A DNA stretch of 64,000 nucleotides from Laspinema palackyanum D2c (lineage in GTDB: Bacteria; Cyanobacteriota; Cyanobacteriia; Cyanobacteriales; Laspinemataceae), in assembly GCF_025370875.1 (NCBI RefSeq), contig NZ_JAMXFD010000007.1, positions 184,356 to 248,355 of the forward strand, read 5' to 3'. The position numbers and the translations under genes were made by a program. The notes under the pieces were generated by a model, which saw nothing but the letters and a program-made list of their open reading frames with translations, had not been told where the DNA came from and ran no database searches. Below are positions 1-64,000 of this stretch, piece after piece. The first letter of the stretch is position 1; every line of letters starts with the position of its first letter.

Positions 1-114
1 AGTGGATCCTTGAATTCACCCTGATTGGCTTAATCAAGTTAGACCCTCTATCTGACTCATCATGTCAGGCTGAATGATGACTCTTGACCTGTTCACACCA
101 GCACAGTTGTAGCT

Positions 115-837
115 ATGGCCTCTGCCAAGATTCTTGTGGTTGATGACGATCCGGCGATCCGGAATTTAATCCATCGCTTTTTAAGTAAGCAAGACTATCA
201 AATGGAGTCGGCTGAAGATGGAAAAAAAGCGCTCGAACTCTTCGAGCAATTTAATCCAGACTTGGTAATTCTGGATGTTAACTTACCCGATACTACGGGG
301 TATCAGCTTTGCCAAGCGATGCAAAAGCGCACGGGTGTTTTCGTTTTAATGCTAACCAGTCGCACGGATGAAGCTGATAAAATCCGGGGATTTAATTTAG
401 GTGCAGATGACTATATTACCAAACCCTTTAGTCTCGTCGAACTCGGGGCCAGAGTCGGGGCGCTGTTGAAGCGTCAACGGGTGGTCCAGGTTGCAGAACA
501 ACCCTCGGTTGATTTCGGATCAATGAGCATCGATCCCGTGCGTCGCGAGGTAACGATCTCTGCTCGTCCCATTCTCCTAACGGCCCTTGAATTTGATCTA
601 CTCTATTTTTTAGCCTCTCATCCAGGCCGAGTTTGGCGTAGATCTGAACTGCTTCAAGAAGTTTGGGATTATGACTATGTGGGGGATCAGCGCGTGGTGG
701 ACGTGCATATCGGCCAAATCCGCCGCAAAATCGAAGGGGATGGCATCTATCCCAAACTGATTCATACGGTGCGCGGAGTGGGGTATAAATTTGAAGCTCA
801 CAGTGGTGATTCCGAAGATGCACCGGAGGAAATCTAG
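115..837 (+). CDS. OmpR/PhoB-family response regulator
   Basis: A 240-aa two-domain response regulator. The receiver (about residues 4-120) has the acidic pair in VVDDDP, the phospho-acceptor Asp in VILDVNLPD, the switch Thr in MLTSR and the Lys in ITKPFS. The C-terminal winged helix (about 135-230) carries the OmpR signature LTALEFDLLYFLASHPGRVW and ends DVHIGQIRRKIE...HTVRGVGYKF. Such proteins bind promoter DNA as phosphorylated dimers. No cognate histidine kinase lies next to it, so the partner is unknown. The receiver differs from RpaB as I remember it, so I give no gene symbol. ATG start. Confidence 0.93.
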   Translation: MASAKILVVDDDPAIRNLIHRFLSKQDYQMESAEDGKKALELFEQFNPDLVILDVNLPDTTGYQLCQAMQKRTGVFVLMLTSRTDEADKIRGFNLGADDYITKPFSLVELGARVGALLKRQRVVQVAEQPSVDFGSMSIDPVRREVTISARPILLTALEFDLLYFLASHPGRVWRRSELLQEVWDYDYVGDQRVVDVHIGQIRRKIEGDGIYPKLIHTVRGVGYKFEAHSGDSEDAPEEI

Positions 838-1153
838 TCCAAATTTAGATGTGATCGTCCCTAATTTTCAATTCATTCTCATTCGGGACTCAATGGCGTC
901 TGTACGAAAAACAAACGCCTTTTCCCCGGGGTCCCAATGTTGGTGAATCGGCTGTTTGAGTTGCTATAGAGGGGCCTAGGCAATCTCTCCAGCTCACTCT
1001 CTTTTCTCTTCATTTGCTCTCGAAAGGTTTTAGAAATGTTTGGGAATCTGGTACTCCCCTCTCCCTAATGGTTTGCCCGGATTCATTACATCCCTACCTC
1101 TGTAGCAGCCTCCTCTCCCGATTCATCAACCCAGATTCCCCAACCTTTGCCCG

Positions 1154-1378
1154 TTACACCGGATGCTGAAACAGGGTTTCCAGATACACTCTAGCCGCTT
1201 GGTGATAGTTTTTTGAGGCTTCCGGGGTCCGGTTATCCCCATTTTGTAACAAAAACAGAGACAGGGCCGCAGCAAACACCCGGTCTTGATCCCAGTCGGG
1301 GTGAGAGTCTAAATACCCTTTAAGGGATTGATGCAGTTCTTCTGGAATTTCTGCAAGGATGCTGACGTTTGCGTTCAT
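1154..1378 (-). CDS. DUF2811 family small protein
   Basis: A 74-aa protein starting MNANVSILAEIPEELHQSL and containing HPDWDQDRVFAAALSLFLLQN. I recognise this as the small DUF2811 family found almost only in cyanobacteria. Its fold resembles a ribbon-helix-helix or CopG-like protein, but no function is established. A strong GGAGG ribosome-binding site sits about 8 nt before the ATG (1387-1391 on the minus strand), fixing the start. It is transcribed away from the DnaA-box cluster at 1.7-1.9 kb. Confidence 0.85.
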   Translation of the reverse strand: MNANVSILAEIPEELHQSLKGYLDSHPDWDQDRVFAAALSLFLLQNGDNRTPEASKNYHQAARVYLETLFQHPV

Positions 1379-1709
1379 TCTGGAAACCTCCGTGCGCGTT
1401 CCGCGTAGCTGTTAACGTTTTACCAATCCCCACCGGCTTTGATTCAAGCTGGCGTTACTCTCATTCGGGTTGCCGCATTCCGCTTGAGCTCGCTCGTTCA
1501 AGCTAAAGCCCTTCGATTAGAATGCTGGCTGCTTATTTTAAAAAGCTGCAATGACGAGAAACCCTTTTGTTTTAGGTTGGCGGTTTCATTGTGCGCTCAG
1601 AAGGGGTGGAGTTGTCAACGTTGCGAAATGTTACAATTTTCGGTCTGGGTCCCTCAGAGCCACGAGAGAATAAGGGTTTTAACCATTTATTGTTACAGAA
1701 CTTTACAAA

Positions 1710-1801
1710 TTTTCCCCAGGCGATCGCCTTGAGGCATTTTTTGACCTTAATCCCCAGTTCAACCAAAACATCAGAACTCGAAGGCGATCGCCTGGGGAAA
1801 A
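1710..1801. repeat. 21-bp perfect inverted repeat with HIP1 cores
   Basis: The arms at 1710-1730 and 1781-1801 are perfect 21-bp reverse complements, separated by 50 nt. Each arm contains GGCGATCGCC and ends in a DnaA-box-like TTTTCCCCA/TGGGGAAAA. The outward-facing boxes flank the denser box cluster that follows. It could form a cruciform or be part of an origin. Confidence 0.75.
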
Positions 1802-2193
1802 CTCTCCCTAACCTGTGGAAAACCCCCGATAACCTGTGGAAATCTTTGTGGAATCTGTGGGGAAAACCAGCCGAAAAAATAAGAATTGCAAAATTTTAGC
1901 AATTTTAGGGAAGTTAGAAATTGGTAACTGAAAATTATCACTCTCCACAATATAGAGTTAGTGATTAAAAATCCAGTGATTATTAACTGTTGATTTTATC
2001 CGCAAATTTTCCTCGGGAGTTCTGTCTAGGCATTGCCTAGATTTAGGGACCATCCCAGGTGCCTTGTCCTCGCCAATCATCCCATTCTTGACTTCCTGCC
2101 CCTTTAACCCCTCTCCCCGGGCATGAACCCGGGGATTTTTCAGCGCGATATCCCACCGTTAGGGCCAGGATTGTTAAGTTCTACTAACTTTGC

Positions 2194-2231
2194 TTGACGC
2201 CTAAAAATCCTATCTGTAACAATTGTTACAG
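2194..2231. promoter_or_regulatory. Palindromic operator-like site with -35-like TTGACG
   Basis: CTGTAACAATTGTTACAG at 2214-2231 is a perfect 18-bp palindrome. It lies 88 nt upstream of the small gene at 2319 and just after a TTGACG hexamer at 2194-2199, so it would overlap a -10 region. This looks like a dimeric repressor operator; the regulator is not identifiable. Confidence 0.45.
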
Positions 2232-2318
2232 ACAAAAATATTACATAACCCATGTAGGTACAACCCAGATCGAGTTTTTGGATCCAGGGTCACCTTGAGC
2301 ATAAAAACGGAAAAAATT

Positions 2319-2573
2319 ATGAAACTCGACCTAGTTAAACAAGAATTGGAAAAACTTTATTTGCGATCGCCCGAATGGATCCCCACATCCCACCGGGAAA
2401 TCTTATGGCAGGAACCCGAACCCAACACCTGGGTGCAATTACTAGAACAACCCAGCGAATACAGTGCAGATCAAGCCTTACTTCTGTGTAAATGCGGCGA
2501 TCGCGAGTGGGTAGCCTGGGTCCCCGAACATGGGGAGGTCATCTTGCATGAAGACCAATTTTACGGACTCTGA
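2319..2573 (+). CDS. Hypothetical small protein
   Basis: An 84-aa soluble protein beginning MKLDLVKQELEKLYLRSPEW and ending VILHEDQFYGL. It is rich in Trp and acidic residues, with a CKCGDREWVAWVPEHGE segment. I do not recognise a family. An upstream start at 2223 would add 32 residues of non-protein-like sequence inside the palindrome, so I chose the ATG at 2319, although its RBS is poor (GGAAAAAATT). The next gene converges on it. Confidence 0.6.
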   Translation: MKLDLVKQELEKLYLRSPEWIPTSHREILWQEPEPNTWVQLLEQPSEYSADQALLLCKCGDREWVAWVPEHGEVILHEDQFYGL

Positions 2574-2593
2574 ATACGAAAGAAGGAGGAGAT

Positions 2594-2623
2594 GTTTGTA
2601 GTAACGACTTTAGTCGTTTCTTC
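2594..2623. repeat. Copy of the AACGACTAAAGTCGTT dispersed repeat
   Basis: One arm of the family also seen at 24.26-24.35 kb and 30.4-30.9 kb: GTTTGTAGTAACGACTTTAG followed by TCGTTTC. It sits between two convergent genes and has a palindromic core able to form a hairpin. Confidence 0.8.
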
Positions 2624-2637
2624 TCCCCCATCTCCCC

Positions 2638-4641
2638 TTACCACATCCCCGCAGCGAGTCCATAATGCACCAATAACCAACTCAACCCGGTTCCCACACC
2701 GATGCCTAATGTGGCAACGGCTAGGTGACGAGCGATCGCACCTATCCCAGCGTTTTTCCGTTGAATTTCCTGTTTGGCGGTACTGCTTAAAACTAATCCC
2801 GTCACCCCAACTTCTGCCACTTTCCCCGCCATTCCCGTAGCCACTCCGAGCGCCACAAAAGACAAACCAAAAATTAACAGCGGTAGTAATACCACCATCC
2901 GTTTAAAGCCTGCCTTAAATAACTCTAATATCCCAATGCCAATGCCTCCCATTGCCATTGCTGCTACAATAACCCCTAATAATTTTCGTTCTGGATGCTC
3001 TAACCAGGCAATATCGACTACGGTAAAAGACCACAAACCCAGTCCGACTAAACTCGGCGCAACCAACCATTTTCGCGAAAATTCAGCCACCTGCTCGATC
3101 GCCGGGTCCTGAATCTTATCGGAAAACCCTCTACCCGATAACAGAACCAAGGGAACGGCGATCGCCACCGCCACATAAGGAGACAGAAAAATCAAGGGAA
3201 CAGCTACCGTCGTTCCAAACAAGATAACTGGAAACGGAACTGCGACTTTTTGTTTCCAATTGGCCATTTTACCCGGTTCTGAACCTACCCATTCTGCCGG
3301 AACTTCCCGAGGAGAAACCCACAGGGAAAGCGGGATAATTTGGGTTTTATTCGCGGTATTGGCATGAAGTAAAAGATTTCGAGTGTAATCTTGACTAACG
3401 ACTAAATTTGTGGTATCAATTTTAATTTCAAATTCAGTTTCATTCCCCTGAAACTTTGCGGGTTTTATAGAGATCCAATCCGGCTTTGTCTTGGGATGAT
3501 TCGAGTCTGGAGCAATTTCCCACCGTCCCGCTAGGACTGTATCATCCACCGGATTTTTGACCGTGAGAGTTTGGGTGAGGGTTTCTCCGGCTTGGGTGCG
3601 TAATTCCAGCCGAGTCTGGCTAAATTCCGCTTCCGGTAACAGGCGGCACACCGAAATGGGAGTCAGGGCTTCTAAAGCTGCTGCTGCATGAGAAAAGCGA
3701 TCGCCACTATTCGGTTCCACCATTTTCTGTAACCAGTGAATAAACTCATCACTGAGATGGGGGACTAACTCCGCAAAATTGAGGCGATAGCTACTATCAA
3801 TTAAGCGGTTAATTTCACTAGAATCCGTTTGGGTTAGCAAACATATTAGGGTCACTCCTAACCCATATAAATCAGACGCTTCCGTAAGTTTTAGATTGAG
3901 TAATTGCTCTGGTGGCATGAACCCCGGTGTGCCAGAAACTACACTACTTTGCGCCACATCGCCTCCACCGATGCGGGCAAATCCGAAGTCAATGAGGTAA
4001 ATAATATCGGTGCGATCGCCCATTAAAATATTTTCTGGTTTGATATCCCGGTGAATCACCCCGGGAACCCGGTTTTGCAGATAAACCAAAATTTCCAAAA
4101 CCGCCAGAGCAATTTGTTTGATTTTCTCCGGGTCCAGACGCCGAAAAACTGCTAAAGATTGGGCATTTTTATAGTCATGAACCAGACAAAATCCCTCCGA
4201 TGTTTCAAAAGAATCCAGATAGCGAGGAATCCCCGGGTGACTCAGACCCTGCAATACTTTAATTTCCCGTTCATGAGCTTTGTAGGCGGACCAATCTGCA
4301 CCGGGTTTAGCAAACTGAAATTGTTTGATCACCACAGGTTTTTGAGTTTTCAGATGGGTTGCCAAATAGGTCGAACGACCCCCGGCATAGTTATGACCCA
4401 AACTCTGAAGCACTTGATATCCATGACTAGAACAGTCCGGGAACTGAGGCGAATTAGAACCCGGGGAGAGGGTTGGACTCGACCCCTGGGGATTCAGGGA
4501 TGGGTTATCCTTGCCCTTGAGGAGAGAGAAGAGATTTCCGTTTCCAGGATGTCCCGCTTCCTCCAATCCCAAGGGAGCTTTATTTCCGGCAACCCGTTGG
4601 GAGAGTTGTTGTAACCAGGTTTTCATGACTTTTTCGGCCAT
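2638..4641 (-). CDS. Serine/threonine protein kinase with C-terminal membrane segments
   Basis: About 667 aa. After a Ser/Pro-rich leader, a Hanks-type kinase domain spans roughly residues 75-325: a glycine-loop-like segment (LGHNYAGGRSTYLA), the ATP-binding Lys in VVIKQF, the catalytic loop VIHRDIKPENIL, the Mg-binding DFGFAR and the activation end GTPGFMPPEQL. A beta-rich stretch of about 120 residues follows (340-465), then several hydrophobic segments (about 475-665) suggesting a multi-pass anchor. The kinase probably faces the cytoplasm. The ATG at 4641 is used; a GTG at 4644 and an ATG at 4626 (MKTWLQQL) are alternatives, none with a strong RBS. Confidence 0.92.
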   Translation of the reverse strand: MAEKVMKTWLQQLSQRVAGNKAPLGLEEAGHPGNGNLFSLLKGKDNPSLNPQGSSPTLSPGSNSPQFPDCSSHGYQVLQSLGHNYAGGRSTYLATHLKTQKPVVIKQFQFAKPGADWSAYKAHEREIKVLQGLSHPGIPRYLDSFETSEGFCLVHDYKNAQSLAVFRRLDPEKIKQIALAVLEILVYLQNRVPGVIHRDIKPENILMGDRTDIIYLIDFGFARIGGGDVAQSSVVSGTPGFMPPEQLLNLKLTEASDLYGLGVTLICLLTQTDSSEINRLIDSSYRLNFAELVPHLSDEFIHWLQKMVEPNSGDRFSHAAAALEALTPISVCRLLPEAEFSQTRLELRTQAGETLTQTLTVKNPVDDTVLAGRWEIAPDSNHPKTKPDWISIKPAKFQGNETEFEIKIDTTNLVVSQDYTRNLLLHANTANKTQIIPLSLWVSPREVPAEWVGSEPGKMANWKQKVAVPFPVILFGTTVAVPLIFLSPYVAVAIAVPLVLLSGRGFSDKIQDPAIEQVAEFSRKWLVAPSLVGLGLWSFTVVDIAWLEHPERKLLGVIVAAMAMGGIGIGILELFKAGFKRMVVLLPLLIFGLSFVALGVATGMAGKVAEVGVTGLVLSSTAKQEIQRKNAGIGAIARHLAVATLGIGVGTGLSWLLVHYGLAAGMW

Positions 4642-4830
4642 CACTTTAACTTGAGCAGCGATCCCTTTCTATTCTAGGGGATGGCTTTCCCCACCTGGGT
4701 AAAAATAGGATAAAATTTCCCTGGAGATTGGGAGTCATGGCCGAAAGGCCCGATTTGCCATGTCAGGGGACAGTTTCTGTCTATTTCTAGTTTTTAGTCA
4801 GTTGAAATCAAAGAATAAACACTCATTAAG

Positions 4831-5704
4831 ATGGACAATTTTTGGGTGAAGCGTTCAAGGTTACAAAACTGAGGAAATATTTGGCAAGTTAAGCGAGTTT
4901 GGAATTCCTCTCACTGAAGTAGAATTTTTGGAGCAGATTCAGTCTTGTTATGGGGCATCGGAACTGCGAAAAAAATGGAAAACCCAGTATGAGATATCAG
5001 CCCAAAGGCGGGATAAAGATTTTCTCTCTCTAGGGGCCAGGGTGTTATTGGAAAGATTAGCACCAGATTTGCTGAGTGCGGAGCAACTCCATGATGTAAT
5101 TGAAGCCGGATTTTATAACTTGGAGGAGAAGCAAGAAGTCCAAGAAACCTGCGATTTGTGGTTAGAATACTGGGGTAAATTTAAAACTCGATTTATTCCA
5201 ATGGGTCTCTCATTTGCGGAGTTAGAAAAAAAGCTGGATGGCGGTCTCTACTCCGTTGCCGGTTGGCTGCTAGAAATAGCCGAGGCCCTAGACCAATGCG
5301 GACAAAAACAACAAAGCTATCTTCAAAAGAAGATTGATTATTGTGAAGAGTATATGACGATATTTCCTGATGCTTACGAAAACCATGCTATTGAGATAAT
5401 GGAGCAAAAATCTGGGACTTTATTTGAATTAGAACAAGTGGAATCTGGAGATGAATGTTACGAGTAAATTCTGACGAATTATCCCGATAATAATAATATA
5501 TATATCTCTTGGGGGAGGTTCTATTGGAAACCTGATTGGTGTTCCCATTCAAGACTTAATTTTGACAAAGCCGAACAAATTTATCGGAGGGGATTGGCAA
5601 ATTCATTCCCCGAGTTTAAACGTGATATTTTGGAGGAATTGAAAGCATTAGAGAAAGCCCGATTAAAAAATAAGGGCTTTGGGAAACCCAGAACCACAAT
5701 GTGA
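4831..5704 (+). pseudogene. Decayed TPR-like gene with an in-frame stop
   Basis: One reading frame is protein-like from about 4850 to a TGA at 5702, but is broken by a TAA at 5465-5467. Before the stop: GKLSEFGIPLTEVEFLEQIQ ... AEALDQCGQKQQSYLQKKID. After the stop, in the same frame: YISWGRFYWKPDWC, then KAEQIYRRGLANSFPEFKRD and further Lys/Glu-rich residues. The second part resembles a TPR helix pair. A plausible ATG at 4831 (MDNFWVK) is out of frame by one base, and a TGA at 4847 blocks the main frame, so there is probably also a 5' frameshift. If the 5' part is translated alone it would be a 179-aa product from a TTG at 4928. I do not recognise the family by name. Confidence 0.65.
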
Positions 5705-5782
5705 AAAAATTGAAAAAGTTAAAACGTAAATAATCGGTGGCGGCTCGTGATTTACGCTGTTTTGAAGCGGGTAGCGGCAGTT

Positions 5783-5887
5783 TAAATCAGTCTGAGCCTA
5801 AAATTAAGGAGTGGGAGCATCTTGCTACCGATCAGGAGTAGGGAGCAAGATGCTCCCACTCCTTAAAGAATTTTCAAACTGATTTAG
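5783..5887. repeat. Long palindromic element (GGGAGCATCTTGCTCCC family)
   Basis: A 23-bp perfect inverted repeat (arms 5804-5826 and 5844-5866, 17-nt loop) contains GTGGGAGCATCTTGCT. An outer 9-bp pair (TAAATCAGT 5783-5791 / ACTGATTTA 5879-5887) extends it. Related cores occur near 33.46 kb and 42.57 kb. It has no coding capacity and looks MITE- or REP-like. Confidence 0.8.
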
Positions 5888-5916
5888 AGTCGCGCTATAT
5901 CACTTGATCCAGGCCA

Positions 5917-5943
5917 AAAAATAGCCCGCTTATGCGGGCGTAG
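5917..5943 (-). terminator. Rho-independent terminator of the exported-protein gene
   Basis: On the minus strand, GCCCGCATAAGCGGGC (5923-5938) is followed by TATTTTTT, directly downstream of the gene ending at 5979. Confidence 0.8.
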
Positions 5944-5978
5944 GACGGGGAATTTACCTATTTTTTGAAGCGGTTGTT

Positions 5979-6329
5979 TTAGCGTCTCATGTAATTTCTT
6001 AAGCTTCCCCGGACTTCCCGTGCATCGCTAGAGCTATCGCTGGCAACAGCGATCGCAGCGAGGAGTTCCCGTCCACTTTCAATGCACATAATTTTCGCTT
6101 CCAAATCCCTGGTGGCACCCTGGATTAATTCATTATCCTGGACTTCCACATTCTCCAATCCGGAGGATTTCATGGCTTCAACCGCTTGTCTTACACATCC
6201 GTCCCGGTTTGTCGAACTCATGCGGACCCAAGTCAAGCGCAAATTTTGGTTTGCTAACGAGGGGGTGGACCAAAACAGAAGGCTCAAGCCTACGGTAGTG
6301 GCGATGGTTTTTTGAAGGGTTTTCATCAT
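5979..6329 (-). CDS. Small exported protein of unknown function
   Basis: About 116 aa from the double ATG at 6329/6326; a TTG at 6353 is possible but unlikely. The N-terminus MMKTLQKTIATTVGLSLLFW ending STPSLA-NQ is a classic Sec signal peptide with signal peptidase I cleavage after SLA. The mature part (about 90 aa) contains two Cys (DGCVRQA and IMCIESG) that could form a disulfide, and a Ser/Asp stretch DSSSDAREVRG. The pattern suggests a small periplasmic protein, but I do not recognise the family. A clear intrinsic terminator follows. Confidence 0.72.
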   Translation of the reverse strand: MMKTLQKTIATTVGLSLLFWSTPSLANQNLRLTWVRMSSTNRDGCVRQAVEAMKSSGLENVEVQDNELIQGATRDLEAKIMCIESGRELLAAIAVASDSSSDAREVRGSLRNYMRR

Positions 6330-6619
6330 AAAAGCTAAGGTTAAAGTGTCCAAGTAACTATAACGCTTTTTGGCCTTTTAAGTTCCTCCGACGGGAGAAA
6401 AAAGAAGGCGTTCGATAAAAAGAATAACCCGGTCCGGGGACAGTTAGACGAGGAATCTTTGAATTTGTGACGAGTTCGGCGCATTCATCAACAGTAGATT
6501 ACCACCCCAATGGGGGATGAAAGCTTGAAAAATTAAATTTTAGGTAATTGGGATTGGGGTGAAATGTTATCAAAATGCTCGGATTTACACCCGGAGTAAA
6601 GGGGAAAAGAGGCAATCCG

Positions 6620-7195
6620 CTAATTGTTTGTTTTAGCCGTTTTGTCTGAAATTTCTACGGCTTTATAATAGGCGCGCTCATAACAATCCCGGGCTTCTAA
6701 ATAGCGATTTAATCGCGACCAAGCAATGCCTTCCATTTCCAAAATATGAGGGGAACCCATGCTATTGGGACACAGAGCCAGGGCTTGTTTATAGGCAAAG
6801 ATTGATTCTTCATAACGTTCAAGGGTAAAGAACAAGGCCCCTAAGCCATTCCAGGCTTGATAACGGGCAATCGGATTAGCGCTGACTTCTAGGGCCTTGC
6901 GATAAGAGGCGATCGCCTCCTCGTAGCGATGCAACCGTTTGAGGACCTCCCCCCGTTGCTGCCATGCATAGCAGGCGGTGGGTTTTTGGAGTAAAGCACA
7001 TTCATAAGCGGCGATCGCTTCGAGATAGGCTTTTGCTACCCGGAAGCGATCGCCTTCCCGCTTCCAATACTCATAATTTTGTTCACCCTCTTGATGTTCG
7101 GTTGACAAACTATCCTTTCGATTGAACAGGGGTTGATGCCTGTTCGAGTTCGTTGGATAGATCTCAGGTAACTCATGAAACGGTTGTTCTTGCAT
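6620..7195 (-). CDS. TPR repeat protein
   Basis: A 191-aa soluble protein with about three tetratricopeptide repeats over residues 45-180: AYLEAIAAYECALLQKPTAC, YEEAIASYRKALE and YEESIFAYKQALALCPNS, plus a partial repeat RYLEARDCYERAYYKA. TPRs form helical superhelices for protein binding; the partner cannot be told from sequence. The N-terminal 45 residues are polar and probably disordered. AGGAG about 9 nt before the ATG supports the start. The gene stands alone. Confidence 0.88.
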   Translation of the reverse strand: MQEQPFHELPEIYPTNSNRHQPLFNRKDSLSTEHQEGEQNYEYWKREGDRFRVAKAYLEAIAAYECALLQKPTACYAWQQRGEVLKRLHRYEEAIASYRKALEVSANPIARYQAWNGLGALFFTLERYEESIFAYKQALALCPNSMGSPHILEMEGIAWSRLNRYLEARDCYERAYYKAVEISDKTAKTNN

Positions 7196-7421
7196 TGGAA
7201 TCTCCTAACAGAGCCATTCCTGGAAAGGGGTCCTTTGTATGACTGAAGACCCATTCAGCTCGATACCTACCCCAACCTTTAAGGTTGAGTATAGATGAGG
7301 TTTCTTAAACCTGTTGTTCCTTAAAATAACTCACTTGATCCCTATGTCAGGATTTCTTAGTAAATTTTTTATACTTTACCCGATTTTTGTTATATTACTT
7401 AACGTTAGTTCACCCTAATTC

Positions 7422-7721
7422 ATGAACTATCTTCATAAACTCCACCCCGGCCCGGTCCATCCTAGAGGGGGACTCACGTCAAGGTTCGTATTTAATTTTG
7501 ATGACATGGAAGCAGCAGATTTCCGTTACAATCAGGAAAGGGCCAGGATTCATTCGGCAGAAATGCGCGATGCCAATCCGCCAGTCAGAGTGGTCAAAAC
7601 CCCGGAAATCTGGCAAGGCGATCGCCTCTCAAGGCTGAATGGGTATAGTGATCGCCGCCCTGTCAACCCTGACCAACCCCTGAAGGGGCGATCGGCTCCA
7701 CCCCAGGGGTCCAGATTGTAA
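7422..7721 (+). CDS. Hypothetical protein (low certainty)
   Basis: A 99-aa basic, Arg/Pro-rich reading frame starting MNYLHKLHPGPVHPRGGL, with RYNQERARIHSAEMRDANPP in the middle. No domain is recognised. In its favour: an AT-rich promoter-like stretch just upstream (about 7360-7410), no competing frame, and the next gene begins 100 bp later. Against it: no clear RBS and a low-complexity C-terminus. I regard it as a plausible small lineage-specific protein. Confidence 0.45.
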   Translation: MNYLHKLHPGPVHPRGGLTSRFVFNFDDMEAADFRYNQERARIHSAEMRDANPPVRVVKTPEIWQGDRLSRLNGYSDRRPVNPDQPLKGRSAPPQGSRL

Positions 7722-7821
7722 AGTGATGTTGCGAATCTTTCAAAAATCTTGAAAAATCTATTAAAACAGAAACAGCATATTACTCCGATCTTAAATCTAT
7801 AGTTTTCGAGGAAACCCCTTA

Positions 7822-8136
7822 ATGAATAAGCTGCAAAAATACCGATTGGTCTGCACCCTGACCTTTGGAGATATCTACGGACAAATCATCATTTGGCTGA
7901 TCGTGATTTTCCTGAGTTTAGCCTCCGCCCTCGCCTTGTGGAGTACCGCTCGTCAAATCTTCGCCCTCGCTACAGTGGGTTTAATCGTCGTTCTCTCCCT
8001 GCCCTTTCTCCTGTTTGCCTTCGTCACCACCTTGCTCAATCACATCGAACTGAAGCCGGTCGAGATCTCTGCAGAACCGGCGGAGTCAAGTTCTAGAACT
8101 GCACCCAACTCTAATCCCGCCCAAGCAGCGAGTTAG
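7822..8136 (+). CDS. Small two-helix membrane protein
   Basis: A 104-aa protein with two strongly hydrophobic helices (about residues 23-43, IIIWLIVIFLSLASALAL, and 48-70, FALATVGLIVVLSLPFLLFA) and a polar, Ser/Ala/Pro-rich C-terminal tail. The ATG follows GAGGAAA. It lies 204 bp upstream of sdhA on the same strand but is separated from it by a probable terminator (8236-8263). Its length and topology resemble a membrane-anchor subunit, but I see no haem ligands or family motif, so a role as an SdhA anchor is only speculation. Confidence 0.7.
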   Translation: MNKLQKYRLVCTLTFGDIYGQIIIWLIVIFLSLASALALWSTARQIFALATVGLIVVLSLPFLLFAFVTTLLNHIELKPVEISAEPAESSSRTAPNSNPAQAAS

Positions 8137-8235
8137 CCTAACCGAGGGAGAACCGACTGCTGAACCTTAAAATCTTTAATGCGGCCCTGTTCATCCTCAA
8201 GCGCGAATCCGCGATCGACTGAGCGATTCTAAAAA

Positions 8236-8263
8236 ATTCCCTACCTTTGAGGAGGGATTTTTT
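8236..8263 (+). terminator. Intrinsic terminator between the membrane protein and sdhA
   Basis: CCCTACCT-TTG-AGGAGGG forms a G+C-rich stem with one bulge, followed by nine T residues. It would end the upstream small-gene transcript and partly insulate sdhA. Confidence 0.7.
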
Positions 8264-8340
8264 TTTGAGTGGGAAGATAGATCCAGAACCAATCCAGAAC
8301 ACCTTTAGATCCCATAGATCCAACGAGAGCTAAGAGAACC

Positions 8341-10068
8341 ATGATAGAACATGACGTCATTATCGTCGGGGGCGGACTTGCCGGTTGTCGCGCCGCAGTG
8401 GAAATTGGGCGCATCAATCCCAGCATCGATGTCGCCGTAGTCGCCAAAACCCATCCCATTCGGTCCCATTCCGTTGCCGCCCAAGGGGGAATCGCCGCTA
8501 CCCTCAAAAACGTCGATTCCACCGATAGCTGGGAGGCCCACGCCTTTGATACGGTCAAAGGGTCCGACTATTTAGCCGATCAAGATGCGGTAGAACTGCT
8601 CACCAAAGAAGCCCCTGATGTGGTTATCGACCTCGAACACATGGGTGTTCTCTTCTCCCGGTTACCCGATGGGCGGATTGCTCAAAGGGCCTTCGGGGGC
8701 CATTCCCATAACCGCACCTGCTACGCCGCAGATAAAACCGGCCATGCCATGTTGCACGAACTGGTGAATAATCTGCGCCGCTATGGGGTCCAGGTCTATG
8801 AAGAATGGTACGTCATGCGGTTGATTTTGGAAGACGGACAAGCCAAAGGATTGGTGATGTACCATATTCTCGATGGCCGCCTGGAAGTGGTGCGCGCCAA
8901 AGTGGTGATGTTTGCCACTGGGGGATATGGACGGGTGTTTAATACCACCTCCAATGACTTTGCCTCTACCGGGGACGGGTTGGCGATGTCGGCAATGGCG
9001 GGGGTGCCGTTACAAGATATGGAGTTCGTGCAGTTCCATCCCACGGGACTCTATCCCGTGGGGGTGTTGATTTCGGAGGCGGTGCGTGGGGAAGGGGCCT
9101 ATTTAATTAATAGCGAGGGCGATCGCTTTATGGCAACCTACGCCCCCAGTCGCATGGAATTAGCCCCCCGTGATATTACCTCTCGGGCGATTACCCGGGA
9201 AATTCGCGCCGGACGAGGAGTCTATCCCGATGGTCGTCCTGGAGGGCCTTGTGTCTTCCTCGACCTACGACACATGGGACAGGAAAAAATTATGAGCCGG
9301 ATCCCCTTCTGTTGGGAAGAGGCCCACCGTTTGTTAGGGGTCGATGCAGTCTATGAACCGATGCCTGTACGTCCCACGGGTCATTATTCAATGGGAGGCA
9401 TTCCTGTTAATACCGAGGGACAGGTCCGAAGTGGTCCCGATGGGTTGGTGGAAGGATTCTTTGCAGCAGGGGAATGTGCCTGTGTGTCCGTACATGGTGC
9501 CAATCGCCTGGGGAGTAATTCTCTGCTGGAATGTGTGGTGTATGGGAAAATCACGGGGGCGGCGATCGCCCGCTATGTGGAAAACCGCAAATTGCCGGAC
9601 CTCGACGATCGCCCCTACCTCCAACAAGCTCAACAGGAACTGCAATCCCTGGTCGATCGCTCGGGACCCCTCCGCATTGGGGCCGTTCGTCAGGGATTCC
9701 AGGATGCCATGAGTGACCACTGCGGCGTGTTTCGTAGTGATGAACTGATGCGGGAAGGGTTAAAGCAGTTAGAACAGTTCCAGCAGCAGTATCAGCAGAT
9801 TTATTTAGACGATAAAGGCAAACTGTGGAACACGGAAATTATTGAAGCGTTAGAGTTACGCAGTTTAATGGTAGTCGGACAATTGATTTTAGCCAGTGCA
9901 CTCAACCGTCAGGAAAGCCGAGGCGCTCATTTCCGCGAGGATTATCCCGATCGCGATGATGATCAGTTCCTCAAGCACACCTTGTCCTATTATTCTCCTG
10001 CCGGTGTGGATATTCGCTATCGACCTGTAACGATTACTCAGTTCCAGCCGAAAGAACGGAAGTATTAA
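8341..10068 (+). CDS. sdhA: Succinate dehydrogenase flavoprotein subunit
   Basis: A 575-aa SdhA/FrdA-type flavoprotein that oxidises succinate to fumarate and passes electrons through the Sdh iron-sulfur subunit to plastoquinone at the thylakoid membrane. The N-terminus has the FAD dinucleotide fold VIIVGGGLAGCRAAVEIG. HPIRSHSVAAQGGIAA includes the His expected to bind FAD covalently. Further family motifs are GGHSHNRTCYAADKTGH, VQFHPTGLYP, SEAVRGEGAYLIN, HYSMGGIPVN and the C-terminal FAD contact GANRLGSNSLLECVVYG. The length is normal for the family. The start ATG follows AAGAGAA. No sdhB is in the window; scattered sdh genes are usual in cyanobacteria. Confidence 0.95.
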   Translation: MIEHDVIIVGGGLAGCRAAVEIGRINPSIDVAVVAKTHPIRSHSVAAQGGIAATLKNVDSTDSWEAHAFDTVKGSDYLADQDAVELLTKEAPDVVIDLEHMGVLFSRLPDGRIAQRAFGGHSHNRTCYAADKTGHAMLHELVNNLRRYGVQVYEEWYVMRLILEDGQAKGLVMYHILDGRLEVVRAKVVMFATGGYGRVFNTTSNDFASTGDGLAMSAMAGVPLQDMEFVQFHPTGLYPVGVLISEAVRGEGAYLINSEGDRFMATYAPSRMELAPRDITSRAITREIRAGRGVYPDGRPGGPCVFLDLRHMGQEKIMSRIPFCWEEAHRLLGVDAVYEPMPVRPTGHYSMGGIPVNTEGQVRSGPDGLVEGFFAAGECACVSVHGANRLGSNSLLECVVYGKITGAAIARYVENRKLPDLDDRPYLQQAQQELQSLVDRSGPLRIGAVRQGFQDAMSDHCGVFRSDELMREGLKQLEQFQQQYQQIYLDDKGKLWNTEIIEALELRSLMVVGQLILASALNRQESRGAHFREDYPDRDDDQFLKHTLSYYSPAGVDIRYRPVTITQFQPKERKY

Positions 10069-10163
10069 GCCCTAGCCCTGAATTGGTGATGCCAAAGAAC
10101 TCAAAACCCTTGAACATTTGTAGGGTTTTGTTGATAGATACAGCCCAGCCTAGATAAGGGATT

Positions 10164-10201
10164 TCCAACAAATAAAACATTTATATGTTTTATTTGTTGG
10201 A
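10164..10201 (+). terminator. 17-bp perfect hairpin downstream of sdhA
   Basis: Perfect 17-bp arms (10164-10180 and 10185-10201) with a TTAT loop. The stem is AT-rich (AACAAATAAAACAT core) and lies about 95 nt after the sdhA stop. It may work as a terminator or an RNA-stabilising 3' stem, but no T tract follows. Confidence 0.6.
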
Positions 10202-10221
10202 GTTCCTTAAGTGTTTCAAAA

Positions 10222-10254
10222 TTTGACCCAATCAAACTGGGTCAGGTTTTTTCC
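10222..10254 (+). terminator. Rho-independent terminator
   Basis: TGACCCA and TGGGTCA form the stem, followed by GGTTTTTTCC: a standard plus-strand intrinsic terminator downstream of sdhA. Confidence 0.7.
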
Positions 10255-10317
10255 TTCCGGGAACTGCATCCAATAAAATATCCAAAAAACTCTCACCTTA
10301 AAGCATGGGGAGGAAAA

Positions 10318-10350
10318 CGAAAGTAGCCCGCCTGCGGGGGCTACTTTATA
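10318..10350. terminator. Hairpin AAGTAGCCCGC/GGGGGCTACTT
   Basis: A GC-rich 11-bp stem with a CTGC loop and a flanking TATAAAA tail lies between convergent genes (sdhA and the RTX gene). It could be a bidirectional terminator. Confidence 0.5.
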
Positions 10351-10375
10351 AAAACGACTTTTGACAACCGGATTT

Positions 10376-10505
10376 GGTATAATACGGAACCCGGTATTTA
10401 AAGGTCTATAAAAACGGATTGTAGGGGCCTGCGCATCGAAGCCCCTACACATACAGATTGACGCCGCTCGTTTTTATAGACTTATCGGTATCGTATTCCG
10501 TATAG
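10376..10505. repeat. Nested palindromic element
   Basis: Three concentric inverted pairs: ATACGGAA/TTCCGTAT (outer), GTCTATAAAAACG/CGTTTTTATAGAC (middle) and TGTAGGGGC/GCCCCTACA (inner). The whole can fold as one long interrupted hairpin of about 125 nt. It has no coding capacity and looks MITE-like. It lies immediately beyond the 3' end of the RTX gene. Confidence 0.7.
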
Positions 10506-13500
10506 TTACCCAACCGAGAAGAAATCCTCTTGACCAATCAGCGAAACATCCACCCCATTAACCGTCGCCAGTAAGTTGTTACCGGCATAAATTAACGTGC
10601 CAGTATTGCCTTGGGTTAAGGTTAGGTTCTCGAAGGATAAACCTTCTGCCAAACCAATCAAATCTTCTCCATTGGTAAAGTCAACTATGAGATCGGTTCC
10701 GGCATTGGGACGGATAACAAAGCGATCGCTGCCTGCACCGCCTACCATCGTATCGTCACCCAAATCGCCTAACAACCAATCATCGCCATTACCCCCGATG
10801 AGGATGTCATTATCATTGCCACCCCATAGCACATCATCGCCGTCGCCACCGTCGAGGGTATCATCCCCTTGATTGCCATAGAGGAAGTCATTATCGGCGT
10901 CACCAAAGACGAAATCCTTGCCTAAATCGCCGTATAATTCATCAGTGCCAGCGCCACCTTTGAGCGTATCGTCATCTTGACCCCCATGTAAGACATCATC
11001 ACCATCGCCGCCGTCAACCCAGTCATTTCCTTGGTTGCCATTGGCGAAATCGTTGCCATTCTCACCGAAGATCACATCATTTCCCAAGTCACCGTATAAG
11101 CGATCGCTGTCATCGCCACCGAGGATAGCATCGTCATCCTTCCCTCCGTGAACCCAGTCATCCCCCGCACCGGCTGCAATATAGTCAGTGCCTTGGTTCC
11201 CATGAATCGTATCGTTGGCATCGTTGCCATACAGATTATCATTGCCTTCTAACCCTTGGACAAAGTTGCTGCCCGCGTCATCATTGATCTCGTCAGCCGC
11301 GTTAGTGCCCATGAGATTATCCAGGGAAGTTGCCTCAGTATTGGGTGAGACTTGAGGAACCGTAAGATTGGCGATCTCGGTAAACACAGTATTGAGAGAT
11401 GCGATCGCCTCAGATGCCGAGGGTAATGGGTTGATGAACAGCGGTGGAATCCCGGGACTGCCTGGATCGGAGGAACCGGCAGTGGCACTCGAAATCCGAC
11501 TCGTCAAATTTTCGCCCGTGTTATTCTCCACCACTTCTGCAATGGATAAATTGCCTTCCCCGGCAGCAAAGAACTCGTCCGTGGTGGTGCCGAGGGAAAC
11601 TTTCTGGCGCGTTGCGATCGCCCCATTGATATCCGTCTCCCCATTTGCCACCGCATCTGCCTTTTCCTGATTCGCCTCAGCCATCACCGTAGCCGCATCC
11701 GCCGCCATCGCCACGATCCGATTCACATCCAAAGTGGGGTCAATGGTAGCCACATCTTGAGTCGCCGCTTCGATTAGGCTTTGCAGTTGTTCGGCAGAGT
11801 TTAAATCCAAGGCATTTTGGGAGAGAACCGCATTCGCCAAAGTATTGACAACTGATCGGCTAATTTGAGCTTTCTCCAAACTGGAAGCGCCATCGAGTAA
11901 CGCCGCAGTCTGAGTGACGAGATTTTGCACCTGGACCATTGCCAGATTCGTCTCGACCCCTCCGGGAATTCCTTCTTCCGTCGCTGCGATCGGGTCAAAC
12001 GTAGACAAATCCACCTCATCCGGTAAAGATAACGCTTGTGTGACCTTTTGATTCGCTTCCAACGGCGACAAACCCTCGTCGATCGCCTCCGCCACCAAGC
12101 TGGTTAAAAGACTGACAACTTGAGAATCCGGTGTCGCTGTCAGCGGCGTTTCCAACGGTAAACCATTTGCTGTATCAATCCCGCCGGTAATCACAATGTG
12201 ACCCTCTTCCGGGTCGAGTTCCCCATTGCCATTGGTATCGAACGCTTCCAGAGATGCCTCAAACTCAAACAGACCCTCTTCATTCGTCGTCGAGGTGGGT
12301 TCGTTTTCATCGCGGACGCCATTTTTATTCGCATCAAAGAACGCATCAGCCCCGGCAATATAGCCATCAATTGCCCAACCGGTGAAAATCCAAGGAATCG
12401 AGATGATAGGGGTAAAGATCGGACGGGGGGTAGGAATCGCCCATACACCTGTGTTGGCATAGTTGATGATTTGCCGTCCCAGGGGGCGATCGCGCCAATC
12501 CCCAAAAGAGGACATAAAGTCATTCACGGGTGGAACAGTGCCAGTGGCTCCCGAGATTTGGAAAATGATATCGTTATAGTCGCGATTGCGATTGCTCCTA
12601 ATCGGCATATCCTCCCAAGCAAAGGTATCGCCGTTCCCCGTCAGATCCACCATCTGACCTTGAATTGCGTGATTGGAGAAGAAAGGAAGGCGAGGGCCAC
12701 TCAAGAATGCAGTCTCGTTTAAAACACCCCGCACCGTGCCATGAGGGACAAGCATCATGGCAAACTCTGTGCCCGGATTCATGGCAAAATTCTCAATGCC
12801 TTGATACCAGCCGCGATTCCAGTTGGATTCCCCGAATTCAAAAAATCGATCGCTCAACAGCGCTCGATCCCAACGATCAGAGATAACCACATGACCTTGG
12901 TTCGGGTTAAGCGCTCGTCGAGCCGCCTCCCTCATGTACTCCCGGGAACCCACCTGGAGGTTTTCCATCCCCTCAATACTGAAGATGGCCACTTCTCCCT
13001 CATAGCCACTGCCGTCAAACAAGAACTCCACATTAACCCGTCCATCGTCACCCACGACAAACACACCCGGAGAAGTTGGATCTAGAGTTGGGGGTGGCGG
13101 GTTCGGAGTCGGGCTCGGAGTCGGGCTCGGAGTCGGGCTCGGAGTCGGGTTCGGGGTCGGGCTCGGGGTCGGGCTCGGAGTCGGATTGTCTCCTCCGGAG
13201 ACAAAACCATCAATAACAATGGATTTACTGCCAGCCAGAGAGTTGCTGGAACCCAAAGCCGGAAGGGTTAACTCGACATTTTCACCCAATTGGTCTTGAA
13301 TCGTAGCCCCATTCAGTGATAAGGCCGTATTGGAGAGGTATTCTAAGTCAGCAGAACTGTCTCCCGCTTGCACCACATAGTTAAAAGTGAGGGTATTACT
13401 GCCGCTCCCACTGTCGTAAATCGCCGCGCGATCCGGGGTGCCGGTTTCCAGTTGCAGGCGAGGAGTACCCGTGACGGTAACAATTTCGTCAAAGGTGACG

Positions 13501-15227
13501 GCGATCGGGATAGTTTGTCCGACGCTGTAGCGACCGTCAGGGGTGGTGGCGGTAACCGATGTCACCTTGGCAGTCTGGTTCAGAAGGACCGAGAGGTTGT
13601 TGCTGCTTAAGTTCGCCGTCACCAAGTCGTCTTTGCCGTCCTGATTGAAGTCTCCCACATTGAGTAAATACGGACTGCTTCCCACATCGAAAGTAGCTTG
13701 GGAAGCGAAACTGCCACTCCCGTCTCCCAGGAGGACGGAGACAGTCTCATCCAACTCGTTCGTCGTCGCCAAGTCCGACTTACCGTCCCCGTTGAAGTCT
13801 CCTACCTTGATCGAACTCGGCCAAGTTCCTACAGCGAAGGTAGTTTGGGTAAAACCCCCACTGCCGTCTCCCATAAGCACGGAGACGTTGTCGTCGGAGT
13901 AGTTCGCCGTCGCCAAGTCGTCCTTGCCATCCCCGTTGAAGTCTCCCACGGTAATGAAACGCGGTCGGCTTCCCACGCGGAAGGTGGTTTGGGGGGCGAA
14001 ACTGCCACTGCCGTCTCCCATAAGGACGGAGATGGTGTTACTGTCGCGATTCGCCGTCGCCAAGTCCGACGTGCCATCCCCATTAAAGTCTCCGATGGTG
14101 AGGGAAACCGGAGCGGATCCTACGAGGAAGCTGGTTTGCGGCGCGAAACCGCCACTGCCATCTCCCAGGAGGACGGAGACGCTGTAGCTGTCCCGGTTCA
14201 CCATTGCCAAGTCGGATGTGCCATCCCCGTTGAAGTCGGCCACGTTGACGGACATCGGAATCCGTCCCACGGCGAAGCTGGTTTGCAGCTCGAAACTGCC
14301 ATTCCCGTCTCCCAGAAGGATTGATACATTGTTGTCGAAGCCGTTCGCCACCGCCAAGTCGGACTTGCTATCCCCGTTGAAGTCTGCCACGTTGACGCTA
14401 GAGGCACCGGAACCCACGGCGAAGGTGGTTTGGGTGCCGAAACTACCACTCCCGTCTCCCAGGAGAATGGAGACGTTGTTGCTGTTCTGGTTCGCAACTG
14501 CCAAGTCATCCTTACCATCCTCATTGAAGTCTCCAATGAAGACGGATTCGGGCCAAGTTCCTACAGGGAAGTTGGTGTAAGAGCTGAAACCGAGGGTATG
14601 AGAGTAGGTGGCGAGGGTGTGGGGGGAGAAGGGTGAGGAGTTACGGGTCCTTTGTCTTTTGTCCGTTGTCCCTTGTCCTTTGTTAGGAGTCCCATCACAT
14701 AAGACCCATTCCCAGTTCCCATCTCCCTGTTCCCACTGGGGAAAAATTTGTTGCAGGTTCCAAGTGCCGCCTAATGCGGAGTTGCCGGTGGGGTGGGGGT
14801 TGGCGTAGATAGCGATCGGTAGGTGTTGGTATAGCTCCTGGAGAAACTGCTGTCCCTCGGTTCCGGCGGCCACTTCACATCCGTAAATGTAGAGTTGGTC
14901 AAGGGGCCACTGGTGCAGTTGGGTAGCGTAGTTGCCGAGGGTTTGGTGGTTGAGGATGCTGTTGCCCAGATGGAGGGTTCCGGGGGTTCCGTGAGAGATG
15001 AGGTGAAGGCTGAAACTCCCTAGGGAGAGGATTTCGGTAATTTGTGCAATGCCGTCGCGATCAGGGTCGAGGATGTGGACTTCGCTTGGAGGGGCGATAC
15101 CTGCGACTAGGGTTTGGTAATCGTCCACCTTGGGATCGATGATGACCAGTTGTCGGGATAAGAAGTTTGAATTGCTCGATCGGACAGGATCGATGGTTTG
15201 TAGAGGAGAACGGGAATTATTCGTCAT
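10506..15227 (-). CDS. Giant DUF4347 / FG-GAP / DUF4114 / RTX calcium-binding protein
   Basis: A 1573-aa probable secreted protein. Domains in order: DUF4347 (about 25-175, with LHLISHGTPGTLHLG); seven or more FG-GAP/VCBS repeats (about 215-560, each with VGDFNGDGKDDLA-type calcium loops and VLLGDGSGSF); a beta domain (about 560-680); a Pro-Thr-Ser linker (about 685-720); DUF4114 (about 730-900, ending DYNDIIFQISGA); a segment with EF-hand-like loops (DANKNGVRDENE, DTNGNGELDPEE); an Ala-rich helical region; and RTX nonapeptides (about 1300-1510, GGDGDDVLHGG type). There is no classical signal peptide. Type I secretion through the C-terminal RTX region is expected from the family. A role in adhesion or the cell surface is inference. 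Confidence 0.93.
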   Translation of the reverse strand: MTNNSRSPLQTIDPVRSSNSNFLSRQLVIIDPKVDDYQTLVAGIAPPSEVHILDPDRDGIAQITEILSLGSFSLHLISHGTPGTLHLGNSILNHQTLGNYATQLHQWPLDQLYIYGCEVAAGTEGQQFLQELYQHLPIAIYANPHPTGNSALGGTWNLQQIFPQWEQGDGNWEWVLCDGTPNKGQGTTDKRQRTRNSSPFSPHTLATYSHTLGFSSYTNFPVGTWPESVFIGDFNEDGKDDLAVANQNSNNVSILLGDGSGSFGTQTTFAVGSGASSVNVADFNGDSKSDLAVANGFDNNVSILLGDGNGSFELQTSFAVGRIPMSVNVADFNGDGTSDLAMVNRDSYSVSVLLGDGSGGFAPQTSFLVGSAPVSLTIGDFNGDGTSDLATANRDSNTISVLMGDGSGSFAPQTTFRVGSRPRFITVGDFNGDGKDDLATANYSDDNVSVLMGDGSGGFTQTTFAVGTWPSSIKVGDFNGDGKSDLATTNELDETVSVLLGDGSGSFASQATFDVGSSPYLLNVGDFNQDGKDDLVTANLSSNNLSVLLNQTAKVTSVTATTPDGRYSVGQTIPIAVTFDEIVTVTGTPRLQLETGTPDRAAIYDSGSGSNTLTFNYVVQAGDSSADLEYLSNTALSLNGATIQDQLGENVELTLPALGSSNSLAGSKSIVIDGFVSGGDNPTPSPTPSPTPNPTPSPTPSPTPSPTPNPPPPTLDPTSPGVFVVGDDGRVNVEFLFDGSGYEGEVAIFSIEGMENLQVGSREYMREAARRALNPNQGHVVISDRWDRALLSDRFFEFGESNWNRGWYQGIENFAMNPGTEFAMMLVPHGTVRGVLNETAFLSGPRLPFFSNHAIQGQMVDLTGNGDTFAWEDMPIRSNRNRDYNDIIFQISGATGTVPPVNDFMSSFGDWRDRPLGRQIINYANTGVWAIPTPRPIFTPIISIPWIFTGWAIDGYIAGADAFFDANKNGVRDENEPTSTTNEEGLFEFEASLEAFDTNGNGELDPEEGHIVITGGIDTANGLPLETPLTATPDSQVVSLLTSLVAEAIDEGLSPLEANQKVTQALSLPDEVDLSTFDPIAATEEGIPGGVETNLAMVQVQNLVTQTAALLDGASSLEKAQISRSVVNTLANAVLSQNALDLNSAEQLQSLIEAATQDVATIDPTLDVNRIVAMAADAATVMAEANQEKADAVANGETDINGAIATRQKVSLGTTTDEFFAAGEGNLSIAEVVENNTGENLTSRISSATAGSSDPGSPGIPPLFINPLPSASEAIASLNTVFTEIANLTVPQVSPNTEATSLDNLMGTNAADEINDDAGSNFVQGLEGNDNLYGNDANDTIHGNQGTDYIAAGAGDDWVHGGKDDDAILGGDDSDRLYGDLGNDVIFGENGNDFANGNQGNDWVDGGDGDDVLHGGQDDDTLKGGAGTDELYGDLGKDFVFGDADNDFLYGNQGDDTLDGGDGDDVLWGGNDNDILIGGNGDDWLLGDLGDDTMVGGAGSDRFVIRPNAGTDLIVDFTNGEDLIGLAEGLSFENLTLTQGNTGTLIYAGNNLLATVNGVDVSLIGQEDFFSVG

Positions 15228-16085
15228 AATTTTAGTGGTGGGATATTTCTTTGGACTCTTAAATCTTTTTCACCTTTTTGAAGAAAAGAGGCGAATCGTC
15301 CCGAAAAGGGTACCCTATTTTTCTCTCTTTTTCTGCGCTAGGGTGTGATCTCAGTCACAATTGTTTCAGAATTTTCCCTGTTGACAAAATATAACGATCA
15401 TAATTGTGATGCTTTTTCTCCGTAGTTTCATGGAGAGAGCCTCCTCCCTGGCGTCTCCATCGGATGAATTTTCCCAGTCGTTTGATGTAGACAGCCGGAT
15501 TCACGATCGCTCCAAAAGCAAGTTCCCCTATAGCAGCCCTTAACAGATCCTACAAGGCTTACTGGGTGACAACCCAGCTAGAAGCTAGACGGGATAAGGG
15601 ACATGGCTCTTAAACACCTTCGATAAAACCCTGGTTTATGAGGGTTCAGTTTCATCAAAGTAACGCCTAAATCCTCTCAGGGAACTCGTCAAAATAATAT
15701 AGCCCAAACCCTTCCCCGGAAGCAATTGTAGGCCCTTCGACTCCCCCTTCGACGGAGCTGCGGGACAGGCTTCGACCCTTCGACCCCCTTCGGCCCTTCG
15801 GCAGGCTCAGGGCTCAGGACAGGCTTCGGCCCTTCGACTAGCTCAGGGCTCAGGGCTCAGAGCTCAGAGCTCAGGAGGCAATGCCCACATAGCTGTTCGG
15901 TTGGCATTGCCCACCCTACTCCTTTAACTGCTTGAACATAAGAACCGAATAGGAATGATTTATTTTTGGGAATACCCTTAAAGGAATTTAAGCCACTGAA
16001 TTAACCTCGGAATTGCTTCCCTGGCAGAGGGGTAAAAAGGGGTAAAAAAAGCAAGGGGCAACAGCAGTTGCCCCTTCCCTAAATA
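15228..16085. other. Intergenic region with low-complexity CTTCG/GGCTCAG repeats
   Basis: No gene. About 15727-15882 consists of repeated CCCTTCGAC, CAGGCTTCG and GGCTCAGGGCTCAG units, a low-complexity family I know from cyanobacterial intergenic regions. A TTGACA hexamer near 15381 followed by AT-rich DNA could be a stray promoter, but no plus-strand gene follows. The 3' end holds the terminator of the TPR gene. Confidence 0.6.
16044..16077 (-). terminator. Rho-independent terminator of the TPR gene
   Basis: On the minus strand, AAGGGGCAAC-TGCT-GTTGCCCCTT is followed by GCTTTTTTTACC: a strong intrinsic terminator directly after the stop at 16086. Confidence 0.88.
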
Positions 16086-17021
16086 CTACTCCGCTTCCGG
16101 TTCCGGTGTAGAATTGACTTCCGGTTCGGCTGTAGAATCCACTTCCGGTGCGGGTTCCGGTGACGCCGGTGCCGCTTCCGGTTGTGGGGTTGCCGGAACC
16201 GCTGGGGGAATTTGTTGCGCTTGTTGCTGAATTTGATCCCGGTATTGGGGCGGTGCTAATTGAGCGGCTGTTTCAAACAGGGGTTTAGCCTCAGCCAATT
16301 TTCCTTGATTTTGCCAGACGATCGCCTTAGCATAGATCGGACGAAAATCCTCCGGTTCAGCTTTCATGGCTTCATCGTAAACCGCGATCGCCTCATCATA
16401 GCGCTGTTGGTCCGCATAGACCTGACCTAAAATCACCTGCACCGAGACCACATCAATACTTCCCGGCTGAATTTGATTAGCTTGGGGAGCCGTTTTGAGG
16501 GTATCCTCAAGCAGTCCGATCGCCGCTTCGGGACGACTTTCTAACAGCAAAAGATTCACATAACCCTGGAGGGCATTAATATTACCGGGTTGGGTTTCCA
16601 AAATCGAGCGATAGACAGTCGAAGCCCCATCGCGATCGCCGATTTGTTGCTTGCCTTGAGCCAGTAGGACCGCATAATCCGTGCGTTCGGGATTGATCGC
16701 CACTAATTTTTCCAAAGCGGCGATCGCCCCGGGGATATCTTGCAACTTAAGTCGAGTCTCCAACAATCCGCGCAGGGCCGTCTCATTGTTCGGTTCCCGC
16801 TGCACTACTAATTCATAACCCCTAGCTTGAGCTTCCAAATCCCCCTGCTGCGAATTTGGGGTCGTTGTTGGGGTTGCTGCTGTGTTAGACCCCGTGGTTT
16901 GTGCAGCTCCCATCACACCATTGACAATCGGCGTAATAATTGGTGCAAGACCAATTCCCACAAAGGCAACTAGCCCCAGTATCAAGACGTACAACTTCCA
17001 TCGCCCCAGCTTTTCTGTCAC
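16086..17021 (-). CDS. Membrane-anchored TPR protein
   Basis: About 311 aa. One N-terminal transmembrane helix (LYVLILGLVAFVGIGLAPII) is followed by a Thr/Asn-rich linker and four to five TPRs (about residues 60-255), including VLLAQGKQQIGDRDGASTVY and RYDEAIAVYDEAMKAEPEDF. The tail is Pro/Glu-rich (PEPAPEVDSTAEPEV) and probably disordered. I chose the GTG at 17021 (MTEKLGRWKLYV), which has AGAGG upstream; a GTG at 17045 would add eight residues. The TPR part could lie in the cytoplasm or periplasm. No operon partner. Confidence 0.85.
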   Translation of the reverse strand: MTEKLGRWKLYVLILGLVAFVGIGLAPIITPIVNGVMGAAQTTGSNTAATPTTTPNSQQGDLEAQARGYELVVQREPNNETALRGLLETRLKLQDIPGAIAALEKLVAINPERTDYAVLLAQGKQQIGDRDGASTVYRSILETQPGNINALQGYVNLLLLESRPEAAIGLLEDTLKTAPQANQIQPGSIDVVSVQVILGQVYADQQRYDEAIAVYDEAMKAEPEDFRPIYAKAIVWQNQGKLAEAKPLFETAAQLAPPQYRDQIQQQAQQIPPAVPATPQPEAAPASPEPAPEVDSTAEPEVNSTPEPEAE

Positions 17022-17091
17022 AATAAAACCTCTAACGCTATCCACATTTTAATCAACATCGGCAGTAACCGCAGGGATTTCTACAAGAACT

Positions 17092-17174
17092 GAACTACCC
17101 GACGCTGACCTGGCGCTACAGCGAGGGCTTCCTACCCAGCAGATTGCGAAATAGTGGATTTCTTGCGTCCTCTA
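17092..17174 (-). ncRNA. IS200/IS605 right end, possible omega-RNA scaffold 3' part
   Basis: Just downstream of the tnpB remnant, on its strand, the sequence reads GTAGGAAGCCCTCGCTG ... CAGCGTCGGGTAGTTC, with a CGCTG/CAGCG stem (17103-17123). I recognise this as the typical right end of cyanobacterial IS200/IS605 elements, which overlaps the omega-RNA in functional elements. Whether it is still transcribed is unknown. Confidence 0.55.
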
Positions 17175-18307
17175 CTATCTCCTCTGACACCTGGGCGGTA
17201 GGCGATCTCCCCGGTCCGGTGAGGATAAGATTCGCAGTCCTTCATCTCTTCTGTTCGAGGCCGCGTTGATGTTTCTATCGTGCTTCTTTTGACACTTTTC
17301 ACACTGCCAAGTCCTGACATCAGGGGTCAGCCTGCTTACTTGATTGACGCAAACATTACAGGTTTTGGAGCTAGGAAAGAATCGGTAAACTTCAAGGTAG
17401 ACTTGGACTTCTTGCTCTGCTTTGTACTTCAGCATGGCACAGAACTGACCCCCTCCCACCTGACTGATTGCTTGATTCGAGACAGTGATTTTTGACCCGG
17501 TTCCTAACGGCTAGATTTTCTACCACTATGACTTGGTTTTCCTCTACCCTACGGAGTGACAGTTTGTGGGGGAAATCTGACCGGCATTGAGCTATTTTGT
17601 TATGTACCCCGGCTACCTGCTTACAGGTTTTGTTACGGTTGTTAGAACCCTTTTGTCTTCTGGACAATCGCTTCTGCTTGGCTCTTAGATTTTTTTCAGG
17701 TTTAGCCAACCAACGGGGGTTGTCAAATTTAGACCCATCAAAAGTGACAGCAAAATGAGTCAACCCTAAATCAATACCTACCGCTTTACCTTCAGCAGTT
17801 TTTCCCAGGATATCTTCCCCGTCATTGACTAGGACAGAGGCCAAGTATTGACTATTGGCATTCATCGACACCGTGACTGTTCTGATTGCCCCCTGAATAG
17901 GTCTGTGTAGTCTAGCATGAACAATCCCCATCTTGGGAAATTTGATACCCTCTTCTACGATCAAGACATTCTGAGGATAACTAATGGATTGGTTACGGTG
18001 CTTTGACTTGAATTGAGGATAATCAGCCCTCCCTTCAAAGAAGTTGATAAAAGCCCTAGACAAATTCAGGGCAACAACCTGTAAGCATTCGGAAGAGGGT
18101 TCTTTCATCCATTCATGCTCTTTCTTGAGATGAGTTATCTCTTTGAAGAATGACAAAGCGACCTAGACCCTGACCTGTAGCTTTGTAGGTTTCGTTAGTT
18201 AGGTTGAGAGCGTAGTTCCAAGGGAATCTACAGCAACCAAAACTCTGAGCAAGATGTCGTCTTTGCTCCAAGGTTGGGTAAATTCTGTACTGGGTTGCTC
18301 TGAGCAT
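17175..18307 (-). pseudogene. tnpB: IS200/IS605-family tnpB, broken by two frameshifts
   Basis: Three overlapping frames together give a nearly complete TnpB (RNA-guided nuclease of IS200/IS605 elements). Frame 1 (from 18307) has the N-terminus MLRATQYRIYPTLEQRRHLA. Frame 2 resumes near 18155 with FFKEITHLKKEHEWM and carries the RuvC-I motif VGIDLGLTHFAV and RuvC-II VVENLAVRN. Frame 3 resumes near 17485 with GGGQFCAMLKYKAEQE and carries the zinc ribbon (TCNVC ... WQCEKC) and RuvC-III HDRNINAA. Catalytic Asp, Glu and Asp are all visible. The breaks at about 18150 and 17485 are each consistent with one-base indels. No tnpA is nearby, so this is a tnpB-only element. Confidence 0.88.
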
Positions 18308-18340
18308 TACGGTAAAAACAATTTGGGATAAAATTATAAC

Positions 18341-19055
18341 CGGACAATCCCACTGATTGTCAATTTTCAGGGTATCGTAGCTTGTTTGGTGCGATCGCCT
18401 GACCCTTCAACTGACTTGAGGGGTCCATGTATCCCGACACTGACCGTTCCGGTACAGCGCCGGACTTATCGCCCCTCAAACTCCCCAGTAGTTATTCCTT
18501 TGAATCGGAGTGACAATTGTAGCTGAGTTGGCAGACAACAGCGAACCCACAATCATTTCAGCAGTCATTTACGGGCCCGTCACCCTAAATTGAGAGCCGG
18601 GATATTCACAAACGCGATGGAGTAACGATGGAGTCGCGATCGCCCCTTCATCCATCCAACCAAAGCGAGAAAAGCCGACTCAATGCTATCTTGATCAGGA
18701 GTGCGTTTTCACGCCGAGCTGCATTAAACAAACCTAGTTTCCGGCATTACGCCACGAGTAAGCATTGACAGAGCGTACCCCAGATCGACTAGATTTGACG
18801 GGTATGAATGCTGTGCGAGCCAGTAAAAAGCAGAAACCATGCGGATTCGGCCCTAGCATCCTTGCATTTTAGGTAAAATCAGCAGCCTGACGGAAAGCAA
18901 GCCCCTATCTGCCGATAGTGGGGGGGTTCCTCCCTTATGTTAAGTCAGGATGCAACGAGCTTAATTCTATAGAACCTGTCAAATTCAGGTTTAGAATCAT
19001 AAAGCGTTTTTCAAGTTAGCTGTCACCGGATGTGTCTCCGCCGCCAGGAGGTTTT
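18341..19055. other. Long intergenic region with stem-loops upstream of the 19.06-kb gene
   Basis: About 0.7 kb without a credible gene. It contains a strong stem CCCCTATC-TGCC-GATAGTGGGG (about 18902-18922) enclosed by CCTGAC/GTCAGG (about 18886 and 18944), plus AACCTG...CAGGTT (about 18971-18991). These could form a structured 5' leader or a small RNA. I do not recognise a known riboswitch, 6S RNA, rnpB or tmRNA signature. Confidence 0.4.
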
Positions 19056-20051
19056 ATGAATTCCTCTCCCAATCAATTTCCAAGCTCCGCTAATACTCCA
19101 GAAGTAGGCCAGTCTGATCCTAGCGTTCAGGCCAATCCGCCGGACTTCTCCTTGAGCCCTCCGACAAAATCACCGGAACCGAAACCTGTGGTCGAATCTC
19201 AGGGCGTCCCTGCTCCCGAGGCCGCTACTCATAAAGATACTGAGGGGACCGTGATGCGGCCTCATCCGATTCCCCTGCCTTCGGAACCGAAGCAATATCG
19301 GGCGATCGGATTGGTCGCCGGTCGCTATCAACCTTCGGAAGAACAATTCACCCGAGGGAATTTAATCACCCCCGAAGGAACCGCAATTGATGCGGTTTTA
19401 CTGGGTAAAGTGATGAGTTTGGTCAAAAATCATCTCAGCGATGAAGAAGATCACCTTTGGGTGGTTTATCCTCGCACTAGACAGAAAGAAAAGACCTTGC
19501 ACGTCCAAATTATGGGGGTGTGGGAGCCAGAAAAACTGACTCCCGCCTCCTCAGAAACCCCGGCCCAGACGACGGAAGCGACACCGACGGTCACCGAGGA
19601 GTCCTCTGAGACGGAAGAACCGGGCGAGTTAGAGATTCAAGATGGGTATTTTTCCATTCGTGGCGAGGTGATTTTTCAATCTCAGGACGAGGAATATATC
19701 GTCGTTAAAATCAAGCAAAGCCCTAAAGATTCTGACACCAAACCTAAGTTTTTCAAGTTACAGCTTGATGGGACTTTACCTGGGAAAGCCGTCGGTCATT
19801 TCTGGGACCTGCACGTGAAGCGTCAGGAAAATTCTCTGCGGATTGAGCAGGGGAACGACATGGGATCGATCGCTCCTAAAAAGAAAAAGCCCTTTAAAGG
19901 GAAAGGGGGTAAACCGGGCGGCAGCAAGCGCCCCTTCAAGAGTTCTGGACGCCCAGTCCCCAACCCGACGGTTCAGCAAACCGCCGCCGCACCCCGGACC
20001 GAACCGCTTCCCAAACCCGTCAAGCGGAATAAACCCAAAAATCAGGAATAA
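19056..20051 (+). CDS. Conserved cyanobacterial hypothetical protein, basic tail
   Basis: About 331 aa. A disordered Pro/Ser-rich N-terminus (1-75) leads to a conserved core (about 80-165) with YRAIGLVAGRYQPSEEQFTR and HLWVVYPRTRQKEKTLHVQI. A Thr/Glu-rich linker and a second core (about 195-265, GYFSIRGEVIFQSQDEEYIV) follow. The C-terminus is strongly basic (KKKKPFKGKGGKPGGSKRPF), typical of a nucleic-acid or ribosome-binding tail. The start is fixed by a perfect AGGAGG at 19046-19051 before the ATG; an earlier GTG in the same frame is unlikely. No named domain is recognised, so RNA binding is inference from the tail. Confidence 0.8.
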   Translation: MNSSPNQFPSSANTPEVGQSDPSVQANPPDFSLSPPTKSPEPKPVVESQGVPAPEAATHKDTEGTVMRPHPIPLPSEPKQYRAIGLVAGRYQPSEEQFTRGNLITPEGTAIDAVLLGKVMSLVKNHLSDEEDHLWVVYPRTRQKEKTLHVQIMGVWEPEKLTPASSETPAQTTEATPTVTEESSETEEPGELEIQDGYFSIRGEVIFQSQDEEYIVVKIKQSPKDSDTKPKFFKLQLDGTLPGKAVGHFWDLHVKRQENSLRIEQGNDMGSIAPKKKKPFKGKGGKPGGSKRPFKSSGRPVPNPTVQQTAAAPRTEPLPKPVKRNKPKNQE

Positions 20052-20120
20052 ACCGTGGATCAGGGTTGGGTTTGAATTCCCTCACCGAAATTCTCAGCTG
20101 TGCACCATCCTCCCGGTGGA

Positions 20121-21302
20121 TTATTCCAAGCTCAGTTGAGACCCCCACAAATTTTGGGGTAAAAACGAGCGGTCCATCGGCAGGGGGATGACAGGTTCGG
20201 TCAGGGTAAATTCCCCGGATTCGATCCAGTGCTTTAATTCCAAGGCAACTTGACGGGAAAAGAAGATACTGGCTAAAGGTGCCGTCCGCACGGGTTTACC
20301 TTCTAGGGTAATCCGACCCGTTTTAAGCTGGGCGTAGCTGACTAACCCAAAGGTCGGACGAACCCGACGGGGGATGGCGAAATCCACGACCGGGGCAACT
20401 ACATCTTGGTCTTGCACCGCACAGTGCAAGACCACTTGCTCATTGAGGATGGGTAACGGCACTCCCACGCCCAGCATTAACGAGGGACCGTAATTGTGGA
20501 AGTAGCAACCCCGCACCCATCGCGGATTCATTTGTTTGGCATCTCCAATTAAGGCTAAGGTGGCCGCAGGGCCAATCGGCGTCTTATTGGGTAGGCGTTT
20601 TTGCTTGGGAAAGTGCTGAGTCCCTTCCCAAGCAACATAGCCAATTCCGCCCCCTAAAAAAATCCGGGTTCCCGGACCAATCAGGTCGAGTTCCGGGTCG
20701 TTGAGTAGGGGTGAAATAGCGCCCGGGTTGGAATAGACGGCATTCCCGAGATGGGGTTGTAGGGGACCGAGGTAGGTAAATAAGGGCCGATCGCCCCCAT
20801 TCACGCCCACAATAAAATTTTGATATAAGTTCCGAGGATTATATAAATAAAACTGGTTAATGGTGTCCTTGGTCAGGGTGGTTTCAAAGGAGGCCCGGGG
20901 ATAGCAATCGGTGACTTGCCCGATCGCCCGCAAATGAATCGGTTTCCCCGCAATTAAATCGGCGATCGCATGACCCCCTCCCCGTTCTCGGATTTCCTCT
21001 CCATCTTGAGCTTCCGCGACTTCGGTGGCCCCCAAATACAAATCCACCGCCCCAAACCCCGAATAGGCGGGAACTCCATCTAACCAACAGCGCCGAATTT
21101 TAATCGGGGGGTCTGTATGTCCCAGGTTCAGAATCGCCCCAGATGACTCCATCGGTTCAAAGGTCCCCGTCGTCACCACATCCACTTCTTTTGTCACCGC
21201 CGGGATGCCCTTTTCCAAAACCCGCGCTTTTAGTTCTTCTACAGTCCAGACGACCGCTTTCTTCTGGCTAATTTTGTCATTAATTTCGGCAATCGTTCGC
21301 AT
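20121..21302 (-). CDS. Homocysteine biosynthesis protein (DUF39 family)
   Basis: A 393-aa DUF39/HcyBio protein. Members in methanogens and other anaerobes act in sulfur insertion to make homocysteine; the cyanobacterial function is less certain. Conserved stretches include VDVVTTGTFEPMESSGAILN, CWLDGVPAYSGFGAVDLYLG, FLGGGIGYVAWEGTQH and CYFHNYGPSLMLGVG. Cys residues lie in the DCYPRASFET and RGCYFHNYG segments. No CBS or ferredoxin domain is attached. The length matches the family. It converges with the gene at 19056 and stands alone. Confidence 0.88.
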   Translation of the reverse strand: MRTIAEINDKISQKKAVVWTVEELKARVLEKGIPAVTKEVDVVTTGTFEPMESSGAILNLGHTDPPIKIRRCWLDGVPAYSGFGAVDLYLGATEVAEAQDGEEIRERGGGHAIADLIAGKPIHLRAIGQVTDCYPRASFETTLTKDTINQFYLYNPRNLYQNFIVGVNGGDRPLFTYLGPLQPHLGNAVYSNPGAISPLLNDPELDLIGPGTRIFLGGGIGYVAWEGTQHFPKQKRLPNKTPIGPAATLALIGDAKQMNPRWVRGCYFHNYGPSLMLGVGVPLPILNEQVVLHCAVQDQDVVAPVVDFAIPRRVRPTFGLVSYAQLKTGRITLEGKPVRTAPLASIFFSRQVALELKHWIESGEFTLTEPVIPLPMDRSFLPQNLWGSQLSLE

Positions 21303-21417
21303 AGCTTGGGTTCTCTAATATCGGGATTAATTCTGAGAATTTTTTGACTATTGTTAACGAATTCCTCTCTGATTACGGTTAGGGTCTTGGTGGTATAAAA
21401 GCCAATTTTAAGACAAG

Positions 21418-21462
21418 AATAAGGGTAAAAAACAACTCTTTAGGGGAGTTTTACCCTTATTC
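21418..21462 (-). terminator. Stem-loop at the 3' end of the PerM-like gene
   Basis: AATAAGGGTAAAA and TTTTACCCTTATT pair across an inner AACTC/GAGTT hairpin. The outer arm overlaps the stop codon at 21457. It probably works as a terminator in both directions. Confidence 0.6.
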
Positions 21463-22692
21463 CGGTTGGGGTTGTTCCTGAAAGTCGGGTCCCGATTTGA
21501 CCTCGGGGGGAATCAGTGGGCGATCGCTTTGCTGGGGGCGATCGTCCCAAGGGTCATAGTCTAGGGGGGATAAGTCCTGACTTGATGGCAACAACGGCAC
21601 TGATTTGGTTTCCCCTGGGGTGTCAACCGGGGCGATCGCCTCCAAGGGTCTTGGACGTCTGGTTGCAAAGGGTTTCCGCCATCGGTCTAATATATCTTTC
21701 ACCAACGTTTCTTGAAGCCAAACCTGAAGCACTAAGGTTAAAGGCAGGGCTAGAAATAATCCTAAAAACCCAAAAATTGAAGCAAAAAAGACTTGGGCGA
21801 TTAAGGTGACTGCGGGCAGTAAAAAAATCTGCTCCGCCATCACATAAGGAGTCAAAACATTACTTTCTAACTGCTGAATAAAAATATACAACCCCAGCAC
21901 CGCTAGGGATTTCCACGGTGCATCCAGCAGGGCGATCGCCATTGGCGGAATTGCACTTAAAGCCGGTCCAATATTGGGAATAAAGGTTAATAAACCCGCT
22001 AATACTCCATTCGCTAAAGCCAGGGGAACTCCCAAAATTAAAAGGCCAATCCAGCTTAATACCCCAATCACCATCATGTTAAACAGAATGCCAATCAGCC
22101 ATCCGCCTAACGCCACATCGCAGCGGTCAAGAATGCCATCAACTCGCCATCGATAAAACGAGGGGAAGAGTCGCACGAAAGAACTTCGGTAAGCTTGAGG
22201 ACTGCTCACCATCATTAAAGCCAGAACTAAGACTAATAGAAAGCTTAATAAGCCCCCAAAAGTCCCGCCCACAACTGCCCCAGCCCCTCCCACTAATTGA
22301 TTAGCCAAAGGTTGGAGTTGTTGAACGATACTCTCCACATCGGGTAAATATTGCTTCAACTGTGGCGGAACTTGGGTTCTAAATTGATAAATTAAATCAT
22401 TAATTTCTGCAAATCCCAAAGTTAGGAGTTGGGTGAGTTGTTGTAATTGAGTGGCAAAGGGAGGCACAATCAGCCAAAAAAAACTCACCAAAACCAGGAG
22501 TAAGAGGAGGATGGAAACCATGACGGCCCAACCCCGTTTGATGCCAAACCATTGCAACCGGCGAGCGAGTCGATTTAAGGCCGTCGCTAGGACGACTGCG
22601 GCAAAGAGTAGCAATAAAATTTCTCGGATTTGCCAGAGAATATAGCAAGAAATAAAAATGGCTAATAAGCCCATCCATTGACCTAAATTCAC
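21457..22692 (-). CDS. AI-2E / PerM family membrane permease
   Basis: A 411-aa polytopic membrane protein of the AI-2E transporter (PerM/YdiK) family, with about seven to eight hydrophobic helices. Examples are LLAIFISCYILWQIREILLL, WAVMVSILLLLLVLVSFFWL and FGGLLSFLLVLVLALMMVSS. The family signature region LLTFIPNIGPALSAIPPMAI is present. The C-terminal 60 residues are a polar, Pro-rich cytoplasmic tail. Family members export small solutes or exchange ions, so autoinducer transport should not be assumed. GTG start (MNLGQWMGLLA). Confidence 0.9.
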   Translation of the reverse strand: MNLGQWMGLLAIFISCYILWQIREILLLLFAAVVLATALNRLARRLQWFGIKRGWAVMVSILLLLLVLVSFFWLIVPPFATQLQQLTQLLTLGFAEINDLIYQFRTQVPPQLKQYLPDVESIVQQLQPLANQLVGGAGAVVGGTFGGLLSFLLVLVLALMMVSSPQAYRSSFVRLFPSFYRWRVDGILDRCDVALGGWLIGILFNMMVIGVLSWIGLLILGVPLALANGVLAGLLTFIPNIGPALSAIPPMAIALLDAPWKSLAVLGLYIFIQQLESNVLTPYVMAEQIFLLPAVTLIAQVFFASIFGFLGLFLALPLTLVLQVWLQETLVKDILDRWRKPFATRRPRPLEAIAPVDTPGETKSVPLLPSSQDLSPLDYDPWDDRPQQSDRPLIPPEVKSGPDFQEQPQPE

Positions 22693-22927
22693 GGCGATCG
22701 CTCCCTCCCATCTAAGCTATTTCCACTAACCCCGTTTTCTTTCGACCCTAAATCAGAGGTTTCAATCTTCAGCAGATTGACCCCGGGGATTGTACTCGAT
22801 ACTCAATATATAGCCTCAACCGAGTCTTTTTGTCTTAAAGGCGCTTAAATGCCTGATCTCAAAAGGGATTTTCTCACCAAACTACCCCCTCCTTGAACTG
22901 AAAAGGGCCAATGGGTCCCCAGCCCCC

Positions 22928-23122
22928 TTAATTTTGTGGATCCTGGAAATACAGTCGCCAACTCAGGACCCCCAAGACGATCGCGGTTGGTGTACAAACG
23001 AGGAGCAAGGCGATCGGCGAGGTCTCTGGAATCGCCAGCAGAGGACCTCCATATTTGATAGCAGCAGAAACGATGGCTGAGGCCACCATCACCTTAACGA
23101 TAAATATAGTATTACTATCCAT
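22928..23122 (-). CDS. Small two-helix membrane protein
   Basis: A 64-aa protein with two predicted transmembrane helices (IFIVKVMVASAIVSAAIKYG and PIALLLVCTPTAIVLGVLSW) joined by a short Pro-containing loop, with a polar tail ending FQDPQN. The function is unknown. The ATG is well placed, and it is divergent from the PstS-like gene 101 bp away. I believe similar short proteins occur in other cyanobacteria but cannot name a family. Confidence 0.68.
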   Translation of the reverse strand: MDSNTIFIVKVMVASAIVSAAIKYGGPLLAIPETSPIALLLVCTPTAIVLGVLSWRLYFQDPQN

Positions 23123-23223
23123 TGTGATTTATGACCCTTGAAAAACTCACCCGAACCCTTTACACTCAATAAAAAACTCAGCAAAAGACAAAATTAAATT
23201 GACTGTCTTCATACCTCTTAAGA

Positions 23224-24246
23224 GTGCAGTCAATCTCTACCCTTAATCCTAAAAACCTAAAAACCGTGGCTAACAAAACTGGACCTTCGCCCATTCTTTA
23301 TTTTGTCGCCTTTCTGATTCTAGCCGCAGTCGGTTACTGGTTCTTAAGTTCCGAAGAACAAACCGCGCAAATCACGCCCAATGGTGCGATCGCCCCTCCA
23401 GCCCAGGCCCCAGCCACCTCCGAACCCAGCACTTCCACAGCCCCTCCCCCTTCCGCACTGCCATCAGCCCCCCTTGCACCGACCCAGGCGAGAAGTTATA
23501 CTTTTTCCTTGCCTGCATCAGTCCCAGGGAATACCTCTGTCCGAATTGACGGTTCTACCAGCATGGTGACCATTAATCAGAACCTGAAACAGGGGTTTGA
23601 AAGACAATATGCGGGGACCAACATCCTCACCGTTGCTAATGGAACTGAACGGGGAATCCAAGCAGTTCAGGAGGGAAATGCGGACTTGGCAGCAATTTCG
23701 CGATCGCTGACCCCCCAGGAAAAAGCCCAGGGATTAGCAGTCGTGGCGATCGCCAGCGATCGCATCGCCCTTGTCGTCGGCATTGAAAACCCCTATACCA
23801 GCGGACTGACTCAGGAACAAGTTCGCCAAATCTTCCAAGGACAAATCACCAATTGGCAGGAGATTGGCGGACCTGCAGGACCCATTCAAGTCCTGAATCG
23901 CCCCCGTATCAGTGGCACTCATCAAGCCTTTCAAGAAATTGTACTCAATGGGGGCAATTTCGGGAATAGTGCCAATATTACCACCCTTAAGCGAGATGAA
24001 ACCACCGGAATGCTGCGACAACTCGGACGTAATGGCATCGGATATGCCACCTTCGCTCAAGTTGCCAATCAGCAAACCGTCAAAACTCTCCCCATCGATG
24101 GCATGATGCCCGATCATCCCAATTATCCCTTGCAGCGCGTCTTATCCTACGCCTATCAGCAGCCGCCCAACCCAGCAGTCCAAGCCTTTTTAGGCTATGC
24201 AACCTCCCCCCAAGGACAGCAATCCATGCTTTCTGGCAGCAATTAA
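23224..24246 (+). CDS. PstS-like phosphate/substrate-binding protein
   Basis: A 340-aa protein (GTG at 23224) or 326 aa if the GTG at 23266 (MANKTGPSPILYF) is used, which I find more natural. One N-terminal hydrophobic helix (ILYFVAFLILAAVGYWFL) anchors it. A Pro/Ala/Ser linker follows, then a PBP-like domain (about 105-335): RIDGSTSM (anion-binding N-terminus), GNADLAAISRSLTPQEK, VGIENPYTSGLTQEQVRQIF and the tail-end YATSPQGQQ. The domain order resembles membrane-anchored phosphate-binding proteins that sense or store rather than feed PstCA. No pst permease genes are nearby. Confidence 0.86.
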   Translation: MQSISTLNPKNLKTVANKTGPSPILYFVAFLILAAVGYWFLSSEEQTAQITPNGAIAPPAQAPATSEPSTSTAPPPSALPSAPLAPTQARSYTFSLPASVPGNTSVRIDGSTSMVTINQNLKQGFERQYAGTNILTVANGTERGIQAVQEGNADLAAISRSLTPQEKAQGLAVVAIASDRIALVVGIENPYTSGLTQEQVRQIFQGQITNWQEIGGPAGPIQVLNRPRISGTHQAFQEIVLNGGNFGNSANITTLKRDETTGMLRQLGRNGIGYATFAQVANQQTVKTLPIDGMMPDHPNYPLQRVLSYAYQQPPNPAVQAFLGYATSPQGQQSMLSGSN

Positions 24247-24264
24247 TTATTACTACAAACTTGG

Positions 24265-24347
24265 ATAACGACTGAAGTCGTTACTACGAACATCGGGTCA
24301 CTTCAGGGAACACTTCAATGTTTGTAGTAACGACTTTAGTCGTTTCT
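24265..24347. repeat. Inverted pair of AACGACTAAAGTCGTT repeats
   Basis: The left arm (24265-24291) and right arm (24319-24347) are near-perfect reverse complements carrying TAACGACT(G/T)(A/T)AGTCGTTACTAC. The same unit occurs at 2.6 kb and 30.4-30.9 kb. It lies between convergent genes and could act as a terminator. Confidence 0.8.
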
Positions 24348-24372
24348 TTAGGTTCTGTGTCCTGACTTGAGT

Positions 24373-25551
24373 TTAAAAAACGCGACCCTCACTAAATCCA
24401 TTTAGGATATAGTGTTCAGTTGCGGCCCCTAAATCATTACCAAACGCTGCCCTTAAATCAGCATAAGTATTGAGATAACTGACCGCATCGAACAGATTGG
24501 TAACCCGCCCTTCCGAAACCCCAAACACAATATAATGCTGCGTGGCTGAGAAAGGATTAACCCCAATCACCTCAATCAAATCCCCATAAGAAGCCAGATA
24601 TCGCAGTTCGTCAAACGTATCCAATGCTCGATTTTCTGCCTTCCCAAATACCTGAAAATGATCAACAGCAGCGCCAAAATTATAGCCATACGCAGCAATT
24701 AGATCCGGATGAGAAGCCAAATATTGATCCGGGTTAAATTCCGTTTCTCCCGTAACCGTGTCTCGGAACGTAGAATTGGGTAACGTTGCCAACCCTTGTA
24801 AATTTAAGCCGGTGTTCCCCCCAATCATCCCTAAGCTAGTGGCTTGACCATTCGTCAGGTTAATAGAATAAAGCATCGAGTTATCAACGGCAAAAGCCGT
24901 ATTCTCCCCAGCCATCCCTGAAACAATATCAAATCCTGCCAAATTGCCAAAATCTACCCCTAAATTCCCAATGGTAACCAGAGTCCCATCATTAGGGGGA
25001 TTTTGCAGTAACAAGGTATTCAGTTGAGTATCGATATTGTAGAGTTGGGTGGAAGTCGTTCCAGCAAAGGAATTGGTATAACCCGAGGCACTAATGGTCG
25101 GATCAACGGCCCCATTGGCGTCCCCTGCTGCAAATGCTAGGGTGCCATCCACAATAACTGCGCCGGTATCAACATTAATGCGGAAATTTTGGTTATTTTC
25201 ACCCACTAATCGCAGTCGATCTGGAACCGGATTAAAGTCAAATCCCGAAACGGTTCCCCCTTCAAAAGGTTGGGATAAGGTACTGACTAATGTGGCCGAT
25301 ACGGTGGCCGGAGTCATTGTATTATTCAATGCTCCATTGGCATCAATGGTGAATCCCAGACGCTGGGGGTCAATGGAGTAAATATTATTGGTGGTTGTGA
25401 TGCCATAAATTAAACCGTTAGCCGGTCTGGTATCAATGCCGAGTAGGGTTCCCTCAATTCCAGTGACTCCCACAGAGACGGTCTGGGTTGGATTATTCGA
25501 GTTAAAAGCAACTAAGGTATTGTTGTCATTTAAAGCAATAAAAACGGTCAT
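24373..25551 (-). CDS. DUF4394 beta-propeller-like protein with C-terminal repeats
   Basis: A 392-aa protein. Residues 1-260 match DUF4394: VFIALNDNNTLVAFNSNNP, GIDTRPANGLIYGITTTNNI, GFDFNPVPDRLRLVGENNQN and TLLLQNPPNDGTLVTIGNLG, a predicted beta-propeller of unknown role. Residues 275-392 form three repeats of about 35-40 aa with pattern F-x-YLASxxDLIxAxG...ATxHYIxxGxxEGR, of the type found in cyanobacterial surface proteins. No Sec signal is visible, so export is uncertain. The gene is transcribed toward the PstS-like gene; a palindromic repeat pair separates them. Confidence 0.87.
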   Translation of the reverse strand: MTVFIALNDNNTLVAFNSNNPTQTVSVGVTGIEGTLLGIDTRPANGLIYGITTTNNIYSIDPQRLGFTIDANGALNNTMTPATVSATLVSTLSQPFEGGTVSGFDFNPVPDRLRLVGENNQNFRINVDTGAVIVDGTLAFAAGDANGAVDPTISASGYTNSFAGTTSTQLYNIDTQLNTLLLQNPPNDGTLVTIGNLGVDFGNLAGFDIVSGMAGENTAFAVDNSMLYSINLTNGQATSLGMIGGNTGLNLQGLATLPNSTFRDTVTGETEFNPDQYLASHPDLIAAYGYNFGAAVDHFQVFGKAENRALDTFDELRYLASYGDLIEVIGVNPFSATQHYIVFGVSEGRVTNLFDAVSYLNTYADLRAAFGNDLGAATEHYILNGFSEGRVF

Positions 25552-25858
25552 TATTTTTCCTTATTTTTGGGTTAAGGGTCAAGATTTTTCTGTTTTTCAG
25601 CTAAAAATACCCGCATAAAAATAGCGGATTATGAAATCGATATTACACATCTCTATGCTTTCGGTGAAACCTGATAGATGTGTTAAACCTGGACTTTTCC
25701 AGCTAAGACTTGCCTCAATTCTCTTTCAAGTCTTTTTATTTTCGATTCCGCTGTAGGTTGGCCTCCCTAAAAATAGTGCTGATTGGTCTCGGGGGGTCTC
25801 GTTTGTAAGAGGCGGTTAAAAAGTGAATCATTTATGTTCTGGTCATTTAAGTTACTTC

Positions 25859-25896
25859 CTGAAGATAGTAAAATTATCCAATTTTACTATCTTCAG
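25859..25896. repeat. 17-bp perfect inverted repeat
   Basis: CTGAAGATAGTAAAATT and its exact complement are separated by ATCC. It is AT-rich and has no adjacent gene. It may be the terminator of an unseen transcript or a small mobile palindrome. Confidence 0.7.
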
Positions 25897-26473
25897 TGAA
25901 TTAACCCCCAGGGGAGAAAACTTATCTAATTTTAGCACTATCTCAATGAGTCCTGAGAGAAATGGGCGGGAAAATCCGCCAAATGATCGATATTTATCCC
26001 GCACTTTTCTATCAGGAGCGGGCTGATAATGGCCAATTTCAGGGCTTTGGGAGACTTTCGGAGGAGAACAGGACAAACGGCAACTTACACTCCAGAAGCC
26101 CTAAGACAATCTGGGATTTCCGTCTGTTTTCAGGTATTTTAGGGCATCAAGTTCCTGCTCGGGATCAACTGAGTCCCCGTTTTTAAGTGCCAGGGCTGAG
26201 GTTCCAAATTTAACCTGAGCGGTGATCAATGGCCAGTTATGCTATCTCTTATAAGTGAGTATTTTGTTGCGGGGAGTGATTTAATTTCCCTCAGTTAAGT
26301 AGCTCTGGCCGTAGAACAAGTGAAGTTAGGGGGCCGGTACAGTCTTGATTTAAACCTGGATATCTTTACAAAATATCTGCTACTCTGTAGCCAAGAAAGT
26401 TCGATAAAATCTGCTTCCTTATCCTTGGAAACTCATCCTATACCGAGGGGACGTAAGTTGGGTTTACAAGAAA

Positions 26474-26511
26474 AAACACGGACTCTTTGAGTCCGTGTGT
26501 GAAGTTTTATC
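26474..26511 (-). terminator. Terminator of the C39-like peptidase gene
   Basis: ACACGGACTC-TTT-GAGTCCGTGT forms a 10-bp stem just beyond the stop at 26530. On the minus strand it is followed by TTTTTTCTTG. Confidence 0.85.
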
Positions 26512-26529
26512 GGATTTATAAGGGTGGGC

Positions 26530-27585
26530 TTAACGACTAATATAGTGAACCCAGAACTCTCCATCCGGAATACAAGTGCGGCGGATTAAATTGTAGGAGT
26601 AGTGCAGATAGGCACCGTTCCTGTCATTTCGATAACCCGATGGGAACCATTCGCCATAAGGGTCATGAACAATAAATCCGTTGGCGTCAAACCCGACTAA
26701 CACGATAATGTGACCAAAGCTGGTGAAATAGCCGTGAATCACACAGGGATTGCCACTGCGCAGGTGATTTTGACAGCGTTCGATGGTTCCCCAGTAGGTA
26801 AAGTCATCTTTGCGTTTATAGTCTCGGACAACTCGCGCTAAATGTTCAGGGTTATGACGGGAATATCCGCGATCGAGACACCAACGATATAATTCATCTT
26901 CCATCTGGCGATAGCGACTGTCGTAGCGGGGAACGCCTAGATATTCCAAACACATGGCGATCGAGGTGACATTACAAGCGCCGCTGGGATTGTAATAGTT
27001 ATCCATCTGAGACTTGAAAGGCACATTTAATCGCACCGTTGCCGCCGGTTGCTGGGGTTGAGTTAGGGTGCGGTTGCCTTCTATGAGTTGAACGTGCTCT
27101 TCAAAGGCATACCAGACGCGATTTCCCCGAATCGCTTCTTGTAAGGTAATCCGATAATGACCGCGATGGCCCCGTTCATAATTAGCTAACGTAAAACTTT
27201 GACCCACTTCTACACTAAATTGCTCATTGGCAGTGAGTACAGAAGATTGGAGGGGTAAAGTTTTAAAAATCGTTTTCGTGATGATTTGTAGGGAAATTCG
27301 CGGTATCGATAAAGTTTGGACCTGAGGATTCATCAGGGCTGCAATTGTTTTCGGACCCAGGGCTTCTTCTTCTTCTTCAATCCCGTTCACTTCCTGAAAG
27401 CGTTGATAAGCGGCGATCGTCAGTTCCCCAAAAACACCATCAACGGGAGGAGTGAGTAATTGCAACTCCGTTAAGCGATGCTGAATCTCACTCGTTAAAA
27501 TCTGATTATTTGCCACTTCGGAGAGGGGACAAATCTTGTCAATTTCCAGAAAAATGGAATTAGGCTTGTCGTTAGTTACGGTCAT
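26530..27585 (-). CDS. C39-like cysteine peptidase with PG-binding-like domain
   Basis: About 351 aa from the ATG at 27585 (MTVTNDKPNS); an upstream extension to 27801 is open but not protein-like. Residues 30-95 resemble a peptidoglycan-binding-1 domain (LTSEIQHRLTELQLLTPPVD, GVFGELTIAAYQRF). A beta-rich middle part follows. The C-terminal 170 residues fit the C39-like papain-fold family: catalytic Cys in NPSGACNVTSIAMCLEYLG, His in GHIIVLVGFD and a conserved VHDPYGEW. No signal peptide is visible. It may cleave peptides or crosslinks at the envelope; the substrate is unknown. An intrinsic terminator follows. Confidence 0.85.
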   Translation of the reverse strand: MTVTNDKPNSIFLEIDKICPLSEVANNQILTSEIQHRLTELQLLTPPVDGVFGELTIAAYQRFQEVNGIEEEEEALGPKTIAALMNPQVQTLSIPRISLQIITKTIFKTLPLQSSVLTANEQFSVEVGQSFTLANYERGHRGHYRITLQEAIRGNRVWYAFEEHVQLIEGNRTLTQPQQPAATVRLNVPFKSQMDNYYNPSGACNVTSIAMCLEYLGVPRYDSRYRQMEDELYRWCLDRGYSRHNPEHLARVVRDYKRKDDFTYWGTIERCQNHLRSGNPCVIHGYFTSFGHIIVLVGFDANGFIVHDPYGEWFPSGYRNDRNGAYLHYSYNLIRRTCIPDGEFWVHYISR

Positions 27586-27866
27586 AATAAAAGAGTGGAG
27601 GGCAAAAGTTCGGGTACTAAAGACGCTGCTAATTGGTTTTAGCCCCTGTAATTTTATTGCGGATAAAATATCGGTTGCTCCGGAAATTGAAGCCGACCTA
27701 ATCCAGGATTTAACCCTCGGGGGACAAAAGACTGAAGAAAGGGCTAGACTCATTCCGCCAGAAGAGATTCTGAGCTGTTCAAGTCCGCTTGGTTGCCCCA
27801 CGCTGACCTATCCCCCTGCTATCGTGGAAAAGAGTATCTTGTTAACTGACGCGATCGCCCACTTTT

Positions 27867-29072
27867 ATGACAGAAAAAGCACGAATTTGTATCCTCGGCG
27901 GCGGATTTGGCGGTCTGTATGCCGCTTTGCGCTTGAGCGAGTTACCCTGGAACCCATCTGGAACCCCCGAGATTGTTCTGATTGATAACAACGATCGCTT
28001 TTTGTTCTCCCCCCTCCTCTACGAGTTGCTCACCGGGGAATTGCAATCGTGGGAAATTGCACCCCCGTTTTCCGAACTGTTGGCAAATACCCGAGTGCGC
28101 TTCCATCAAGGTACTGTCTGTGACATCAACCTAGAGAATAGACAGGTCCATTTAGAGGATGGAGTAGAATTCAGTTACGATCGCGCCATCTTGGCCCTCG
28201 GTGGCGAAACTCCCTTAGATTTAGTCCCCGGATGTGCCGATTATGCCTTCCCTTTCCGCACCATCGCCGATGCCTATCGCCTAGAAGAACGCCTGCGCCT
28301 CCTAGAAGCATCCGACAAAGATAAAATCCGCATCGCTGTCGTCGGTGGCGGATATTCCGGGGTGGAATTGGCTTGTAAACTGGCCGATCGCCTCAAAAAC
28401 CGAGGTCGTCTGCGCCTCGTTGAAATGGGGACAGAAATTCTGCGAACCTCCACGGAATTTAACCGCAAAGCAGCAACCCAAGCCTTAGAAGAACGGGGAA
28501 TTTGGATTGATTTAGAAACCACCACCCAAGAAATTACCGCCGATAGCATTTCCCTGTTATATCGAGAACAAGTAGACCCCATTCCCGTAGATTTGGTGAT
28601 TTGGACCGTTGGAACCCAAGTGGCGGCAGCGGTGCAAGCCCTCCCGGTCAAGCATACCGACCGGGGTCAAATCGAAGTGACGCGGACCTTACAGGCGATC
28701 GACCATCCGGAACTGTTTGCAGTCGGGGACCTCGCCTATAGTCTTGATGGCAGCGGACAACCAGTCCCCACCACGGCACAAGCAGCCATGCAGCAAGCGG
28801 ATTATGCCGCCTGGAATGTTTGGGCCTCCTTGAGCGATCGCCCCCTTCTCCCCTTTGAATATCAAGGATTAGGAGAAATGATGACCTTGGGAATTGATAA
28901 TGCCACCTTAACCGGATTAGGGGTCAAATTGGATGGTCAAATGGCGCACCTCTTACGGCGGTTAGCCTATCTGTATCGGATGCCCACATTTGACCATCAG
29001 CTTAAAGTCGGCTTAAATTGGATTACTCAGCCCGTGCGTGAGTTTTTCTCTCAATCCGGTTTACCCCGTTAA
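27867..29072 (+). CDS. ndbB: Type II NAD(P)H dehydrogenase, NDC1/NdbB type
   Basis: A 401-aa flavoprotein. The FAD fold is ICILGGGFGGLYAALRLSEL and the NAD(P)H fold is RIAVVGGGYSGVELACKLAD. The stretch DRFLFSPLLYELLTGELQSW-EIAPPFSELL closely follows plant NDC1 and Synechocystis NdbB (slr1743). These reduce demethylphylloquinone or plastoquinone and are needed for phylloquinone (vitamin K1) maturation. The C-terminus (VREFFSQSGLPR) is polar and may associate with the membrane. The assignment to NDC1/NdbB rather than NdbA/C is from remembered sequence likeness. The HAD gene begins 9 bp after the stop, so the two are probably co-transcribed. Confidence 0.88.
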   Translation: MTEKARICILGGGFGGLYAALRLSELPWNPSGTPEIVLIDNNDRFLFSPLLYELLTGELQSWEIAPPFSELLANTRVRFHQGTVCDINLENRQVHLEDGVEFSYDRAILALGGETPLDLVPGCADYAFPFRTIADAYRLEERLRLLEASDKDKIRIAVVGGGYSGVELACKLADRLKNRGRLRLVEMGTEILRTSTEFNRKAATQALEERGIWIDLETTTQEITADSISLLYREQVDPIPVDLVIWTVGTQVAAAVQALPVKHTDRGQIEVTRTLQAIDHPELFAVGDLAYSLDGSGQPVPTTAQAAMQQADYAAWNVWASLSDRPLLPFEYQGLGEMMTLGIDNATLTGLGVKLDGQMAHLLRRLAYLYRMPTFDHQLKVGLNWITQPVREFFSQSGLPR

Positions 29073-29081
29073 CCTAAGCTG

Positions 29082-29729
29082 ATGTCCCAACCTTCGGTGA
29101 TTTTTTTCGATGCCGCCGGGACCCTTTTTGGAGTGCGTGGCACTGTCGGTGCCGCTTATGGAAATTTTGCCCGTCGCTTTGGGGTCGAAGTGGACGATCG
29201 CCTGTTAAATCAGGCATTTTTCGACAGTTTTGCCGCCACCGAACAGGCGGCATTTCCGGGAGTTGTGCAAACTGAGATTCCCCGCCTGGAATTTCAGTGG
29301 TGGGAGGCGATCGCCTCGGATACCTTCAAACGCGCCGGAGTCTTCCATCAGTTTGCCGACTTTTCCGCCTTCTTTGAGCAACTGTACGATTACTTTGCCA
29401 CCGCTGACCCTTGGTTCGTCTATCCCGATGTTCGCCCCACCCTGGAATCCCTGCATTCTCAAGGCATTCCAATGGGAGTTGTATCCAATTTTGACTCCCG
29501 ACTCTACTCCGTCCTAGAGGCATTGGATCTGGCTCACTTTTTTGAGTCCGTTACCATTTCTACCGTCGTGGGGGCTGCAAAACCAAACCCGCCGATTTTT
29601 GCGGCGGGTTTAGAAAAACATGGCTGTGCAGCGTCAGAGGCATGGCACATCGGCGATAGCTATCGGGATGATTATCAAGGGGCGATCGCCGCTGGTTTGC
29701 GCGGGATATGGCTGCGGCGTAACCCCTAG
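29082..29729 (+). CDS. HAD-family hydrolase (HDHD3-like)
   Basis: A 215-aa haloacid dehalogenase-superfamily phosphatase. Motif I is FFDAAGTLFG (second acidic residue replaced by Ala, as in HDHD3-like members), motif II is VVSNFDSRL, motif III Lys is in GAAKPNPPIF and motif IV is HIGDSYRDDYQGAIAAG. A helical cap lies between residues 15 and 110. The substrate is probably a small phosphorylated metabolite, not identifiable here. It starts 9 bp after ndbB and likely shares its transcript. Confidence 0.9.
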   Translation: MSQPSVIFFDAAGTLFGVRGTVGAAYGNFARRFGVEVDDRLLNQAFFDSFAATEQAAFPGVVQTEIPRLEFQWWEAIASDTFKRAGVFHQFADFSAFFEQLYDYFATADPWFVYPDVRPTLESLHSQGIPMGVVSNFDSRLYSVLEALDLAHFFESVTISTVVGAAKPNPPIFAAGLEKHGCAASEAWHIGDSYRDDYQGAIAAGLRGIWLRRNP

Positions 29730-29735
29730 AACGGC

Positions 29736-30146
29736 TTAATAAAGGTAGCAGGTGAGTTGCTGGGATTCCATTTGTAGCTGTTCAATCAAGTTTTCATTCC
29801 CCAGCATCATTGCCGCTTGCATCCGGCGTTCTAAACTCCGACAAATGTTATTGCGGTGAAGTTTGGCTACCTCTTCCATCACCTTGTCTGCCGGTTGAGC
29901 ATCCATGAGGGGCCTCACCTGCCGAGTCTTGGGGGCTACTGGTGCCACTGAAGTGCTGACAGGTTCCCCAGAATTATACTGAGCGCCCCGATAGGTTAAC
30001 TCCTTGAGAGTTGCGGGGACAGGAATATGCCGGGGATAGCGCACTTGCCAATCATTCCCCCGATATTTTCCCCCAATTTCTGCCTCCATAAGATTAAAGC
30101 TCTGGGGTTCCGAATCGTAGCCAATTCCCCGATAAGTTAGTTTCAT
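29736..30146 (-). CDS. DUF4278 domain protein
   Basis: A 136-aa protein with two DUF4278 motifs: MKLTYRGIGYDSE at the N-terminus and KELTYRGAQYNSG at about residues 48-60, each a short beta unit with a YRG core. The C-terminal half (AQPADKVMEEVAKLHRNNIC and a Met/Gln-rich helix) is helical. Function is unknown, but DUF4278 proteins are common in cyanobacteria. It is convergent with the HAD gene, only 6 bp apart. Confidence 0.88.
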   Translation of the reverse strand: MKLTYRGIGYDSEPQSFNLMEAEIGGKYRGNDWQVRYPRHIPVPATLKELTYRGAQYNSGEPVSTSVAPVAPKTRQVRPLMDAQPADKVMEEVAKLHRNNICRSLERRMQAAMMLGNENLIEQLQMESQQLTCYLY

Positions 30147-30394
30147 ATCTGTGTTCCTGTTCTAAATTAAGTGGATTTACTAAAGTTGGGAGAGGGGCCG
30201 CTTTTTTGCATTTCCCTCTATTTCTGTATTATATTTTACCGTTTTGATGAAATATGGGTTTTCTTAATAAAACTTAACAATTTGAGCCGTTTTCTGATAG
30301 ATGGACCTCTCCCTCGTTTCTGGGCAAGAAAGCCTTGATCCCCGATACCACTCAAAAATAAGGCCCACTAGAGTAGGGTGGTGTGGAAACTGAA

Positions 30395-30931
30395 GAAACG
30401 ACTAAAGTCGTTACTACAAACAGGGGATAAATCTCTTCGTTTGTAGTAACGACTTCAGTCGTTTCCGGGCATTAACTTCCGGGAGTAACCCTAAACTCTG
30501 CCAATGTCAAGAGGCGATCGCCTCCCCACATCATAAAGAAACGACTAAAGTCGTTACTACAAACAGGGGATAAATCTCTTCGTTTGTAGTAACGACTTTA
30601 GTCGTTTCCGGGCATTAACTTCCGGGAGTAACCCTAAACTCTGGCAATGTCAAGAGGCGATCGCCACCCCACATCATAAAGAAACGACTAAAGTCGTTAC
30701 TACAAACAGGGGATAAATCTCTTCGTTTGTAGTAACGACTTCAGTCGTTTCCGGGCATTAACTTCCGGGAGTAACCCTAAACTCTGGCAATGTCAAGAGG
30801 CGATCGCCTCCCCACATAATAAAGAAACGACTGAAGTCGTTACTACGAACCTAAGAGAACGACTAAAGTCGTTACTACGAACTTGGAGAAATCTCTTTGT
30901 TTGTAGTAACGACTTTAGTCGTTTCCGCGCA
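30395..30931. repeat. 143-bp tandem repeat array (three full units plus one degenerate)
   Basis: Units start at 30395, 30538, 30681 and 30824, exactly 143 bp apart. Each carries an inverted pair of AACGACT(A/G)AAGTCGTT hairpin units, then CGGGCATTAACTTCCGGGAG and a GGCGATCGCC-like site. The last unit is altered, has an extra palindrome, and runs straight into the 3' end of the ADP-ribosylglycohydrolase gene. Confidence 0.93.
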
Positions 30932-31876
30932 TTAACTTCCGGGAGTAACCCCAGACTCTGCAAACTCAAACAACCGATCGCTAAAGGACCTAATTAAGTC
31001 CGCATCCGCTACCCGTTGCCGCCATCGTTCTGGAATGCCAGATTCTCCATAAAATGCCCCGGCAATCTGCCCATAAATCGCCCCGGTTGTATCCGCATCA
31101 TCCCCTAAATTAACCGCTAATAAACAGCCTTCTTCAAACGATTGACTGTGATAAAAAGCCCATAATGCAGCTTCTAAAGACTTAACTACATAACCAGTCC
31201 CTTGAATTTCTGGTGGTTGGCGAGTTTTGAAAGAACCATCCGCAATTTCAGCAATTTCTGGAACCAGGGGATGTTTTTGCCAATATCCAGGAAGGGGACT
31301 GTAGTGAGGAGAAAGCAATTGTTCCTTACTACTATCCTGGATTGCACCAATAATTAATCCGGCAAAATATCGGCAAGCATCGACGGCAGTAGCTGCACCG
31401 TGGGTGGTGCGTGAACTGTCTTTTGAGGTGGCGATCGCCACTTCCGGATGATTCGCATAAAATAGGGGAACAGGTGCTAACCGCATCAGAGAACCATTCC
31501 CCGCACTTCGGGCATCTGTCGCACCACAATAGGGTTGTCTCGTCTCTTGAAATCGCCCCAGGGCTTGTTGCACCGTATTTCCGATATCAAAACACTCTCC
31601 GGTACTGCTGAGATATCCCGTTTGCTCCCATTTTAAATAGGTTTCTAATTGGTTAACCGGGTCAAACCCCTGTTTTTCAATCAGACTTTCTGCTAAACAT
31701 AAAGCCATTGAAGTATCATCGGTCCATTCTCCGGGTTTGAGGTGAAAAATCCCCCCGCCTACCATATCAGTGATGGGAGTAAAAGTCCCCGGTTTCTTAA
31801 ATTCTAAGGTGGTTCCTACCGCATCACCCACGGCTAAACCGAGAAGACATCCACGATATCGAGCGATTTTTTCCAT
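30932..31876 (-). CDS. ADP-ribosylglycohydrolase family protein
   Basis: A 314-aa DraG/ARH-family hydrolase, which removes ADP-ribose from proteins or related compounds using two Mg ions. Metal-binding motifs are visible: [30 protein letters not shown] and the C-terminal [20 protein letters not shown]. The extended motif [13 protein letters not shown] is also present. Length is normal. The stop and last eleven codons are duplicated, with changes, in the adjacent tandem repeats. Without nitrogenase genes in the window, regulation of dinitrogenase reductase cannot be claimed. Confidence 0.93.
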
Positions 31877-31939
31877 TGGAATTATTAGGGTTAAGGAAAA
31901 ATCTTCAGAGCCATTAAGACAAGGGGTGGGAATTCAGTT

Positions 31940-33364
31940 TTAGAGGGATAAGTCACGCAGATAGTAAAAGCGATCGCTGTGCCAATCGCTGCCTTTAATT
32001 CGTCCTAAATATCCCGTGAGGGGAGAAGAAAGTTCGATTAAAATTTCGTGCATTTCTTTTAAAGGAATAAAATGATGCGGATAGGAACTCACATATAGAG
32101 CATGGAGGGCTTCTACTCCAGCGAGTTCTAAGCGGGCATTTTCTAAATGTCGTTTAACCAGTTTGATAATGCGCGATCGCAACTCAATGGATTCTTTGAC
32201 TTTATCAATATAACTATTGACTTTATCATCGGCCCATCCATAAGGGTCTTGCCGCAAACACTGTTTTAATTTCAGCAAGTCCACGGACCCTTTATATTTA
32301 GCTTGCAAGTCAACTAAACTTTGCAAGGTTTCGGGACGGATGACATTCATCTGATTTTTAATTGCCACGTTCAGCACATCCACAGTTAACTCTTCAGCCG
32401 CGACGATCCACTTAATAGCTCGTTCGTATCGTTCGGTTCCGAGATGATTTGCAGCCCGGGTTAGGAGTTGAGCGGGATTGTCAGAGATCGCAGTTTTGGG
32501 GTTTTTAGCTTTACACTGTCCTACCATAAGATAAGGCGTTTCGCAATAAAAATCGCATCCTTCCCCGGCAATCAGGAACTCAGGAAGGAGTTCGGGACCG
32601 CTAAACCCTAATTTCAGCAACCCTTGGCGCACCAGCTTGGCAAACCCTTGGGCATCTTGAGAATTACCCACCGGGGCGATCGTCCTAATCCAGGTTAAAT
32701 CCGGGTCCTCTGCGGTGGCAGGAACCGGATTTCCGAACCCGAGAAACTGTTGCAAATCATCATCGAGGTTTTGTGCCGTTGGTTGAGAACGAGCGAGTTG
32801 GGCGATCGCCCCTTGCAAGGCATCTAATTCTGGATGCAGAGGGAGGAGGAACTGTTCAAGTTGTGAACGCCGGTAGGCAAAGGTGCGATCGCTCAATACT
32901 GGCACAGAATCAGCCACCGCAATGGTTACAGGTAAGGCAATGGGGGTTCCGATTCGGTCCTGGGTGGGAAGATGAAAAGCTAAGGCGATCGCCTCCGGAA
33001 GTCGATCAACTCGCAAATGAGCCAGAAAAATAGCCCCCTGATCCTCGATAATTTCCTCTAAGTCTTCTAAACTCCACAAGGTTAATCGAGACAGGGTAGG
33101 TAAGGAATTTCTGTCGGTAATGGTTTGGCATCCTTCACACCGCGCGATCGCCACAATTTTGACGGTTTCTGCTACTTCCGTCGGTTGATCCGAGGACTCG
33201 GGCGGCAGTTGAGGGGTAAAATCATTTCGGAAATAAAGGGCAAATTCTTGTCCCGGATCCAGAAAAATTTCTGCCACCGCAGCAATGGTAGCCCCTTGGA
33301 TGAGCGCCTCAACATCCGGTGCACTTAAGCCTAAGGCGGTTGAAATTAACACAGATTGATTCAT
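31940..33364 (-). CDS. Hypothetical protein with possible PD-(D/E)XK nuclease-like core
   Basis: A 474-aa soluble protein. The N-terminal half (1-180) is beta-rich with a CEGC pair (IARCEGCQTI) that could bind metal with other residues. At about 255-330 the pattern GEGCDFYCETPYLMVGQCKA followed by K recalls the D...(E/Q)xK active site of restriction-like nucleases, followed by helices (AQLLTRAANHLGTERYERAI). The C-terminal 130 residues are helical (VKRHLENARLELAGVEALHA). I do not recognise the family; nuclease activity is a hypothesis from one motif. ATG with GAGAG upstream. Confidence 0.75.
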   Translation of the reverse strand: MNQSVLISTALGLSAPDVEALIQGATIAAVAEIFLDPGQEFALYFRNDFTPQLPPESSDQPTEVAETVKIVAIARCEGCQTITDRNSLPTLSRLTLWSLEDLEEIIEDQGAIFLAHLRVDRLPEAIALAFHLPTQDRIGTPIALPVTIAVADSVPVLSDRTFAYRRSQLEQFLLPLHPELDALQGAIAQLARSQPTAQNLDDDLQQFLGFGNPVPATAEDPDLTWIRTIAPVGNSQDAQGFAKLVRQGLLKLGFSGPELLPEFLIAGEGCDFYCETPYLMVGQCKAKNPKTAISDNPAQLLTRAANHLGTERYERAIKWIVAAEELTVDVLNVAIKNQMNVIRPETLQSLVDLQAKYKGSVDLLKLKQCLRQDPYGWADDKVNSYIDKVKESIELRSRIIKLVKRHLENARLELAGVEALHALYVSSYPHHFIPLKEMHEILIELSSPLTGYLGRIKGSDWHSDRFYYLRDLSL

Positions 33365-33712
33365 AGTGCCATCTCTCGGGGACCTACTAGAACCGGGTGA
33401 TATTTTTCTAAATCAAGGGTTATAGCGGTTCCCACAGTTATTTGCGTACATTTTTGGAGTGCGAGCATCTTGCTCGCTAGGACAAGTGAAATATCAAGAT
33501 TTGCGTCAGTCTTGTCCATTATGATTATTCTCCCTGATCGTCCTGACTAAAAGAAGGCACTTTGTCAGAATTATTTTTACAGAAAGAATTTTAGAACAGC
33601 GATCGCCCTAAAAAAAAGAGTTGCCGACGATCTGAAGCGATCGCCGACAACCGAAAAGGCTGTTAACACTTGATGGGTTAACCCGCCTCTATAAAATTTC
33701 CATCACCTAAAA

Positions 33713-33786
33713 TCGGGATGACTGGATTCGAACCAGCGGCCCCTTCGTCCCGAACGAAGTGCGCTACCAAGCTGCGCCACATCCCG
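33713..33786 (-). tRNA. tRNA-Pro (CGG)
   Basis: The minus strand folds as a full cloverleaf of 74 nt including the discriminator A: acceptor CGGGATG/CATCCCG, D arm GCGC..GCGC, anticodon stem CTTCG/CGAAG with loop TTCGGGA (anticodon CGG) and T arm with TTCGAAT. CCA is not encoded. It reads proline codon CCG. Confidence 0.95.
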
Positions 33787-33953
33787 TAATTTATGACCAT
33801 TTATCAGTCTATGGCCTCATAGCCAGAATTGTCAAGTAATTTCTGGCAGATGATTGTAAAAAGGTTTGTCCAGAGCGATCGCAACTGCGAGCGAGTTGAA
33901 CCCTAGGCCAGTATCATAAGGATGATGTCTTTTAAAAATGTTAGGGCATAAGC

Positions 33954-34853
33954 GTGAGTGTAAAACCAGATTGGCTGCGGGTCAAAGCCCCGCAATGGGA
34001 GCGCGTCGGCAACGTTAAGGAAATATTGCGGGATTTAGCCCTCAATACCGTCTGTGAAGAAGCATCCTGTCCCAATATCGGAGAGTGCTTCCACAACGGG
34101 ACCGCGACTTTCCTGATTATGGGGCCAGCCTGTACCCGTGCCTGCCCCTACTGCGATATTGATTTTGAGAAAAAGCCCCAAGCCCTAGACCCCACGGAAC
34201 CCATTCGGTTAGCGGAAGCCGTGCGGCGAATGCGCCTGAATCATGTGGTGATTACCTCAGTGAATCGGGATGATTTGCCTGATGGGGGAGCCAACCAATT
34301 CCGGCGATGTATTCAGGAAGTTCGGGCTGCTTCCCCCGGCACCACCATTGAAGTATTAATCCCGGACCTCTGTGGGAATTGGCAAGCCTTAGAGGTGATT
34401 TTGCAAGCTGAACCGGAAGTGCTCAATCATAATACCGAAACGGTGCCGCGTCTGTATCGCCGGGTGCGTCCCCAAGGCAACTATGAGCGCAGTTTGGAAT
34501 TATTGCGGCGATCGCGCCAACTGGCACCGGGGTTGTACACCAAATCGGGAATCATGCTCGGACTCGGGGAAACCGATGAGGAAATTCAACAGGTGCTGCA
34601 AGATTTACGCGCTGTGGAGTGCGACATTTTAACCTTGGGACAATATATGCAACCGACCCCGAAACATCTACCTGTGGTGAATTGGGTCACCCCAGAGCAA
34701 TTTACCGCATGGCAGCAGCTTGGGGAGTCCTGGGGATTTTTACAAATTGTAGCCTCTCCCTTGACTCGCAGTTCCTATCATGCCGAGCAAGTCCGGGCTT
34801 TGATGGAACGGTATCCTCGGGTGAATAGCCGCAACCCCCAAACGGTTGTTTAG
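33954..34853 (+). CDS. lipA: Lipoyl synthase
   Basis: A 299-aa radical-SAM enzyme that inserts two sulfurs into octanoyl-lipoyl domains of PDH and glycine cleavage H protein. The auxiliary cluster motif is in [13 protein letters not shown] and the radical-SAM motif is [10 protein letters not shown]. The conserved C-terminal RSSYHAEQ supplies the Ser ligand. GTG start ([11 protein letters not shown]); length is typical. gpsA begins 21 bp downstream, so the pair is likely one operon. Many cyanobacteria have two lipA paralogues; which one this is cannot be told. Confidence 0.95.
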
Positions 34854-34874
34854 GGGAAGGATTGAGGAAAACTG

Positions 34875-35819
34875 ATGGATAATAAGCCGACTTTCCCCGC
34901 CACGAAACCTCAGACCCTCGGAATTTTGGGGGCTGGGGTTTGGGGGCGGACGTTGGGACAGTTAGTGAGCCAAAATGGTCATCCGGTGGAATATTGGTGC
35001 AGGAGTGGCGATCGCAGTTTAGAGGAGATTGTCACTGGGGCGGATATTCTCCTGTCTGCGGTATCCATGAAAGGAGTGGCCCCGGTTTTGTCCCAAGTTA
35101 GAGCCATTGGTCTTGCCACAGATACCATTATCGTAACGGCAACCAAAGGGTTAGACCCCCAAACGACCTGTACGGCAGCGCAACTCTGGCAACGGGCATT
35201 TAGCGATCGCCCCGTGGTGGTGTTAGCTGGACCGAATCTGTCCAAGGAAATTCAACAGGGATTACCCGCAGCAACGGTGGTAGCAAGTAACGATGAGAGT
35301 GCCGCCAGTTTGGTTCAAGAGGTGTTTTCTTCTAGTAACTTTCGGGTTTATACCAATCCGGACCCCTTGGGGGTAGAACTGGGGGGGACCCTTAAAAATG
35401 TCATGGCGATCGCCTCGGGGGTCTGCGATGGACTCCAACTGGGCACCAATGCCAAAGCGGCTTTACTCACCCGAGGACTGACTGAAATCATTCGCATTGG
35501 CATCCATTGGGGGGCGCAAATGGAAACCTTTTACGGATTGTCAGGACTTGGTGATTTACTAGCAACCTGTAACAGCCCTCTTAGCCGCAATTATCAAGTG
35601 GGCTATCAATTGGCACAAGGCAAGACCCTGGCTGAGATTCTCCCGGATTTAGAAGGGACAGCCGAAGGGGTAAATACCACCCAGGTGTTAATTCAACGGG
35701 CTAAAACTTTGGAGATTTCCGTTCCTATTTCCTATCAGGTGCATCAGTTACTCGAAGGCCAAATTACCCCCAAAGATGCGGTTGAAGCCCTGATGCTGCG
35801 GGATATAAAGCCCGAGTAA
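34875..35819 (+). CDS. gpsA: Glycerol-3-phosphate dehydrogenase [NAD(P)+]
   Basis: A 314-aa GpsA that reduces dihydroxyacetone phosphate to sn-glycerol 3-phosphate for phospholipid synthesis in the cytoplasm. The dinucleotide fold is LGILGAGVWGRTLGQLVS. Signature stretches are LAGPNLSKEIQQGLPAA, GGTLKNVMAIASGVCDGLQL, AKAALLTRGLTEI and SGLGDLLATCNSPLSRNYQVG. ATG start preceded by GATTGAGG. Co-orientation with lipA suggests joint expression of two lipid-linked functions. Confidence 0.95.
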   Translation: MDNKPTFPATKPQTLGILGAGVWGRTLGQLVSQNGHPVEYWCRSGDRSLEEIVTGADILLSAVSMKGVAPVLSQVRAIGLATDTIIVTATKGLDPQTTCTAAQLWQRAFSDRPVVVLAGPNLSKEIQQGLPAATVVASNDESAASLVQEVFSSSNFRVYTNPDPLGVELGGTLKNVMAIASGVCDGLQLGTNAKAALLTRGLTEIIRIGIHWGAQMETFYGLSGLGDLLATCNSPLSRNYQVGYQLAQGKTLAEILPDLEGTAEGVNTTQVLIQRAKTLEISVPISYQVHQLLEGQITPKDAVEALMLRDIKPE

Positions 35820-36256
35820 TGTCCCGATATCTAAGCAACCGGAAACTAAACCGGCTCTTTTGTGATCTCAATTCTAACCCCCCGTGATCCGGAACCGTGG
35901 CGATCGGTGATGAAAATTAACGAAGGGGCTGATAGAAGTCACCTCAAGTTGAGGGAATACTTTCTATACTTGCGAGTAGGGTTCTGGGACAGGAATTTTT
36001 CTGTTTCTTCCAAGAACCTGCCTGTTTGATGTAAAATATTGCGAATTCACCGAACGGCGAATTCACCGAACAGGGGCAGCCCTGTTTCGGGAATTAAACC
36101 GCCAAATCCCTTAAGTAACTCACTTTATAACTGACAGTAACGTTATGTAACGGAACGGTCAGATGTGACAAAAAGTCTGATATCGAGGGAATATTGATAA
36201 CAAAGCAGTCAAGAACCGCAAACCACCGATCACCTGGAGACGCTGGGAAGATCACC
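35820..36256 (+). promoter_or_regulatory. sigC upstream region with direct repeats
   Basis: A 437-bp non-coding leader. It has a 16-bp-period direct repeat, GCGAATTCACCGAAC, at 36041-36055 and 36057-36071. A second direct repeat, GTAACG-TTAT-GTAACG, lies at 36137-36152. Both are candidate regulator sites for the sigma-factor gene. No clear -35/-10 pair could be fixed. Confidence 0.4.
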
Positions 36257-37513
36257 ATGCCAGGAATTTCTCTTTACCCTAATACAGAAGACGACAATCC
36301 ACTATTGCCCTCCGACTTCGAGCTGGATGCTCCCGAGGACAATGACTTAGACCTGACCTCCGATTCCATTGCAGTCGAGCTGGAAATGGAGGAACCGGAC
36401 ACGGTTGAAATCTCTCAAGCCCCCACTCGTCGCACCACCGACCTGGTTCGGTTGTACCTCCAGGAAATTGGGCGCGTGCGGTTGCTCGGGCGAGAAGAAG
36501 AGGTTGTGGAAGCCCAGAAAGTGCAGCGCTATATGCAAATCAAAGAGATGCGTGATGCGGCGGCTACTGAGGAAAATCCAGAACTGCAACGGTATGTTCG
36601 CCTGGTTGATACTCGCGATCGCCTCGCCTCTCTCTTAGGACATCGACCCTCCTTAGAGCGATGGGCTGCGGAAGCGGGAGAGCAAGTCACTGACCTCAAG
36701 CCGATTTTGGCTGCTGGGAAACGTCAATGGGCGGCCCTGGCATCTTTGACGGTGGAGGAACTGGAACGCACTCAAGCCGAAGGAATTGGCGCGAAGGAAC
36801 ACATGATTGAGGCCAACCTCCGTCTCGTGGTTTCCGTGGCGAAGAAGTATCAAAACCGAGGGTTAGAGCTCTTGGATTTAGTCCAAGAAGGCACTCTGGG
36901 TTTAGAAAGGGCGGTGGATAAGTTCGATCCGACCAAGGGGTATCGGTTTAGCACGTATGCATACTGGTGGATTCGTCAGGGGATTACCCGGGCGATCGCC
37001 ACCCAAAGTCGCACCATTCGCTTGCCGGTTCACATTACCGAAAAGCTCAATAAAATTAAAAAGGCCCAGCGCAAGCTGTCCCAAGAAAAAGGCCGCACCG
37101 CCAGCATCGAAGATGTTGCCAAGGAATTAGAGATGACTCCGGCACAAGTCCGGGAAGTGTTATTGCGAGTTCCTCGGTCTGTGTCTTTGGAAACTAAGGT
37201 GGGCAAGGAGAAAGATACGGAACTGGGAGATTTACTCGAAACCGATGATATCTCTCCGGAAGAAAAGTTGATGCAAGAAGCTTTGCATCGGGAGTTGCAT
37301 CACCTCCTGGCAGATTTAACCAGTCGAGAACGGGATGTGATTGGAATGCGGTTTGGATTGACGGATGGACATCCCTACTCCTTAGCCGAAATTGGTCGTG
37401 CTCTGGACCTGTCTCGGGAACGAGTCCGTCAAATTGAGTCCAAGGCCCTGCAAAAGTTGCGGCAGCCGAAGCGACGCAACCGCGTCCGAGATTATCTGGA
37501 ATTGTTAACTTAG
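36257..37513 (+). CDS. sigC: RNA polymerase sigma factor, group 2 (SigC-like)
   Basis: About 418 aa from the ATG at 36257 (MPGISLYPN), preceded by GGGAAG; a TTG at 36194 would add 21 unlikely residues. After an acidic N-terminus come region 1.2 (TDLVRLYLQEIGRVRLLGRE), region 2 (LLDLVQEGTLGLERAVDKFD and RFSTYAYWWIRQGI), region 3 and region 4 (YSLAEIGRALDLSRERVRQI). Region 2.4 and 4.2 are near-identical to the principal factor, as in group 2 sigmas. The EIGRVRLLGREEEV start and the spacer after it match SigC of other cyanobacteria as I remember them, a factor linked to carbon/nitrogen balance and stationary phase or heat. Confidence 0.85.
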   Translation: MPGISLYPNTEDDNPLLPSDFELDAPEDNDLDLTSDSIAVELEMEEPDTVEISQAPTRRTTDLVRLYLQEIGRVRLLGREEEVVEAQKVQRYMQIKEMRDAAATEENPELQRYVRLVDTRDRLASLLGHRPSLERWAAEAGEQVTDLKPILAAGKRQWAALASLTVEELERTQAEGIGAKEHMIEANLRLVVSVAKKYQNRGLELLDLVQEGTLGLERAVDKFDPTKGYRFSTYAYWWIRQGITRAIATQSRTIRLPVHITEKLNKIKKAQRKLSQEKGRTASIEDVAKELEMTPAQVREVLLRVPRSVSLETKVGKEKDTELGDLLETDDISPEEKLMQEALHRELHHLLADLTSRERDVIGMRFGLTDGHPYSLAEIGRALDLSRERVRQIESKALQKLRQPKRRNRVRDYLELLT

Positions 37514-37521
37514 AGGGAAAC

Positions 37522-37560
37522 GCTCATCGCTTCAGGGGAGTTTTTCTACTCCCTGTGAGC
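37522..37560 (+). terminator. Stem-loop after sigC
   Basis: GCTCA...CAGGGGAGT-TTTTCT-ACTCCCTG-TGAGC forms a two-part stem just after the sigC stop. No T tract follows, so termination is only likely. Confidence 0.5.
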
Positions 37561-38038
37561 AATGGCGCGATCGCCTCATCGGTCAGGGTGGTTGGTGGAT
37601 GCTCAAAAAACTTGCTCCCCCGCGACTGCTATCACAAGGGGGACTATCTACTGCATAATATGGCGATCGCCTTTCACAAGTCGGGAGGGCGATTTTTGCG
37701 CGGGGGGGTCCCAGGTCAGAATGGTGAAGTTTTGGCCCGTTTAAAATTGTTATAAAACTTAAAACTCTGAGGGATGAAAATTCCTGCACTGCCCTCACCG
37801 TGGGGATTTTGTACCCGGTGTCGCCACAACCAACCGGGAACATTTACAATGGGTCCTCATTCCCCCGAGCCGCTTTACCAACTCCAGAATGCTTACCCCT
37901 CATGGCGTTGAGCAATTAGAGAACCACCGATTGAGTAGGTGCTAATAATTGTCAATAAGCCCGCTTTGTTGCAAATTCTCAATTTATTGTGTATCCTTCT
38001 CAATAAAGAGGGTTTCTTGAGAAGAGAAAAAGATTGCT
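37561..38038. other. Non-coding stretch and fur promoter region
   Basis: No credible gene; short frames here lack protein-like sequence. The last 100 bp before fur are AT-rich with repeated TTGTCAATAAG / CTCAATAAAG and AATAATTGTCAATAAG (about 37944-37959), which could be a degenerate Fur box for autoregulation. Confidence 0.4.
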
Positions 38039-38494
38039 ATGTCTTTCTACACGGCGTCCTCGCTTAAAGCTGAATTAAACGAACGGGGTTGGCGCTTAAC
38101 CCCGCAACGAGAAACGATTTTACAAGTGTTTCAAAACCTTCCGAAAGGTGAGCATCTGAGTGCTGAAGACCTCTACGAACTTTTAAAAGAGGAAGGAGAG
38201 GCAATCAGTTTGTCTACCATCTATCGCACGGTCAAATTAATGGCGAGGATGGGAATTTTACGCGAATTAGAGTTAGCAGAAGGTCACAAACATTACGAAA
38301 TTAATCAACCCTATCCTCACCATCATCACCATTTAATTTGTGTCAGATGTAACAAAACTATTGAATTTAAAAGCGACTCCATCTTAAAAGTAGGGATTAA
38401 AACCACCACCAAAGAAGGATACCATCTGCTCGATTGTCAACTCACCATCCATGCGGTTTGTCCCACCTGTCAGCGGGCATTGCTGCCAATTTAG
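38039..38494 (+). CDS. fur: Ferric uptake regulator (FurA-like)
   Basis: A 151-aa Fur-family repressor. The N-terminal winged helix (GWRLTPQRETILQVF, SLSTIYRTVKLMARMGIL) is followed by the metal site YPHHHHHLICVRC and a second CPTC pair near the C-terminus. HKHYEINQPYPHHHHHLI matches the major cyanobacterial Fur (FurA of Nostoc) more closely than Zur or PerR, from memory. It would repress iron-uptake and photosystem-adjusting genes (isiAB type) with Fe2+. ATG start; it is convergent with the PG-binding gene. Confidence 0.9.
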   Translation: MSFYTASSLKAELNERGWRLTPQRETILQVFQNLPKGEHLSAEDLYELLKEEGEAISLSTIYRTVKLMARMGILRELELAEGHKHYEINQPYPHHHHHLICVRCNKTIEFKSDSILKVGIKTTTKEGYHLLDCQLTIHAVCPTCQRALLPI

Positions 38495-38532
38495 GGGCAG
38501 AAATTAACCCTTCTACCCCCTCTGACGGCTAA

Positions 38533-39642
38533 CTAGAAATAAGCCACGCGAGTATCGATGAGTCCGCGTTGTTTTAAAAGTTTCGCGCGGGTTTCAGCAA
38601 CCTCCCGGCGCACATAAGAACCGGCATGAATGTAATTCCCCAATCGGTTTTCGGCCTCAAATGCATCGGGAAAAATTTCACGAACGGCGCTGAGGGCCAA
38701 AGTATTGCGCTTAGGAATTACAACTACATAAAACTTGCGGTCCAAAGCTTGGCGAGTGTCCGCACTGGCAACTCCAGAGGGAACGAACCCAAAACTTAAT
38801 TGAAACTGTTTGAGGGCTTCTTCCGTGCGGGGTCCGAAGGTGCCATCGGCGGTACCAATGGGATAGCCTGCGGTAATTAACCGTTCTTGAAGAGATTTCA
38901 CCGCAATGCCGCGATCGCCCAGTTTCAAATTTCCCGTCCCGTTCGTAGTGGCGACTGGGGTGACAGGTTGCCAGGATGGAGCCGCAGGAATCCGCGCTAA
39001 TTGGCGATCTAAGACCCCCCGAGTAGTCGGTCCCACCTCTCCGGTCTGCTGGATATTAAATGCCTGTTGGAAGCGCAAAACTGCCTGTTGTGTCTCAAAA
39101 TCAAACTGACTTGTGGAGGCCCGATTCAAATATCCTAACTGTCGTAACTGGTCCTGGAGGGCGCTCACTGATAAACCCGAGTCACCAAAACGAAGCACTT
39201 GATTGGTCGTTCCCACCTGGGTGACTTGACCAAAACTGGGATCCGGTCGTAATAATCGCTCGATCGCCGTTAACGTCTGCGGATCCACTCTTCCCGTCAC
39301 CGGCAGGCTATTATCGCGCTGAAAACGCCTCACCGCGTCCTCGGTGATCTCACCATACAAGCTAGTTGGCTCCGCATTAAAATAGCCTAACTGTTGTAAG
39401 CGCAGTTGGATAGAGCGCACCGCTTCACTCTGATCACCCCGTTGGTAAGCCAAAACCTGGGTTGCCATGCTCAAGAGTGCGACAGTCAAGGCCACAGAGA
39501 ACCAGCGAATCAATCCCGCACTAGAGAATTTTTTCCCCTTGAATCCTGCAAAAAATTTTCTCACCCCTGGGGCCAGAGGTTCTAAGGGGGCGGGGTGGGC
39601 ATCATAGACGAGAAATAATTGAAGATAGGCAAAAGTTTCCAT
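38533..39642 (-). CDS. Membrane-anchored triple PG-binding-1 protein with SPOR-like tail
   Basis: A 369-aa protein starting METFAYLQLFLVYD, a start typical of a cyanobacterial family. One membrane helix (about 45-65, WFSVALTVALLSMATQVLAY) directs it to the periplasm. Three peptidoglycan-binding-1 domains follow (about 70-125, 145-205, 225-285), each with RxLQxxLxxLGY ... DAVRRFQR-type motifs: IQLRLQQLGYF, LQDQLRQLGYLN and LQERLITAGYPIG. The C-terminal 75 residues (VVVIPKRNTLALSAV ... GSYVRREVAETRAKLLKQRG) resemble a SPOR-like fold. It probably binds cell-wall glycan during growth or division; no catalytic domain is present. Confidence 0.88.
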   Translation of the reverse strand: METFAYLQLFLVYDAHPAPLEPLAPGVRKFFAGFKGKKFSSAGLIRWFSVALTVALLSMATQVLAYQRGDQSEAVRSIQLRLQQLGYFNAEPTSLYGEITEDAVRRFQRDNSLPVTGRVDPQTLTAIERLLRPDPSFGQVTQVGTTNQVLRFGDSGLSVSALQDQLRQLGYLNRASTSQFDFETQQAVLRFQQAFNIQQTGEVGPTTRGVLDRQLARIPAAPSWQPVTPVATTNGTGNLKLGDRGIAVKSLQERLITAGYPIGTADGTFGPRTEEALKQFQLSFGFVPSGVASADTRQALDRKFYVVVIPKRNTLALSAVREIFPDAFEAENRLGNYIHAGSYVRREVAETRAKLLKQRGLIDTRVAYF

Positions 39643-39870
39643 AGTGGTGTCGTTAAAGTGGAGTCAAAATACATCTGCAACCGTTATAGCAGCTTTTATC
39701 GACCCCGCGTACTTTCCATACCCCCTTCCCACCTGATTCAAGGGGTTGATGTCGGAACCTTTCCCCCGTCCCCCCTGGGGATAGCAGTCACGACCGATCG
39801 CCACTATCCCCTTCTGTACTGATTCTCGAATATTCTCTCTATAAGGGATGTTAGATAACCGCAATTATCA

Positions 39871-39918
39871 CCCTGAAATTTGCCCTGAAATTTGCCCTGA
39901 AATTTGCCCTGAAATTTG
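39871..39918. repeat. 12-bp tandem repeat, four copies
   Basis: CCCTGAAATTTG is repeated four times without change, in the 320-bp gap between two minus-strand genes. It could vary in copy number by slippage, and lies downstream of the response regulator/kinase stop codon at 39963. Confidence 0.9.
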
Positions 39919-39962
39919 ACACCCTAAGCTCCCGCTTAAGCGAGAATAACCCCTGAAATGGA

Positions 39963-41111
39963 TCAATTTTTCCAAGCGGGTAAGCGCACACTAAAGACGC
40001 TGCCTTTGCCTAACACTGACTGGACATCAATGGTTCCATTATGAGCTTCGGTAATTCGTTTACACAGGTGTAGGCCCAAACCGCTTCCCGATCGCTTGTG
40101 CTTGCCGGGAAGAAATCTTTGAAACAATAAGCTTTGATCCGCCTCACTAATCCCAGCACCGTTATCAGCTACTGCGATCGCAATCCAGTTGGGAACCCCT
40201 GCATTTTTAGGAACGACCTCTTCCGTAATGCGAATCTCGATGATCCCATTGTCGGTAAACTTGATCGCATTCCCCACTAAATTAGTCACAAGGCGACGCA
40301 GTTCTAGGCGATCGCCCCGGACGAACCCCGAAGTTTTGTTGGATCCATCAACTGCCGTTCCATACTTAACCTTGATTTGGGTTTCTTTTTCCTGGGCGAT
40401 CGGCAGCAGTTCCTCGATAATTTCCTGAATCAGTTGCGGCATATCAACCAACGAGAAATTCAGATTTTTGCGATCGGCTTCGTAGCGGTACACCTCCAGC
40501 AACGTATTCACCATTTTCAACAGATTTTGGTTACTCCGCACCATCGTGGTGAAGACTTCATCCATCTGAGGCGTGATCGGTCCGAGGGCTCCTTGTTTGA
40601 GTAGGTTCACCATTCGATCCGCCGCGACTAACGGAGTTCGCAAATCATGGGTCAGCCTGGATACGAAATCCTCGCGCTGACGGGCGATTTCATCCCGCTC
40701 ATCTACACTATGCTTGAGGCGCAACAAACTCCGCACCCGCGCTAAGAGTTCATCCAGTTCGACGGGTTTGCGGATAAAATCATCGGCCCCGAGATCCAAT
40801 CCCTCAACCACACTGGGTTGATCGTGAGCGGTGATCAGCAAAATGGGGATAAAGGGCCGCTTTTTTTTGGGGTCGCGAATCCGCCGGGTAACTTCATAGC
40901 CATCCATTCCCGGCATCATAATATCCAGCAATACCAAGTCTGGCGGTGATTCTTCAATTTGCGCTAAAGCAGCATAGCCGCTATCTGCCTGAGTGATGTC
41001 ATATCCCTCTTCTTCCAAAATTGTCTTGACGAGCAAGACATTATCAGGAGAGTCATCGACAACCAGGATGCGGTCTGTTTTTGGGTTCTGAGGCAAGGAG
41101 GGATCGCTCAT
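39963..41111 (-). CDS. Response regulator / histidine kinase hybrid
   Basis: A 382-aa cytoplasmic protein with an N-terminal receiver (about 13-130): VVDDSPDN acidic pair, phospho-Asp in LVLLDIMMPGMDG, Lys in IRKPVELDE. The kinase follows: HisKA with LTHDLRTPLVAADRMVN (His) at about 155-220; HATPase_c with LVTNLVGNAIKFTDNG, VADNGAGIS and SGSGLGLHLCKRITE. There is no PAS or membrane sensor, so the receiver is probably the input. Such hybrids often act in phosphorelays or phototaxis-like pathways in cyanobacteria. The partner is not in the window. Confidence 0.93.
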   Translation of the reverse strand: MSDPSLPQNPKTDRILVVDDSPDNVLLVKTILEEEGYDITQADSGYAALAQIEESPPDLVLLDIMMPGMDGYEVTRRIRDPKKKRPFIPILLITAHDQPSVVEGLDLGADDFIRKPVELDELLARVRSLLRLKHSVDERDEIARQREDFVSRLTHDLRTPLVAADRMVNLLKQGALGPITPQMDEVFTTMVRSNQNLLKMVNTLLEVYRYEADRKNLNFSLVDMPQLIQEIIEELLPIAQEKETQIKVKYGTAVDGSNKTSGFVRGDRLELRRLVTNLVGNAIKFTDNGIIEIRITEEVVPKNAGVPNWIAIAVADNGAGISEADQSLLFQRFLPGKHKRSGSGLGLHLCKRITEAHNGTIDVQSVLGKGSVFSVRLPAWKN

Positions 41112-41803
41112 TTATCTATAAAAATTGGACTGGGCTCAAATAAGCAGTTTGGGTGGTACGGAAATTGTCTCACCCTACCGCTTTTGATGTTCTCGCTCTT
41201 TAGACGGATTTTATCGGATTTTACTTAGGGTAAGGAGTTGCCTAGGGGATATTTCTTTGACTTGCATTGAATTCAGAGTGCTGGATAGTGGGCTAATCGT
41301 CGGAAAAAGTGTTGCTACCTCTAGTTCCACGCAATGTCTGAAATTCCCGAGGGCCTAAAATCTCGGGCCGAACTTTTTGGGCTTGGGGCGATCGCCCTTA
41401 ATCCCGAATTGTCCCGAGGGGGTCCCCACCCTTCCGAACCCGCCTAATTTTCTCCAGGTAAAGAAATAATCTTCTGGAGGGGCGACTTTGGGGCTCAGAA
41501 CCCAGGGTAATCGGGGGCCAGCAATGCCAGGAATGGAACAATGGCGATCGGTGCTAGTTTTTATATCCAATGAAATAATTTAGGGAAAATTTATCTAAGG
41601 GAGTTATTTCTGTAGATAGATGAAATAATTTCACAGGGTAAAAAATCGATATTTTTTAAAATAAACCGGACAAAATCTCTATCTAAAGATATAAAAACAT
41701 TAAAGTAACGAAACTCAGTTCATCCCGAGATAGATTGACAGTTAACCTAAAGATTTGTAACAATCAATTCAGTTCAACTTGATAAAAAGAGAAGATTTCT
41801 TTT
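41112..41803. other. Non-coding region upstream of the carotenoid-protein gene
   Basis: About 690 bp without a gene. The last 240 bp are AT-rich. A 12-nt direct repeat ATGAAATAATTT occurs at 41570-41581 and 41620-41631, exactly 50 bp apart, and may be a regulator site for the downstream gene. No definite promoter could be fixed. Confidence 0.4.
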
Positions 41804-42331
41804 ATGACTGCTAATTTGACAGGAAAAAGCCAAATTCGTTCCCAAGGAACTCTAGACATCGTTAATGAATTTGAAAAATTGAGTACCGATGATAAATTGG
41901 CTCTGCTGTATTGGATTTACGAGAAAATGGGAGATTCCATTACTCCCGCCGCGCCGGGAGCAGCGGAACCGAACATTGCACCGATGCTGATGGATGACTA
42001 CTATGACCTCTCTGATGATGAGCAGCTTCAGATCATGAGGGATATTGTGGAACGGAAAGATACGGTTTATTCCCATGCTTATGGGGCTTTATCCGCTAAT
42101 AATCAATTAGTCGTCTGGTATGCCTGGGCCGTGGGAATGGGCGATCGCATTGTAGATATGCCTTCCGATTACCAATCCACTCCGGAAACCGAGCGCATTC
42201 TGTCCCATATCGAACAGGCTTCATTCGAGGAACAAATTTCGATTTTCCGAGAAATCGCTGGTGAAATGGGCTATACTGCCGCTACTTCTGTCCCCACCCA
42301 AGCTGAAACGGGTGTAACCCCGAGCTTATAA
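41804..42331 (+). CDS. Helical carotenoid protein (OCP N-domain homologue)
   Basis: A 175-aa all-helical protein matching the N-terminal domain of orange carotenoid protein, without the C-terminal NTF2 domain. Conserved family features: FEKLSTDDKLALLYWIYEKM (start of the first four-helix bundle), GDSITPAAPGAAEPNI (the SITPAAPGAA loop of OCP/HCP) and VYSHAYGALSANNQLVVWYA. HCPs bind a ketocarotenoid and quench singlet oxygen or phycobilisome excitation. The region WYAWAVGMGDRIVDMPSDYQ differs from classical OCP, so the paralogue class (HCP1-6) cannot be assigned. No CTDH partner gene is near. ATG preceded by AAAGAGAAG. Confidence 0.9.
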   Translation: MTANLTGKSQIRSQGTLDIVNEFEKLSTDDKLALLYWIYEKMGDSITPAAPGAAEPNIAPMLMDDYYDLSDDEQLQIMRDIVERKDTVYSHAYGALSANNQLVVWYAWAVGMGDRIVDMPSDYQSTPETERILSHIEQASFEEQISIFREIAGEMGYTAATSVPTQAETGVTPSL

Positions 42332-42361
42332 TTTCAATGCTCGACCATAACAGCATAAATT

Positions 42362-42393
42362 TTGTAGGGACGCACTGCGGTGCGTCCTTACAA
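42362..42393 (+). terminator. Stem-loop downstream of the carotenoid gene
   Basis: TTGTAGGGACGCA-CTGCGG-TGCGTCCTTACAA makes a 13-bp stem with one G-T pair, followed by TTTGTCTGTTTTT. It is likely a terminator of the gene ending at 42331, and the sequence is also a common cyanobacterial hairpin repeat. Confidence 0.65.
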
Positions 42394-42657
42394 TTTGTCT
42401 GTTTTTATTATTAAAGATATAAAAGTTGTTAATCACGGGGATAAACCCGAGGTAGAGGGATTAAATAATTAGTTTAATCCCCCGGGGTTATGTAGAAATA
42501 TGACTCCAAGAAATGAATCGGACATTTTTTTAAAAAGTGGGAGTATTGTGTTCCACATTCTCAGGAGGGAGCAAGATGCTCCCACTCATTAAGGGTCGGG
42601 TAATCAGGATTTAAACGGGCTATATTTAGGGAGATTTGAATTTTTAGATGGCCTTAA
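42394..42657. other. Short intergenic region with GGGAGCAAGATGCTCCC repeat
   Basis: No gene. It contains a copy (42567-42583) of the GGGAGCATCTTGCTCCC palindromic family. Confidence 0.6.
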
Positions 42658-45600
42658 TCAAGCAAGCTCTGAGATAGAGCGAGGGATTTGAATCGAGAAA
42701 GTCGAACCTTCATTAATCTGACTTTTTACCGAAATCGTCCCCTTCATCAGGCGAACTAAAGAGTCACACAGAGCTAATCCTAAGCCGGTGCCCGAATATT
42801 CGCGAGTGGTGGTTTGATCGCCTTGGCGGAAGGCTTCAAAAATATGATTAAGCTGTTCAGGAGGGATGCCGATGCCGGTATCCTTGACGAAAATTTCCAC
42901 CGAATCCGGGGAGGGACTGGAGAGTAAAACTTCTACCCCACCGGAGGCGGTAAACTTAATGGCATTGGAAATCAAATTGGTAACCACCTGGCGCAGCCGT
43001 AAGCGATCGCCGACAACCCGGGGATGATCCAAGGTGGAATTAAACTGCAACGTTAAATTCTTACGTTGGGCAAAAATTCGCAATTCCTCACAGGTGGCAC
43101 TGACTAATAAATCGACTTCAAACTCTTCTAACTTCAGTTCAGAATGACCCGCCTCAATTTTAGACAAGTCGAGGATATCATCAATTAAAGCGAGTAATTG
43201 CTTGCCATTATTGAGGATGCGTTCCACCATTTGTTTTTGCTGAGGAGCCAAGGGATGGCGGCGTCCCCGCAACAGGACCTGGGAAAAGCCCAAAATTGAA
43301 TTCATCGGAGTCCGCAGTTCGTGAGACATGGTGGCTAAAAACTCCGATTTGAGGCGAGATGCCTCCTTGAGTTGGCAGTTCTGACGTTCGATCTGTTGAC
43401 GTTTGGACTCTAGTTCCTGATTTTGACAAGCCAAAGTATGATTTTGAGCTTGTAACAGTTGATCGCGCTCCTCTAAAATTTCGATAGAGCGGGCATTGTT
43501 AATGGCGATCGCCGCTTGTTCACCCACTGCGGTGACCATTTGACGGAGGTCCTCCACCTCAAAGGCCGCCAAATCTTCCCAATTGCCCACGGCGAGGACC
43601 CCCAAACGCCCTGCCCGCGCCGACTCAATCGGCACGGCATAGACACAAGCGGGTAACTCCCCGGGGAGGATTTCGGTTTGGGAATCGGAAGTCAGTCCAT
43701 CGAGAGAATGGCATCGCAACAGAGACTGACCCGTAGCAAACACCTCGGAGAGTAAAGAATCCTTGGTTTTCAAATGGATTCCGATGGGTAAATTTTGGGT
43801 ACCTGTACCGGCAGTTGCCATTAATTCCAGACGGTCCACTTGGCGATCGTGAAGGACGATTAGGCAAAACTGGGCCTTGGGGATGGCCGAGCAGACGGCT
43901 TCTACCATCAATTGCAACAACCGGGGTAAATCAGCAATCCGCTGGTTGAGCAAATTTGCCAACTGTTGGAGTGTCCGTAACTGGCGTTGCCGTTCCCCTA
44001 AAATGCTAACCGTCTTGCGGAGACTTTCTCCGGTCTCCCGAGCTTCCCGGTAGAGGATAGCTTTTTCTAGGGTCATGGCACCCCGACGCACCAAATCTTC
44101 AACCAGAGACAGGTCGCTGGGAGTATAGGCTGCATCCTCTTTTAAAGGCACAGGACTAGAACTGGGCTGATTGCCGCGCACGAGGAGAATGGAGCCAAAG
44201 GTGCGATCGCCGAAGGAGATGGGTAACCAAATATAGGACTTAACATCAAGCGATCGCAACAGTTCCAGATGTTCTGCATCCTGCGCCACTGCTGCGAGTT
44301 CATCGTCAGAAATGCCAAAACAAAACTCCGTCCCATTCTGCCGTTCTCCACAGTCGGAGCTAGACTCAAAGCGGCGAATCTCGCTGAGTTGTTGCAAATA
44401 GCTGTACCGACCCTCCCCATTCACCGGGTACCGATTTTGCAAGGCCCAAACCGTCGATTTCTTCAAGGGGTTCAGGCAAGCGACGGTCACACAACGATAG
44501 TCTCCATCTGAGGACCCCAGAGGTCTAGTGCCAGTTTCCATGACATTGATCACGCACCAATCGGCAAACCGAGGCACCAGCAGTCTCCCCAAATTCTCCA
44601 GGGTCGTTTGGTAATCCAGGGATGCGGTGAGTAGGGTGGTCGCTTCCGCTAAAAAGGAGCGGGATTCAGCAATGCGCTGGCGTTCCGTACTCAGCAGGGT
44701 CTTAGCCGCTTCCGCCACTTTGCGGGCTAACTGTTCGCGCAGGAGCAATTCCTCTTTGAGTTGTCGTCCATTTTCCAGTTCCCGTCTTTGCTTGCGGACT
44801 AAGCGTTCTAAATCATGATTGAGCTGGGCAACTTTTTCTTCCTTCTCCTTGTGCGGGGTAATATCTCGGGAAACCGCGATCGCTTCGGATTCCCTCCCTA
44901 ACCCAGGGTGATGGGCCCAGCCCAGGGTCGTTTCCAAGCAAATATAGGACCCATCTTTGCGCCGATGGCGATAGGTGACCCGATCCGTAGAGGATTCCCC
45001 GGTTAATCCCTCAAAGATTCCCTTAACTACCTCCACATCCTGGGGATGAACAAACTCATAAATACTTTGCCCCACCAGTTCATCGGGTTCATATCCCAAC
45101 AAGGAACGACTGGCATGAGAGGCATACAGATAAAGTCCCTCGGGACTATGGCGAGCAATTAAGTCCTGGGACTGTTCGACCATGAACTGATATGTGGGGT
45201 CGTTGAGTTCCCTCAAAGAGTCTTGATCTTTTGTAAAATTGTCAATCTCCTGGAGGTAGACAATCACGGTACAAGGATGGCACTCCTCCGGGTCAAAATC
45301 CGGATCAAATAAGGGCTGAAGCTTGAGGGAGACCCAGGTAAGGGTGTCATCGGGTTTGCAAATCCCCAGGATGGTATTGGATTGCGCTTCTCCCGTCTCG
45401 AAGGTGATGGCGACGGGATGGAGATCGCCTTCAACAGGTGAACCGTCGAGGAAGATGCTGGAATAGCCTGCATCTTGATACGAGCGTCCGATCAACTCCC
45501 GAACACTTACGCCTAAAATTCTTTCGGCCCTGGGATTGCAGGTGGTGAGAATCCCATCGGCATCATAAATGAGCACCCCTTCGTCTCCCGGGGTTTGGTG

Positions 45601-47757
45601 GGACTCTTGAGGATGACCCGAACCCCCGCTGATGGCTGGTTCTGACCTTTTTCCTGGGGAACTACTGGAACTACCCGGTTCCATCTCTGTGCGGTAGTGG
45701 ATGCTATCGTGAAGGCGATCGCGATCTCTACCGGCATAGTTTTTCTGGACCCTGGGATTCTCCTGGGCTGGGTTCTCCTGGGGGTCTGGGGAGTTTTGGG
45801 GAGAGGGTGAAGCTCCAAAATACTCGGAAATCCTCGGTGAGCAGTCCTGTGGGGTGGGTGGGTGGTTTTGGTTCAAGGCGATGGTTTCCCTCCCATTGAG
45901 AAGCGGAGATTTTCTCTCCCGGTTCTGGGTGGGTGAGAAATGATTTTCTTGGGAAGGGTGGGATAAGAAGGCAGAAAGGGACTCCCGGAGATCGCGGGGT
46001 TTCTCTGTTGTGGGTTGGTGGGATGCGGAGACAGCGGAACGGCGATCGCGCTTGCATTGGCTCTGGTAATCGGTCTGTGCGGATCCGGTTACGAGGTCTG
46101 GGTTTGGGTTCTGGGGTGAGGGTTCAAGGCGATCGCCCCGGGTATTTTCGAGGCCCTCTGTTGCGTCATCCCCGCCCTCTGGAGAAAGCTTTTCTAGGGT
46201 TTCTGAGGCTTGCTGAATCATCCCTTCTAGCAAGTCTAGTTGAGAGGCATTCAAAGCCGATCGCCCTTCAGGGACGACAAATAGCAGTCCCACCTTTTGA
46301 GCGTCACCCTTGCCGATCACCGGAAATAGCAGCACAGACCCCAGTTCGGTGACCGGGACTTCACAGCCTTCCCCTTCCGGTAAGGCAATAGACCAAACCA
46401 CCGCTTCCGGGGAAGGCGATCGCAAAATCTGATCCGGGAAGGCTCTCAGCAGTAAGCTTTCTAACCGTTCCCACAGGGAATCCGCCAGGAGGCGATGGCA
46501 ATTCATCACCCCTTGCAATTCCCCCCCCTGGTCCCAAAGAAGACCGGCGATATAATAGGGACTAATTAAATCCAGGGTTTGGAACAGTTCAGCGAAATCC
46601 TCCTCATTCTCTATTCTCGGCAGTCTTTGAGTCGGTGAGTCATCGAGGGATTCTGGGGCCGTTGTCTGGGGGGACTGGGCGCGCACAAGGGGGAGTGGGC
46701 GATCGCGATCGGCCAGTTGAGCCTGGAGTAAGCGAACTTCTTCCTGAGTTTCTGCATACAGACTAAAACAGGCTTGTTCTCGCTGTTTCCGTTTCGTAAT
46801 ATCCCGCATCAGGGTCACCGCCCCTAATTTGATGCCGCCCGGGTTAAAAATCGGATGACTATTCGCCAGCATGATCCGGGGTGTTCCCGTTTTAGGAGTC
46901 ACCACTAATTCTTGTTCTGATGGCGTTTCCGTCTGGAAAGCTTCCCATAGGGGCAACCCTTCCGGTGAAGTGGGCCCGGGTTCCACCGTTTCCGGTTTGC
47001 TCTGGGAATGACTCACACCAACCCCACTCCCTGAAGGGGATGGGTCCGGTGTCCCTGGGAGTTTTTCCTCGGGGGGACCGGATTCTGAGGCATTCTGCGG
47101 GGGTTTCTGTCCGGCTAATCCATATAATTCCTGGGCCGCCTGATTAAAAATTTGGATGGTTCCATTGGCATCCCCGGCAATAATCGCCTCGGAACAAGAG
47201 GCGATGAGATTTTCTATAAATTCTTGTTTGGCTTGGAGTTGGATCTGGGTTTGCTTGAGGCGATCGATATCCGTAAACGTTCCCTGCCATCCCACCACTT
47301 CGCCCTTGTTCCCCTCCAGGGGAAAGGCTTGGACGAGCACCCAGCGATAGATGCCGTCCCTTCCTAACAAGCGCAGTTCCATTTCACAAACCGCAACCCC
47401 TAAGCGTTTTTGACTTAGGTCGGTAGGAGTTTCTGGGCTGGATAATACATGATGCCAAATGGGTCTATCTTCCGGGTGGATAGCTTGTAAAAAGCCACCA
47501 GCCAAGGAAACCTTCCGGTCCATCCCCGTATAGGTTTGTCCGGTTAGGTTTAATTCAGTCAGGGCCCCGCTCGCATCGGCTTTCCACAGGATTTGTCCCC
47601 CCAAGCCAATCGCTGAATCTGCCTCTGTAGTCGGTAAATGGTTTACCAAGGGTTGCTGCGGTGAGTTGAAAGGGGTGAGAGAGTGGCGAGGTCTTCGATT
47701 ATTAAATTGAGGATTGGTAGGGTTATTCATCTGGGTTGACTCCATCCCGATTGTCAT
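42658..47757 (-). CDS. Multi-PAS/GAF soluble sensor histidine kinase
   Basis: A 1699-aa kinase with no membrane segment. Order (approximate): PAS (45-170), PAS (175-325) with a Pro/Ser-rich insertion, GAF-like (380-530), a long disordered Pro/Ser/Asn-rich stretch (535-715), PAS (720-850), PAS with PAC (855-980, SLLGYEPDELVGQSIYEFVH), coiled coil, GAF (1060-1230), GAF (1260-1420), then HisKA with FLATMSHELRTPMNSILGFS and HATPase_c with VVTNLISNAIKFTASG, VKDTGIGIPPEQ and SGTGLGLALCDSL. No receiver or HPt follows. No obvious phytochrome Cys in the GAFs, so light sensing is not claimed. A NarL-type regulator lies divergent 1.6 kb away but pairing is unproven. Confidence 0.92.
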   Translation of the reverse strand: MTIGMESTQMNNPTNPQFNNRRPRHSLTPFNSPQQPLVNHLPTTEADSAIGLGGQILWKADASGALTELNLTGQTYTGMDRKVSLAGGFLQAIHPEDRPIWHHVLSSPETPTDLSQKRLGVAVCEMELRLLGRDGIYRWVLVQAFPLEGNKGEVVGWQGTFTDIDRLKQTQIQLQAKQEFIENLIASCSEAIIAGDANGTIQIFNQAAQELYGLAGQKPPQNASESGPPEEKLPGTPDPSPSGSGVGVSHSQSKPETVEPGPTSPEGLPLWEAFQTETPSEQELVVTPKTGTPRIMLANSHPIFNPGGIKLGAVTLMRDITKRKQREQACFSLYAETQEEVRLLQAQLADRDRPLPLVRAQSPQTTAPESLDDSPTQRLPRIENEEDFAELFQTLDLISPYYIAGLLWDQGGELQGVMNCHRLLADSLWERLESLLLRAFPDQILRSPSPEAVVWSIALPEGEGCEVPVTELGSVLLFPVIGKGDAQKVGLLFVVPEGRSALNASQLDLLEGMIQQASETLEKLSPEGGDDATEGLENTRGDRLEPSPQNPNPDLVTGSAQTDYQSQCKRDRRSAVSASHQPTTEKPRDLRESLSAFLSHPSQENHFSPTQNRERKSPLLNGRETIALNQNHPPTPQDCSPRISEYFGASPSPQNSPDPQENPAQENPRVQKNYAGRDRDRLHDSIHYRTEMEPGSSSSSPGKRSEPAISGGSGHPQESHQTPGDEGVLIYDADGILTTCNPRAERILGVSVRELIGRSYQDAGYSSIFLDGSPVEGDLHPVAITFETGEAQSNTILGICKPDDTLTWVSLKLQPLFDPDFDPEECHPCTVIVYLQEIDNFTKDQDSLRELNDPTYQFMVEQSQDLIARHSPEGLYLYASHASRSLLGYEPDELVGQSIYEFVHPQDVEVVKGIFEGLTGESSTDRVTYRHRRKDGSYICLETTLGWAHHPGLGRESEAIAVSRDITPHKEKEEKVAQLNHDLERLVRKQRRELENGRQLKEELLLREQLARKVAEAAKTLLSTERQRIAESRSFLAEATTLLTASLDYQTTLENLGRLLVPRFADWCVINVMETGTRPLGSSDGDYRCVTVACLNPLKKSTVWALQNRYPVNGEGRYSYLQQLSEIRRFESSSDCGERQNGTEFCFGISDDELAAVAQDAEHLELLRSLDVKSYIWLPISFGDRTFGSILLVRGNQPSSSPVPLKEDAAYTPSDLSLVEDLVRRGAMTLEKAILYREARETGESLRKTVSILGERQRQLRTLQQLANLLNQRIADLPRLLQLMVEAVCSAIPKAQFCLIVLHDRQVDRLELMATAGTGTQNLPIGIHLKTKDSLLSEVFATGQSLLRCHSLDGLTSDSQTEILPGELPACVYAVPIESARAGRLGVLAVGNWEDLAAFEVEDLRQMVTAVGEQAAIAINNARSIEILEERDQLLQAQNHTLACQNQELESKRQQIERQNCQLKEASRLKSEFLATMSHELRTPMNSILGFSQVLLRGRRHPLAPQQKQMVERILNNGKQLLALIDDILDLSKIEAGHSELKLEEFEVDLLVSATCEELRIFAQRKNLTLQFNSTLDHPRVVGDRLRLRQVVTNLISNAIKFTASGGVEVLLSSPSPDSVEIFVKDTGIGIPPEQLNHIFEAFRQGDQTTTREYSGTGLGLALCDSLVRLMKGTISVKSQINEGSTFSIQIPRSISELA

Positions 47758-49352
47758 AAAATGTGGTAAATTGTGGGTCTATTTGAGGAATTGAGTGAGG
47801 GGTTCATCCTCATTAGGCTATTGCTTTTTAGGTTTTTTTAGGATAAGGTTCAGGGAATTTATCGCACTTTAAATAAAAGGTCTTTATACGGATGCAAGCT
47901 CGGCAGGACAAGGGAAATATCATACATGAATTGGGATTAATTCGTCCCCAGAGTATCAATTAGTTTAAAGGAGTGACCTCTCCTGGAGGTCGATTTGATA
48001 AAATCTTAAGAAAAACGTTATAATTGCCCCATCTCTAATCGGGGAAAGGTTTCTGAGGGCATTGACAAAGGAGCAGTCTGGTGGAAATGCCATCGGGAAG
48101 ATGGGACGCCAAAAGCTCAGAGCGAGGGAAAGTTTTGCCCCCACTGCTTCTGCGGGAACCCGCGAATCCGAGTTCTAGGAAAGGGAAAGGCAAAAGCTGG
48201 GGAGGCGATCGCCTGGGGAGATTCTCGTACCCTGGGCGGATGACATGGAACCCCCGATGATCGCTACCGGCGGGAAAACAGGAATTCTTCTCCAGAGGGA
48301 TAGGACAGTTGTCTGTGCAAAAAAAACACTCCATCACCTTCCCTCGATCGGTTTGAATGCCTGCCCTGGGCATAGAAATGGTGCAGTTACTCGGGACAGT
48401 TCAAGGCTCCAATTTCCCCAGACCCCTAAGACAATTGATAAAATAATAAAGTTTAGAGACCTCCGTTGCGCGAATTCTGAAATCCCTTGTCCAATGGGGC
48501 TTCTAATCATTCAATGGTGATGCTTAACACCAAAAAGGACTCAATAACTGTAGTCTTAGATAATATAAATGTATCCGGATTAGATACTAACCACCTCTAT
48601 CAATAGGTGGAATTCGCTCTGGGAAACGAATTCATCCGATCAAAAGGGAACCGAGATACCCCCTGAACCCACAGAAGGAACCCCAGGAATGAGCGCCAAG
48701 GAACACTCAGTTTTCCCCCTCAATCCAAAGAGGATCCTGGATGGGAACGGTAATCATTTGAAAACCCTAGGCGGGCTTCCCCCGAGGCGGAATGTGAGCA
48801 AGAATCAGGAGGGGAAAACGACCCTTGAGGGAAAAGGCCCCCAGAGTGGGAAGCACTTTGATAAACTGGTTTCAGAGACCTACTTTTTGCGGGCATCGGA
48901 TTTATTTTGACCCTCTGGGTCATCACGAACGTAGCCCCAGATTGTTAAACTTTTGTTTTCCCTTGTGGAAAGTTATATCAAAAGTCCGCACCCCTAACGA
49001 CTGGAAGGGGCTTCTGGTAACCATCCAGACTGAAATGCAAAAAGAAAGCCAATCACGCCGTTAGTACAGAATTGAAGAATACCCCCGAGGACGCTGGTAC
49101 AGTATTGGTTAGAAACCAGGTTTTTCAGAACATCCTTGATCTGAAAGGGTCCAAGAAAGGTCCGCAAACCCCGGTTTCTTGTCCCTGGGATCTAAAACTG
49201 TAGCAATGCCCTAGTTCAGCGGACATTTGAGTCGCGGTGTGTGAAGTGGCAGATACGGGTTTCGGAGGGTTCCCCGGAAGAGATCTCTGAAAAAAACTCT
49301 CCAATCTCCAACTTTTCGCTGTAAACGACGGGGTTGAGACCCTTTTTAATAG
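47758..49352. other. 1.6-kb non-coding region between kinase and regulator genes
   Basis: No open frame here looks like a protein: candidates at 48.0-48.4 and 48.7-48.9 kb are low-complexity and lack RBSs. It contains an AACC(C)GGTTTCTT-type inverted pair at 49111-49180. The size is unusual for this window, so decayed genes or RNAs are possible. Confidence 0.5.
49111..49180. repeat. Inverted AGAAACC-GG-TTTCT repeat
   Basis: AGAAACCAGGTTTTT (49111) faces AAACCCCGGTTTCTT (49166-49180). It is the same family as the better copy at 52973-53042. Confidence 0.65.
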
Positions 49353-50078
49353 ATGAGTGAAATTCGCGTTGCTTTAGTTGAAGACCATGATCTGACTCGG
49401 ATCGGAATCCGAACGGCTTTGCAGCAATCTGATGGAATCGTCGTTGTCGGCGATGCTGCCAACGGCACCTCGGGATTGAAATTGCTGATGGACACAAAGC
49501 CGGATATTGGGATTGTTGACATTGGGTTACCTGATATTGATGGAATTGAGGTGACGCAGCGACTGCAACAAGCACAAGCGGCTCAAGGACAGAATCCCAA
49601 AACCAAAATCTTGATCTTGACCTTTCAGGATAATGAAGATGCGGTTCTGGCTGCATTTGCTGCCGGTGCAGATTCTTACTGCATGAAGGATATTAGCTTT
49701 GAGGAATTGCTGGGAGTGGTGCGCCTCACCTACGAAGGTAACTCCTGGATTGATCCGGCGATCGCTGGGATCGTCCTCAAGCAGGCGCGCACGACAAATA
49801 CCCAACCGACCCTCGGTTCTCAGAAGAAAGAAACGGTAACGATTAAGGCTCCGGAACCGGAATATAGCCAAATTATCGAAGCCTATCCTCTGACGGAACG
49901 AGAACTAGAAGTTTTAGAGTTGATTGTCCAAGGATACAATAATGCGGAAATTTCCGAAAAGCTGTACATCACAGTGGGTACGGTGAAAACTCACGTTCGG
50001 AATATATTAAACAAGCTCTGTGCGAATGACCGCACCCAAGCCGCAGTTTTAGCGCTGCGCTCTGGGTTAGTGGGATAA
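49353..50078 (+). CDS. NarL/FixJ-family response regulator
   Basis: A 241-aa two-domain regulator. The receiver (about 5-125) has VEDHD, the phospho-Asp in IGIVDIGLPDIDG, Thr in LILTFQD and Lys in YCMKDISFEE. After a 35-residue linker the LuxR-type helix-turn-helix (about 175-238) reads LTERELEVLELIVQGYNNAE and VGTVKTHVRNILNKL. It binds DNA as a dimer when phosphorylated. ATG start, weak RBS. The divergent giant kinase is a possible but unproven partner. Confidence 0.94.
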   Translation: MSEIRVALVEDHDLTRIGIRTALQQSDGIVVVGDAANGTSGLKLLMDTKPDIGIVDIGLPDIDGIEVTQRLQQAQAAQGQNPKTKILILTFQDNEDAVLAAFAAGADSYCMKDISFEELLGVVRLTYEGNSWIDPAIAGIVLKQARTTNTQPTLGSQKKETVTIKAPEPEYSQIIEAYPLTERELEVLELIVQGYNNAEISEKLYITVGTVKTHVRNILNKLCANDRTQAAVLALRSGLVG

Positions 50079-50749
50079 GAGGAGGGATTGGAGTGGCAAG
50101 GATGGGGAGTTTGGCGGCGATCGCACAGGTGCTTTGAGAACGGGTTCTCCCCGACCCCGAATCGATCTACCTTGGGATAGAGGTATAACTCCCCAGGGGT
50201 TTAGTAAGCTAAAGATATTGATCACTCAAGAACTAGACCGTTTTAATCCTCGGAATATCGCGGTTAAACGGCCTAAACTTGGGCAGGGCGATCGCCGATG
50301 CCCTAGAAGTCAGCAGGTACTTGATTCATCTTGCGCTTTCCATCTCCCTTCCTAGGCCCTAGGTCACGAAAACTGCTTCTCTTTTGGAATAGTCCAGAAG
50401 CATTGAAGAGTGAGGGTCAGACCCTAACTTTCTGAAATTTTCTCCCTCCCGGGAGGGAGAACGCGGACAGTCAAACGATCGCAGGTGGTGGGGTTTAGGA
50501 TTCTCCAACCCAAATCCCTAACATCGGTAAATCGGTAAGTAAATCGTTTGGATTGATTAAAAGGGTTTAGTTAGCGATTGAGCTATCTAAGCCCTATTTT
50601 AATAAAACCCTAACCCCCCTTTACTCAAAACGGGCAGATGAGGGCAAATTGCCGGAAAAGCAACTCTTGTTTTTTAAGAGGTTCCCGAACAAACCCGACT
50701 TTAATTAAACAACTCATTGAAAAATTTTTAACAAAAAAAAGGAACAAAA
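50079..50749. other. Non-coding region, nothing decisive
   Basis: About 670 bp. I see an imperfect hairpin CCGTTTTAATCC...GGTTAAACGG (about 50239-50272) but no gene or clear promoter. The last 100 bp before the YihY-type gene are AT-rich, as expected of a promoter. Confidence 0.4.
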
Positions 50750-51652
50750 ATGGTTAAATTTAAACAACTGTTGCGGCTGTTAAAACTGGCCTTTTCAGAA
50801 TGGCAAAAAGATAATGCAGGGCGATTGGCTGCCGCCTTGGCCTATTATACCATTTTCTCCTTAGCGCCGATCTTAATTATTGCGATCGCCGTGGCCGCAG
50901 TCATCTTTGGTCAAGATGCCGCCCAAGGTGAAATTGTCCGACAACTTCAAGGCACGATCGGCACCGAAGGGGCAGAAGTCATCGAAACCATGATTGAGAA
51001 TACCAGGCAAACCGGGTCAGGCATTTGGGCAACCCTGATCAGTTTGGGTTTACTTCTATTTGGGGCAACGGGACTCTTTAACGAACTCCAGGGTTCTCTC
51101 AATACGATATGGAACGTAAAACCCAAACCGGGACGGGGGATAAAAGGGATGATCCAAGACCGCTTTTTATCCTTTGCCATGATTCTAACCATTGGGTTTT
51201 TACTGCTGGTTTCCCTCGTCCTCAGTGCCGCCTTAGCTGCAATTGGAAACTTTTTTAGCCATCTAGTTCCGGATATGCTCATGGGGTTGTGGCAAGTGTT
51301 AGATTTCTTCCTCTCCTTTGGGGTGATTACGGTCTTGTTTGCCATGATTTATAAAGTCTTACCGGATGTCAAAATTGCTTGGACTGATGTCTGGCTAGGG
51401 GCGATCGTTACAGCCTTACTTTTTGTCGTGGGTAAAACTTTAATTGGTTTGTACTTAGGGAATAGTACGATTGGTTCCACCTACGGTGCAGCGGGTTCTT
51501 TAGTCGTTTTATTGTTGTGGGTTAACTTTTCGGCACAAATTTTATTTTTTGGGGCCGAGTTTACCCAGGTTTATGCCAACCGATATGGTTCGCGGATCGT
51601 TCCCACAGAAAATGCGATCGCCGTAGGGGATGAAAACCCCAATCCCAGTTAA
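50750..51652 (+). CDS. YihY/virulence factor BrkB family inner-membrane protein
   Basis: A 300-aa protein with about six transmembrane helices. The family signature near the N-terminus is NAGRLAAALAYYTIFSLAPI. Other helices include GIWATLISLGLLLFGATGLF, FAMILTIGFLLLVSLVLSAA and VLLLWVNFSAQILFFGAEFT. The conserved YGAAGSLVVLLLWVNFS and EFTQVYANRYG are typical. Function is unknown; the family was once misnamed RNase BN. AAGGA precedes the ATG. It opens the same-strand stress-related run to 56.6 kb. Confidence 0.93.
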   Translation: MVKFKQLLRLLKLAFSEWQKDNAGRLAAALAYYTIFSLAPILIIAIAVAAVIFGQDAAQGEIVRQLQGTIGTEGAEVIETMIENTRQTGSGIWATLISLGLLLFGATGLFNELQGSLNTIWNVKPKPGRGIKGMIQDRFLSFAMILTIGFLLLVSLVLSAALAAIGNFFSHLVPDMLMGLWQVLDFFLSFGVITVLFAMIYKVLPDVKIAWTDVWLGAIVTALLFVVGKTLIGLYLGNSTIGSTYGAAGSLVVLLLWVNFSAQILFFGAEFTQVYANRYGSRIVPTENAIAVGDENPNPS

Positions 51653-51863
51653 AAAAAGAGCCATCAACAATTGAAGCGGTTAATTCTCGGGTTGATCCCA
51701 TGCTGTTTTAGAACAGAATTCCTCTAAACGGTTACAGGGAGAGGATTTTCTCAATCTCTCTATCGATAGGAGTAGGGTGAAACTTACTCCCATAGATAGT
51801 TTAATTCAGTGGGGTTCACCGGATAGGCTGAAAGAGACTAAATAAGAGATTGAGGAAATACTC

Positions 51864-52265
51864 ATGGATAAACAAAAAATGGATAACAAAGAAACCGTTC
51901 AGAATAAAGTCACGGAACCTGTAGAAGGGCCGGTGCATTACGATCGCGGAATCGTTCCGGCAGAAGTGGCAGCGCGGAAAGACCGTGAGGGTGACAAGTT
52001 TATGAAAGCACCCTCTAGCGCCGATGAGCCTCATGAAAATCCGGATCATACCCGCGATGGCTTTACCGTAGACCAAGAAGGTTTGGTGAATAACTATGCG
52101 ATCGAACCTGAAATGTACATAAATGAGCCGGGTGACTTGCGCGAAAAAGAAGAAGCCCTCAAAGCAGAACGCGCTCGGGAATATGACGAAGTTCATGATA
52201 ATGACGAGGAAGGGAAACTGACAATGGAAGGCGATCGCCGTGGAAAAGGTCCCGGCATCATTTAA
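51864..52265 (+). CDS. Hydrophilic, probably disordered stress-type protein
   Basis: A 133-aa protein without hydrophobic segments, about 40% charged: MDKQKMDNKETVQNKVTEPV ... EPGDLREKEEALKAERAREY ... GDRRGKGPGII. Composition resembles hydrophilins or small conserved stress proteins, but I know no family for it. ATG with GAGGAAA 6 nt upstream. It lies 93 bp before dps on the same strand, so linked expression is likely. Confidence 0.75.
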   Translation: MDKQKMDNKETVQNKVTEPVEGPVHYDRGIVPAEVAARKDREGDKFMKAPSSADEPHENPDHTRDGFTVDQEGLVNNYAIEPEMYINEPGDLREKEEALKAERAREYDEVHDNDEEGKLTMEGDRRGKGPGII

Positions 52266-52357
52266 GTCGCAATCGGGGAACCATTGTTTCCCCTCAATCG
52301 ATAACTCTGCACTTTTCAAAACCCCAGTAAATCAGTTTAATCATTAGAGGAATAAGA

Positions 52358-52870
52358 ATGACAGCTACCCTAGGAATGTCTGCCCAAAGTCAAAATCCGA
52401 TCAGCGTCAATATCGGGATTGACGACAGCACCCGAGAAGAAATTGCTCAAGGGTTATCCCGCGTGTTAGCCGATAGCTATACCCTTTATCTAAAAACTCA
52501 TAATTTTCACTGGAACGTCACGGGACCCCTATTTAGCACCCTGCATCTCATGTTTGAGGAGCAGTATCAAGAATTAGCCCTAGCGGTCGATGAAATTGCG
52601 GAACGGATTCGGGCTTTGGGGTTTCCTGCTCCTGCTACTTATGCAAAGTTTTCTAGCTTGACTTCAATTGAAGACAATGAGGGTATTCCCGAGGCGAAAG
52701 AAATGATTCGCTTGTTAGTGCAAGGGCAAGAAACCGTGGTCCGCACTTCCCGGGAAATGCTATCCCTCCTAGAGGAAGCCAATGATCAACCCACTTTAGA
52801 TTTGCTGACCAAACGGATGCAAATTCATGAGAAAAATGCCTGGATGCTTCGCAGTATGTTAGCGGGTTAA
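52358..52870 (+). CDS. dps: Dps ferritin-like DNA-protection protein
   Basis: A 170-aa Dps-family mini-ferritin that oxidises Fe2+ with H2O2 at the inter-subunit ferroxidase site and stores it in a 12-mer. Ligand motifs: KTHNFHWNVTG (His), LHLMFEEQYQELALAVDEIAE (Asp/Glu, and the E at the centre). RQIH-type end IHEKNAWMLRSML closes the bundle. The N-terminal extension is short and not strongly basic, so DNA binding is uncertain. AGAGGAATAAG precedes the ATG. Confidence 0.95.
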   Translation: MTATLGMSAQSQNPISVNIGIDDSTREEIAQGLSRVLADSYTLYLKTHNFHWNVTGPLFSTLHLMFEEQYQELALAVDEIAERIRALGFPAPATYAKFSSLTSIEDNEGIPEAKEMIRLLVQGQETVVRTSREMLSLLEEANDQPTLDLLTKRMQIHEKNAWMLRSMLAG

Positions 52871-52972
52871 TTGTCGCCATTGACAAAATGGAAAGGGAGT
52901 GAGGCCATTCCGAGAAGCTGGAAAATGACAGGGCCTGCTCTCTATCGGGGAAATCGTTGCAGTATTAGGGAA

Positions 52973-53042
52973 AAAAACCGGGTTTCTTAACTGAATGGGT
53001 GCGAGTCGAGCAGAAAAGAAAGGTCCAGAAACCCGGTTTTTT
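52973..53042. repeat. Inverted AACCGGGTTTCTT repeat (REP-like)
   Basis: AAAAAACCGGGTTTCT at 52972-52987 is exactly complementary to AGAAACCCGGTTTTTT at 53027-53042, with a 39-nt loop. The T tract after the second arm may make it a terminator of dps. Confidence 0.8.
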
Positions 53043-53191
53043 GTCCTATTTATTAAATCCAGTGACGCCGGAGGGGGATTCCACCCCATTTACTGAAGAT
53101 TAACCTAGGGTCATCTACAGGAACTCTCCCCTAAATTTTGAGGAGAGTGCCCCCCTTGGGAAGATATTTTAATCAATTTTGGAGGCTTTTT

Positions 53192-53686
53192 ATGAAGTTT
53201 ACTCATTTATTCAATAGCAAAAATCCGGGATTATTAGGCGTAATTTTTAGTAGCCTCTTGCTGGGAGCCGTTGCCTTCCCCATTGCCAGCATGGCTCAGA
53301 ATACTCCCACTGAACAGAACGAATTACAGGCTCAGGCCCAACCGATGCCCCTACCCCAGAACGTGCAAATGCCCGTAGCTTATGTGCTGCCGGAAAATGC
53401 GCCAGTTGCGGTAGAAATTATCAATCAAACGAATACGCCGATTACCTACGAGGCGATCGGGGAGACCCGCGATCGCACCCTGGACGGGGGCGATGAAGCA
53501 ATGCTGATGGATCTGCAAATTCCCTTAACCGTCACTTTTGAGCGACCCGATGGCGGACTGATTCAAGCCCAACCGGAAATTATTGCACCGGGAGAGATTC
53601 GGATTTATCTCACAGAAGCCAACAACTTAGACTCGGACATCAGCAACATGAGGATTGAGCCTAACGGTAATATGTACCTCTACTAA
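53192..53686 (+). CDS. Exported protein of unknown function
   Basis: About 164 aa from the ATG at 53192, fixed by GGAGG at 53181-53185; earlier GTG/ATG-like starts are not supported. A Sec signal peptide is clear (residues about 14-38, GVIFSSLLLGAVAFPIASMA, cleavage before QNTP). The mature part is beta-rich with VEIINQTNTPITYEAIG, RTLDGGDEAMLMDLQIPLTV and LIQAQPEIIAPGEIRIYL. It resembles small periplasmic beta-sandwich proteins, but no family is recognised. It sits between dps and the DJ-1 fusion. Confidence 0.82.
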   Translation: MKFTHLFNSKNPGLLGVIFSSLLLGAVAFPIASMAQNTPTEQNELQAQAQPMPLPQNVQMPVAYVLPENAPVAVEIINQTNTPITYEAIGETRDRTLDGGDEAMLMDLQIPLTVTFERPDGGLIQAQPEIIAPGEIRIYLTEANNLDSDISNMRIEPNGNMYLY

Positions 53687-53952
53687 ATCTCACGGGCCGA
53701 CCAGAGCGGAACCGAGGCCGGAGAAAACCCCGAGTCTTTTCTCCGGTAATGTTTCAGCCAATTGGTGATCGCCCTTGTAGCGTCACACTTTTCCCCGATA
53801 GAGTCGAGTCCGTGGATAGGGCTCACCGCTGTGATATACCTCATCGGTCAATTCTTCCTAACCGAATAATAAACAATAAAGATAAAACCCAAAGGGCGTT
53901 TATCTCACTTTTTGATTGACACTGCAAACTGAATTAACTAAAACCTAACTTT

Positions 53953-55047
53953 ATGTCTACAAACAACTCACACCCCACACCCCGAATCGCCATCCTGATT
54001 GAAGAAGGAGTGGAAGATTCAGAATTTAAAGTTCCTTATACAGCATTGCAACAAGCCGGGGCCAAAGTCTCTGTACTCGGGTCCGGCATGAATCAAACCT
54101 ATCACGGTAAAAATGGGAAAGTCTCCATCAAACCCGATGGGACCACCACCGAAGCCCGCGCTCAACATTTCGATGCCGTGATCATTCCCGGGGGTGGCGC
54201 ACCGGATAAAATGCGAACCAACCCCAACACGATCGCCTTCGTTCAAGAAGCGGCTGCCTTGGGCAAATTAATCGCTGCCGTCTGCCACGGGCCCCAAGTC
54301 TTAATCGAAGCCGACTTACTGCGGGGACGTCGTGCCACCGGCTTTATCTCCATCCGCAAAGATATGGAAAATGCCGGTGCCACCTATATTGATGAAGCCG
54401 TAACCACCGATGGTAACCTAATCTGCTCTCGGCAACCCGGGGATTTAGCCATTTTCACCACCGCCATTCTCTCCAGGCTGAATTTGAGCATTCCCGACCA
54501 ATCCATGCCCGATCGCAACGACAGTTCAGCCGAATGGTGGCAACTTGCCGAAGCCTGGGGAGGATCAACCCGTCAGGAAATTATCGATGGATTAAATCAG
54601 GCAATGGCGGGCGAACGCTATAGCCAAGAAGCCTTTAAACAGTATGCCCACAACACCACCGATAACGCGACTCGATTGCTGCTGTTAGAGATTTGGGAAG
54701 AAAAAGTCAGCCATCTCGAACTGTTGGAAAGCCGCCTGCGAACCCTGGGAGAACAACTGTTTTTACCGGCAATGGCTGCTGGGGCCTTCGCTTCTTTAAG
54801 GAACGTTTTACCCGCTGAAGATGACTTGACCATTTTGCGTCACGCCTTGGGGGATATTCAAACCGGGGTGATCGACTGTTTCCAATTGCAAGTCCAGTTT
54901 ACGGACCCTGTGTCCACGATGATTTTTAGTAGCATTGAACGGGACTTGGCTAAGGCAGAGCGTCGTTTGGCTCGGATGTACCAAGAACGGATCGGCTTGA
55001 GTGAACCGAAACCGGCGCAACCGACTACCCCCGTGGGAATCGTCTAA
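53953..55047 (+). CDS. DJ-1/PfpI glutamine-amidotransferase-like protein fused to a four-helix domain
   Basis: A 364-aa fusion. Residues 10-185 are a DJ-1/PfpI/YhbO domain: AIIPGGGAPDKMR oxyanion loop, nucleophile Cys in IAAVCHGPQVLIEADLLRGR and the C-terminal DAAGATYIDEAV-type stretch, here NAGATYIDEAVTTDGNLICS. Residues 195-350 are helical: RQEIIDGLNQAMAGERYSQE, LLLLEIWEEKVSHLELLESR and SSIERDLAKAERRLARMYQE. This pattern resembles rubrerythrin/ferritin-like four-helix domains, with Glu/His candidates for a metal site. Known DJ-1 proteins degrade methylglyoxal or act as peptidases; the exact activity is undetermined. A hairpin follows (55062-55092). Confidence 0.88.
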   Translation: MSTNNSHPTPRIAILIEEGVEDSEFKVPYTALQQAGAKVSVLGSGMNQTYHGKNGKVSIKPDGTTTEARAQHFDAVIIPGGGAPDKMRTNPNTIAFVQEAAALGKLIAAVCHGPQVLIEADLLRGRRATGFISIRKDMENAGATYIDEAVTTDGNLICSRQPGDLAIFTTAILSRLNLSIPDQSMPDRNDSSAEWWQLAEAWGGSTRQEIIDGLNQAMAGERYSQEAFKQYAHNTTDNATRLLLLEIWEEKVSHLELLESRLRTLGEQLFLPAMAAGAFASLRNVLPAEDDLTILRHALGDIQTGVIDCFQLQVQFTDPVSTMIFSSIERDLAKAERRLARMYQERIGLSEPKPAQPTTPVGIV

Positions 55048-55061
55048 AATTCCAACGCAGA

Positions 55062-55092
55062 AAGGTGAGTGATGGAGGCGATCGCTCACCTT
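55062..55092 (+). terminator. Hairpin after the DJ-1 fusion gene
   Basis: AAGGTGAG and CTCACCTT enclose a HIP1-containing loop, followed by ATTTGT. Moderately convincing terminator. Confidence 0.5.
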
Positions 55093-55288
55093 ATTTGTAG
55101 TTACCGCTCTAGGACAGATGATAGGATAGCCAGCAAGATGTTTGTACTCCTTTAAATATTTGTACCTATAAATATCTCTACCCGACCAGTCCACCGAACC
55201 GCTCTATTCAGGATTTTTGCATAAAATGAGGACAGGGGAACATTAGAAAACCCTCTTCAATAATAGTCATAAAAACCGGAGATAACAA

Positions 55289-56611
55289 ATGAAAACTGAA
55301 CCCAATAATTTACAAACTGAACTCAAAGAACAAGAAGTCAAATCCAAAAACTCAGCCTGCCAACAAGTCGGTTCAGCAGTGGGAGATGTGCAAGAAACTC
55401 TTAATAAAACCGCCTTGGAAGTGAGTAAGGTGGCGGTGGATAAAGTGGCAGAAACCATCCAATTCGTGGGGGCGATCGCCCAAGGAGACAGTGGGGGAGT
55501 TGCCTTTGATATGGCTTCTTTAAGCGCAACCGCAGTAGAAGCCGCAGGAGTTGCCAGCCAGTGGGCCTCGGAAACGGGAAAATCCGTCACTCAAAATGCC
55601 TCTAAGACTGCCGAAACTGCGACCAAAGAATCGATGAAGTTGTTTGATCGCACCGCCCTGGAAACGGGAAAAGCCCTCTCATTTATTGGGGAGAACCCGG
55701 TAGTTAAAAAATTCGCTGAAGTCTTTAAAGCCCAATGGCTGCTGAATTTAGTGGGACAGGTGGATATAGACAAAGCTCAATCCCAAGTTCGCAAGTTGCA
55801 GCAAGAGTATCCTCATGAAAGCCCCAATGAGATTGCCCATCGGATCATGGTGGAGAAATCGCTTTATGCGGGGGGGATTGGATTCGTCAGTAGTATTATC
55901 CCAGGACTGGCCCTCGCCCTATTGGGGGTGGATGTGATGGCAACCACCGCATTGCAGGCAGAAATGGTTTATCAGATTGCTGGGGCTTATGACATGGATT
56001 TAAAAGATCCGGCGCGTCGCGGGGAAGTGTTAGCGATTTTTGGGTTATCCCTGGGGGGTTCAGCGGCATTAAAAGGCGGATTAGGGGTGTTGCGGAACCT
56101 GCCGGTAGCAGGGATGGCGATCGGGGCGAGTTCTAATGCGGTGATGTTGTATGGATTGGGATATGCAGCTTGTCGTTTTTATGAAGCGAAGACGAATCCG
56201 CTGACTCAGGAGGCGGCAACTCAAGCGTTAGAAGAAGAGAATCAGGAGTATTTGGAACGAGCGATCGCCCAAAAAGATGTGATGGACCGGATTTTGATTC
56301 ATCAGATTTTGGCGTCTCGTCCAGATACCTCTTGGGCGGAGATTTTGCCGGAATTAAAGCCATTAAACTTTACTACGGAGTCATTGAAGGCGATCGAGGC
56401 GGAGATAGAGCATCCGGTCCCCTTGCCGGAACTGCTGAATCTGCTCGATCGCGATTTTGCCTATCCCCTGTTAGCCCAATGTTACCGAATTGCTCAAATC
56501 GATGGGGTAATCACCGATCAAGAACAGCAGGTGATGGAGGCGATCGCTAATCATTTCCAAATTGACCTGCAAGAGGTTCAGGCAATGATTAGCGCCCCAT
56601 CACCGGAATAA
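55289..56611 (+). CDS. EcsC-like protein with TerB-like C-terminus
   Basis: A 440-aa protein. The N-terminus (1-150) is Ala/Ser/Thr-rich and helical (KTALEVSKVAVDKVAETIQF). Residues 150-325 resemble EcsC/DUF697-type domains, with two hydrophobic hairpins: SLYAGGIGFVSSIIPGLALA and GEVLAIFGLSLGGSAALKGG. The C-terminal 60 residues read YPLLAQCYRIAQIDGVITDQ-EQQVMEAIANHFQID, the DG...EE...I pattern of TerB-like domains of tellurite-resistance proteins. It is probably membrane-associated. Function unknown. GGAG and ATAACAA before the ATG; it closes the same-strand run. Confidence 0.8.
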   Translation: MKTEPNNLQTELKEQEVKSKNSACQQVGSAVGDVQETLNKTALEVSKVAVDKVAETIQFVGAIAQGDSGGVAFDMASLSATAVEAAGVASQWASETGKSVTQNASKTAETATKESMKLFDRTALETGKALSFIGENPVVKKFAEVFKAQWLLNLVGQVDIDKAQSQVRKLQQEYPHESPNEIAHRIMVEKSLYAGGIGFVSSIIPGLALALLGVDVMATTALQAEMVYQIAGAYDMDLKDPARRGEVLAIFGLSLGGSAALKGGLGVLRNLPVAGMAIGASSNAVMLYGLGYAACRFYEAKTNPLTQEAATQALEEENQEYLERAIAQKDVMDRILIHQILASRPDTSWAEILPELKPLNFTTESLKAIEAEIEHPVPLPELLNLLDRDFAYPLLAQCYRIAQIDGVITDQEQQVMEAIANHFQIDLQEVQAMISAPSPE

Positions 56612-56788
56612 AACCCCACCGCCTGGGGGCTTGGTGGTGAAAGCGGATCAGGACTTTAGCGAATTCTAGGAGGGAATCCGAATCTGTGGGCGGGGCAGTT
56701 GATGGACTGCCCCGACTCTCTATAGAGGGTGACCCCCCAGGGAGAGGTTGGGCCTCCGGTTGAAACCCGAGAACAACCCGATGGGAGA

Positions 56789-57127
56789 TTACTGGTCCTC
56801 GTAGACCATTTGGGGTAAACCCATGCTGTAGTTTTGGACCCGGCTGTTGAGGTTATAGGAGAGTTCACCCTCTTGGAGGAGCGATCGCAAATAATACTCC
56901 AGATCCGAACCGATGCGGCGTAAATTGTACTCCGTTAAATCTTCCCCGCTGTAAGAATCAACCAGTTCATCAAACTTGCGGTAAACCTTCTGTAACGTCG
57001 GTTCCGGCCAGTTAAACTCATTGTCCGGATCCACATCAAGGGTTAATAAGTCTGGACTCGGAGCAAATTCGTTATCTTGCACCTCTGCCGTAAAAATCCG
57101 AATGTGACGGGTCGTTGACTTGAGCAT
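56789..57127 (-). CDS. ndhM: NDH-1 subunit M
   Basis: A 112-aa subunit of the thylakoid photosynthetic NAD(P)H:plastoquinone oxidoreductase (NDH-1), part of the oxygenic-phototroph-specific arm needed for cyclic electron flow. The start MLKSTTRHIRIFTAEVQDNE, LTLDVDPDNEFNWPE, FDELVDSYSGEDLTEYNLRR and YNLNSRVQNYSMGLPQ are signature stretches. The gene could begin at the first of two ATGs (57130); the second is used here. It is divergent from the PP2C gene 436 bp away. Confidence 0.95.
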   Translation of the reverse strand: MLKSTTRHIRIFTAEVQDNEFAPSPDLLTLDVDPDNEFNWPEPTLQKVYRKFDELVDSYSGEDLTEYNLRRIGSDLEYYLRSLLQEGELSYNLNSRVQNYSMGLPQMVYEDQ

Positions 57128-57563
57128 CATAGCTAGTATGCCAGGGTAGTTAAAATCAATACAACATCAATTGTAAAGCGCCGCACAAGCCCCCGCTCAA
57201 TCCAGCACCAACGGGAGAGACAGGTAGACTGTCCGAGGATGGGTCTGGAAGAATTCCGGATTAAGGGGTTGACAAGGGGGTTGTCCTACAGCCACAGTAC
57301 AACCGAAGCCAATCCGGGCAAGCCTGGGAAAAACTCCTGACTCAACGGCGAGTTATAAAAGCCCTAAACGGTCAGAAAAAAGCTAAAATCGGACATTGGC
57401 ACTTAGGTTGAGCGATCTAGCTTGAACCCGGGGTGACCTACTAGAATACAACTATCATCGATTGAGTCATCAATCTATTCCCCAAATGCTGCGCCCATAG
57501 TAAGGAGATCATATTGCCGACATTCGGCTGACTAAAACCAGCTTCCAGGCGCGAGGAATCCCC
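57128..57563. promoter_or_regulatory. Divergent promoter region of ndhM and the PP2C gene
   Basis: A 436-bp non-coding space between divergent genes. No consensus -35/-10 pair or clear operator could be fixed. It contains a repeated CACAAG/TTGTCC-like stretch near 57275-57300. Confidence 0.35.
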
Positions 57564-59984
57564 ATGAACAAACCATCGGCCATAATCTACTGTCCCAACT
57601 TTACTTGCCAGTCTCCCAACCCGGAGACTCAAAAATTTTGTCAAAAATGTGGCACTCCCCTGCCGAAACGCTACTTATGGGCAGTGGGTGGAACGGGTCG
57701 TCCCAGCTATCAACCGGGGGATATCTTAGCCGATCGCTATTGGGTTAAGGAAGATCAGATTCTGGTCGATACCAAACCCGGAGTCTTGCCGGAGATGCCC
57801 GTCGAGATTCCCGGGGCGCTCATTCCCTATCTCAAACTGTTTCCCCTGCGATTGCACGTTCCCCAGGTTTATGGTCGATTGCCGTCGAAAGGGAACGACC
57901 CGAATCGGGATATTTGGTTACTAGAAGAAACGGCGATTTATCCGGAAGGGACAATGGTGGCGGTCCGCAAAGGGCAACCCCCGGAAGCAGTTCATGCCCA
58001 ACTGATGCCGTTACTGACGGACTCCTGGGCAGATGCCTCGCCGATGCGCCAGCTCAATTGGTTGTGGCAGATGGCTCAACTGTGGTATCCGTTTAAAAAG
58101 GAAGGGGTGGCCCAGAGTCTGCTGAATCCGGGATTGCTGCGGGTGGAAGGGTCCTTGCTGCGCCTGCTGGAATTGCCACGGGATGCCACAACACCGGACC
58201 TGTCTGAACTAGGTCAGTTGTGGTTGAGTTTGGCCAAAACCGCTCATCCGGCGATCGCCCCCTATCTGGAACGACTCAGCCAGATGCTAACGATGGGAGA
58301 TGTGCAAACCCCATCGCAATTGACGGAGCTGTTAGACCGGGGTTTAAGTCTGTGTGGAGAGCTTTATAAGCGCACCTATTACATTGCCACCGGGACCGAT
58401 CGCGGGCCGACTCGTCGCCGGAATGAAGATGCCTGCTATCCCCCCAGTGGGACCAGCCGTGCCACCTCAGATACCAGTGGGTTAGCGATCGTCTGTGATG
58501 GCATTGGGGGACATGAAGGGGGGAATGTCGCTTCTAATTTGGCGATCGAAACCTTACAACAACACCTGGAATCCCTTGTTTCCGAGAATACCCAGAGCGC
58601 TCCCCACCGGATCATCGAGCAGATCGAATCTGCCGTGGGGATTGCGAACGATCGCATCGCCAGTCGCAATGATGAAGAACAGCGCCAAGCTCGCCAGCGC
58701 ATGGGTACCACCTTGGTCATGGCCTTGACCCATCGCCATGAAATTTATATCAATCATATTGGGGATAGTCGCGCCTATTGGATTACCTCAACCGGATGCC
58801 GCCAAGTCACCTTAGATGATGATGTCGCTTCTCGGGAGGTCCGTTTGGGGTACTCCCTGTACCGGGATGCCTTACAACAAGGAGCAGCCGGGTCTTTGAT
58901 CCAGGCATTAGGGATGGGGGCTTCCTCGGTGCTTCATCCCACGGTCCAACGTTTTATCATGGATGAGGATAGCGCTTTCCTCCTCTGTTCCGATGGATTG
59001 AGCGATAATGACCGGGTGGAGCAATACTGGGAAACGGAAATCCTGCCGATTTTATCCGGGGAATTCCCCGTGTTGCGATCGGTCACCAAGTTAATCGATA
59101 TTGGTAATTTTCATAACGGTCACGATAATGTCACCGTGGGGCTGGTTTACTGCAAGGTAGAACCCATTCGGTCTGCCGGACTCGACCCCCGTTTGTTGGT
59201 AGCACAACTCCAATCAGTCCCCCCTGCCGAACCCCTAGAAGACTCTCAACCGACGCTTTTCCCGAAGAAAAATCCCGAAACTCTCAAACCCGAGGATGCC
59301 CCGACGGAGTTGAGACCCTCTCCACAGCCCCGACGTTCCAAGTTGCCAATGTTACTGGGAATCCTGTTGTTGCTGGGCCTCGGCGTCGTAGCGGGTTTAG
59401 TGCTCACCGAGGAGGGATGGCAGAATCTCAGCAAGAATTTACCCGGGTCGCCGCCAGACAACTCGAACCCCACGGATCCCGTCACCGACCCCCTCCCGAT
59501 GCCGGACATCTCCGAGCGGGCCACGATAGAACCCGGGCAGTACCTGCAACTGAGGCGTTCTTCCACGGCTCAAGGGCCAGAGAATGGGGAATTGGTCTTG
59601 TTGAAGCAACAAGGGGAGGCTATCCCGGCAAATCAATTGGGTTTTATCCCCAGTGGCAGTGTTCTGTTGGTGATGGGCAAACAACAGGCCGTTAGCGATC
59701 CGGATGCCTGGGTCCAAGTCCAAGTTTGCTCGACCCCAGAACCCGTGGGATCAGTGGCGGCTGCACCGGCTCCAGTTTCTGGGGTTCAAGGGGCCTCTGA
59801 ACCCGCCAGTGAGGATGCTCCCCCACCGGCAGCGCCACCTCCTGTAGGGGTCCGACCGAGCAATATGGGGTGGATTTCAGAGAAGTTGTTACTTCCCCAG
59901 GTCCAGCCGAATGTCGTCCCAACTGCTACAGAACAAGGGGGATGTATCGAGGAACCCAACCCTCAGCCCTTTGAAGTGCGGTAA
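57564..59984 (+). CDS. PP2C serine/threonine phosphatase with zinc ribbon and membrane anchor
   Basis: An 806-aa protein. A zinc ribbon is at residues 9-35 (YCPNFTC ... KFCQKCGTPL). Residues 60-260 are a kinase-like or structured accessory region. A PP2C (PPM) domain spans about 270-535: TDRGPTRRRNEDA (metal Asp and Arg), VCDGIGGHEGGNVASN, IGDSRAYWI, LLCSDGLSDND and DNVTVGLVY. All metal-binding Asp positions are visible, so it should be active. A membrane helix (about 600-623, MLLGILLLLGLGVVAGLVLT) is followed by an SH3-like C-terminus (660-790). It is likely a counterpart of Ser/Thr kinases such as the one at 2.6-4.6 kb, but no link is proven. Confidence 0.93.
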   Translation: MNKPSAIIYCPNFTCQSPNPETQKFCQKCGTPLPKRYLWAVGGTGRPSYQPGDILADRYWVKEDQILVDTKPGVLPEMPVEIPGALIPYLKLFPLRLHVPQVYGRLPSKGNDPNRDIWLLEETAIYPEGTMVAVRKGQPPEAVHAQLMPLLTDSWADASPMRQLNWLWQMAQLWYPFKKEGVAQSLLNPGLLRVEGSLLRLLELPRDATTPDLSELGQLWLSLAKTAHPAIAPYLERLSQMLTMGDVQTPSQLTELLDRGLSLCGELYKRTYYIATGTDRGPTRRRNEDACYPPSGTSRATSDTSGLAIVCDGIGGHEGGNVASNLAIETLQQHLESLVSENTQSAPHRIIEQIESAVGIANDRIASRNDEEQRQARQRMGTTLVMALTHRHEIYINHIGDSRAYWITSTGCRQVTLDDDVASREVRLGYSLYRDALQQGAAGSLIQALGMGASSVLHPTVQRFIMDEDSAFLLCSDGLSDNDRVEQYWETEILPILSGEFPVLRSVTKLIDIGNFHNGHDNVTVGLVYCKVEPIRSAGLDPRLLVAQLQSVPPAEPLEDSQPTLFPKKNPETLKPEDAPTELRPSPQPRRSKLPMLLGILLLLGLGVVAGLVLTEEGWQNLSKNLPGSPPDNSNPTDPVTDPLPMPDISERATIEPGQYLQLRRSSTAQGPENGELVLLKQQGEAIPANQLGFIPSGSVLLVMGKQQAVSDPDAWVQVQVCSTPEPVGSVAAAPAPVSGVQGASEPASEDAPPPAAPPPVGVRPSNMGWISEKLLLPQVQPNVVPTATEQGGCIEEPNPQPFEVR

Positions 59985-60966
59985 CCGGGGATTTTTGGCC
60001 TAAACCGGGGCGATTCCCCTTCGGGATCCCCCTGGGCTGAATCTCCTGTTAGAGGGTGGGGAATCCCCTTGTGAACAGTTGGCGGATGATGCAATTTTCC
60101 CCGGGTCATGGCTCCCTGGTTAGAGAGCCGGAATGTCGGGCTACCCCGGCTGTTTTTACCGAAACCTTATTCCGCTTATATAATCTATAAAATTGTGGGG
60201 AACGGCAGAAAATCAAGGCCCGATTTTGCCATCAACTCACATAAAATCTGTGGATTTAGACTGAGGCATCCCAAGCCAACAGTCGGGTTTTTTATTCGCT
60301 CTGGGGCTGCTTTCAAAGCCGGGTTGGTTCCTGAAACTCCGGTTTAATCTGAAGTCCGGTTGATCTCAAAAGGATTGAGAAGGATGGAGGGGGATGGCCA
60401 TGAGGGAGAACCTATCTATGGGCTTGAACCATTCTGGGTTGAGGTCTTCGTTCCACGGATGTCAAGGCTGGGAACAGTCTATCTAAAGGAATATGTTACG
60501 GTATAAACTGCCGTGAAAGTACCGGCCTACTCTCCGAGTCAGGGGAGAGTTTGGATGACTAGAATGTAGGGGTAAGTCAGGGAGTCAGATCCGTTAACAA
60601 CAGCGCCGGGACTGGCATCAGGGAACAGTCACATTGGGGAAGCATCAACAAGGGATCCAAATTGAACCCGCTGATCGTTCTGAATCCAGGGAGTGCCATC
60701 GGAGGCGATCGCCAGATCAGGGAGATGCCCGATTCATCCCTTAACTCCCAACGGCGATCGGGTTGGAGACAGTTGATTCGGGTGTGGGGTGAGGTGCAAT
60801 GCAATTAGGATGGGGATGGAGACACCCACCCCTACAAAACCTCCAGAAAATAGGACATTTTCAGGTGAACGTGGGAGGATGCTCATTCCCCAGTAAAACG
60901 ATTCATAACCTCGATGCTTTCGGGCGTCGAGAATTAGACATCGATGCCAAACATATCGAGGCAACT
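59985..60966. other. Non-coding region upstream of the cyclase gene
   Basis: About 980 bp. A stem CTCTCC-GAGTCAGG-GGAGAG (about 60530-60549) is the only marked structure. An open frame continues upstream of the cyclase start (60799) but its residues are not protein-like, and the RBS favours 60967. No other gene is supported. Confidence 0.5.
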
Positions 60967-62898
60967 ATGCCAAAAAAGCCGAAAATACCCTGGAGTCGCT
61001 ATCTTCCTGCTGCCATCATCTTTGGAATGGGGGTTGGACTGTCTGTAATCGGATTCACGGTGGTATGGGAGTGGGAAAATCGGCGACGAGACTATGAATT
61101 AAGTCGGAGCATTGACGGTTTAACGGGTCGATTGCAGCAGCAACTTGACGCTGACTTGGAAGTTATTCGCACGATTACAGACTTCTTTCAATCCTCGCAA
61201 ACTGTCGATCTTGACTCCTTTGAGCAGTTCGTGCAACGTCCCCTATCAAACCCTTCTACCGTGTCTCTCGTTGCCTGGGTTGAGCGGGTAGAGGATGCCG
61301 ATCGCGACGATTACGAGGAGCGGATGGCGATGGAAGGGGATACGAATTTTGGGATTACACAACCGCTCACCCCAGGCCGTTTTGTCCAGCGCGATCGCCT
61401 TGGCGAATACTTTCCTATCTCCTATATTGCCCCCCTCCCGGAAAACCCCAATACCCCCGGCTGGGATCTCGCCGCCAATCCCACCTACCAAGCGGTACTG
61501 AAACGAGCGGCACAGATGAGGCAATTGGTGGTCAGTGAGCGCTTAGAGTGGCAAGTGGGTTCGCGATCGCAACTGGGATTTTTAGCGGTTCACCCCGTCT
61601 ACGAGCAGGGTATCCCCACGCGCTTTACCCTCGCTCAGGACCCCGAACCCAGTTCGGAAGCCGTGAAACCCTTGCTCGGCTTTGTCGTAGGGTGGGTGGA
61701 GGTGGACAATCTGTTTCAACTCGCTGGAGCCAGAGGCAACCAGTTCAACTTGTACCTATGCGATGAAACTCCAGGAACAGGGACTCCCCCGGATTCCCGT
61801 CAACCCTATCCCTTGCTCACTTTACTTGAATCCACGGAACTCGTCACCTCAAATAGTGCCACGGAACCCTTTGTTCTGGATGTGCCCTCGGAATGTCCCC
61901 TCAAACCCCTAGAGAATCAGCGCAATCGCGGGGGTGGCGTCATAATCGCCAACGGGAACGAAGGTGCGATCCGGCGAGAAATCAAGGTCAATGGCCGGAT
62001 TTGGGCCTTCTATATCTGGCCCACGGATGAATATCATGCATCGCGCAGGCACTGGCGTTCTTGGGCGGTGCTGATTATTGGCTTTTTGTGGACCCATATT
62101 CCGGTCACCTATCTGCTGACTTCAGTCTCTCGGACCGCTGAAATTGAAGCTTTAGCCTTAGCTCGTGAGGAACAAGCGGCCCAGTTGCAGCAAGCGTTTA
62201 AGCAATTGGAGGTGGAACAAGCTAAGTCTGAGCGCCTATTGCTGAACGTTTTGCCTAAGGCGATCGCTGAACGTCTCAAAGAGGATACCCAAACCATTGC
62301 CGAAAGTTTTCCGGAAGTGACGGTCTTATTTGCCGATATTGTCGGCTTTACTAAGTTAGCGGCAAGGATTTCCCCCACGGAATTGGTGCAACTGCTCAAT
62401 GAAATCTTTACCATATTTGACCGCCTCGCGGAAAAACACGGGTTGGAGAAAATTAAAACGATTGGGGATGCCTATATGGTGGTGGGGGGTCTGCCGGTGC
62501 AACGCCACAATCATGCTTCTGCGATCGCAGAAATGGCCCTGGATATGCAAATAGAAATTCTGCATTTTAATCGTAAATGTCACGAATCTTTTGCCATGCG
62601 GATTGGCATTCATTCTGGACCGGCGATCGCTGGGGTGATCGGAACTCACAAGTTTATCTACGATCTCTGGGGGGATACGGTGAACATTGCCTCTCGCATG
62701 GAATCTCACGGGGTTCCCGGACGCATTCAGGTCTCTAGTACGACCTACTCTCTTCTACAGTCTAGTTACTGCTTCGAGTGCCGAGGCCCTATCCCCATCA
62801 AAGGAAAGGGGGAAATGCTCGTCTATCTACTCACCGGCAGAAAACAAGAAGGCATCTGCAAGCCCCTCTTTGAGCTGCCCTTCGAGGAAGAGGTTTGA
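60967..62898 (+). CDS. CHASE-domain adenylate cyclase (class III)
   Basis: About 643 aa from the ATG at 60967, preceded by GAGG (60958-60961). A first membrane helix (about 15-35, AAIIFGMGVGLSVIGFTVVW) leads to an extracytoplasmic CHASE sensor (about 60-290, with LVAWVERVEDADRDDYEE). A second helix (about 360-380, WAVLIIGFLWTHIPVTYLLT) and a coiled coil precede the catalytic domain (about 430-615). Catalytic residues: metal Asp in VLFADIVGFTKL and IGDAYMVVGG, Lys in EKIKTIGD and Asp in IYDLWGDTVNIASRM, the adenine-selecting K/D pair, and the transition-state Arg in ASRME. It makes cAMP in response to a small periplasmic ligand; the ligand is unknown. Confidence 0.95.
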   Translation: MPKKPKIPWSRYLPAAIIFGMGVGLSVIGFTVVWEWENRRRDYELSRSIDGLTGRLQQQLDADLEVIRTITDFFQSSQTVDLDSFEQFVQRPLSNPSTVSLVAWVERVEDADRDDYEERMAMEGDTNFGITQPLTPGRFVQRDRLGEYFPISYIAPLPENPNTPGWDLAANPTYQAVLKRAAQMRQLVVSERLEWQVGSRSQLGFLAVHPVYEQGIPTRFTLAQDPEPSSEAVKPLLGFVVGWVEVDNLFQLAGARGNQFNLYLCDETPGTGTPPDSRQPYPLLTLLESTELVTSNSATEPFVLDVPSECPLKPLENQRNRGGGVIIANGNEGAIRREIKVNGRIWAFYIWPTDEYHASRRHWRSWAVLIIGFLWTHIPVTYLLTSVSRTAEIEALALAREEQAAQLQQAFKQLEVEQAKSERLLLNVLPKAIAERLKEDTQTIAESFPEVTVLFADIVGFTKLAARISPTELVQLLNEIFTIFDRLAEKHGLEKIKTIGDAYMVVGGLPVQRHNHASAIAEMALDMQIEILHFNRKCHESFAMRIGIHSGPAIAGVIGTHKFIYDLWGDTVNIASRMESHGVPGRIQVSSTTYSLLQSSYCFECRGPIPIKGKGEMLVYLLTGRKQEGICKPLFELPFEEEV

Positions 62899-63611
62899 AA
62901 CCCTCCCCGGTGTCCTTAGTTGATGGGGGAGATGGGGGAGATGGGGTCCATCTCCCCATTCCAAAAACCCGCATTCTCGGGCTTAATGGGGTTCAAACAT
63001 TCAGTCTATTCCCCTCAAGGGTGAGTTTTTTGAGGGAGGATTTTATAAGTTTTGATAAAGGGTATAAATGGTTACGGTTTCCTGTCCCTAAAACCTGAAA
63101 AAATTGTTAAAAATCACCAAAAATATCGGGGAACAGAAACCTGACAAAAATCGGGACCTGAATTGGAACCCTGCCCAAAACTGGGGGCAAAAACTTGATA
63201 AAATTATGTAAAATAAAAACATCAGCATCAGATTGTTTCTCCTTCGAGGCTGTTCGGGGTGTATTTAAACTATTTTCAGTTGAGCGATCGCCTCCTTCAG
63301 TCCTAGGCAAAGGGGAGTTGATTGAAGTTGACCCCAAGTTGACATCAACTTCAGTAAACTTATCGAAATAGGTTGATAAAACTTAAACCAGTCAGGTGCA
63401 GAAAAAGACCGCAGGGGAGGAGGGAGTCTACTTGCCAGAGGAAAGAAATATCTAACAAAAGCCCCGAGGGGATTTTCAGGCAAACACAAAGAGGTTTTCT
63501 TAGTCAATCCGGCCAATTTTGAGTCAATGGAGCGCCAGCAACAAGCAAATCAAAGCCGCCCAAAGCAGTCGCGGCCTAGTCCAGAACATCGAGGTGTTTG
63601 AAAAGTCAGCC
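62899..63611. other. Non-coding region before the UrtA-like gene
   Basis: About 710 bp. It contains an inverted GATGGGGGAGATGGGG / CCATCTCCCC pair (about 62920-62960). No frame is convincing. An ATG at 63527 opens only a 24-aa frame that ends before 63612. Confidence 0.5.
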
Positions 63612-64000
63612 ATGAGTAAAACGAGCGAGACCGGGAACCGATGCGAGTCCAGTGTCAAAGTGGGAATATTGCACTCCCTAAGTGGGACGATGGCAATTGG
63701 AGAAGCATCCCTCAAAGATGCGGAACTGATGGCGATCGCCGAAATTAATGCTGCTGGAGGTGTACTGGGAAAACCCATAGAACCCGTGATTGAAGATGGA
63801 GCATCTTTACCTGCCCAATTCGCTCAAAAAGCTCGCAAGCTCATCCAACAGGAGCAAGTGGTGACGATTTTTGGGGGATGGTCTTCCGCCTCTCGCAAAG
63901 CCGTTCTCCCGGTTTTAGAGGAGTTTAATGCCCAACTCTGGTATCCGGTAGAATATGAAGGACTCGAATCTTCTCCGCACATTTTCTACACCGGCATCTG
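63612..64000 (+). CDS. UrtA-like periplasmic-binding domain protein (5' part, cut by window end)
   Basis: The first 129 residues of a type I binding-protein domain (Peripla_BP_5). They closely follow urea-binding Urt[61 protein letters not shown] and [20 protein letters not shown]. There is no signal peptide: the frame starts [18 protein letters not shown] and no membrane segment lies upstream. In cyanobacteria such signal-less UrtA/AmiC-like domains are often the input part of sensor kinases or cyclases, so the gene may continue into a signalling domain. The rest is outside the window. Confidence 0.8.

Follow-up and report, generated by a model that had tools for sequence, protein, structure and literature searches.

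DnaA-controlled promoters exist in Escherichia coli and Bacillus subtilis, where DnaA boxes lie upstream of a gene promoter, and clustered boxes also occur off-origin at datA, DARS and other DnaA-box clusters, none of which is known to be marked by a set position in front of a single promoter. As for the replication origin itself, in one survey 55 of 68 species have a predicted cyanobacterial oriC that is flanked on one side by dnaN (PMC4674748), predicted oriCs far from both dnaA and dnaN are described as exceptions (PMC6323995), and DnaA is reported to be dispensable in some cyanobacterial species (PMC7198777). Here we describe a row of DnaA-box-like sites from the cyanobacterium Laspinema palackyanum D2c that lies upstream of a gene encoding a DUF2811 protein. 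Our preferred reading, to which we give a probability of about 0.7, is that this array, which most of the class shares, controls DUF2811 in response to DnaA and that DnaA would act there as a transcription factor.

The box array upstream of DUF2811

The window, that is, the whole stretch of 64,000 nucleotides analysed here, spans positions 184356-248355 of contig C7 in a 7.03-Mb genome (G000) of 81 contigs. The box cluster is flanked by the minus-strand DUF2811 gene (table 1) and an 84-aa plus-strand frame (2319-2573). The DUF2811 protein of the window has identical copies among Laspinema and Oscillatoria records. An OmpR-type response regulator gene lies nearby (115-837), and a cluster of such genes is found on the downstream side of DUF2811 in 22 loci and on its upstream side in 8.

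The first-pass annotation of this DNA had counted four TGTGGRRAW-like boxes, one of them exact; the exact box (TGTGGAAAA at 1814) is present as described and two further strict matches lie at 1835 (TGTGGAAAT) and 1856 (TGTGGGGAA), whereas the site at 1847 (TGTGGAATC) carries two mismatches. The single-mismatch boxes that it placed around these, TTTTCCCCA at 1710 and TGGGGAAAA at 1793 and 1858, are likewise found (those at 1856 and 1858 overlap), as are an AT-rich tract after the cluster and a 21-bp inverted repeat, which is perfect and has 50 nt between its arms. This repeat is no part of the conserved element: both arms are intact in none of the six close named loci tested (the right arm in four of the six), and the arms contain GCGATCGC (HIP1). 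HIP1 is common in cyanobacteria. A structured RNA was also considered and rejected, with no Rfam family at gathering score in window positions 1-12000 and two plant miRNA matches over the inverted repeat that stay below threshold. Elsewhere in the same region, positions 5799-5867 (minus strand) give a sub-threshold match to the Plastid-psbA-2 3' UTR (35.8 bits, gathering score 55.8).

Table 1. Features of the DUF2811 upstream region (window coordinates)
Feature	Position	Strand	Basis
DUF2811 gene, 74 aa, owner of the element	1154..1378	-	PF10929, E=3.5e-28
-10-like CACAAT of the predicted DUF2811 promoter, 19 bp from -35	1588..1593	-	sequence position
-35 TTGACA of the predicted DUF2811 promoter	1613..1618	-	exact TTGACA in 76/77 loci
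Putative HLR1/RpaB-like direct repeat TTTGTAAAGTTCTGTAAC	1692..1709	-	read from sequence against the published HLR1 consensus
Left arm of 21-bp inverted repeat, unconserved in close kin	1710..1730	.	
Inverted box-like TGGGGATTA, 45 bp from box 1	1748..1756	-	
Right arm of 21-bp inverted repeat, holds box 1	1781..1801	.	
Box 1, TTTTCCCCA on gene strand, 183 bp before -35	1793..1801	-	
Box 2, exact TTTTCCACA	1814..1822	-	
Box 3, ATTTCCACA	1835..1843	-	
Weaker boxes in 11-bp steps (GATTCCACA, TTTTCCCCA)	1847..1866	-	
AATTCTTAT-type AT-rich element, outer edge of the array	1876..1887	-	by eye, many loci inspected

The cluster had been called far denser than chance; 27 boxes with at most one mismatch occur in the whole 64 kb, and five of them share one 200-bp stretch, the densest found. 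Low-stringency boxes can arise randomly, as a chance cluster in AT-rich intergenic DNA would require, and stronger evidence that this cluster is real comes from its conservation. The intergenic DNA was matched in 28 of the 39 genomes searched (the window's own counted), with two blocks, the promoter and the box array, common across the order. Searching GTDB with the DUF2811 protein gave 223 confirmed relatives, and among the best 80 of these, a non-random sample, the array is present in all 78 named loci with enough upstream sequence (in L064 and L076 the sequence ends too soon upstream to show it) and lies within 800 bp of the gene in 77 of the 80. At least three same-facing boxes occur in every one of these 77 loci, and in 75 of them the best pair on one strand has a spacing of 21 bp (20-22 bp allowed, ties leaning to 21). 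Same-strand pairs at 21 bp number 109 in 60,625 bp upstream of DUF2811 versus 1 in the other 740,952 bp of the 80 loci; this disparity and the conservation of the array over many families leave a chance origin with next to no probability.

The sole pair counted elsewhere belongs to the displaced array of locus L044, which ends about 1.6 kb upstream of DUF2811, roughly 1.3 kb more than usual, and there the link to the promoter may have been broken by extra DNA. Reduced forms occur as well. In family f37, whose small genomes are probably Cyanobiaceae, 12 DUF2811 copies were read: five have one box and an inverted box 44 bp away, three have two or three same-facing boxes, two have a single box and two have none near. 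One genome with both dnaA and DUF2811 (G109, locus L278) has no more than two TTTTCCCCA boxes, both degenerate and spaced by 33 bp, which may reflect relaxed use of DnaA. The gene on the far side of the array was considered as its owner and rejected because it varies, the largest shared family occurring in 13 loci where 64 loci reach at least 2.5 kb upstream.

The geometry of the region is similarly constrained. Exact TTGACA is found upstream of DUF2811 in 76 of 77 loci, and the distance from box 1 to this hexamer is 182-186 bp in 46 of the 76, 173-175 bp in 10 and 196-197 bp in 17, with the remaining loci at 180, 191 and 206 bp (TTGACA to ATG ranges over 60-282). The boxes stand in a near-fixed relation to the promoter, as at a DnaA-regulated promoter, the promoter itself being predicted by sequence only. 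In 34 of 76 loci TTGACA and an exact -10-like CACAAT are separated by 19 bp; the spacing is 17 in another 10 loci and 18 in 8. An inverted TGGGGA-type site (at most one mismatch) is found 40-49 bp from box 1 in 54/77 loci, and an HLR1-like repeat (at most two mismatches) lies between box 1 and the gene in 56/77 loci versus 5 of 287 random 300-bp stretches. HLR1 is described as the binding motif of RpaB, consisting of two direct repeats with 2 nt between them (PMC9241938, PMC6331805).

The array and the replication origin

The first-pass annotation had proposed the cluster as a chromosomal replication origin outside a dnaA context. In the window genome, dnaA and dnaN are neighbors on contig C9 (by Pfam), away from the array on C7, and the gap between them contains four exact boxes, two in each direction, and a converging pair 17-20 bp apart. 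The converging pair occurs at dnaA in six of seven same-genus genomes and is absent there in two more members of the family; in one of these two, the stretch examined contains no box at all. It also occurs in all six other clusters of this kind that were read (L296, L298, L299, L302, L308 and L309; central pair 18-19 bp apart), five of which lie beside dnaN. The sixth, L302 from a 2.5-Mb genome, is a converging cluster with no dnaN within the 4.1 kb examined, and may represent an oriC located apart from that gene. Among the 80 DUF2811 upstream regions, 77 of which hold the array, no converging pair was found, and since the rule was derived from these same data, only this count of 0/80 is a fair test of it. 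The array has one trait of an oriC, a cluster of TTTTCCACA boxes (one exact box and near matches in the window), and lacks two others, namely adjacency to dnaN, which is usual with published exceptions, and the converging pair 17-20 bp apart. Given these contrasts and the near-fixed distance of the array from a promoter, the proposal of a chromosomal origin is not supported, and the box cluster is probably not oriC.

In the same-genus genome G005, a contig of 7.69 Mb carries dnaA at 1.3 kb and the array at 5.10 Mb, 2.6 Mb away round the contig; in other complete genomes the distance between array and dnaA is 1.0 Mb (G021 and G061), 2.6 Mb (G200) and only 0.1 Mb (G056). The suggested check by GC skew was run on 20-kb samples (40 stretches in G005, 20 each in G061, G070, G271 and G310), which are too noisy or irregular to favor either site overall. 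In G005 the skew is irregular at both places and favors neither the array nor dnaA. In G061 it is roughly V-shaped with its low point near dnaA and yields a mixed outcome (quarter-genome t of 2.3 for dnaA versus 0.9 for the array; half-genome t of 1.3 for dnaA versus 2.3 for the array), in G070 the skew changes at the array in the direction contrary to an origin's, with no switch at dnaA either, and G271 and G310 show no pattern in the sampled stretches. Irregular GC skew is described as usual in part of the phylum (PMC7198777, PMC5987646).

The array might instead be an auxiliary or alternative replication origin, at which DnaA would fill the array and open its AT-rich outer flank. Several observations are consistent with this: the same-facing boxes lie beside an AT-rich flank that ranks in the bottom 1% of 50-bp windows for stability in 42 of 63 loci and contains the least stable window of all within 2.5 kb in 23 of 63, replication from multiple origins is reported for some cyanobacteria (PMC7198777), and the sampled skew shows no preference for dnaA in G005 and favors the array in the half-genome test of G061. 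However, the converging core pair present at dnaA-dnaN is missing from all 80 regions, the distance between array and promoter is near-fixed, the AT-rich AATTCTTA element persists at two loci (L122 and L123) that have no boxes, and the skew of G061 at quarter-genome scale and of G070 at the array speaks the other way. We consider an auxiliary origin quite improbable.

We also scanned 386 genomes of the phylum with a sequence-only model of the array. It matched 235 of them at E <=0.01, many weakly. Among the 104 matches listed, 84 are from genomes with a known DUF2811 place and 74 of these fall within 1 kb of DUF2811, as does the best match in 73 of the 76 genomes with both places listed; the other ten, where read, are dnaN-linked clusters or a second type of site, with the exception of one by dnaA (G332). 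In the window genome, this second type consists of three boxes in a row at 21-bp spacing, located 66 bp past a cation-efflux gene (L294 2236-2286, G000:C6:~270735). Similar triple-box rows with 20-21 bp spacing were read at eight other loci (L297, L301, L303, L304, L307 and L311-L313). These rows sit past the 3' ends of genes for cation efflux (PF01545), guaA or both, some between converging genes, with few of the neighboring genes assigned by Pfam and the others by blastp clusters. The second triple-box site may be a DnaA titration-type site.

The array upstream of DUF2811 could, by the same token, be a datA- or DARS-like locus for DnaA titration or conversion to which DUF2811 is merely a neighbor. 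It is conserved, off-origin and multi-box, as such a locus would be, and the recurrence of the second site beyond gene 3' ends in several genomes fits the same explanation. Near-rigid geometry relative to the DUF2811 promoter is unexpected of a mere sink, and so is the loss of DUF2811 itself along with dnaA, described below; overall we regard this alternative as unlikely.

Joint loss of dnaA and DUF2811

Of 186 genomes of the class, 173 have a DUF2811 match and 13 have none, and 19 have no match to DnaA domain IV. DUF2811 occurs in all 167 dnaA-bearing genomes (copies counted without a stop check); in the 19 dnaA-less genomes, it is absent from 13, interrupted by internal stops in two (L125 in G330 and L126 in G174) and open in four. 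The resulting table (167/0/6/13) gives a Fisher p of 8e-16, uncorrected for relatedness. In all 19 dnaA-less genomes the DnaA ATPase family stays below cut-off, with four weak matches. Full losses of DUF2811 are spread over four families (f2, f7, f13 and f27), both states occur within each of two genera (g34 and g53), and a single deletion is unlikely to explain the co-loss since dnaA and DUF2811 are far apart in the complete genomes listed.

Two control families indicate how far general gene decay contributes. PF10999 is kept in 19/19 dnaA-less genomes, three times with stops and always in genus g50, and PF11267 is kept in 18/19, being missing in G174. Because these control genes decay too, general decay contributes to the losses in genus g50, to which three of the six loci with remaining DUF2811 sequence (L121, L124 and L126) belong. 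DUF2811 is able to outlive dnaA, as the four dnaA-less genomes with an open copy demonstrate.

Boxes with no more than one mismatch, counted over 800 bp upstream of the six remaining DUF2811 copies, number two at L121 (one of them exact and near the gene), none at L122 and L123, three at L124, one at L125 and two at L126. The 20-22 bp pair is lost in five of the six dnaA-less genomes with DUF2811 sequence, in keeping with box maintenance that depends on dnaA; the sole keeper of a pair is L124 (G209), where the array is weakened and one box is exact. At L122 and L123, the TTGACA promoter and the AATTCTTA AT-rich element are kept around the missing boxes. This natural experiment gives the strongest evidence that it is DnaA which the boxes serve and that something else uses the AT-rich element. 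Conserved over many families and mostly thinned or gone without dnaA, the cluster is read as behaving like DnaA boxes; this much of the first-pass reading holds, whereas the status of chromosomal origin is unsupported.

A candidate DnaA-responsive control region

From the observed array, its geometry, its linkage to the gene and the co-loss, we hypothesize that DnaA binds the row of same-facing boxes, which are about two helical turns apart, and that the weaker boxes spaced by 11 bp are probably filled cooperatively. The resulting complex, some 183 bp upstream of the -35, would modulate the TTGACA promoter, which has an unusual long spacer and an HLR1-like (RpaB-type) site through which RpaB may add light or redox input. 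The output of DUF2811 would then follow the level or activity of DnaA. Activation is slightly favored as the sign of regulation because DUF2811 is lost along with dnaA. A counterpoint to reading the array as a control region is that some 180 bp separate its boxes from the -35, a long distance for a classical regulator.

The product of the gene most likely acts in DnaA-dependent replication control, since DUF2811 is found wherever dnaA is found and is mostly missing or broken without it. Its predicted structure is of low confidence (pLDDT 55) and gave no significant match to PDB structures with Foldseek; a PDB sequence search returned one chance match only (E 1.8), and no ribbon-helix-helix family appeared among the Pfam matches of 45 DUF2811 members. 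A 68-aa gene before a PIN-domain gene (L127 1483-2096) matches PF10929 at 19 bits, below the cut-off of 26.6, and hints, from this weak sequence similarity, at an antitoxin-like ancestry of DUF2811. The term DUF2811 was not found in the open literature searched, from which subscription journals are largely missing. We tentatively suggest, as a possibility that we hold to be rather doubtful, that DUF2811 is a partner or regulator dedicated to DnaA that has gone unrecognized in cyanobacteria, comparable in function to Hda, YabA or SeqA, within a feedback loop in which occupancy of the array by DnaA and RpaB-type light or redox input would set the level of DUF2811, and DUF2811 would in turn tune DnaA-dependent initiation.

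The array bears on the control of initiation in cyanobacteria and on the role of DnaA where DnaA is dispensable, and it cautions against taking every DnaA-box cluster found apart from dnaA for an origin. It resembles the cyanobacterial oriC described beside dnaN in Synechococcus elongatus and Cyanothece 51142 (PMC4674748) in having TTTTCCACA boxes in intergenic DNA with an AT-rich neighbor; however, the dnaN-linked clusters read here are converging groups of boxes with a pair 17-20 bp apart, whereas the array consists of same-facing boxes and one inverted site and is tied to DUF2811. Like datA and DARS, it gathers boxes away from the origin, yet it does so in a near-fixed place before one promoter. 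The DnaA-controlled promoters of E. coli and B. subtilis share with it the placement of DnaA boxes upstream of a promoter, and the array differs from these in being an ordered row about 183 bp from the -35, found over many families, before a gene of uncharacterized function.
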